IMG/VR virus record: IMGVR_UViG_3300025617_000068
Coordinates: 1-31,289 of that record
Source of the DNA: a virus
Length of the DNA stretch: 31,289 nt
Strand: one strand, 5' to 3'
Position numbers and translations under genes: made by a program. The notes beneath the pieces are model-generated. The model did no database searches. It was given only the letters and a program-made list of their open reading frames with translations, and was not told the origin of the DNA. Positions within the stretch are counted from its first letter, which is position 1; each line of letters begins with the position of its first letter. Shown here in pieces: positions 1 to 31,289 of this stretch.

Positions 1-33
1 TGATAAACTAATGAATTTAAAAGGAAAGAAATA

Positions 34-168
34 ATGATGGATATGATGGGTGGTATGCCACCTATGAGAGGACCACTAGCTCCTCAAGGAAAATTTAAGC
101 CTTGTGCTGGATGTCCAGCCCCCGGTAAATGTTCAGCAGCAGGTAAGTGTCTTAAGAAGAATGGTTAA
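34..168 (+). CDS. 44-aa Met- and Cys-containing small protein
   Basis: I do not recognise this gene. The 44-residue product has a Met/Gly/Pro-rich start (Met at 1, 2, 4, 5, 8 and 11) and four cysteines at 24, 27, 33 and 39, spaced C-x2-C-x5-C-x5-C, which could bind a metal. A purine-rich AAGGAAAG lies 6 bases before the first ATG; a second ATG follows directly, so the start may be one codon later. It is the first complete gene of the rightward late block and is followed 9 bases later by the next small gene, itself preceded by AAGGAGAG. No function is inferred beyond membership of the late operon. Confidence 0.6.
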   Translation: MMDMMGGMPPMRGPLAPQGKFKPCAGCPAPGKCSAAGKCLKKNG

Positions 169-177
169 GGAGAGATT

Positions 178-321
178 ATGGCTTCACCAAAACCTAAGAA
201 TCAAAGACTGTATAACAGTATAAAGGGCGAAGCTAAATCTAAATTCAAAGCCTTTCCTTCTGCTTATGCAAGTGCTTGGATAGTTAAACAATACAAGAAA
301 CGAGGCGGAACCTATGAGTAA
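178..321 (+). CDS. 47-aa basic conserved phage protein
   Basis: The small Lys/Arg-rich product contains the pattern NQRLYNSIKGEAKSKFK followed by PSAYAS and a C-terminal KKRGG. From memory this pattern (aromatic, SAYAS, basic KRGG tail) recurs in short proteins of marine phages and large viruses; I know no function. A strong AAGGAGAG lies 5 bases before the ATG. The last 8 bases overlap the start of the next gene, so the two are probably translationally coupled. A nucleic-acid-associated or virion role fits the charge and late position but is inference only. Confidence 0.65.
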   Translation: MASPKPKNQRLYNSIKGEAKSKFKAFPSAYASAWIVKQYKKRGGTYE

Positions 322-559
322 ACCTAAAGGTGGTCTTACTCAATGGTTTAAAGAGGAATGGGTTGATTTAAAAACAGGTGAATTTTGTGGAAGATCATCT
401 GCATCTAAATCTAAAAGACCCTACCCCTCTTGTCGTCCTAAGAAAGTTGCTCAAAAAATGACAGCAGCTGAAAAGAAAAAATCTATAAGAAAAAAGAAAG
501 GACCATTAGCTATTAAGCATGATGTAACTTCTTCTGGTAAACGTAGAAAGGATAAGTAA
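314..559 (+). CDS. 81-aa strongly basic small protein
   Basis: The product has a WFKEEWVDLKTGEFCGR-type N-terminus, then a RPYPSCRP segment, then a long Lys/Arg-rich tail. Two cysteines (about residues 25 and 40) sit in the CGR and SCRP contexts. This arrangement resembles small conserved phage proteins of unknown function. It overlaps the previous gene by 8 bases and its stop codon shares one base with the following muramidase start (TAATG). With the 47-aa and 83-aa neighbours it forms a cluster of highly basic late proteins that could bind DNA or RNA, or be minor virion components; the sequence does not decide. Confidence 0.65.
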   Translation: MSKPKGGLTQWFKEEWVDLKTGEFCGRSSASKSKRPYPSCRPKKVAQKMTAAEKKKSIRKKKGPLAIKHDVTSSGKRRKDK

Positions 560-1056
560 TGAGTGAAGCTTTTGAAGCAGCCGTAGAGCTAATTTTAAAA
601 CATGAAGGTGGTTATGTAAATCATCCTAATGATCCGGGTGGAGAAACTAACTTTGGTATTGCTAAACGATCTTATCCTGATTTAGATATTGCTAAGTTAA
701 GTAAAAATGATGCTAAAAGAATTTATAAAGAAGATTTCTGGGATAAAGTAAGAGGAGATCAAATGCCTGGGGGTATTGCCCTTATGGTCTTTGATGCAGC
801 AGTTAACAAAGGTGTAAGTAGAGCTTCAAAGTTCCTTCAAGAAATTGTTAATGCTAATCCTATTGATGGTATCATTGGATCAGGTACTTTAGCTAGTGTT
901 ATTAAAGCTTGGGAAGAAGATTCAGATTTTGTTCTTAACTCTTATGCAGAAAAAAGATTAAAGTTTTATAAGAAATTATCTACCTTTGAAACATTTGGTA
1001 AAGGCTGGACAAGACGAGTTGAAGAAACTCTAGAGGCAGCTAAGGAACTAGCATGA
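559..1056 (+). CDS. GH108-type muramidase (endolysin)
   Basis: This is a peptidoglycan-cleaving glycoside hydrolase of family 108. The N-terminus has the family hallmark HEGGY with the predicted catalytic Glu16, followed by NDPGGETNFGI (around residues 23-33), and an FD/AAVNKG segment near residue 75-80. The 165-residue length is normal for the family, with the C-terminal half resembling the usual peptidoglycan-binding part (DGIIGSGT). There is no signal peptide or transmembrane segment, so as an endolysin it would need a holin or other export route. The start overlaps the preceding stop (TAATG) and the stop overlaps the next start (ATGA). It is the stand-alone lysis enzyme; a second, different lysozyme domain is embedded in the 959-aa virion protein. 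Confidence 0.9.
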   Translation: MSEAFEAAVELILKHEGGYVNHPNDPGGETNFGIAKRSYPDLDIAKLSKNDAKRIYKEDFWDKVRGDQMPGGIALMVFDAAVNKGVSRASKFLQEIVNANPIDGIIGSGTLASVIKAWEEDSDFVLNSYAEKRLKFYKKLSTFETFGKGWTRRVEETLEAAKELA

Positions 1057-1304
1057 GTGGCCCTCTAAGTAAAAAGAAGATGAAGTGTAATAGCCCTCGG
1101 AGTACTCCGGGGCATCCTACTAAGTCTCATGTAGTTAAAGCTTGTTCAGGTGGAAAAGAAAAGATTATAAGATTTGGACAAGCAGGAACTAAAGGTTCAC
1201 CTAAAGGTTCTAAGCGTAACAAAGCATGGAAGGCTAGACACCGTAAGAATATTAACAAAGGTCCAATGAGTGCAGCTTATTGGGCAAATAAAGTAAAATG
1301 GTAA
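1053..1304 (+). CDS. 83-aa basic conserved phage protein
   Basis: The product is very basic. It has an SPRSTPGHPTKSHVVKAC segment, a KIIRFGQAGTKGSP segment, and ends AAYWANKVKW. I associate this pattern, especially KARHxKNI followed by MSAAYWANKVKW, with a small protein widespread in marine phages, but I know of no established function. The start overlaps the muramidase stop (ATGA), with AAGGA just upstream inside the muramidase gene. It ends the first sub-cluster and is followed by a 113-base structured gap. Confidence 0.7.
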   Translation: MSGPLSKKKMKCNSPRSTPGHPTKSHVVKACSGGKEKIIRFGQAGTKGSPKGSKRNKAWKARHRKNINKGPMSAAYWANKVKW

Positions 1305-1339
1305 CGCCCCACGGGGAACGGTTAGTGTACTCTTAATAA

Positions 1340-1370
1340 CCCTTAATTATACTTATAGTATACTTAGGGG
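1340..1370. repeat. 13-bp imperfect inverted repeat (hairpin)
   Basis: The left arm 1340-1352 (CCCTTAATTATAC) pairs with the right arm 1358-1370 (GTATACTTAGGGG) around the loop TTATA, with one G-T wobble and one mismatch. It lies in the 1305-1417 gap. Read on the minus strand it is followed by TTATT, weakly terminator-like; on the plus strand it has no T run. It is either a structured leader for the rightward late genes or a terminator for a short leftward RNA. Confidence 0.5.
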
Positions 1371-1380
1371 GATAGGGGCT

Positions 1381-1403
1381 GCCCCCTTAACCATGCATCT
1401 AAA
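1381..1403 (-). promoter_or_regulatory. Candidate T7-family promoter, copy A
   Basis: Plus-strand bases 1384-1402 (CCCTTAACCATGCATCTAA) match 28355-28373 at 18 of 19 positions. Read on the minus strand this gives TTAGATGCATGGTTAA followed by GGGGG, laid out like T7-class promoters (AT-rich upstream part, run of G at +1). The predicted transcript would begin with GGGG-CAG-CCCC, a 5' hairpin. The direction is leftward, against the surrounding genes, so a promoter role here is uncertain; the repeat itself is firm. Confidence 0.45.
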
Positions 1404-1417
1404 TTGTGAGGACAAAG

Positions 1418-1891
1418 ATGTTAAGATTATTAACTAATAATGATGTAGTTAAAGTAATTACACTTATGGATAAGTCTTGTAAACAGGCTTACTTCCATGG
1501 TTATGAAAGAAATGAAGGTATATGGACTGCTTTCTTTATTAATATACTAGCTAAACAATCTAAAGGTGATCCTAACTATATTGCTGTAGGATACTTTGAT
1601 AATGAAGATAATCTTAAAGGATTTCTTTTAGCTAATACATTTAATAATTATTACACTAATGAACCTATTATGGATGTTAAGGATTGTATTGTAGATCCTG
1701 ATAACAAATTAAATGCTAAAGTAGTTGCCTCACTGTTTGATTATATGATATACCACACTAAAAAAGTTGGTGGTAAACAGTGGAGAGCAGACTCAATACA
1801 TGAATATGAAGACTCTAAGCGGTATGTAGAGTTTTTAAATAAAAGATACAATTGTGCTATTCAGTTTAGTGCTCGTGGAGTTATAGAATGA
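1418..1891 (+). CDS. GNAT-like N-acetyltransferase-fold protein
   Basis: The 157-residue protein has the alternating helix and strand look of the GNAT fold: LTNNDVVKVITLMDKS at the start, YIAVGYFDNEDNLKGFLLAN as the central hairpin, VDPDNKLNAKVVASLFDYM as the region where a GNAT would bind acetyl-CoA, and a C-terminal YVEFLNKRYNC. The canonical Q/RxxGxG/A loop is not clear, so it may be a structural derivative. T7-like phages often carry an acetyltransferase-like protein at the head of the internal virion genes (gp13 area), and this gene holds the same position. I chose ATG 1418 because GAGGACAAAG precedes it ideally; GTG 1406 upstream has no such site. The stop overlaps the next start. Confidence 0.5.
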   Translation: MLRLLTNNDVVKVITLMDKSCKQAYFHGYERNEGIWTAFFINILAKQSKGDPNYIAVGYFDNEDNLKGFLLANTFNNYYTNEPIMDVKDCIVDPDNKLNAKVVASLFDYMIYHTKKVGGKQWRADSIHEYEDSKRYVEFLNKRYNCAIQFSARGVIE

Positions 1892-2553
1892 GTTTTATAA
1901 AAGAAAGTAGTGATCCATGTCTTGGTCGCTATGATATGACAATAGACACTACAGGTATGCCTAAGGGTTTGGCTACTAAACTCAATAGTCATATTTGTAA
2001 TAAAGGTGGTGGCGGAACTACTACTACAACAACAGGTATTGATCCTGAATTTAAACCTTATTTAGAGAAAGCTCTTGATATTTCTACTACTCGTTTAACT
2101 GGTCAGTTTGACGAAGCAGGTAATTTAAGAGATCCTTCTGCTGGAGGTATTGTTGCCGGTCTTGCTGGACAACAAACAGAAGGTATGGGAGCACAACAAG
2201 AGTTAGCTCGTCAAGCTATTTCTGGTACTGGTCTTTATGATGATCGTGCTGCTACTATGCGTCAATTACAAAATGTTCAAGGTGCTCAAACAGCAGGTTC
2301 ATTAGGTAATCTTGGATCAGCCCGTATGGATAGAGCACAACAAGCTGCTCTTGCTGATATGGCTTATAATATTCAACAAGGACGTCAAGCTAAAGCAGAA
2401 AGTGGTGCTCAATCGTTACAAGATGTAGGGGCTACATTGCAAGAACAACAACAAAAAGTTCTTGATGCTCCTTATACAGAATTACAACGTTATGCTAATA
2501 TTGCTCTTGGTAATGCTCCACAACAAACTACTCAAACAGGTGGTGGTAAGTAA
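1888..2553 (+). CDS. Ala/Gln-rich virion protein, gp14-like candidate
   Basis: The 221-residue protein has a Gly/Thr low-complexity stretch (GGGG followed by six Thr, about residues 39-49) and then a long, mostly helical, Ala/Gln-rich region with the pattern LGNLGSARMDRAQQAALADMAY and a tail LQRYANIALGNAPQQT. Proteins with an SLGSAR...DRAxQAAxAD core and an LDAPYxxLxRY end occur among phage DNA-ejection or inner-core proteins; the assignment here is by pattern and position. It overlaps the gene before (ATGA) and after (TAATG). In the T7 scheme it would correspond to gp14, which forms the outer-membrane part of the ejection channel, but that equivalence is inference. Confidence 0.5.
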   Translation: MSFIKESSDPCLGRYDMTIDTTGMPKGLATKLNSHICNKGGGGTTTTTTGIDPEFKPYLEKALDISTTRLTGQFDEAGNLRDPSAGGIVAGLAGQQTEGMGAQQELARQAISGTGLYDDRAATMRQLQNVQGAQTAGSLGNLGSARMDRAQQAALADMAYNIQQGRQAKAESGAQSLQDVGATLQEQQQKVLDAPYTELQRYANIALGNAPQQTTQTGGGK

Positions 2554-3020
2554 TGTATCAGCAAGACCCTGAACGTAAACGTAAATTAGCTGCTGGACCT
2601 ATGGCTGTTCAGCAAACTCAACCACGTTATACAGCACCACAACCAATGGCTCCTCAAAAGGGTATTACTGAACAATTTACTGACATGGCTAAACAAAGAG
2701 CTATGACTACTGCTTTAGATAAAGGTGCTTCTTTTAGTACTGATATGATCGCTAAAGCTATGGCTCCTTCCGCTACTCAAGCAGTAACTATTGGAGGCGC
2801 ACCTGCTACAGCTGCTGGAGGAATGGCAGCTCAAAGTGGCATGGGTGCAGCTTTAGGAACTGCAGGAACAGCTATGCCTTATATTGGTATGGGTCTTCTA
2901 GGTGCTAAAATGCTAGGTCTATTTAGTCAAGGTGGTTATGTTGGACCATTGTCTGGTGTAGCTTATAAGTATAACGGTGGAAAGATTTCAGCGAGTTTTT
3001 ATAATAAAGCTAAGGAGTAA
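2553..3020 (+). CDS. 155-aa Ala/Gly-rich putative virion protein
   Basis: I do not recognise a family. The N-terminal third is Gln/Pro-rich; residues about 70-125 are Ala/Gly/Met-rich and hydrophobic, including a glycine-zipper-like segment (YIGMGLLGAKMLGLF) that could cross or insert into a membrane. The C-terminus is polar (YKYNGGKISASFYNKAKE). The start shares a base with the preceding stop. Its location between a gp14-like protein and the giant internal virion proteins suggests a small virion or ejection component. Confidence 0.5.
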   Translation: MYQQDPERKRKLAAGPMAVQQTQPRYTAPQPMAPQKGITEQFTDMAKQRAMTTALDKGASFSTDMIAKAMAPSATQAVTIGGAPATAAGGMAAQSGMGAALGTAGTAMPYIGMGLLGAKMLGLFSQGGYVGPLSGVAYKYNGGKISASFYNKAKE

Positions 3021-3022
3021 TC

Positions 3023-4141
3023 ATGGCTAATTATCAACCCAATTATATCTATAGTCCTTTATATGGTAATAGATATATGGGTGGCAGTCGTACTCCTGCT
3101 CCTTCTACTGGAAATGCTGGTCAAGTAGATACAAGTGCTATCCAATCTAGAAACACAGCAGTAGGTGTACCTTATTCTCCTGTTGTAGAAGAACAACCAT
3201 TAGGTCCAGTAGGTTGGTCAAGTACTGGTCGAGATCAAAGCGCAGTTGAATCTTTAGGTACATTTGGATTTAGAAATTTAAATACTTTACAACAAGATCC
3301 TTTTGAAGGTACTGATTATCTTACCCAAGGATTTGGTTCTCCATCACCTATTAATACTTCTTTTGTTGCCCCTGTTCCAGAACAAACTCCATCTCCTGCT
3401 GTAGCATTTTCAGGAAGTGATGGAGGAAATGAAACAAACCCTCAACAAAATATATATGCAGGGCAAGGTATGACTGGCCCTTCTTCTTACTCTGGAGAAT
3501 TTAGTTTATCTAATCCAATGGATGTAGGATGGGGCTTATACAGTGTGGGTAGAGACTTACCCCCATTAGCACAAGCACTAGTCCCTGGAGTTCAAGCAGC
3601 TCAATTTGTTGGTGGTCAAATACTTGATCAAGAAATTGACCGCATAGATGATTCATACACTGTAATGAATACTGTTCCCAGTAATGTAGTTACTTCATCA
3701 GATGAATTTGGTAATGTATATGCTTCAGGTTATAAACCAGATTCTGTTATTAATGAAAGTAATACTAATTTAAGTGCTGCTCAGTTTTCTCAACTTTCTA
3801 ATAGTTTACCAGAAGGTGCTTCAGTTCAAGGAGTAGATGCATCTGGTAATGTAAATGTTACAATGCCTGATGGTACTACTGCTAGAGCAGGTGTTTCTCC
3901 TAACACTGGACAAGTTAACACTTATAACTTTAATGTTAATGATACAGTTACATATTCTGATTCTGATAAGTTTAGAGATGATACTGATGGTGATCAGTTT
4001 GGAGGTAGCCCTTCTACTTCTAGCACACAAAACACAGCAGCTTCTGAAGATGCATACTCTGCACCAGCTGCAGCACCACAAACAAATGATGAATTAGATG
4101 CAGATTCTGCGGATAGCGGAAGTGATTCAGGAGGTAAATAG
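3023..4141 (+). CDS. 372-aa low-complexity putative virion protein
   Basis: No domain is recognised. The sequence is Ser/Thr/Asn/Gly/Pro-rich throughout, opens with a Tyr-rich segment (QPNYIYSPLYGNRYMGG), and ends with an acidic Ser/Asp/Gly tail. Residues about 165-205 are the only clearly hydrophobic region. A textbook AAGGAG lies 6 bases before the ATG. The stop codon shares its last base with the GTG start of the next gene. Composition and location suggest a flexible virion protein. The alternative-frame open stretches inside it are shadows of its repetitive AT-rich codons. Confidence 0.5.
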   Translation: MANYQPNYIYSPLYGNRYMGGSRTPAPSTGNAGQVDTSAIQSRNTAVGVPYSPVVEEQPLGPVGWSSTGRDQSAVESLGTFGFRNLNTLQQDPFEGTDYLTQGFGSPSPINTSFVAPVPEQTPSPAVAFSGSDGGNETNPQQNIYAGQGMTGPSSYSGEFSLSNPMDVGWGLYSVGRDLPPLAQALVPGVQAAQFVGGQILDQEIDRIDDSYTVMNTVPSNVVTSSDEFGNVYASGYKPDSVINESNTNLSAAQFSQLSNSLPEGASVQGVDASGNVNVTMPDGTTARAGVSPNTGQVNTYNFNVNDTVTYSDSDKFRDDTDGDQFGGSPSTSSTQNTAASEDAYSAPAAAPQTNDELDADSADSGSDSGGK

Positions 4142-7020
4142 TGAACAATATTAAAAAGTTTACTCAGAAAGATCGTTATGGAAACATGATGTCTTTTGAG
4201 TTTGACGTACCTCCAATGGAGTCTATTCCTCATCCGGGGATGCCTATAGGTACAGACACAGTACCCGCATGGTTGACCCCCGGAGAACGTGTCATGAACG
4301 CTGAAGCGGAGCGTATGTATGGTCCTGCTTTAGAACAAATGAATGAACACGGTAGAGCTATCCAAAGAGCGCAGGGTGGTACTATACCTGAGTATGCTGC
4401 TATGGGATGTAAAGTAAAATATAAAGCTGCTGGTGGACCTGTGTATGCTCAAGAGGGTATGTCTCCAGAGCAGATGTCAGCATTGTTAGCAAATCAAGTA
4501 TTATCAGGTGCATTAGATCCTCGTACTGCTGAAGCCGCATTAGCTAATATGGGTATGGGGCAAGGGCAAGCTCAGGCTGTTACACCTAGCTTTGCATTAC
4601 CTCAAGTACCCCCAACAGATTATGAAGCAGAAGCTTTAATGGGAGTTCGTAGTTATCCTGAAGTTCCTACATCTCCTCAAACATTAAATACTGAGTTACC
4701 TCCTATTCGTCCACAACAACAACCAACACCTACAGATTATGAAGGTGATGTGTATAGTGGGAGAAGAGATTATCCTGAAGTACCTCAAGTTCCTGGGACT
4801 CTCGATGCAGAACCCCCTCAGAAGTATAGCGATCGTGTTACACAAACTCGTGAGTTATTAATACAACAAGAAGGTTATAAAACTAAACCTTACAAAGATA
4901 CTGAAGGTAACTGGACTGTAGGTGCAGGTCATAAGATTACAGATAAAGATATTCTTAATCGTTTAAATAACAATGAAGATGTTACTTTTACTGATGATCA
5001 ATTAATGGGTTTCTTTGAAAAAGATTTAAATACAGCTACTGAAGGTGCTCAAAAGAACTTTGAAGGGTTTAATAATTACTCTCCAGAACTTCAAGATGCG
5101 CTTATTTCAATGAACTATCAACTAGGTACTGCAGGTACAGCTAAGTTTAAAGAGTTTAAGAAAGCATTAGCAGAAGGTAACTATGCTAAAGCTAAAGCTG
5201 AATTAGATAATTCTAACTGGGCTAAACAAACTCCTGCTCGTGTTGAATATCTTAAATCTGTTATTGATAAACAAGCTGCTCAAAGTGTTGGTAATAAAAA
5301 TACTATTACTAGTGAATCAGGACAACCAGTTGTTGATAGCCGTTTTGGTATTGAATCTACTTATCAAGGTCAAGATGTTACTCCTGAAGTACCCCCTGTT
5401 ACTGAAGCTCCTCAAATGATTGATGAGTTTGGTATTGAACAAAGAGATGTTGCTGGTGGTGAAGGACAAGTAAATCCTGAAGTATTGCAACAGAAAAAGA
5501 TTGTTGAATATAATCGTTATGTTGATCAAGAGATTGCTCAAGGAAGAAAGCCTGAATCTTTTGATATGTGGGAATTTGAAAACTATACTACAGAAGGCGG
5601 ACGTCAAGCAGGTACTATTCAAAATGAAATGGCTCCTCCAGCACCTTCTATTGTAGAAGAAGCAGCTACTCCTGTAGATGAGTTTGGTAATATTTCAAGA
5701 GACTTACAAGCTGAACCTAAAACAGATGTAGTACCAGAAATTTCTCAAGGTGTAATTAAAACTCCTGCTGAAATTGCAGCACAAGAAACACCTCCTGATG
5801 TAACACAAGAGCAAAAGAAAGCTGCTGAAACTGTTATTAATCAAAATCAAAATGAACCTAACCCATATACTGATGGAATGGATGATGAACAAGCAGAAGC
5901 AGTTGCTAGTAATGTAGAAACTACTGGACAACAAGTAGCTAATAGTAATCCTCAAGCTCTTAATACTATTACAGAAGCTTTTAAAGGTGCATTTGGTTCT
6001 TTATTTGATCCACAAGAAATGGCTCGTATGGCTATTATGTATCTTGGTTCAAGGGCAATGGGTTATTCTCATGGTGGTTCTTTAAATTTTGCAGCTAAAA
6101 ACTACATTAAACGTGTAGATACAAAAGTAAGTAATAGAGAAAAGATTGCTCAATCACAAGTAGGAAAATCAACTCCAGAGTCTATTAAGAAATATCTTCA
6201 GACAGGTGATCTAGGAGATCTTAAAGCAATTGCTACAACTAAGTTAAGTAAAGATTTTGTTGTATTCAATGTTAAAGGAAAACCAGTTAATGGTTATTGG
6301 GATGAAACATCTCAACAATTCTATGCTAGAGATTCTCAAGGTGGAATGTTTACTATTCCCCCTAATACACCTAAGTTTAAAGATGATAAGTCTGCTGAAA
6401 CTTTTGCTAAGTGGACTAAAGATTCTAGAGCTATGGTTAATTCAGTTATTGATGATGCTTTTGAAGGTAAAGATAAACCTGAATTAGGTTTTATTACTGG
6501 AGCAGAAATTGCTACTCAATCAGCAAGTTACTTTAAAAATCGTGGTATATCTATTAAAGATGCAGAAACACTTTATAATATGGATGCTATTGTTCAAAAT
6601 GCTACTCGTGCAGCAGCAGAATATGCTTCAAATAACCAAGATAAAAAAGTAAGTTCTATTGAACCATTCTTAGCTCAAGCTACAGCTCAAGCTATTGTTG
6701 GTACTGATTATAATTTATTTATGATTGATCCAACAGCTGATCCTGAAGATATAGAATATGTTGATCCTAAAAATATTTCTAAAGTAATGAAGTCTCTTGA
6801 AAGTATTGCTCTAGAACAAACAGAAAATCCAACTGCTGCTCGTTCTAAACGAGATGAATTGTTAACTAGAGCTTCTTATGTTTGGAATAATTTACCTACT
6901 GAAGAACAAAAGAAATATGGTTCTCCGGGTGAAGGTGAAAATGGTTTTTATTTATTCTTACGTACACTTTTAAGTGATAATAAACTTACTGAAGAAGAAT
7001 TAACAGTAAAGGAAAAGTAA
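4141..7020 (+). CDS. 959-aa internal virion protein with GH24 lysozyme domain
   Basis: The N-terminus has a motif seen in phage structural proteins, GTDTVPAWLTPGERVMN (about residues 33-49). Residues 159-188 and 198-226 are an imperfect repeat (TDYE...YPEVP). A lysozyme domain of family GH24 follows, about residues 230-390: the T4-lysozyme triad E-D-T appears as Glu244, Asp253 and Thr259 with exact T4 spacing (9 and 6), followed by GAGHKIT. After two spaced DEFG repeats comes a Gln/Asn/Pro-rich linker and a mostly helical C-terminal third. The start is GTG, with GGAGG 6 bases upstream, and overlaps the previous stop by one base. A virion-borne lysozyme typically opens the cell wall at DNA entry, as in the T7 inner-core transglycosylase (gp16), here in a different fold. 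Confidence 0.75.
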   Translation: MNNIKKFTQKDRYGNMMSFEFDVPPMESIPHPGMPIGTDTVPAWLTPGERVMNAEAERMYGPALEQMNEHGRAIQRAQGGTIPEYAAMGCKVKYKAAGGPVYAQEGMSPEQMSALLANQVLSGALDPRTAEAALANMGMGQGQAQAVTPSFALPQVPPTDYEAEALMGVRSYPEVPTSPQTLNTELPPIRPQQQPTPTDYEGDVYSGRRDYPEVPQVPGTLDAEPPQKYSDRVTQTRELLIQQEGYKTKPYKDTEGNWTVGAGHKITDKDILNRLNNNEDVTFTDDQLMGFFEKDLNTATEGAQKNFEGFNNYSPELQDALISMNYQLGTAGTAKFKEFKKALAEGNYAKAKAELDNSNWAKQTPARVEYLKSVIDKQAAQSVGNKNTITSESGQPVVDSRFGIESTYQGQDVTPEVPPVTEAPQMIDEFGIEQRDVAGGEGQVNPEVLQQKKIVEYNRYVDQEIAQGRKPESFDMWEFENYTTEGGRQAGTIQNEMAPPAPSIVEEAATPVDEFGNISRDLQAEPKTDVVPEISQGVIKTPAEIAAQETPPDVTQEQKKAAETVINQNQNEPNPYTDGMDDEQAEAVASNVETTGQQVANSNPQALNTITEAFKGAFGSLFDPQEMARMAIMYLGSRAMGYSHGGSLNFAAKNYIKRVDTKVSNREKIAQSQVGKSTPESIKKYLQTGDLGDLKAIATTKLSKDFVVFNVKGKPVNGYWDETSQQFYARDSQGGMFTIPPNTPKFKDDKSAETFAKWTKDSRAMVNSVIDDAFEGKDKPELGFITGAEIATQSASYFKNRGISIKDAETLYNMDAIVQNATRAAAEYASNNQDKKVSSIEPFLAQATAQAIVGTDYNLFMIDPTADPEDIEYVDPKNISKVMKSLESIALEQTENPTAARSKRDELLTRASYVWNNLPTEEQKKYGSPGEGENGFYLFLRTLLSDNKLTEEELTVKEK

Positions 7021-7021
7021 T

Positions 7022-10000
7022 ATGAACGACGACTTGTTAGGTGGTTTGTTCGATAATCCTGAATCTAATCGTTATATTGATGGTGATACCGTTAAAGATT
7101 TAGATACAGGAGAATCATTAAGAATACAAGGTGTTAATACACCTGAAGTATCTAAAGTAACAGAGGAGGGCTTTACCCCTGGACAAGTCGGCGGTCGTTT
7201 AACAGGTAATCTTGTTTCAGGATTAGCAGAAAAACAAGGTTTTACTCAACCAGTAATACCTGATCCTACAAATAAAACCTATGGTCGTTATGTAGGAGAT
7301 ATGATTAATCCTGCTACAGGAGAAAGATTATCTACTAAGTTACTTGAATCAGGTCTTTCTGATATTACTTTATTTTCAGATCAAGGTCAAGTACAGTCAG
7401 CTTTATTTGGTAGACTTGAACAAGCTCAAAGAAAGTTAGAAGGTACAGAAGATGATTGGGATTTAGCAGCTGATTTAGTAAGAACTGAAAGAAATAATCT
7501 TACTAATCTTACTGCTAAACCTATAGCTCTTGATGAAGCACAATATGCAGCTGCTCCTGATGTGTATACACCGGGAGTAGTTCAAATAAGATCACCTCTT
7601 GATCGTACTATTGATAACAAAGCTACTAACTCTCTTAAAACAGCCTTTGCACTTGGGGTATCTAATCTAAAAGAAGGTGCTTGGGGTGCTTGGGATATGA
7701 TTGGAGATGTCTTTGAAACAGACAACTCAGGTAAAGCTAATGTAGATCGTATTCAAAGATCAATTCAAGGAATGCCTCAATTAGAAAATCAAGTAGCTTT
7801 TGATGAAGATGGTAATTGGACTTTAGATAGTGCGTCTAAAGTATTTGATTTTGTAGTAACTAATGCTGCAATGTCTGCACCTTATATGGTATCTTCTATT
7901 ATGTCAGTAGCATTAGCTCCTGTAACTTATGGTGCTTCTTTAGCTATACCTTCTCTTATTTATACTGGTCAAACATATAACGAACAAGAAGAAAAAGACC
8001 CTACTAGTGCTATTGTTTCTGGTACAGCCCAAGGTGTTCTTGAACGTTTAGGTTTAAAGGGTATTACGTCTGCAGGTGGTAATTTCTTAAAAGATACTAC
8101 TGTTAGAAGTAAAGTAGTACAAGAGTTAGCTAAAGCTAAATTTAAAGGTAATGTTAAATTAGCAGAAAAAGCTCTTGCTAATGAAACAATTAAAGAACTT
8201 ACTCGTATTTCAAAGACAGCTAAAGATGCTTTAGCATTAGAGTTTCGAGGTAAGTATTTAAATTTACCTAGAGGTGCAGGAAAAGCTGCCCTTAAAGGTT
8301 CTGCATCAGAAGCATTTACTGAAACAGGACAAGAACTATTAGCAGCTTTAGGTGCAAAAAATTTTAAAGTAGAAGACTTAGATACTGATGAATTAACTAA
8401 TAGGTTAATTAATGCCGCTGTAGCTGGTGGTACTCTTGGTGGTACATTAGCTGCAACAGGTCAAATGAAAAGTAATCTTACTTCTCTTGAAGCTTTAAGC
8501 GCACAATCACAAGCTGATCTTTCTAAAGCTACTGATGACTTTAAATATCGTAATGATTTAATTAATGAAGGTGCTACAGAAGAACAATTAAGTATTGATT
8601 ATGTAGCCGCTAATACTAATGAAGATACTACTTTAGAAAGTATTGCTGAACCAGAACTTAAGCGTAGGAAGGAAGGAAATTTCTTACAAAGCATTACTGA
8701 TTTCTCTAAAGGAGGAATTGGTCAATTGTGGAGAGGATTCTCAAATAATCTTAATGTTAAGTATGGTGCTAAAAGTGATAGCCTTCGTAGATTATTTGCT
8801 ATGGTTAATGGTAACAATATTTTCTATGGAGGAGGTATTGAAGATTATCAGCATCTAACTCAAAGTTCTTTAAACAATATTGTTGGTTCAGAACAAGAAG
8901 CTTTAGGTGCTTTTAAAGCTAGATCTTTATCTGAGATTACAGATATATTTAGTGATAATCGTATAGTAGATTTATTTAATAACCTTTCTAAAGAATATAA
9001 AAAAGGAAACTCAATTTCTTTTGCTCAAGTATTTGAATCAAAAGGTTTTGATTTACCATCTGAATATAAAAACAATAAAGATGCTATCTTAGAATATGCA
9101 CAGAGGTTCTATGATTACAATAATAAGATAGAACAAATTACAGGTGAATCAAAAAATATTTTAGAGCAAAAGTCTTTTAATAAAGTTCAAATTGCTAAAA
9201 ACATGGGTGACTTTGTAGAAGCACTACAAGATAGTGGTATGTCTGCAAAAGATGCTGAGTCTTTAGCGTTTGATATTCTTGATATTGAAAACATTCAAGA
9301 ACCAACTGATCTTTTTGATACTGATATTTTTAATAATTCAATAGATAAAAGTCAAGTTGATATTAATAAACTTAGAAAGAATCCTAAGTTAAAACCTTTC
9401 TTGAATGATGATATCTTTTATAACTTAGCATCTATTAATGGTTCAACAGCTGCAAGGCTTGCTAATGCAAAGTTCTTAGGTAAAGATGGTAACAAACTTG
9501 CTTACTATATTAAACAAGCTTTAGATGCGGGTGAGATTGATCAACAAGAAGCAGCTTATATTGCTGCTGAAATGAAAGATTATATTGATATTCGTAAGGG
9601 TGAATATAAAAGAATTGAAAGTCCTGCTTGGAGAGCTTTCCAACAGAATGCTTTGTTCTTAACTACACTTAATCAATTACCTTTAGCAACAGTTTCTTCT
9701 ATTGTTGAACTTAGCTTAGTTAGTAATGGTCTTAATAAGAAAGTAATCTTCGATAAGGGATTTATTAAAGATGCAGCTAAAGATGCTGCAAGAGAATTTT
9801 ATGATCTTTATAACGAAGGGGCATATAGAGCTAGCCGAGGTAGAATTAAACGAGCCGACTTAATTAGTACTGATCCTAGGCGTAATGATTTATATCAAGC
9901 AGGATTTATGCAAGAGTCTCAATCAGTTGCTCAAAAGAATGATGTTAACGCAGGTGTTAATAAACAACAAGCTATTAACTCTTTCTTTAAACTTATTGGT

Positions 10001-10813
10001 TTGCAATCACTAACTAATTATACTCGTAATTTACGTTTAGCTTTAGCAGGAGATGCTATTTTAGGGTGGGTTTATGATGTTGCTACAGAAGGAAATACTG
10101 TAACTAAACAATCATTAGAGGCTAGAGAAAATCTTATTAGCCTTGGTATTGATGTTAAATTCATGGTAGACTATCATAATACTTCTGAAAAGAGTGTTGA
10201 ACAACAATCTAAGTATGATGAACAAATGCGTCTTGCTTCTTTTAGATTTGTTAACCAAGCGGTAGCTCATCCAACTAAATCTAATAGACCTAAGTTTTAT
10301 CAAAACCCAAGGACTGCTTTATTCTTTCAGTTTCAAGGTTTTATTTCTACATTTACTTCTACTATCTTACCTAAGATATATCGGACTTTATTTAATAGTA
10401 ACACACCATTAGATACTCGTATTAGTACTATTGGTACATTAGCTACATTATTAGCTATGGGATTCTTTTCTCAGTATCTACGAGATCTTCTCAAATATGG
10501 AGAAGAAACTCCTTATCTAGATGACTTTGAAAAATTTCAAAGAGCTGTGGGTGCTTCAGGTATCTTAGGTTCTGGTGAGCGTGTTATTAATACTATGTTT
10601 CCCTTATATGACACCCGTTCTGATGGATGGTTAGACTTTGCTCTTGATGAAATATCAGGACAAGCTCCAGTATTAGGTTATGGTGGTAAGTTAGGTACAG
10701 CAGTAGACTCTATATTCTCAGGAGCAGATAATGCCCCTAGTAGGATACAAAAAGCAGCTCCTATGGTTGGTCCAATAAACCAATTCGGATGGAAGCTAGA
10801 TGAAATATTTTAA
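7022..10813 (+). CDS. 1263-aa internal virion protein with SNase-like domain
   Basis: The N-terminal 120 residues match the staphylococcal (thermo)nuclease pattern: DGDT at 20-23, LRIQGVNTPE at 33-42 (Arg34, Thr40, Glu42 equivalent to SNase Arg35, Thr41, Glu43), and YGRYVGD at 87-93 (Arg89 equivalent to Arg87). The residue matching SNase Asp40 is Asn39, so metal binding may be altered. The remaining 1100 residues include a hydrophobic stretch around 275-320 (VSSIMSVALAPVTYGASLAI), long helical regions, and a C-terminal segment (FFQFQGFISTFTSTILPKIYRTLF, then LLAMGFFSQYL) with two probable membrane helices. Size, position and membrane segments fit an ejection protein like T7 gp15 or gp16. It follows the 959-aa gene after one base and precedes the polymerase-like gene by 12. 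Confidence 0.65.
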   Translation: MNDDLLGGLFDNPESNRYIDGDTVKDLDTGESLRIQGVNTPEVSKVTEEGFTPGQVGGRLTGNLVSGLAEKQGFTQPVIPDPTNKTYGRYVGDMINPATGERLSTKLLESGLSDITLFSDQGQVQSALFGRLEQAQRKLEGTEDDWDLAADLVRTERNNLTNLTAKPIALDEAQYAAAPDVYTPGVVQIRSPLDRTIDNKATNSLKTAFALGVSNLKEGAWGAWDMIGDVFETDNSGKANVDRIQRSIQGMPQLENQVAFDEDGNWTLDSASKVFDFVVTNAAMSAPYMVSSIMSVALAPVTYGASLAIPSLIYTGQTYNEQEEKDPTSAIVSGTAQGVLERLGLKGITSAGGNFLKDTTVRSKVVQELAKAKFKGNVKLAEKALANETIKELTRISKTAKDALALEFRGKYLNLPRGAGKAALKGSASEAFTETGQELLAALGAKNFKVEDLDTDELTNRLINAAVAGGTLGGTLAATGQMKSNLTSLEALSAQSQADLSKATDDFKYRNDLINEGATEEQLSIDYVAANTNEDTTLESIAEPELKRRKEGNFLQSITDFSKGGIGQLWRGFSNNLNVKYGAKSDSLRRLFAMVNGNNIFYGGGIEDYQHLTQSSLNNIVGSEQEALGAFKARSLSEITDIFSDNRIVDLFNNLSKEYKKGNSISFAQVFESKGFDLPSEYKNNKDAILEYAQRFYDYNNKIEQITGESKNILEQKSFNKVQIAKNMGDFVEALQDSGMSAKDAESLAFDILDIENIQEPTDLFDTDIFNNSIDKSQVDINKLRKNPKLKPFLNDDIFYNLASINGSTAARLANAKFLGKDGNKLAYYIKQALDAGEIDQQEAAYIAAEMKDYIDIRKGEYKRIESPAWRAFQQNALFLTTLNQLPLATVSSIVELSLVSNGLNKKVIFDKGFIKDAAKDAAREFYDLYNEGAYRASRGRIKRADLISTDPRRNDLYQAGFMQESQSVAQKNDVNAGVNKQQAINSFFKLIGLQSLTNYTRNLRLALAGDAILGWVYDVATEGNTVTKQSLEARENLISLGIDVKFMVDYHNTSEKSVEQQSKYDEQMRLASFRFVNQAVAHPTKSNRPKFYQNPRTALFFQFQGFISTFTSTILPKIYRTLFNSNTPLDTRISTIGTLATLLAMGFFSQYLRDLLKYGEETPYLDDFEKFQRAVGASGILGSGERVINTMFPLYDTRSDGWLDFALDEISGQAPVLGYGGKLGTAVDSIFSGADNAPSRIQKAAPMVGPINQFGWKLDEIF

Positions 10814-10825
10814 TCGGAGCTTATA

Positions 10826-13800
10826 ATGGCTAAATTTTCTAGTACTAGACCGGGAGTACCTGATCAAGGTTCTCAGCCGAGTGTTGATAATGTACCAGTA
10901 ATTGAAGGAGCACAGGTTCCTTTACCTGCTGAAGAAGAATACTTTCAACAAGCAATTCCTCCAGTAGATATTACTCCTTCAGAGCCAACAATTGACGTAG
11001 GGCAAGTGGAAACTACTCCACTTCCTACAGTTGATTTTGAAGCTAATCTTGCTGAAGCAGCTAAGGCTATTCCAGCAGAAAGAGCTTTGGTCTCACCTGA
11101 TATTGTTAGTCTTCAAACACCTGAAGTACAACAACAAGTTGCCCGTCCTTTATATGATATAGACGGTAATGAAATTACTGATATTAATCAAAAGATCTCT
11201 ATTATTGCTAAGGAACAGCAAAGAACAAGAGATGCTTTGACTCGCCCAGGGTTAATTGATTATTCTAGTTATAGTGAATTATCACAGAACTTTAAAAACA
11301 TTATCCCTGAAAGTGACTTAGGAAAAGTACAAAGTGTAGCTAGAGATGCTACAGGTATTCTTACTGAGATTAATGCTAGTGTTCCTAATGCTAGTATTCT
11401 TAATGCTAAAGTAGATGTTACTGAACCTAATCAAACTGGTTTGTCTTTATTATCTAATGCTTTTCAAGTTGATAATAAAACAGCAGTAGGTGGTTATGTT
11501 AATGCTGCATCAGCTGTTGCTATGGAAGTAATGTCTGGTCGTATTAATAATGAAATCCAACAAGAAATAGTAGAAGATACTGCTACACAAAACATTGCTC
11601 CTACTGAAGCTGATTTATTTGATATTGATCTTGGTAATATTTCTGGTGTAAAAGAAGATCCTCTTACTTATACTAATGGAATTAACTATAAATTCTTTAA
11701 TAGTCGTATGGCTGCTGCTTATAAGCGGTATATGCGTAATCTTAAAGTAGCTCAAGATCAAGATGTTCGTGTAGCTCAACAGGCTAACTCAGATATTGTT
11801 GGTGACTTGTTAGGTGCTACTGCATTAGAGTCTGGATTATTTAAGTTAATTAAAGGTAATGATGGGGAAACTTATGTTATCCCTACAAATACTGCTATTG
11901 AGTTTTCTAAAGCAACTCGTAACTTAATTAATGAAACTATTAGTGAACGTAAAGAAGTAAGACGACCTACAACTCCTGCTAACTTAGATACAGGGTTTTA
12001 TAATAGCTATAATAAAGCTTCTGAAGTTCGTAATAGGCAAATTCCTAGATACCAAAATAAAAGTTTAGAAAAAGAATATCCATCTCCTAATACTAAACGT
12101 GGTAAGCTAGAAGACTTAACTGACTTTGCTGTTAAAGTAGGTAGTGTCCCTTATTCTACTACTAATATTCAAGTAGGTGGATTAGCTTTATTATCTGCTT
12201 TAGTTACTAATGATGCTAATGTTGGTGTTGATACTAAAGAGTTTCTTGGCTTACATGATTTAAGATTCCAAGAGATTGCTAAAACTGCTGGTGGTGGTGA
12301 TCGAGGTGCTCAAGCAGCATCTCAAGAAAAACGTAAAACAATTAACAAAGTAAATAACTCTGTTGGTATTTATGCTGGTATTAAAAATACTGCACCTGAA
12401 TATAACTATCATAAAGAAGATCCATCAGTACATCGTTGGTATCCAGAGAACTTAGCAGTAGAAGCTCAAAACAATCTATTAAACAGAGCTATGGTTACTA
12501 ATCCAGTAGCTAATATGGTTAAAGTTTCTAGAGAAGATTTAAATGCTATTAGTAATATGGGTTCTTCTTCTGAAGCATACTTCTTAAAACATTTCAAAGA
12601 TGGTGGTAAAATTAAAGATAAGAGAATGAATCTTATTTCTAATCTTGTAGCTATTCATAAAAATATTTTAGGAAAAGCTTCTGAGTCTATGACTTGGCCT
12701 GAAAGAGTAACTCAATTAACCCCTGCATTTATCGCTGAACATGGTAAGACTGGTCGGTTACTTAAGTCTGCTATTGGTAAACTAGGTATTGTTAATTCAG
12801 ATGGTTCTATTAATGAAAATACACTAAAGAACTTTACTATTTCATTAGACCAACAAGGGCAATATGGTAGAACACCTTTACCTCAATTAAGTCAAGATGA
12901 AGTATTAGCAATTAATAAATGGTTATCAGGCTCTGATCCTAAAACATTTGGTTTTGCTTTAACTTCTTATACAGCATTAGCTGATCTTATGGATGCAGTC
13001 CAGAATAATACTTACTGGAATCCTAAGATTATGACTGATATGGATATGAATTCTGCTGGTCGGACATTCATTTCTATGGATATCGGTAATTCAGATGTCT
13101 TAGAAAGAACAGGTATTATTCTTGAAGATGATAATAATCTTAAAGGTGGTCCAAGAAAATTCTTCTATGATAAGTTTACTGAGTTACTAAACCCTAAGTT
13201 TAATTCTCGTACTGTTAACTCTTTATTTGAAGAATCAAAAGCTAATACTGAGTATGAAAAAGCAACTATTGCTTCAATTTTACTTAATAAACTACAAGAG
13301 TTATCAGCAACTAATCCTAAAATCTATGATGATTTAGGTAAAAAAGTATTGTTGACTGATGACTATGGTAAACACTTTGCATTCCATGAGCAAGAAGCAG
13401 CATTGTTCTTAGATAAGTATCCTGCTATTAAAGAAGCTTTAATGCCATACTATGATAACGAAAATAAAATGGTGTTAGACTTTAATAGGATCTATTCTAA
13501 AACAATTATTAAATCTTCTGAAATGTGGAATACACAATTACCAAAAGATATTGTAGAAGTACTTCAGTTCTTTAATAGATTTCCAGAACCTACTTTATAC
13601 TTCGGTGAAAAGGCTGCTATTGGTAGTGAAACTTATTTAGAAATAGATCAAGGAGAACCTATTACTATTAATCTTCCTGATGGTATGGTTCAATATAAAT
13701 CTAAAGTAAAAGTTAAAGATCCTACTCGTCAAAGTGAAACCAAAACATTCTATAGTTATAAAGAAGGTAAAGTAATTAGGTATGTTCCTGAATACAACTC

Positions 13801-14566
13801 TTATAACATGAATCTTATTGGTCCACTGTTAGGTCAATACCGTGAATCAGCTACATTGATTGATGCTGTTAATATGGTTAACCCAGATAAAACTAAAACA
13901 CCTCAATGGTTTGCTATTGTACATGACAATTTAATTGTTGATGGTAATGGTTTTGCTCCGTATTTCTTTGCAGTTAACTCTGTTAAAGAGGGATCAGCTA
14001 TGAAGGTACTTGAGTTTGATATGATGGGTGAGTTTGTTCAAGACTTTAGACGTCAATTAAAAGATGTTATGCTTGAATTACAAGCTAAAGCTCAGCGAGA
14101 AGGTATTGAAGCAGCTACTGTTGATATTGGTAACAATGGAGAGTATGCAGCAATTGGTAGGAAAGCAGATAGTCTTTACTATCGTTTAAAGGACGCTGCT
14201 GATGAGTCATTTGACAAGAAAGAAGCAATGGAGAGTGAACTTAAATTATATCGTTCTATTGGATGGGTAGACCCTGATAATCGAGCCGGTGATTTTAAGA
14301 CATTCCCAATTAAACTAAAAGCTCTTGTTGAAAAGAAACATCAACCAAGTATGATTGTTTATAAGAATGGTAAAAAAGAAACACAAAAGCCTTCAAAGCC
14401 TTTAAGTTTTATTCAATCAATTATTTATCTTCGTGATATGGACTTTAAAATGAATCAATTTATTGAAGCTAATGGTCTATATGGAAAAGATACTGCAAGA
14501 AATAAAAAAGAAAAAGCATTGAAGCGTGTAAAAGCAGGACAAGAATACTTCCTGTTCTTTACATAA
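10826..14566 (+). CDS. Divergent single-subunit RNA polymerase, virion-RNAP-like
   Basis: The 1246-residue protein is not close to any family I can name, but its second half carries the T7-class polymerase motifs in order. Motif A is DMNSAG at 740-745, matching T7 Asp537 to Gly542. Motif B is KKVLLTDDYG at 839-848, giving the K-x7-Y-G of T7 Lys631, Tyr639 and Gly640, with the conserved Thr at 844; T7 Arg627 is replaced. LPDGM at 950-954 matches T7 TPDGF, and IVHDNL around His1033-Asp1034 matches the T7 HDSF loop (Asp812). The first 500 residues are Pro/Gln-rich at the start and otherwise helical. Located last in the virion operon, it may be packaged and ejected like N4 virion RNAP. It ends just before a strong terminator. 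The polymerase call rests on motif reading by eye. Confidence 0.7.
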   Translation: MAKFSSTRPGVPDQGSQPSVDNVPVIEGAQVPLPAEEEYFQQAIPPVDITPSEPTIDVGQVETTPLPTVDFEANLAEAAKAIPAERALVSPDIVSLQTPEVQQQVARPLYDIDGNEITDINQKISIIAKEQQRTRDALTRPGLIDYSSYSELSQNFKNIIPESDLGKVQSVARDATGILTEINASVPNASILNAKVDVTEPNQTGLSLLSNAFQVDNKTAVGGYVNAASAVAMEVMSGRINNEIQQEIVEDTATQNIAPTEADLFDIDLGNISGVKEDPLTYTNGINYKFFNSRMAAAYKRYMRNLKVAQDQDVRVAQQANSDIVGDLLGATALESGLFKLIKGNDGETYVIPTNTAIEFSKATRNLINETISERKEVRRPTTPANLDTGFYNSYNKASEVRNRQIPRYQNKSLEKEYPSPNTKRGKLEDLTDFAVKVGSVPYSTTNIQVGGLALLSALVTNDANVGVDTKEFLGLHDLRFQEIAKTAGGGDRGAQAASQEKRKTINKVNNSVGIYAGIKNTAPEYNYHKEDPSVHRWYPENLAVEAQNNLLNRAMVTNPVANMVKVSREDLNAISNMGSSSEAYFLKHFKDGGKIKDKRMNLISNLVAIHKNILGKASESMTWPERVTQLTPAFIAEHGKTGRLLKSAIGKLGIVNSDGSINENTLKNFTISLDQQGQYGRTPLPQLSQDEVLAINKWLSGSDPKTFGFALTSYTALADLMDAVQNNTYWNPKIMTDMDMNSAGRTFISMDIGNSDVLERTGIILEDDNNLKGGPRKFFYDKFTELLNPKFNSRTVNSLFEESKANTEYEKATIASILLNKLQELSATNPKIYDDLGKKVLLTDDYGKHFAFHEQEAALFLDKYPAIKEALMPYYDNENKMVLDFNRIYSKTIIKSSEMWNTQLPKDIVEVLQFFNRFPEPTLYFGEKAAIGSETYLEIDQGEPITINLPDGMVQYKSKVKVKDPTRQSETKTFYSYKEGKVIRYVPEYNSYNMNLIGPLLGQYRESATLIDAVNMVNPDKTKTPQWFAIVHDNLIVDGNGFAPYFFAVNSVKEGSAMKVLEFDMMGEFVQDFRRQLKDVMLELQAKAQREGIEAATVDIGNNGEYAAIGRKADSLYYRLKDAADESFDKKEAMESELKLYRSIGWVDPDNRAGDFKTFPIKLKALVEKKHQPSMIVYKNGKKETQKPSKPLSFIQSIIYLRDMDFKMNQFIEANGLYGKDTARNKKEKALKRVKAGQEYFLFFT

Positions 14567-14573
14567 TAAAATT

Positions 14574-14611
14574 AGCCCCTTGGGATTACTCCCTTGGGGC
14601 TTTTTTTTTTT
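14574..14611 (+). terminator. Strong intrinsic terminator between converging blocks
   Basis: AGCCCC (14574-14579) pairs with GGGGCT (14596-14601), and inside it GGGA (14582-14585) pairs with TCCC (14590-14593) around TTAC, separated by a T-T/T-T internal loop. Eleven T follow (14601-14611). It ends rightward transcription 8 bases after the polymerase-like gene. On the other strand the hairpin is followed by TAATTTTATT, so it may also work leftward. Confidence 0.92.
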
Positions 14612-14900
14612 ACTTAGATAATTCTTTAGCTTTACTAAGCACATTATCATACGCTTGATTAGCATAATCATTAGCTTCTTTTTCAGTAAAGTTAATACCT
14701 GTTTCAGGGTTAACTACTGATTGAAGGCCTTTAATATTCTGATCACGAACTCCTGCTGCAACGTACTGATTAATTTCAGGTTTAAATAACAAATCATCTG
14801 GAATATCTATACCAGATTCTTTCATATCTTGTTGGAACTGAACATCATCATATTCAGTATCGCCTCGAAGTGTTCTTAAATTATAACTTTTGTTTTCCAT
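14610..14900 (-). CDS. 96-aa small acidic protein
   Basis: No family is recognised. The 96-residue product is polar and acidic, with a LRTLRGDTEYDDVQFQQDM segment and a helical C-terminal half (NFTEKEANDYANQAYDNVL). I chose the ATG at 14900 because GGAG lies 7 bases before it; an in-frame ATG at 14912 has no comparable site. The stop codon sits in the T run of the terminator, so it is the last gene of the leftward block. Its upstream neighbour is a 21-aa membrane peptide whose stop is just before this start. Confidence 0.65.
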   Translation of the reverse strand: MENKSYNLRTLRGDTEYDDVQFQQDMKESGIDIPDDLLFKPEINQYVAAGVRDQNIKGLQSVVNPETGINFTEKEANDYANQAYDNVLSKAKELSK

Positions 14901-14902
14901 GT

Positions 14903-14968
14903 TTATCTCCATGAATTAAATAAATAAAATACAAACCAAATGCCCATAACAGGTAATAATATTTCCAT
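14903..14968 (-). CDS. 21-aa single-membrane-span peptide
   Basis: A short open frame starts at the ATG at 14968 behind TTGAGGACATT, which overlaps the RNA polymerase stop codon. The product (starting MEILLPVMGIWFVFYLF) is almost entirely one hydrophobic helix ending in SWR. Its stop lies 2 bases before the next start. The well-placed ribosome site and tight packing between two genes argue that it is translated. Function unknown; it could be a small membrane toxin, holin-like or anti-host peptide. Confidence 0.5.
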   Translation of the reverse strand: MEILLPVMGIWFVFYLFNSWR

Positions 14969-14975
14969 AATGTCC

Positions 14976-17432
14976 TCAACAGAAAAAGTATTCAGAATCT
15001 AATACTTGTCCAATATTAAGATTACCTATGTCAGGTATCTCTTTATTAAAGCCCTCTGTATTACTCAAGATATTCTCAAAGATATCAAAGAAGTAATTAA
15101 ATTCGTTATACATAATAACAAATATGTGTCTAGTCAATTGACCTAATTCTTCAACGTCTCTAGCATGACAACTAAAGCTATCATGTACAGCACCAAAGCT
15201 ACCTTCCCAATTGGCTATGACTAACGCCATATGAGAAGCATCTTGACTATGAATAAAGTTAGGTGATATACCACTCATAAGACCTTGAAGAGAAGCATAA
15301 GGGCTAGGCTCTTGAAGGATATGTGTGATACGTCCTGTATATTCACCATTCTTTTTGTGACCTACTGGTACACCCGAAAGAGTTACATATACACTTTGTT
15401 CTCTAGTAAGATATGAATGATAAAACACTGGGAACCCTGAAGGTGTTTCCCAAGACATATAGGTCTTTCCATTACCATACGACACATATCTAGTATCTTT
15501 AACATGACGAAGCTTATCTTCGATCATAGCTAACTCTAGATCATCGTCAATAGTTTTATCTTTCTTTTTCTTTAGTGTTTGTTTACGAGCATGAGTAGTT
15601 CTTTTCTTAGCTTGTGTCCAATCAGAACCATCAATATCATACGCTGATGTCTTACCTATTTCAAAGTCTACTAATGACTGTAAAAAGTTCATTACTTTAG
15701 TAGCCCCTGGACAGACATCTTCAAGGGCTAAAATAAGGTTACGTGCGAGTTCTTCACAGTCTACCATAGTGATGTTAAATTCTTCTGTGATACCTCCGGT
15801 ATAACAATCAGCGTACATGCTGTCAGCGATCTTCTCTGCGCCAGCTGAGTATGCTCTGGTCATTGTTCCACGCTTAGTAATGTACTTACGGATATGCTTC
15901 ATTTTCATATCTGGACGAGCTTCAAACCACTCTGGCATACGCTCAATTAAAGCTTTAGCAGCCTTAACATATAAGTCAGATTGAATCTCTGTAGGTGTTA
16001 ATGATACCAACTCACCTGTATGCTCATCACGAGATATAGCAGCACTGTGTTGATAGCCATTACAGCTACCATCAATAGGGATAGGTAAGTGACTAATATA
16101 GTTAATGTTATTAGAAGCATTACGTACTTCAATACAACACGCTAAGAATGAGAAAGGTTTTTCACAATCAAGTATCTTATCAGTACTATTAAAGATTAAC
16201 TCAATGTTTTGTTTAGTCCACTCCTCTCTATCTTTAAGAGTCATCTTGTCTACCGAAATAGATTCAAGACCTTCTTTGTTAAGGTAAGAGGCATAATCAT
16301 AACTGCACCAATTAGGAATATTATCAATGTCATAAGACTGGTTGTAACAAGAAGCAGTATGAATATATAACCACTTAAGACCGTTAGCACCCAAAGGCTT
16401 TCCTTCTTTAAATAAGAACAAAGCTCTTGCCATATCTGAACCTTGGAAATTAAAGAAAGGTTCTTTGTAATAAACTCTACCACGATAATCTACATCCACA
16501 TACTGATAAAATTCTGAATAGATAGAAAGCATTTTAGCTTTACTAAAGATAGCTTCTAGTTCTGTACGCTTAGAAATATCTCGAAGAATTATTAACTCTT
16601 CATTCCACTCTTCAGCAGCTTGGTTATAACGCTTTTTGTTTTCATCGGAAGGATCTTCTTTAAGTAGCTTATATGCTGCATCTACATCAGACTTTTTAGC
16701 CTTATCTAAACGCTTCTTAGCTTCAGGTAAGATACTACTAAGATTACATTCAATAACTTTCAATACTTCTTTGTTAACAACCCATGATTGTTGTTGAAGT
16801 TTATTAAGAGATTGAAGCCAAGGTTCATTACGCTTAATAGCTTCTTTAAAGGCTTGTTGATGTAGGATAAGAGGTATCTTACTTGTTTCAGAGTTAATAC
16901 CCTTAATAACAGCAATATTATCTCCTTGCATAATGTCTTTAATATCAGGAATCTTTTGTCCTGTTGAATAAAGAATTAAACCTTTACCATCTTTAGTTTG
17001 TACTAGATCAGAGAACTTATCAGTGATTTGAATTACATAAGGTGAACCAGAACGAGGTGCAAAGCCTTCTTGAATTTCAATATTAATAAATCCTGCATGA
17101 TAGAAAGCTTCAATAAATAAATCACCGATATGTAATAACATAGGTTTATTTAATTCTACTTTTTTATAGTTACATACTTCTACTCCAATAGAAATAGCTG
17201 TATGTGTTAGGAGTGCTTCTCCTTTCTTTCCTGAAGGGTCATCAGCTGCTTTATGAAGGATAATATTAGTAGCAACATTAACTAGATGCTCAATATCTTC
17301 TTCATAAATAACTTCTTCTTCTCCTTTAAGAATAGTAGCAAGATACAATGGTCCATATGCCTGCTTCTTATTCGTATTGAAGATAACCTTTCTGAGTCTT
17401 TCACTCAGGTATTCTACAACAAGGTTCTTCAT
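14976..17432 (-). CDS. T7-like single-subunit DNA-directed RNA polymerase
   Basis: The 818-residue protein transcribes phage genes from phage promoters without sigma factor. Visible motifs: VDVDYRGRVYY (312-322), equal to the T7 DWRGRVY region; motif A DGSCNGYQHSAA with catalytic Asp454; motif B KRGTMTRAY with Lys520 and Tyr528 (T7 Lys631 and Tyr639); WETPSGFPVF (661-670); SPNFIHSQDASH (723-734); and motif C HDSF with His750-Asp751. T7 Arg627 is Lys516 here and the Gly after the motif B Tyr is Ser529. The C-terminus ends in aromatic residues (EYFFC), where T7 RNAP has its hydrophobic foot. Length is a little under T7's 883. It is preceded by TGAGGATACT, 7 bases downstream of the primase-helicase stop. 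Its place at the far end of the replication block is unlike T7, where it is early. Confidence 0.97.
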   Translation of the reverse strand: MKNLVVEYLSERLRKVIFNTNKKQAYGPLYLATILKGEEEVIYEEDIEHLVNVATNIILHKAADDPSGKKGEALLTHTAISIGVEVCNYKKVELNKPMLLHIGDLFIEAFYHAGFINIEIQEGFAPRSGSPYVIQITDKFSDLVQTKDGKGLILYSTGQKIPDIKDIMQGDNIAVIKGINSETSKIPLILHQQAFKEAIKRNEPWLQSLNKLQQQSWVVNKEVLKVIECNLSSILPEAKKRLDKAKKSDVDAAYKLLKEDPSDENKKRYNQAAEEWNEELIILRDISKRTELEAIFSKAKMLSIYSEFYQYVDVDYRGRVYYKEPFFNFQGSDMARALFLFKEGKPLGANGLKWLYIHTASCYNQSYDIDNIPNWCSYDYASYLNKEGLESISVDKMTLKDREEWTKQNIELIFNSTDKILDCEKPFSFLACCIEVRNASNNINYISHLPIPIDGSCNGYQHSAAISRDEHTGELVSLTPTEIQSDLYVKAAKALIERMPEWFEARPDMKMKHIRKYITKRGTMTRAYSAGAEKIADSMYADCYTGGITEEFNITMVDCEELARNLILALEDVCPGATKVMNFLQSLVDFEIGKTSAYDIDGSDWTQAKKRTTHARKQTLKKKKDKTIDDDLELAMIEDKLRHVKDTRYVSYGNGKTYMSWETPSGFPVFYHSYLTREQSVYVTLSGVPVGHKKNGEYTGRITHILQEPSPYASLQGLMSGISPNFIHSQDASHMALVIANWEGSFGAVHDSFSCHARDVEELGQLTRHIFVIMYNEFNYFFDIFENILSNTEGFNKEIPDIGNLNIGQVLDSEYFFC

Positions 17433-17439
17433 AGTATCC

Positions 17440-19056
17440 TCAGAAGTTAGGGTTTAAAGAGTTAATACGACCTGTCTTATGATCGTAATAAGCTTGTCCT
17501 GCTGGACCTGTAAGACCAGTGTGACGACACTTAAGTACTTTCATTTCAATAGTATTACGTACTGTAGGATTTTCATTACCACTATCACGGGCAAATGCTA
17601 CAATGTCCATTGAGATTTGTTTAATAGAACCTGAACCTTTAATATCATCTAGAGAAGGTAACTCACCTTCTTCGAATGATTTACCTGAAGCAGTCTTACG
17701 TAAGTGAGATACAAGACCAATCCATACTCCATGTGTCTTAGCTACACGAAGTAAATCATTCATGATCTTATCTATTGCTTCATTGCCGGTAAGCCCTTCA
17801 GCTCCTTCAGATACAAGGATTGTAATATGATCAATAAACAAATATTTGCAACCAACAGCGGCCATATAGTTAAGTTGCTCAATGATACCATCAGTAATAG
17901 CACCAGCATGATCAAGAACGAGTACCCTGTCTCCACCGAATATTTCATCAAATCCATTTCTTAAGTCCTCTAGTGGTATCTCATCTGTAGGGTTAATATT
18001 AAGAGCCATAGCAGATAACTTCTTAGTTGTCTCAGCAGGTGACTCTTCAAGAGAAATAATACCGATCTTATCTTCAGTAGTCTTAATAAGATTATATACA
18101 ATCTCACGTAGCATTGTAGACTTACCTGAACCAGTACCACTAGTCCATAGTGTAATCTCACCTGCACGCATACCCTTAAGCTTATCGTTTAGACCTTCAA
18201 AGCAAGATGGGTACGGTACACTTTCAATGCTATTATATTGCTCCATAGCGTCCCACAGTGCCTCACCTGAGAGGATACCCTGGGGGTTATACTGCTTTGC
18301 ATTCCAGATAGCAGAGAGGACTGCTCTGTGGCCCTCATTAATCAGCTCATCTGAAGCATCTTTATGTTGACCTTTAGCTATTTTAATCTTTTCATATCCA
18401 ATAATCTTAGCAAGCTTCGTAACAGCTTCGGAGCCAGCATCATCATTATCAATGTACAAAACAACTTCACTAAACTCTCTAAGCCAGTCCCTGTTTGAAG
18501 TGACAGGCAAAAGATTAGAAGCGGAGGGAATAGATACAACCGGATATATAGTCCCGTTATATTTTTCATACGCTTGAGCAACAGCGAGAGCATCTTCCTC
18601 ACCTTCAGTTACTACTACTCGTTTCCTAGAAGCACCTGCGAATGTTCCTTGACCGAATAGTTGGATTCCATCTAGTCCTCCTTTGACTCTGAAATCTTTA
18701 GGATACTTACGAATTTTATAGGACGTTCCATTAGTTCCTATATAAGGGTAATATGTTTCAGATACTTCACCATCAGTATTAATAGCAGATCTTACTCCAA
18801 ACATCTCACAAATCTTATTACTAATTTTACGCTTAGAATGTGTTCTAAAGGGTAAGTCATTAATAGAGACTTGTGTTTGTTGTACAGACTCTTTTACTGG
18901 TTCGATAGGATCATCTCCATAATAATCAGGGTAGAATTTATTGCAACCTGGAGTCCAGCATTTACCTTTCACTACTCCAGAATCATCTTTGAATAGCGAT
19001 ACATTATCTACTGAACCACACGCTTTGCAGGGGGCTTTACCTATAGAGACAGTCAT
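17440..19056 (-). CDS. DNA primase-helicase, T7 gp4-like
   Basis: This 538-residue fusion unwinds the replication fork and makes RNA primers. The N-terminal zinc motif has Cys10, Cys13, Cys33 and Cys38. The TOPRIM primase core shows EGEEDALA (151-158) and DNDDAG (203-208). The RecA-type helicase domain begins near residue 290, with Walker A GTGSGKST at 307-314 and a Walker B-like KYLFIDH segment with a downstream SHLRK. Organisation and length match T7 gp4A (566 aa). It lies 2 bases below the dCMP deaminase gene and 7 above the RNA polymerase gene, so all three are probably on one message. It would act with the family A polymerase and SSB encoded upstream. Confidence 0.95.
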   Translation of the reverse strand: MTVSIGKAPCKACGSVDNVSLFKDDSGVVKGKCWTPGCNKFYPDYYGDDPIEPVKESVQQTQVSINDLPFRTHSKRKISNKICEMFGVRSAINTDGEVSETYYPYIGTNGTSYKIRKYPKDFRVKGGLDGIQLFGQGTFAGASRKRVVVTEGEEDALAVAQAYEKYNGTIYPVVSIPSASNLLPVTSNRDWLREFSEVVLYIDNDDAGSEAVTKLAKIIGYEKIKIAKGQHKDASDELINEGHRAVLSAIWNAKQYNPQGILSGEALWDAMEQYNSIESVPYPSCFEGLNDKLKGMRAGEITLWTSGTGSGKSTMLREIVYNLIKTTEDKIGIISLEESPAETTKKLSAMALNINPTDEIPLEDLRNGFDEIFGGDRVLVLDHAGAITDGIIEQLNYMAAVGCKYLFIDHITILVSEGAEGLTGNEAIDKIMNDLLRVAKTHGVWIGLVSHLRKTASGKSFEEGELPSLDDIKGSGSIKQISMDIVAFARDSGNENPTVRNTIEMKVLKCRHTGLTGPAGQAYYDHKTGRINSLNPNF

Positions 19057-19058
19057 GT

Positions 19059-19481
19059 TTAAACCTCAATTTTAAATAATTTAATTCCACAATCTTCTAA
19101 TAAGTCTCTACCCAAGTTACACTTGTTGTAGTTCTCTGCATAGAAAACAGTAGTAATACCTGCTTGAATGATTAACTTAGCACATTCAATACATGGTATA
19201 GTAGTAGAATAGATAGCTGCAAATTGAGTAGACTCATTTGACTTAGCAGCTTTAGCTATAGCATTAGCTTCAGCATGAACTACTTGTGGTAGAGTCTTTT
19301 CAAATTCATTCTTACAGTCATTAGTAAAGTAACCCATTGGTGTACCATTCCAACCATAAGAAATAATGTTATTACTCTTAGCAATAACAGCACCTACCTT
19401 CCGATGAGGATCAGTCGATCTCTCTGAAATACGGTAAGAGATCTCCATCATCATTCGATTGTGTTCCATTAACTTTGACAT
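19059..19481 (-). CDS. dCMP deaminase
   Basis: The 140-residue protein is a zinc-dependent cytidine/deoxycytidylate deaminase. The zinc and proton-shuttle motif HAEAN (His69, Glu71) is paired with PCIEC (Cys97, Cys100). Substrate-side features of dCMP deaminases are visible: DPHRKVGAVI near residue 24 and SYGWNGTPMG at 41-50. Converting dCMP to dUMP feeds dTTP synthesis and fits the nearby ribonucleotide reductase. The start ATG follows AGGAGAG. The first 71 bases overlap the 3' end of the previous gene in another frame. Confidence 0.93.
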   Translation of the reverse strand: MSKLMEHNRMMMEISYRISERSTDPHRKVGAVIAKSNNIISYGWNGTPMGYFTNDCKNEFEKTLPQVVHAEANAIAKAAKSNESTQFAAIYSTTIPCIECAKLIIQAGITTVFYAENYNKCNLGRDLLEDCGIKLFKIEV

Positions 19482-19686
19482 AATTTTCTCTCCTTAATAT
19501 TTGAATAAGCTCGGCAACCATTACACTGTATCCTTCTAACTGAGAAAGATATTCATTCCAATCAATGATTTCCATTTCAAACAAGTACTTAAGTTCCTCG
19601 TTGGCTTCCTCTAGGCTCTCTAGAAGTTCCTGAATCGCTTCTTCGTTTGTTAGAACTTCCAAAGATTCTTTCATAGTTTGATTCAT
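19411..19686 (-). CDS. 91-aa acidic coiled-coil-like protein
   Basis: The product begins MNQTMKESLEVLTNEEAI and continues as a Glu-rich amphipathic helix with heptad-like Leu spacing through about residue 64, then a basic RREN break. The last 24 residues are encoded in sequence shared with the dCMP deaminase start. The first 98 bases overlap the frame of the 47-aa gene upstream. The ribosome site is weak (AAAGAAAAG), which fits coupled translation; a second ATG lies 12 bases in. No function is recognised. I accept it because otherwise about 110 bases would be non-coding in a very tightly packed region. Confidence 0.55.
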   Translation of the reverse strand: MNQTMKESLEVLTNEEAIQELLESLEEANEELKYLFEMEIIDWNEYLSQLEGYSVMVAELIQILRRENYVKVNGTQSNDDGDLLPYFREID

Positions 19687-19732
19687 ACTTTTCTTTATCC
19701 ACTGGACGTGGAGTATCTCCTTTACCTGCCAT
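19589..19732 (-). CDS. 47-aa conserved marine-phage micro-protein
   Basis: The product starts MAGKGDTPRPVDKEKYESNY and continues ERIFG. From memory this MAGKGDxPRPVxxxxY...IFG pattern recurs in very short proteins of marine and T7-like phages; no function is known to me. The C-terminal 22 residues are Ser/Arg-rich and lie where the 91-aa gene is read in another frame, so they may be poorly constrained. The start overlaps the end of the 83-aa gene upstream, with AAAGGATAATTATA just before it. Confidence rests on the recognisable N-terminus. Confidence 0.75.
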   Translation of the reverse strand: MAGKGDTPRPVDKEKYESNYERIFGSSNKRRSDSGTSREPRGSQRGT

Positions 19733-19973
19733 TATAATTATCCTTTAACAGATCTTTAGCTTGTCCAATGAGTTGCATAAGCTCAAAGTAATTATCTACT
19801 TCAGATTCATATTTAAAGTTAGCTACTTTAACTAAGAACTCTTTGATAGGATCTTTATCAGGCTTACCCCATAAGACATCATCATTATCCTGATAGAAAC
19901 TTAATTCATAATCAGGTTCATTCAAGTCAGATTCAGTAAATGTTTCAGGGTCTTTGTAATCATACTTGTTCAT
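19722..19973 (-). CDS. 83-aa acidic small protein
   Basis: No family is recognised. The N-terminal half is acidic and Tyr-rich (MNKYDYKDPETFTESDL and so on); the second half looks helical, with FLVKVANFKYESEVDNYFELMQL. I chose ATG 19973, which has AGGAGAAACAAA directly upstream; an earlier in-frame ATG at 19994 has no site. It overlaps the exonuclease 3' end by 14 bases and the 47-aa gene by 11, so the four genes are chained by overlaps. Confidence 0.65.
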   Translation of the reverse strand: MNKYDYKDPETFTESDLNEPDYELSFYQDNDDVLWGKPDKDPIKEFLVKVANFKYESEVDNYFELMQLIGQAKDLLKDNYNGR

Positions 19974-20745
19974 TTTGTTTCTCCTTATATTCATAACACT
20001 TAGGTGGACCTTCTAATCCACACTCCCAGAAGTTACCTTTGTCTTTATCCCAAACAAAATAATCATCTTGATAACGTTGAATATGAATAAGACTACCAGT
20101 AAACATTAATGCATGGAACCATTCATTACCACAACGTTCTCTATATTCACGTTCAATGATAGACTTCCATTCATTTCTTCCAGAACTTTTAAGCAGCTTC
20201 TCAGCTGTTTTAGGTCCAAGCTTAGCAGGTGATTTAATATTATCAGTTGAATCACCAATTAAAACTTGTAACCAATAGTTATACTCAGCATCGTCCTCAG
20301 ATACTGTGTATTCTTTAATGTCGCCTCTTTGATTTGGTCTGATATGCTTACCTACAATACAGTCTAAATCTTTATCGGCAGAAATAATAACATAGTTTTG
20401 ATTTCTTTGCATACACTTATTTGCTTTACGGCGCACTAAGTCATCTGCTTCTAAACCATGAGAGCGAATGGCTAAGCGTTCCTTGCCTAACCATTCCTTA
20501 AGTTCCCTAATAATTTCCATTTCCTTTTCTCTATTAGGGTCTGGCTTACGATTACCTTTATAATCTTTAAAGATCTTGTAACGCCAATTACCATTACCTC
20601 CTACAAAAGAAAGTGATTCATCACACCAACTTTCTGTAAGATAGTTCTGTAGAATGTCTAGGTATTTTTCCTTAGCTTCATTAAGGTCTTCAACATTCCA
20701 GCAAGCACGATATAATATACCGTCTGCATCTACTATACCTAACAT
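19960..20745 (-). CDS. 5'-3' exonuclease, T7 gp6-like (FEN family)
   Basis: The 261-residue protein has the metal-binding acidic clusters of the flap/5'-3' exonuclease family: an N-terminal DADG (6-9), a KGNRKP segment, LEADDLV around residue 98, ISADKDLD around 121, and GDSTDNIKSPAKLGPKTA, the helix-hairpin-helix, around 165. It would degrade host DNA, remove RNA primers and support recombination. The gene is preceded by AAAAGGAGAAATAAA and, further up, by a long hairpin that separates it from nrdA. No polymerase domain is fused. Confidence 0.93.
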   Translation of the reverse strand: MLGIVDADGILYRACWNVEDLNEAKEKYLDILQNYLTESWCDESLSFVGGNGNWRYKIFKDYKGNRKPDPNREKEMEIIRELKEWLGKERLAIRSHGLEADDLVRRKANKCMQRNQNYVIISADKDLDCIVGKHIRPNQRGDIKEYTVSEDDAEYNYWLQVLIGDSTDNIKSPAKLGPKTAEKLLKSSGRNEWKSIIEREYRERCGNEWFHALMFTGSLIHIQRYQDDYFVWDKDKGNFWECGLEGPPKCYEYKEKQNEQV

Positions 20746-20760
20746 TTTATTTCTCCTTTT

Positions 20761-20807
20761 GGTCTGTATATAGACCGTATGATACCCTTACGGTTCGTAT
20801 ATAGACC
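20761..20807. repeat. 19-bp imperfect hairpin between nrdA and the exonuclease
   Basis: Arms 20761-20779 and 20789-20807 pair around a 9-base loop. The plus-strand version has three G-U wobbles and one A-C mismatch; the minus-strand message has three A-C mismatches and one wobble. Each arm also contains the direct repeat GTATATAGACC and is itself nearly palindromic. It fills the gap between the nrdA stop and the exonuclease ribosome site. Possible roles: mRNA processing or stability hairpin, attenuator, or protein-binding site. Confidence 0.75.
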
Positions 20808-20810
20808 TTT

Positions 20811-22493
20811 TTATTGACAGGCTAAGCATTCATCTTTAGAAGCTTGAACACCTGCTTTACTATATACATAATATAATGCTAAGATGTTGGGATCTAAGAA
20901 TGCTTCCTTATGTACTTCATTGATATAGGCTTCGTCTTCATCTGCGCTAAAGAACAAGTTAAGACTCTGCCACTGATCGATGTACTTCGACCTTGCAGAA
21001 GCCATTTGAACCACTGACTTCTGTGGGATCTCAAAAGCTGTACGGAATACTTCCTTCTCATGGTCACTCAACCAATCCTCATTTTGAACTGAACCCATAT
21101 TATCTCTAATACGTTCTACTGTTCGCTTGTTGTAGACTCCTTTGTCTTGCATAAGCTTGAGTAGCACTGGATTAATTCGATCGACTTCTCCAGCAGCTGT
21201 GCGTTGAGTGTATACCATTGCTGTGTCAGGGTTAATACCTTCAGAGATTCCTCCCATGATAAGTGCTGTTGATTTTGTAGGGGCAACTGCAATGCGGTGG
21301 GTGTTAGCCATTCCATACCCTTCCATCCACTCAGGCTCTCCCCAAGTTTCTGCAATCCATCTACTAGCTCGTTTGGATTCATCATCTATCCTCTTAAATA
21401 TCTCATTGTTAAGCATCATGGCTTCGAATGATCCAAAGACCATTTGATTTTGTTGTAGCAACGTATGGAAGCCACATACTCCCAAACCAAGTGCACGACT
21501 TTTCTTAGTGAATGCTCTTGCTTTCTCAAGACCAGAAACATTCTTAGACCTGTCAAGAAACTCTTGGCATACACAGTCCAAAAATACTGTAGCTTCAAAC
21601 ACTGCATTTGTATCTTTCCATTCGTCATATCTAGCTAAGTTCATTGAAGATAATACACAAGTATAAGTATATTCTTCTGATGAGTGAAGCATAATCTCAG
21701 CACATAGTTGAGGTGCTTTGATATCTAAGTTACGATCAATATACCATTGAGGTTTCTTAGCATTAGCTTTATCAGGAAAGAAAAAGTAACCCTTACCTGT
21801 TACCATCTTAGTACGCATTGCTTTACCATAGCGTCTAATAGCTTCTTGATCTTTACTAGATAAGCGAAGAATAAACTCTTCACTAATGTTCCAACCAATA
21901 TTGTTACCATCAGGATTGTGTTCTAGATGGTCACATACCTCATCAAAATCATTGTGATCAATAGGAACATAACCTGCCCAAGAACCTCTCCGTGCTGTAC
22001 CTTGAGATACATACTCCATGTCTTGCTGAAAGCCTTTAATGATTGGTAGCAATCCACTTGATTTACCTCCTGCTCCAATGACAGATCCTCGACCTCTAAT
22101 ATCTCCTAGATAACTAGCAGTACCAAATCCAGCTTTAGTTAGAGCAGCTGTTTCATGCTTGCCACGATAAATGCTATCAATACTATCACTAATATAAGAC
22201 CCAGCACACGATACCGGAAGACCTCTTGTCGTTCCTGTGTTTGCCAATACAGGTGTAGATGGTGATAGCCATCCCTTCCAAAGTAGATTAAAGAATTTCT
22301 CTTTCCATTCTTGAGGATTGGGCGTATGAATAGCCAGTGTTGCAGCAATCCTTTCGTATTGCGCTTTAGGACTACTAGCTTCGTACAGATATTTTTCTTT
22401 AAACATTTGGTAGCCACCCGTACTGTACCACTCAGGTAGCTCACCATTCTCTTGAAGACGCTTTCGTTCTTCTGATAGTTTGTCATAACTCAA
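20811..22493 (-). CDS. nrdA: Class I ribonucleotide reductase, alpha subunit
   Basis: The 560-residue protein reduces ribonucleotides to deoxyribonucleotides. Numbered from TTG 22493: Cys96 (PVSC) and Cys279 (YTCVLSSMNL) match the redox pair of E. coli NrdA Cys225/Cys462; Cys264 in QLCAEI matches the radical Cys439, with Glu266 as Glu441. The YY pair in ALYYVYSK matches Tyr730-731, and the C-terminal CxxC (Cys556, Cys559) is the electron relay. The residue at E. coli Asn437 is Gln262. There is no N-terminal ATP-cone, so it is about 200 residues shorter than E. coli. No ATG fits: TTG 22493 has GGAG 7 bases upstream and overlaps the nrdB stop by 4; an upstream TTG at 22517 would add 8 residues. 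Confidence 0.95.
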   Translation of the reverse strand: MSYDKLSEERKRLQENGELPEWYSTGGYQMFKEKYLYEASSPKAQYERIAATLAIHTPNPQEWKEKFFNLLWKGWLSPSTPVLANTGTTRGLPVSCAGSYISDSIDSIYRGKHETAALTKAGFGTASYLGDIRGRGSVIGAGGKSSGLLPIIKGFQQDMEYVSQGTARRGSWAGYVPIDHNDFDEVCDHLEHNPDGNNIGWNISEEFILRLSSKDQEAIRRYGKAMRTKMVTGKGYFFFPDKANAKKPQWYIDRNLDIKAPQLCAEIMLHSSEEYTYTCVLSSMNLARYDEWKDTNAVFEATVFLDCVCQEFLDRSKNVSGLEKARAFTKKSRALGLGVCGFHTLLQQNQMVFGSFEAMMLNNEIFKRIDDESKRASRWIAETWGEPEWMEGYGMANTHRIAVAPTKSTALIMGGISEGINPDTAMVYTQRTAAGEVDRINPVLLKLMQDKGVYNKRTVERIRDNMGSVQNEDWLSDHEKEVFRTAFEIPQKSVVQMASARSKYIDQWQSLNLFFSADEDEAYINEVHKEAFLDPNILALYYVYSKAGVQASKDECLACQ

Positions 22494-23467
22494 AATGAAA
22501 ACTCCTCTGCTGTCCAACCACGTTCGTATTGATTACCTATTGAATTAAAGAAATCATTCATAGCATAACCATTAATCCCCTTATAAAACCAATCTGCTAC
22601 TGGATTATAATGAATCTCAAATAAATTCTTATAACCCATGTTACGCATACAAGTATTAATACGGGATTGTACGAAGTAATCTAACTGCTTAGCGGAGATT
22701 CCTTCAATGTCTCCTTTTTCAAATAACTTTTCGATGATAAGTTGCTCATGTTCGTAGACAACTTGTGCCATATCCTTGATCGTTGCCTCAAGAGTTTCTT
22801 CTTCTTCAGGTTTAATTTCCTTTGCATCACGTTTCTCCTTAAGTAATTGTTGAAACAACCATCCAGAAGCTTCTGAATGTAATGCTTCATCTCGTGCTGA
22901 GAAGTTAATACCACTAACTACATTCAATAATTTATTCTTACCTTGAGACTGAAAGTGTTTCAAGAAAGCAAATGATGAATATAGAATAGCACCTTCAGCA
23001 AATGTAAATGCACCTAATGAATATAAGTCATCACCAGATTCTAATACACTCTCAAGAATATCAATACGTTCTTTAAGAACAGGATCTTCTTTATATGAAT
23101 CATAGAATTCATCGGTAGCAATCTTAAGCTCTTCATTAAGTTTAGCATAGAATGGAGCATGAACCGATAACTCAATAGACGAAAACAAACTCGCCATTGA
23201 TTGAATGTCTGGTCTAGGAAACTTTTTCATTACAAAGCTTGACCAGAATTCATTACCAATAATTAATTCATACTTCACAAACAAACGTAGTACTGTAATT
23301 ACAGCATGACGTTCAGCTTCAGTCATGTTTACTAGAATGTCTTGTACATCCTTCTCAACTTTAACTTCTTCTGGTGGCCAAAAGATACTAGCTTGTTTGT
23401 TTCTAAACTCTACTGCTGTTGGATAGTCTACAGTAAAAGTATCTTTAGGTGTCATCAGTTGAACCAC
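22490..23467 (-). CDS. nrdB: Class I ribonucleotide reductase, beta subunit
   Basis: The 325-residue ferritin-like protein holds the metal/radical cofactor for NrdA. Likely ligands: Glu67, Glu99 with His103, Glu158 (FAEGA), Glu194 and His197 (ARDEALH). Tyr107 stands four residues after His103, as E. coli Tyr122 does after His118, so a tyrosyl radical is possible. The Glu-to-His distance is four here instead of the usual three, so the first helix ligands need checking. The start is GTG, 6 bases after AAGGAG; an ATG four codons later lacks a site. nrdB lies directly upstream of nrdA with a 4-base overlap and directly after the resolvase stop. Confidence 0.95.
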   Translation of the reverse strand: MVQLMTPKDTFTVDYPTAVEFRNKQASIFWPPEEVKVEKDVQDILVNMTEAERHAVITVLRLFVKYELIIGNEFWSSFVMKKFPRPDIQSMASLFSSIELSVHAPFYAKLNEELKIATDEFYDSYKEDPVLKERIDILESVLESGDDLYSLGAFTFAEGAILYSSFAFLKHFQSQGKNKLLNVVSGINFSARDEALHSEASGWLFQQLLKEKRDAKEIKPEEEETLEATIKDMAQVVYEHEQLIIEKLFEKGDIEGISAKQLDYFVQSRINTCMRNMGYKNLFEIHYNPVADWFYKGINGYAMNDFFNSIGNQYERGWTAEEFSF

Positions 23468-24073
23468 TTAGTTCTCCTTTATTTCTTCTAGTTTTATTTT
23501 AAAATAGTCTTCGCCACGTTTAACGTGACACTTCTTAGCGGAGAGTTCAAAGATAATACGGTCATCAAACCCAAACCAAGACTGCATTGTATCTAACGTA
23601 GTCTTAATACAGTTATCGACATCACTCTTAACACTACTGAAACCAAATAACATTTCAGCCTTGAGTGTAACTTCATTATCTCTTACTCGTTGTGGTGCAG
23701 AGAATCCCTGCAAGTATGGTATCATTTCCTCCTGAAATTTCTCATAGTCTTTAGATTTCTTTTTGTTCATGTACCAAGCTTTATTAACGCTAATAGGCTT
23801 TACTAGTGCATGACATTCAAAGATCCAAGGATCATCATGGTCTTCTACATACTCATGGTGTGTTTGATCATATGCTAAACAAAAGTTACCACAGTTAGAT
23901 TTGTAAGCTATTAATTTACCTTCCCAACCTTTTGTTAACTCGTACTTTTCAATGTACATTGGTTTAGCTCTCATAATACCTTGAGATGTTCTCATATCAA
24001 CAAAACCTTTTTGATCTTGTTGAGTACCTATTTCATGTATAATTACATAATCGAGTGTTATAAATTCACTCAT
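23468..24073 (-). CDS. RusA-like Holliday junction resolvase with extra N-terminal domain
   Basis: The C-terminal half matches RusA-type nucleases: VKPISVNKAWYMNKKKSK (the PxSvNxayr substrate loop), then SDVDNCIKTTLDTMQ with the acidic catalytic pair, then GFDDRIIFELSAKK. RusA is about 120 residues; this protein has 201, with an unrecognised N-terminal part of roughly 85 residues. It likely cleaves branched DNA to resolve recombination or concatemers before packaging, the role played in T7 by endonuclease I, which is not seen here. I chose ATG 24073, with TAAGGA 9 bases before it. It starts 10 bases after the polymerase stop and ends directly at nrdB. Confidence 0.82.
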   Translation of the reverse strand: MSEFITLDYVIIHEIGTQQDQKGFVDMRTSQGIMRAKPMYIEKYELTKGWEGKLIAYKSNCGNFCLAYDQTHHEYVEDHDDPWIFECHALVKPISVNKAWYMNKKKSKDYEKFQEEMIPYLQGFSAPQRVRDNEVTLKAEMLFGFSSVKSDVDNCIKTTLDTMQSWFGFDDRIIFELSAKKCHVKRGEDYFKIKLEEIKEN

Positions 24074-24083
24074 ATGATTTTCC

Positions 24084-25928
24084 TTAGTGGACTTCAAAGT
24101 AATCTCTACCTACCTTGATATCTCCAGCTTCCATTATGTTTACTCCGAATTGCTTCGGGGCTTCAGAGAAACCAATCTTAATAATCTCTGTAGCCTTCTC
24201 TGCATCTTCAGGCTTAATCTCCCATGAACATTCATCATGATACATGAGCAATTGTTTAGCATCTATATTGGCCTCCTCAAAGCCTTTGTTGATTGATACA
24301 ATAGTGTTCTTCATTAAGATAGCTTCAGCTGATTGAATCAAATAGTTAACTGCTTTATATGGTTCTTCTGCATAGACTTTACGACCGTCTAATCCAGGGA
24401 TCCATCCATTTAACTTAGCAGCGTTTTGAGCTTTCTCAATTAAGTTTTCAAAGTTAGGTATCCCACTAATAAGTTTGTCTCTAATGAGTTTACCCTCCTT
24501 CTGATCTCCCTTAATGATCGCAGCACACTTGCCTGCTCCTGCTCCAAAGATGATGGCGAAGAATAGCGGTTTAGCAGTTGAACGATCAACTCCAGCGATA
24601 TCAGCATGGCGTTGGTGAGCATCACCGTTAAGAACCGTATCAGTGTATCCCTCATCCTTGAGGTAGTGAGCGAGCAATCGAATTTGATATGAAGCCCCGT
24701 CAGCACTGATAATAGTTTTGTCTTCAGGGCAGATAAATAATTCACGAATCTCTTTACCATAAGAAGCATTCCCATTAGGTATATTAGCAATTACCTTATG
24801 TGAGTGACGACCAGTAGCTGTTCCAAGATCCATCACATCACCCCTTAGCCTTCCATCTCCATTAGCTTGTTCCATCCATCCTTGAAGGATACTACGTCTA
24901 GATCTAAGAGTATAGTAGTCAGCAATCATGTCAGCATGAGGATGACCTATAGCCTTGATATCCTTATCATTTAACTTTGGTCCTGTCTTAATAAAGTCAT
25001 TACCAATACGCTTCCAGTTCCATTCAGTCCATACGATACCTAGATGTTCTAGATAAGTCTTAACTGAATCTTGTTGACCCATACCAGCAGGAATAATTTG
25101 TTTACGTTGAAACTCAGTTCCAGCAGTCATAGGTGGTTCTGCTTTAAGTGCATCTTCAGGTGATACATGAATACCTAAGTACTCTGATATAACTCTAGCT
25201 GATACGGCAGTATACTCTCCATTCTTTTTGTACTGAGGTTTCTTAGGTTCTTTATCTATTAATCTTTCGATATCACCTAGATGAGGTTCAATAGCATCTT
25301 CCATTGTCTTCATTTTAGTAGTGATTTCATTAATTAACTCTTGACAACCTTTGAAATCAAACAGCCATCCTCCTTCTGTTTGTTCAGATACGTAGTGTGC
25401 CATGTCATGTTCCATACGTAATGCTTGAGCATACTTAGGGTACTTATCAATCCAAGTCTTAGCTTCATGCATAACATACTTATAGACTTCTTCGTTAACA
25501 ACACAGTCTTGCTTACAATACTCAAGCATATCAGTACTGTACTCAGTAAAGTCATGGAAGTCTGTCTTAGGCTGCCTTAAGAACTCACCCCAAGCAGCTA
25601 GACTATGCTTACGATTAAGTCTTTTATTAGGCCAGTTATTCATACGAGATACTATAAGTGTATCTACTACTTTAATATGAGAAGGTACTACATAACCTAA
25701 TACTTTCTTTAAAGCAGGTATATCATAGCGTACACCGTTATGCGCTATAAGTGTTGTTACATTATCCTCAATCCATTCAGGCATATCAGACAATGAAGGG
25801 TATGATGAATCATCATCAGTAAATACAGTGAATTCATCTGTACCTACTTTCTTAAACACTACCATCCATAAATGACTAATAGTATTTAAGAGTCCATTAG
25901 CCTCGATGTCAAAGATATATTTTGACAT
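24084..25928 (-). CDS. Family A DNA polymerase with 3'-5' exonuclease
   Basis: The 614-residue protein is the replicative polymerase. The proofreading domain is DEDDy type: DIEAN (Asp7, Glu9), AHNGVRYD (Asp69), and YCKQD (Tyr137, Asp141). Polymerase motif A is SADGASYQIRLLAHY with Asp410; motif B is RSTAKPLFFAIIFGAG with Arg449 and Lys453; motif C is YHDE with His564-Asp565-Glu566. At the position equal to E. coli Pol I 762 it has Phe (Phe457), and at 766, usually Tyr, it has Phe461. No 5'-nuclease domain is present; that job is on the separate exonuclease gene. T7 gp5 is 704 residues, so this is a shorter version. AAGGAGAAAGAACA precedes the ATG. Confidence 0.97.
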   Translation of the reverse strand: MSKYIFDIEANGLLNTISHLWMVVFKKVGTDEFTVFTDDDSSYPSLSDMPEWIEDNVTTLIAHNGVRYDIPALKKVLGYVVPSHIKVVDTLIVSRMNNWPNKRLNRKHSLAAWGEFLRQPKTDFHDFTEYSTDMLEYCKQDCVVNEEVYKYVMHEAKTWIDKYPKYAQALRMEHDMAHYVSEQTEGGWLFDFKGCQELINEITTKMKTMEDAIEPHLGDIERLIDKEPKKPQYKKNGEYTAVSARVISEYLGIHVSPEDALKAEPPMTAGTEFQRKQIIPAGMGQQDSVKTYLEHLGIVWTEWNWKRIGNDFIKTGPKLNDKDIKAIGHPHADMIADYYTLRSRRSILQGWMEQANGDGRLRGDVMDLGTATGRHSHKVIANIPNGNASYGKEIRELFICPEDKTIISADGASYQIRLLAHYLKDEGYTDTVLNGDAHQRHADIAGVDRSTAKPLFFAIIFGAGAGKCAAIIKGDQKEGKLIRDKLISGIPNFENLIEKAQNAAKLNGWIPGLDGRKVYAEEPYKAVNYLIQSAEAILMKNTIVSINKGFEEANIDAKQLLMYHDECSWEIKPEDAEKATEIIKIGFSEAPKQFGVNIMEAGDIKVGRDYFEVH

Positions 25929-26194
25929 TGTTCTTTCTCCTTAAGTTTCTGTTGATATATATTAGAGATATACTGTTCATATGTCTCAAATAAATTTTTA
26001 AAACGTATATCAGCTAATTCAGCAAGACCTATTAATGTATTCATTAATTCATCTTCTGTCATATCTTCCATTGAATAATAGATATCTTTAATATCATCTA
26101 CAATAGACCAAGTACGATGTATACCTTGTTCAATATCAGAACTATCTATAGGGTATTTACCATCACGATCATAATAAATATTATTAATCTTCAT
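25886..26194 (-). CDS. 102-aa small protein upstream of DNA polymerase
   Basis: No family is recognised. The product begins MKINNIYYDRDGKYPIDSSD, has an acidic helical middle (SMEDMTEDELMNTLIGLAELADIRF) and a Gln/Lys-rich end. I chose ATG 26194, with GAGGA 8 bases upstream. The 3' end overlaps the DNA polymerase start by 43 bases in another frame, and the 5' end overlaps the 79-aa gene by 11 bases. It is probably co-translated with both. Confidence 0.65.
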   Translation of the reverse strand: MKINNIYYDRDGKYPIDSSDIEQGIHRTWSIVDDIKDIYYSMEDMTEDELMNTLIGLAELADIRFKNLFETYEQYISNIYQQKLKEKEQCQNISLTSRLMDS

Positions 26195-26423
26195 TAAAAT
26201 AATCCTCATGATCTTCTTTATAATAAGATAGAATCATATCACAAGCTTCAATGCGTCTACTGATTTCAAACAAATCATCTTCCATATCTAATTCAAATAA
26301 TTTCATATTACCTTTTTGATATGCCTCAATAAAATTTTTACGAGTGTCTTCTAATACTGTTATGAAGATAGATTCTACTACATCTATTAATAAATCATTA
26401 TCAAGATTAAGAGTAATGTTCAT
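26184..26423 (-). CDS. 79-aa acidic helical protein
   Basis: The product is acidic and helical, with LNLDNDLLIDVVESIFITVLED in the first third and repeated Asp/Glu at the C-terminus (YYKEDHEDYFNED). No domain is recognised. AGGAGAAAAACAC precedes the ATG, and its stop overlaps the next gene. Highly acidic small early phage proteins often inhibit host nucleic-acid-binding enzymes, but nothing here shows a target. Confidence 0.65.
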   Translation of the reverse strand: MNITLNLDNDLLIDVVESIFITVLEDTRKNFIEAYQKGNMKLFELDMEDDLFEISRRIEACDMILSYYKEDHEDYFNED

Positions 26424-26446
26424 GTGTTTTTCTCCTGTTACTTTTG

Positions 26447-26689
26447 TTAACTTCTAGGCCACTTATAAGTACACTCAGGACACCTGTAGTGTGTAGTTCT
26501 GTCAAGGCTAACATCGTAGATTCCTATCTTCTTACCCCATCTACCTGTAGTGCGGGTTGCACCATAGGCTTCGGCGTACTCATCAGCCTTATCCCAGTCA
26601 CCGTATTTCTCTATGCCGGTGTCCCAGATTAGGTCACCATCGAAGTTCATGTTACAGTTAGGGCAGTATCCGTGTTCGTTGTCGATCAT
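26447..26689 (-). CDS. 80-aa zinc-ribbon-like protein
   Basis: Two CxxC pairs frame the protein: CPNC at residues 9-12 and CPEC near 70-73, the usual spacing style of a zinc ribbon that brings both ends together. Between them lies an Asp/Tyr/Trp-rich segment with TRTTGRWGKK. This is probably a small nucleic-acid- or protein-binding zinc protein. TATGAGGTATAGCAT precedes the ATG; the preceding gene ends 3 bases upstream. The nucleotide composition is noticeably more GC-rich than its neighbours, which may mark a separate origin. Confidence 0.7.
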   Translation of the reverse strand: MIDNEHGYCPNCNMNFDGDLIWDTGIEKYGDWDKADEYAEAYGATRTTGRWGKKIGIYDVSLDRTTHYRCPECTYKWPRS

Positions 26690-26692
26690 ATG

Positions 26693-26905
26693 CTATACCT
26701 CATAATAAAGACCATCATTAGGTGAAGGCTCAAAATATCTTTCTACTAATTTATAAAGATCACTACCTTGTTTTACTTCAAATCCATCTTCATCATATAT
26801 TTCATTGACAGTAGTGTAATCAGGTTCTTGAGGATAATTTCTTTCTTCAGTATAATAAACATCAAACTCTAAAGTTACTTTACCCATTTTATGAATCATA
26901 AGCAT
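26693..26905 (-). CDS. 70-aa acidic small protein
   Basis: No family is recognised. The chosen start, ATG 26905, has AGGAGAAATATT upstream; a longer frame reaching back to 26992 would run through the previous gene without a ribosome site. The product has one EFDVYYTEERNYPQEPDY segment followed by an acidic, Tyr-rich end (DGLYYEV). It sits between two Cys-containing small proteins in the early cluster. Confidence 0.6.
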   Translation of the reverse strand: MLMIHKMGKVTLEFDVYYTEERNYPQEPDYTTVNEIYDEDGFEVKQGSDLYKLVERYFEPSPNDGLYYEV

Positions 26906-26915
26906 AATATTTCTC

Positions 26916-27149
26916 CTATTTTCTTTCCCACTGACAATCCATCTTGTGTTGATTGTTTGACATCTTACATTCAGGACATAAGTCATATTCAATTATATAT
27001 CCTGCACCACGTAAGAAGTTTTGAAACTGTTCTATAGCTTCATCCCATGTAACATCATCTATCAGTTCCATAGTAATTCCTTTTAATGGAGATGGATTGT
27101 CAATGTGTGCGAATGTAGCTTTAGGCGGTTCATAAGTGAGTCTAATCAT
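26916..27149 (-). CDS. 77-aa small protein with C-terminal Cys cluster
   Basis: The product begins MIRLTYEPPKATFAHIDN and has a helical middle (TWDEAIEQFQNFLRGAGY) ending in CPECKMSNNQHKMDC, a CxxC plus His/Cys group that could hold zinc. No family is recognised. The ATG follows AGGAGAAATGTA, itself 12 bases after a predicted pseudoknot in the 5' leader, so its translation may be controlled by that element. Confidence 0.68.
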   Translation of the reverse strand: MIRLTYEPPKATFAHIDNPSPLKGITMELIDDVTWDEAIEQFQNFLRGAGYIIEYDLCPECKMSNNQHKMDCQWERK

Positions 27150-27173
27150 TACATTTCTCCTGCGATTTTAATA

Positions 27174-27200
27174 GAGCAGTTTTAAGCCATGCTCAGGGCT
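27174..27200 (-). ncRNA. Leader pseudoknot, copy 1
   Basis: On the minus strand, AGCC (27200-27197) pairs with GGCT (27188-27185). The loop between them, CTGAGCAT, offers GAGCA, which pairs with TGCTC (27178-27174) after the 6-base linker TAAAAC. That is the geometry of an H-type pseudoknot with an A-rich third loop. The same element, with compensating stem changes, occurs at 31155-31182. The 3' end lies 12 bases before AGGAG of the 77-aa gene. Confidence 0.65.
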
Positions 27201-27205
27201 ATAAA

Positions 27206-27388
27206 TTATTTATATTCGTTTGCTAAATAATAAAGATCTTCAACAATAGCAAGTGCTTCTTTAATATCAGTAAATACTTCACGAACACTTTGATAATCAT
27301 TATCTTCATCACGACCAGAGTACTCTACATACCCTCCGTTAGAAGCGAAATTAATTGAAACATATGATACATCATTTGTGACTTTCAT
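27206..27388 (-). CDS. 60-aa small protein
   Basis: The product opens MKVTNDVSYVSINFASNGGY, a probable beta-hairpin, and ends in a helix (FTDIKEALAIVEDLYYLANEY). No family is recognised. AAAGGATATACAA precedes the ATG. The stop lies 5 bases before the pseudoknot leader of the next gene. Confidence 0.65.
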   Translation of the reverse strand: MKVTNDVSYVSINFASNGGYVEYSGRDEDNDYQSVREVFTDIKEALAIVEDLYYLANEYK

Positions 27389-27404
27389 TTGTATATCCTT
27401 TAAT

Positions 27405-27644
27405 TTAATTTGCGTAATAAGCTTTAACTTCTTTTAGTGCTTCTTCTTTAATTTCGTTAAGGCAATCCTCAACATCTTCAAAGACAGACTGAAGATACGA
27501 ATAAGAATCCGTATCTCCTGTCTTAGCAAGAAGATTAGCTACATGTAGGCGTTGATTACTGACTTGACGTAAGAGAAATTCAATAGATGTCTCTACAACG
27601 TGTTGTCTATTAATCTTACCTGATGAATGCTGATCTTCAGTCAT
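27405..27644 (-). CDS. 79-aa helical small protein
   Basis: The product is predicted nearly all helical, with HVVETSIEFLLRQVSNQRL and FEDVEDCLNEIKEEALKEV segments. No family is recognised. The ATG overlaps the preceding gene stop by 8 bases (ATGACTGA), with AGGAAAGACG as ribosome site inside that gene. It belongs to the small-gene part of the leftward block, just below the SSB gene. Confidence 0.68.
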   Translation of the reverse strand: MTEDQHSSGKINRQHVVETSIEFLLRQVSNQRLHVANLLAKTGDTDSYSYLQSVFEDVEDCLNEIKEEALKEVKAYYAN

Positions 27645-27804
27645 CGTCTTTCCTATCTTTAAACATTTCTTCCAGGGATTCTTCAGTTACTTCTTCTGCT
27701 TCTCTAAGAGAAAAGCATATACAAGGTTCTGTATCAATCCATGAAGCTATTTCGGCAAACCCTTTTGCCATTATATAGAAAGGGAATGCCATAAACTCTC
27801 TCAT
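27637..27804 (-). CDS. 55-aa small protein below SSB
   Basis: The start at 27804 follows AAGGGGTAATT, 9 bases after the SSB stop. The 55-residue product begins with a hydrophobic, aromatic helix (MREFMAFPFYIMAKGFAEI), then CICF, then a Glu-rich end (REAEEVTEESLEEMFKD). Its stop overlaps the next start by 8 bases. The N-terminal helix could lie on a membrane. No family recognised. Confidence 0.65.
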   Translation of the reverse strand: MREFMAFPFYIMAKGFAEIASWIDTEPCICFSLREAEEVTEESLEEMFKDRKDDD

Positions 27805-27813
27805 AATTACCCC

Positions 27814-28278
27814 TTAAAAGGTAGGCTCATCAGTTTCTACATCAAAGTCTACTTCATTTTTAGTTTCAGCATAAGGAACTAAGTCTGTAATTTGAAGAGC
27901 ACTAAGCATTGCTGCTGTACCTGCACGACCACCTACTTTGTATTCATATGAGAACACTTTGATATTACCTTTAGATCCATTACCAATAGGCTCTTTCAAT
28001 GGTGCTTTAGAGGCATCTAATACTGATGGACCTTCCATTGGTTCACCTTTAGCGTTAGTAGTTTTACGCTTAACATTACCAAAGAAGTAACCATCATCAT
28101 GCTTCTTTAGGTTAATACCTAAGTCAGCAAGTTCTTTTACTTTATCCTCATCAGTAGTACGTACTTGAATGTCATAAATCTCAGTACCAAATGGTGAATG
28201 AGGCTTATATACATTAGCCCAGAAGATTTCTAGATCACGTACGATAGCTACTTTACTTGTTGAATCAGATTTAGCCAT
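27814..28278 (-). CDS. Single-stranded DNA-binding protein, gp2.5-like
   Basis: The 154-residue protein has the look of small phage SSBs with an OB fold: WANVYKPHSPFGTEIYDIQV at the front, GYFFGNVKRKTTNAKGEP in the middle, NIKVFSYEYKVGGRAGTAAM and SALQITDLVPY near the end. The C-terminus is acidic and ends in Phe (DVETDEPTF), the tail that T7 gp2.5 uses to contact polymerase and helicase. It would coat single-stranded DNA during replication and recombination. AGGAGAATATTA precedes the ATG. The leader upstream carries a terminator-like hairpin and a candidate phage promoter, so SSB may start a separately controlled unit. A second SSB-like gene ends at the right edge of the window. Confidence 0.82.
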   Translation of the reverse strand: MAKSDSTSKVAIVRDLEIFWANVYKPHSPFGTEIYDIQVRTTDEDKVKELADLGINLKKHDDGYFFGNVKRKTTNAKGEPMEGPSVLDASKAPLKEPIGNGSKGNIKVFSYEYKVGGRAGTAAMLSALQITDLVPYAETKNEVDFDVETDEPTF

Positions 28279-28303
28279 TAATATTCTCCTAAAATAAAAA
28301 TAC

Positions 28304-28329
28304 CCCGACTAGAATCTCTCCTAATCGGG
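28304..28329 (-). terminator. Hairpin with T-rich tail upstream of SSB
   Basis: On the minus strand CCCGATTAG (28329-28321) pairs with CTAGTCGGG (28312-28304), nine pairs with one wobble, around an 8-base loop, followed by GTATTTTTATTTT. This resembles an intrinsic terminator or attenuator in the SSB leader, only 26 bases before the SSB start. It could limit read-through from the upstream small genes or respond to SSB level. Confidence 0.6.
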
Positions 28330-28351
28330 TTTATAAAATGGAACTTTTGGT

Positions 28352-28374
28352 GTTCCCTTAACCATGCGTCTAAT
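28352..28374 (-). promoter_or_regulatory. Candidate T7-family promoter, copy B
   Basis: The minus strand reads ATTAGACGCATGGTTAA then GGGAAC, laid out like T7-class promoters with +1 G near 28357. The 19-bp core is shared with 1384-1402 (18 of 19). The predicted transcript would begin with GGAAC paired to GTTCC around ACCAAAA, a 5' hairpin. It points at SSB and the replication genes. The assignment is inference; no other copy in this orientation was found. Confidence 0.5.
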
Positions 28375-28660
28375 GTTTAAAGCTACCTTCAAAGATAGAT
28401 TCAACATCATAGACACTACCATTCTCCTGAAGCTTGTATTCTTCATACACTGCAACGACTTCACGGTAGAATTCTTGTTGAGCTCCTGCAAGAGCACCCA
28501 TAACAGACTCAAGATCAGCATACCTAACTGGTTGTTCTTGGTCTACTAACATTTGATAAATCATTTCAGCAATAAGATACTGTAACTCTCCACCATTACG
28601 TGGTACAGGTATACCTATATGCTCGAAGTGACTACGGGCTTCTAGATTAATATAAGGCAT
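28370..28660 (-). CDS. 96-aa conserved phage protein (MPYINLE type)
   Basis: The product begins MPYINLEARSHFEHIG, continues GELQYLIAEMIYQML and ESVMGALAGAQQEFYREVVAVYEEYK, and ends ENGSVYDVESIF. Short proteins with MPYI at the start, a GxLxY.I helix, a VMGALxGAxxEFYRRV helix and an ENGDVY end are common in phages; no function is established to my knowledge. I chose ATG 28660 with AAAGGATATTGTTA upstream. It overlaps the previous gene by 14 bases and its stop touches the 19-bp repeat. Confidence 0.75.
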   Translation of the reverse strand: MPYINLEARSHFEHIGIPVPRNGGELQYLIAEMIYQMLVDQEQPVRYADLESVMGALAGAQQEFYREVVAVYEEYKLQENGSVYDVESIFEGSFKH

Positions 28661-28961
28661 TAACAATATCCTTTAAGTGCTTCTTGTGAGTACGAATAGT
28701 AGCTTCAGGCCCGAAGATACGTTGAATCATACTACCTAGTGTTACATAACGCACTAAGTAATCGTACTTCTTAGAGTCAGGACGATAACCAAAGCGATTA
28801 TGTGGTTCATCTTTCCAGTCTTCAATGATGTCATTGAACAAAGGATCATATGAATATTTAGCTGATTTAGTTTCATACACCATTACAGGCTTATGGCCTG
28901 CTTTAAGGCGTAATTCAGTTTGTTTCTCATCAGTTGAGTGACCAATAAACATTAAGAACAT
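28647..28961 (-). CDS. 104-aa protein of unknown function
   Basis: The product begins MFLMFIGHSTDEKQTELRLK and has a basic middle (SKKYDYLVRYVTLGSMIQRIFGPE) and basic end (RTHKKHLKDIV). No domain is recognised; unlike most neighbours it is not acidic. AAGGAGAAACACT precedes the ATG. It overlaps the next gene by 14 bases. Confidence 0.65.
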   Translation of the reverse strand: MFLMFIGHSTDEKQTELRLKAGHKPVMVYETKSAKYSYDPLFNDIIEDWKDEPHNRFGYRPDSKKYDYLVRYVTLGSMIQRIFGPEATIRTHKKHLKDIVNALY

Positions 28962-28972
28962 AGTGTTTCTCC

Positions 28973-29395
28973 TTAGAAATAAGATATAACCGCTTCTATA
29001 GCATCATCAAGATTAGTATAAATTTCTGTTGAAAAGTTATAGATAAACGGATGTTTGAAATGACCTTCATCCATCAATGTAATGATAACACGACGATCAC
29101 GTTGTGCTAATGCCATCTCAGCTACAGTACCCCAGCCTTTACCGGGAATACTGTCCTGTAAATTGCATAGCAATACTTTAGACCTAGAAATATCTTCTAA
29201 GTCTTGTTGGACAATACGATTACGTACATTCGCATCATCAAACCTATTATGTAATAGACCTCTACGAGTAGGATCTAATACAGGAATACCTGCTAACTGT
29301 AATTCATTAGTAGCAGTGATTCTCCATGTAAGCATATCAGCAGGATTACATTGTTCCATTTTACCTGCTAAGTAAACATGATTACGTTTACTCAT
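28973..29395 (-). CDS. Nucleoside 2-deoxyribosyltransferase-like protein
   Basis: The 140-residue protein matches the fold of nucleoside 2-deoxyribosyltransferases and related DUF4406-type proteins: VYLAGKM at 7-13 (substrate loop), LAGIPVLDPTRRG (34-46), IVQQDLEDISRSKVLLCNL with Asp65, and GWGTVAEMALA where Glu93 takes the place of the catalytic Glu. Such enzymes swap bases on deoxynucleosides or hydrolyse deoxynucleotides, which suits salvage in a phage with its own RNR and dCMP deaminase. The ATG at 29395 overlaps the previous stop (ATGAGTAA); longer starts lack a ribosome site. Confidence 0.78.
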   Translation of the reverse strand: MSKRNHVYLAGKMEQCNPADMLTWRITATNELQLAGIPVLDPTRRGLLHNRFDDANVRNRIVQQDLEDISRSKVLLCNLQDSIPGKGWGTVAEMALAQRDRRVIITLMDEGHFKHPFIYNFSTEIYTNLDDAIEAVISYF

Positions 29396-29561
29396 ATTTA
29401 AGCTCCTCAACTTTATAGACTTCTCTATCTATGTAATCACTAGTATACCAGTTAGAGTAACCTTCATCTATTAGTTGTTTAGCTTCTTCAAGAGATTCAG
29501 CAGTTACTTTGTAATAAAATAACGCAGTAGCATGTTCAACTACTAGGTATTGTTTACTCAT
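29388..29561 (-). CDS. 57-aa small protein
   Basis: The product begins MSKQYLVVEHATALFYYKVT, then AESLEEAKQLIDEGY, a beta-strand plus helix pattern, then a Tyr-rich tail. It overlaps both neighbours by 8 bases with the same ATGAGTAA junction. AGGAG for the next gene lies in its last codons. No family recognised; the pattern AESLEEAKxLI...EG resembles small DpnD/PcfM-like or other regulatory-fold proteins, but this is weak. Confidence 0.68.
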   Translation of the reverse strand: MSKQYLVVEHATALFYYKVTAESLEEAKQLIDEGYSNWYTSDYIDREVYKVEELKYE

Positions 29562-29814
29562 CTGATGTCTCCAAAGCTTTAATTACATTAGAAACTAACT
29601 CTCTGCAATATGCATCATAGTCAGAGCTATCAGGATAGTTTAACACTATATAAGCTGATCGTTGAAAGGAATACAGCCTAGAACTGTATCTTAATTCGTA
29701 TCCATCTCGAACAGCTTCACAGTGATCAGATGGATTTTCATAAGCAAAAGTAGATAATAGTTCCTTACGGAAATATTCTTTAGCTCTTTGTAGTTGTTCT
29801 TTATTACTTTCCAT
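29554..29814 (-). CDS. 86-aa small protein
   Basis: The product has an N-terminal basic helix (ESNKEQLQRAKEYFRKELL), a middle with RDGYELRYSSRLYSFQRSAY, and an acidic end. No family is recognised. I chose ATG 29814, preceded by GAGGAGAAACATA; in-frame ATGs further upstream lie inside the previous gene and have no site. It overlaps its neighbours on both sides. Confidence 0.65.
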   Translation of the reverse strand: MESNKEQLQRAKEYFRKELLSTFAYENPSDHCEAVRDGYELRYSSRLYSFQRSAYIVLNYPDSSDYDAYCRELVSNVIKALETSDE

Positions 29815-30118
29815 TATGTTTCTCCTCATTAATGGCATCGATAGCACAGAAAGCATAGCCAGCTATGTCCATAAGACTATCAATGTGTTGTGGTGTAGAC
29901 ACTAAACGTGCTACTTTAATTAACACCATCATAATCATTGTATCTTCAGGTTGAAGATCATTACGATTAGGGTGATGCTTAAGGTAAGCATTGATTAAAT
30001 CAGATGCTATACCATGATTGTGCCTTGGAGTACCGTAGTCATCACCACGGTTTTCCAAGACAGCTTTCATTTTATCTATGGCTTCAAAGCGAGTCATAGA
30101 ATCTTTTACTGCTGTCAT
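29804..30118 (-). CDS. DUF6378-like phage protein
   Basis: The 104-residue protein has the features I associate with DUF6378, a small family widespread in phages: RGDDYGTPRHNHGIASDL (an R.xDYG.p..n motif), then LQPEDTMIMMVLIKVARLVSTPQHIDSLMDIAGYAFCAI. The helical arrangement with repeated Asp/Glu resembles all-alpha NTP pyrophosphatase-type proteins, but no catalytic activity is established. I chose ATG 30118, with ATGAGGTAAAT upstream; the longer frame begins at 30151 without a site. Confidence 0.78.
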   Translation of the reverse strand: MTAVKDSMTRFEAIDKMKAVLENRGDDYGTPRHNHGIASDLINAYLKHHPNRNDLQPEDTMIMMVLIKVARLVSTPQHIDSLMDIAGYAFCAIDAINEEKHNGK

Positions 30119-30120
30119 AT

Positions 30121-30201
30121 TTACCTCATTGCTATTAAAGGTATTATCCATAAAATGCTAATGAGAATTAATAAATTAAAGAAGTACTGAGTAGCTTCCA
30201 T
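30121..30201 (-). CDS. 26-aa membrane micropeptide
   Basis: The frame begins at the ATG at 30201, sharing a base with the stop of the gene upstream (TAATG), with GAGGATGATTA as ribosome site. The product (MEATQYFFNLLILISILWII then PLIAMR) is a single hydrophobic helix. It is the second of two adjacent membrane peptides. Placement and coupling argue that it is translated; function unknown. Confidence 0.55.
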   Translation of the reverse strand: MEATQYFFNLLILISILWIIPLIAMR

Positions 30202-30308
30202 TAATCATCCTCATTTTTATCTATGGCAATTAACCATATACACATAACCAAAGCTACTACAGCTATTAGTCCCCATTGATTACCTAAACTAGCTAGTTGT
30301 TCACTCAT
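30201..30308 (-). CDS. 35-aa single-span membrane peptide
   Basis: The frame starts at 30308, overlapping the preceding stop by 8 bases. The product has a polar start (MSEQLASLGNQW), one hydrophobic helix (GLIAVVALVMCIWLIAI) and an acidic tail (DKNEDD), so it probably inserts with the acidic end on one side. It sits directly before the 26-aa membrane peptide. A holin-like or host-membrane role is possible but not shown. Confidence 0.58.
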   Translation of the reverse strand: MSEQLASLGNQWGLIAVVALVMCIWLIAIDKNEDD

Positions 30309-30507
30309 CATCTATCTCTTTCATTAGTATATCCCATTCATCTTCAGTGATACCAGTCATTATAAATTCTCTATCACTTATAGACAAGTAAGGAAATACA
30401 TCTTGAATGTATGCACCATCAGACCATGCATCGAGTTGTTCTTGAGTAACATCAAGCTCTCTATAAGTAGTCTTACCAGACACCATAGAAGTTCTTTCAA
30501 TCAACAT
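30301..30507 (-). CDS. 68-aa conserved phage protein
   Basis: The product begins MLIERTSMVSGKTTYRELDV and continues TQEQLDAWSDGAYIQDVFPY, then SDREFIMTGITEDEWDIL. The pattern TxEQLxxWxxGxxIQDVFPxLSxxxREFxxTGITxEEWD is familiar from small proteins in many phages and is remarkably conserved for a protein with no assigned role. I chose ATG 30507 with GAGGACGATGATT upstream. It overlaps the previous gene by 11 bases. Confidence 0.75.
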   Translation of the reverse strand: MLIERTSMVSGKTTYRELDVTQEQLDAWSDGAYIQDVFPYLSISDREFIMTGITEDEWDILMKEIDDE

Positions 30508-30661
30508 AATCATCGTCCTCTTCAGTCCAATCCTCATCGATACCAGCATCTAGTCTATCAAGATATTCTTGATGTAACCATTCAGCTCTATCTTGAGGTG
30601 ATTCTTCAAGATCATAACCTACGATCTCACCATGATTATTATACACAGGAATTTTATTCAT
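30497..30661 (-). CDS. 54-aa very acidic small protein
   Basis: The frame starts at 30661 inside the end of the previous gene (8-base overlap) and contains the ribosome site of the next. The product begins MNKIPVYNNHGEIVGYDLEE, has SPQDRAEWLHQEYLDRLDAG, and ends in Asp/Glu-rich sequence (DEDWTEEDDDYVD). No family recognised. The strong negative charge is typical of early phage host-interaction proteins, but this is inference. Confidence 0.62.
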   Translation of the reverse strand: MNKIPVYNNHGEIVGYDLEESPQDRAEWLHQEYLDRLDAGIDEDWTEEDDDYVD

Positions 30662-30890
30662 CACTAAGCTCTTCTACATGTGCATAAGGGTTTTGCAATG
30701 CTGCCTTATCAGCTTTCAACATAAGCTTTTCAAGATCAGCTTCAATAGCATATCTTACCTCATCTAGCTTAGTAACAGCTTCATCAAGTTCTTCTGACTC
30801 ATAGTCACCTGTCTCATGCAGCTGCCAGTATGCAGCATCAGCATAACGATACGCATTAGATAGTGCATCTAGTATTTTATCGTAACGCAT
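30654..30890 (-). CDS. 78-aa acidic helical protein
   Basis: The product is predicted almost fully helical: MRYDKILDALSNAYRYADAA, then EELDEAVTKLDEVRYAIEADLEKLM. No family recognised. The start shares one base with the previous stop (TAATG), and GGAGG lies 7 bases upstream in that gene. Confidence 0.65.
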   Translation of the reverse strand: MRYDKILDALSNAYRYADAAYWQLHETGDYESEELDEAVTKLDEVRYAIEADLEKLMLKADKAALQNPYAHVEELSDE

Positions 30891-31129
30891 TATAAACCTC
30901 CATAGATATTAAAGTCAAAGTCATCATCATCTTCTTCAAGTAAATCATCTATATCAGACATCATCATGTTAGTTATTTCTTCTGTAACACAATCTTGTAC
31001 TTGACTAGACGTCATACCTTCCCATGGCTTAAGATCATATCTACTTCTCATGTCATCCCAATCGAATGTCTCATAGATATCTTCAAGATCCGCTGAGTAC
31101 TTAACAGTACGAACTAATTCTATACGCAT
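30890..31129 (-). CDS. 79-aa acidic small protein
   Basis: The product begins MRIELVRTVKYSADLEDIYE, has FDWDDMRSRYDLKPWEG and SSQVQDCVTEEITNMM, and ends in a run of acidic residues followed by FDFNIYGGL. No family recognised. AGGAGAAATAAA precedes the ATG, 13 bases after a predicted pseudoknot. It is the first gene after the SSB-like gene at the window edge. Confidence 0.65.
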   Translation of the reverse strand: MRIELVRTVKYSADLEDIYETFDWDDMRSRYDLKPWEGMTSSQVQDCVTEEITNMMMSDIDDLLEEDDDDFDFNIYGGL

Positions 31130-31154
31130 TTTATTTCTCCTATTAGTTTAAAGA

Positions 31155-31182
31155 TGAGCAGTTTAAGGACATACTCAGGTCC
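31155..31182 (-). ncRNA. Leader pseudoknot, copy 2
   Basis: On the minus strand GGAC (31182-31179) pairs with GTCC (31070+100 series, 31070 offset excluded: 31170-31167). The loop CTGAGTAT offers TGAGTA, which pairs with TGCTCA (31160-31155) after the 6-base linker TTAAAC, using one G-U pair. Relative to 27174-27200, two of the four stem pairs and one pseudoknot pair differ in a compensated way. It ends 13 bases before AGGAG of the 79-aa gene. A small AGGG/CCCT hairpin (31184-31195) lies just upstream. Confidence 0.65.
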
Positions 31183-31204
31183 GAGGGAATCCCCTGTAAA
31201 TTTC

Positions 31205-31225
31205 CACGGTGTATTGTGTACCGTG
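31205..31225 (-). terminator. Hairpin after the SSB-like gene
   Basis: CACGGT (31205-31210) and ACCGTG (31220-31225) form a 6-bp stem with a 9-base loop, 4 bases after the stop codon of the edge SSB-like gene. No T run follows on the minus strand, so it is more likely an mRNA 3'-end-protecting or processing hairpin than a full terminator. Confidence 0.45.
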
Positions 31226-31229
31226 ATTA

Positions 31230-31289
31230 TCAGAAATCTACAGTAGCTTCGGGATTATATTCTACAAGATCAGTTACTTGTAGTGCAAT
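31230..31289 (-). CDS. 3' end of a second SSB-like gene (partial)
   Basis: The last 60 bases read on the minus strand encode 19 residues and a stop, cut by the window edge. The sequence IALQVTDLVEYNPEATVDF aligns with SALQITDLVPYAETKNEVDF of the SSB at 27814-28278, including a shared ALQxTDLV core and a final acidic segment ending in Phe. It is therefore probably the C-terminus of a paralogous single-stranded DNA-binding protein. Only the tail is visible, so completeness and function cannot be judged. Confidence 0.6.
   Translation of the reverse strand: MALQVTDLVEYNPEATVDF

Follow-up and report, generated by a model that had tools for sequence, protein, structure and literature searches.

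A likely compact virion RNA polymerase of the N4 type in marine podoviruses that also encode a T7-like RNA polymerase

N4 is the textbook phage that brings its own RNA polymerase (RNAP) to the host. In N4 a single operon encodes three ejection proteins, the virion RNAP (vRNAP) among them (PMC12633501), and the N4 mini-vRNAP has been described with motifs A, B, C and TxxGR (PMC4496689). A 2025 structure paper on N4 considers the giant vRNAP to be unique to its family (PMC12633501). Within the Schitoviridae, Alteromonas phage R22Y (68-kb genome) carries a shortened vRNAP of 2083 aa together with a second RNAP (PMC11705849), which is still much longer than the proteins described below. Outside this family, a virion RNAP has been proposed for StenR_269, where a large Cys-free late protein of 2270 aa was put forward on the strength of its size, helicity and lack of Cys, the HHpred and AlphaFold attempts being inconclusive (PMC10747016). 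A census of N4-like viruses discarded vRNAP matches under 2500 aa and required ExDGxxxG (PMC10654107). The literature that we searched, mostly without subscription journals, holds no report of a compact vRNAP outside the Schitoviridae, and an unseen report is possible.

The window analysed here is the whole of a 31,289-base virus record (IMGVR_UViG_3300025617_000068, positions 1 to 31,289). Its rightward late operon ends with an ORF of 1246 aa, upstream of which lie genes for an endolysin, a lysozyme-bearing internal protein and a particle protein; facing it is a leftward block whose final gene, convergent with the 1246-aa gene, encodes a T7-like RNAP.

4141-7020, plus strand: internal protein, 959 aa, 1 Cys, carrying a lysozyme domain (PF00959, E 7.5e-12; phrog_2083, internal virion lysozyme motif, E 8.6e-17)
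7022-10813, plus strand: particle/ejection protein, 1263 aa, 0 Cys, directly upstream of the 1246-aa gene (phrog_6958, virion structural protein, E 2.2e-19)
10826-14566, plus strand: compact virion-type single-subunit RNA polymerase gene, 1246 aa, 0 Cys (HMM, HHalign, AlphaFold2 and Foldseek)
14578-14599, plus strand: terminator-like hairpin and T-run closing the late operon (consensus scan and sequence)
14976-17432, minus strand: T7-like RNA polymerase, 818 aa, 13 Cys (PF00940, E 1.8e-59; phrog_414, E 7.6e-109)

The product of 4141-7020 probably serves as an ejection protein for breaching the cell wall. In the 1263-aa protein, residues 14-113 match the endonuclease family phrog_452 (E 2e-5) and include an IDGDTV-type stretch, and judging from this sequence similarity the N-terminus may be a nuclease domain. 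The T7-like RNAP, presumed to be the second-stage polymerase, has 41-43% identity to the RNAP of Roseobacter phage CRP-7. No capsid or terminase genes were found within the 31-kb fragment; in the early block, 28973-29410 (minus strand) has a weak match to nucleoside 2-deoxyribosyltransferase (phrog_1817, E 3.2e-4). An earlier sequence-only reading of this DNA had placed the ORF and, within its product, DMNSAG with Asp740, K839-x7-Y847-G848 with Thr844, and H1033-D1034 exactly where we find them. It had also located the T7-like RNAP at 14976-17432, which holds with the correction that this gene is on the minus strand and convergent with the 1246-aa gene, and had spoken of a virion operon, a term borne out, within the limits of this contig, by the three genes that precede.

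As a single query the 1246-aa protein had no match in Pfam, PHROGs, PDB sequences or INPHARED (50,697 phage genomes), and scanning viral contigs directly with it gave none either. Relatives were reached via the adjacent RNAP: a profile of the window and CRP-7 RNAPs led to 28 marine viral contigs, and those reaching far enough downstream carry a convergent ORF of 1109-1264 aa adjoining the RNAP gene. An HMM of these syntenic ORFs matches the 1246-aa protein (E 4.8e-63), and BLASTP against one member, L009, gives E 1.5e-83. The 14 syntenic proteins adjoining CRP-7-like RNAPs form clade A. CRP-7 gp33 (QBQ72826.1, annotated as a hypothetical protein) occupies the same genomic place as the 1246-aa gene and is the only syntenic homologue found in a phage isolate; pairwise BLASTP between the two is not significant, and gp33 is identifiable through the family profile and synteny alone. 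Another member, L025, opened clade B, represented at first by 33 viral contigs and later by 71, with a further contig from a Candidatus Pelagibacter MAG. Complete clade B members measure 1162-1599 aa, and an RNAP was located in 65 of the 72 scored loci, convergent with the virion-type gene in 65/65. Within clade B, contig G001 (L092-L094; 58,008 bases) carries a direct terminal repeat of 77 bases and probably represents a complete genome. Searches of the 50,697 phage records by tblastn with the 1246-aa protein, L009, L019, L025, L077 and L160 returned no match. Divergence is faster in the virion-type RNAP gene than in the genes next to it: among clade B contigs L058-L090 its identity is 53-72%, as against about 94% for the adjacent T7-like RNAP on the same contigs. 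The presence of a clade B gene on the Candidatus Pelagibacter-binned contig (L099) is a weak hint that clade B phages infect SAR11 hosts.

Conservation was assessed in an alignment of 28 proteins of both clades, with 12-25% identity to the 1246-aa protein. Only seven columns are invariant, namely D740, G763, R777, Y847, G848, G927 and D1034, and position 839 is K in 23/28 and R in 5/28. The motifs and the core that holds them lie as follows.

13031-13066, plus strand: motif A, residues 736-747 (MTDMDMNSAGRT), with Asp740 (28/28; aligned to N4 D559)
13340-13369, plus strand: motif B, residues 839-848 (KKVLLTDDYG), with Lys839, Tyr847 and Gly848 (K/R 28/28, Y and G 28/28; aligned to N4 K670, Y678 and G679)
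13913-13939, plus strand: motif C, residues 1030-1038 around His1033-Asp1034 (D1034 28/28; aligned to N4 D951; beta hairpin in the model)
12941-14083, plus strand: palm-fingers core with the best conservation, residues 706-1086 (the stretch over which the clade A profile aligns with that of clade B, 97.3% probability)

Invariant catalytic columns at such low identity place motifs A, B and C, as proposed from the letters of this one protein, beyond chance. Among the residues singled out by that proposal as ones that homologues should conserve, Asp740, Tyr847 and Asp1034 are invariant, while 839 is either Lys or Arg. An LPDGM segment that had been equated with TPDGF of T7 is rejected as a T7 element: even the closest relatives do not conserve it, it falls in a low-confidence part of the model, and the likeness is probably due to chance. 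In clade B, the equivalents of the catalytic D, K, Y, G and D are present in 63/63 proteins, as are E, D, G, T, H and G of motif A, K, P, Y and G of motif B, and D and A of motif C. Clade B also has ExDGxTHG (63/63), and the N4-style ExDGxTHGP and GR..NP..R block, in agreement with the motifs described for the N4 mini-vRNAP. At the place of the D/TxxGR motif, clade B has Arg in 63/63 proteins and Gly in 48/63. The GR motif was not seen in clade A, the 1246-aa protein included, and ExDGxxxG, a feature of N4, is likewise absent from clade A, with DMDMNSAG in its place in the 1246-aa protein. The motif-B arginine (T7 R627, N4 R666) is absent throughout the family, the position being D, K, N, E or others. 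The CRP-7 subgroup (L002 17859-21566, L010, L011, L013, L016, L022, L029), gp33 among them, has Arg at the position of Lys839; a Lys stands four residues before that Arg, the reverse of the usual Arg-x3-Lys.

Profile comparisons by HHalign link the family to N4 in steps. Clade A (without L025) aligned with clade B at 97.3% over residues 706-1086, the 1246-aa protein alone with the L019 group at 98.5%, and the 1246-aa protein with L008 and L009 against clade B at 96.2% over 720 collinear columns. Clade B aligned with the N4 vRNAP at 98.6% over 686 columns, all five catalytic residues being in register. Compared with N4 directly, clade A without L025 reached only 23%; an early family profile that included one clade B row (L025) had inflated this score to 93%. 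The N4 homology of the 1246-aa protein therefore rests on the stepwise chain from clade A to clade B to N4. The true alignments scored 76-145, the highest values from 40 column shuffles being 18-32, and unrelated control profiles (particle protein, helicase) stayed below 4%. Clade A (without L025) showed no significant similarity to T7-like RNAPs (0.5%), which means little because the method also misses the known relationship between the N4 vRNAP and T7-like RNAPs (only 3.0%). On the low-threshold path, D740, K839, Y847 and D1034 of clade A fall on the partner's catalytic residues in all three comparisons (clade B, N4, T7-like RNAP).

The AlphaFold2 model of residues 141-1246 has a mean pLDDT of 64 and a pTM of 0.63, with core blocks at about 80-93. 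In this model Asp740 ends a beta strand, the motif B helix stops just before Tyr847, and Asp1034 sits in a beta hairpin. Foldseek ranked mitochondrial and T7 RNAPs highest (best E 8.5e-10); the PDB search gave 189 matches, 61 of them at E <= 0.001, and the best 50 of those 61 are all single-subunit RNAPs. Among viral models (BFVD), RNAPs reach 1e-10, whereas DNA polymerases appear only from 2e-3. The clade B model (pLDDT 78, pTM 0.74) has the RNAP domain of the N4 vRNAP as its best PDB match (E 2.4e-12); clade B rows were included in the alignment of the 1246-aa protein, so the two models are not fully independent. With moderate TM-scores (about 0.35-0.43 by query) and high rmsd, the fold class is secure at the level of the models, and structural details are not. 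A predicted structure had been named by the sequence-only reading as a check on its claim, and over residues 141-1246 it has the palm-fingers fold of a single-subunit RNAP. The claim itself, a highly divergent single-subunit RNAP of the virion (N4) type, is thus supported by the fold, the conserved catalytic residues and the HHalign chain.

How does this family compare with the described systems? It shares with N4 gp50 and the Schitoviridae vRNAPs the single-subunit RNAP fold, the catalytic residues in register and the lack of Cys, and in N4, too, the vRNAP gene closes the late genes and converges on the replication side. Unlike the N4 vRNAP of about 3500 aa (type range about 2,800-3,800), the window protein has 1246 aa and leaves N4's large extra domains unmatched, and where N4 relies on a two-subunit RNAPII as partner (PMC4496689), there is here one full-length T7-like chain. 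CRP-7, the nearest complete relative, encodes an SU10-type head (L098 5670-10846; SU10_MCP 2.5e-70, SU10_portal 2.6e-138), and its sequence, used as a proxy for the window, suggests that phages of the compact RNAP family are not Schitoviridae. With the T7 and mitochondrial RNAPs, the 1246-aa protein has in common the fold class and the order of motifs A, B and C; it differs from them in its negligible profile similarity, in being a Cys-free product of a late gene among ejection proteins, and in being additional to the phage's own T7-like RNAP. The StenR_269 protein was compared by description, and the internal virion proteins of its Zobellviridae counterpart, ICP2, had no profile match to the family or to N4.

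Cysteine content sets the family apart from its neighbouring polymerase. The 1246-aa protein and all clade A members are Cys-free (15/15), as are 70/72 clade B proteins over 84,583 residues, whereas adjacent RNAPs have 11-14 Cys beside clade A and 9-14 in complete clade B RNAPs. Fourteen N4-type vRNAP segments likewise lack Cys, and so do nearly all of the neighbouring ejection-type proteins. Because it is common to other ejection proteins, this property speaks for ejection and not for catalysis.

Our computations cover homology, fold class, conserved catalytic residues, gene order and lack of Cys, and the reading that we regard as likeliest, with good though not full confidence, is a compact, ejected RNAP of the N4 virion type that starts early transcription. 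Counted against a packaged RNAP are the missing motif-B arginine, the lack of GR in clade A, Arg for Lys in the CRP-7 subgroup, the weak direct score between clade A and N4, the moderate TM-scores and the search for N4-type promoters: N4-like hairpins (5-bp stem, 3-nt loop) were in no excess in CRP-7 or in the window, which may lack the early end. A scan for host-type promoters gave fewer matches than in shuffles and is uninformative. Several of these points would also suit a polymerase-derived ejection protein that has lost its activity, its fold now forming part of an ejection conduit in the role of T7 gp16 while host RNAP reads the early genes. Such a protein would be expected among ejection proteins, and its fast divergence relative to the RNAP on the same contigs, the absent arginine, the Lys-to-Arg change in one subgroup and the lack of visible N4-like promoters are all consistent with it. 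Yet the two aspartates, the Tyr and the Gly stay invariant while nearly all the rest of the sequence varies. Without catalysis such a pattern is difficult to account for, and we consider a loss of activity unlikely.

An active single-subunit RNAP might, alternatively, never be packaged and instead be synthesised inside the host as a late-acting or special-purpose enzyme that, for example, transcribes late genes or primes replication. The gene does belong to the late operon, which by synteny is presumably transcribed by the T7-like RNAP; however, the family is Cys-free across about 85,000 residues, like N4 vRNAPs and the ejection neighbours and unlike a cytoplasmic RNAP, and this makes an unpackaged enzyme quite improbable. 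That the motifs are chance matches in an unrelated helical internal virion protein could be argued from the failure of single-sequence searches in Pfam, PHROGs, PDB and phage genomes, but is contradicted by the invariant catalytic columns, the shuffle-controlled HHalign chain and the structure matches of both clades, and we give it hardly any weight.

Packaging, ejection and early transcription by the 1246-aa protein are suggested by synteny, the lack of Cys and the N4 precedent, and we infer catalytic activity together with an early-to-middle cascade. The compact RNAP would be made late in infection, packed in the capsid together with the neighbouring Cys-free proteins, and would pass through the tail together with the DNA that enters first. 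Once inside the host, it would transcribe the right-hand, leftward early block, which ends with the T7-like RNAP gene, and the T7-like RNAP, as second enzyme, would transcribe later genes. A packaged RNAP would explain the location of the T7-like RNAP gene at the distal end of the replication block.

The compact group was missed because it has no sequence-database match and because the census of N4-like viruses dropped short versions, excluding them by design. Overall, virion-packaged RNAPs are probably not peculiar to the Schitoviridae, and a compact form, close to the catalytic domain, is probably widespread in marine podoviruses with SU10-type heads that also encode a full-length T7-like RNAP. 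If true, these phages would express their genes through a two-polymerase cascade of their own, with little dependence on host RNAP. A version about one third of the N4 size occurs in over 80 marine contigs and in CRP-7, a cultured isolate; with this smaller protein, one could test how packaged polymerases are ejected, recognise promoters and have evolved.
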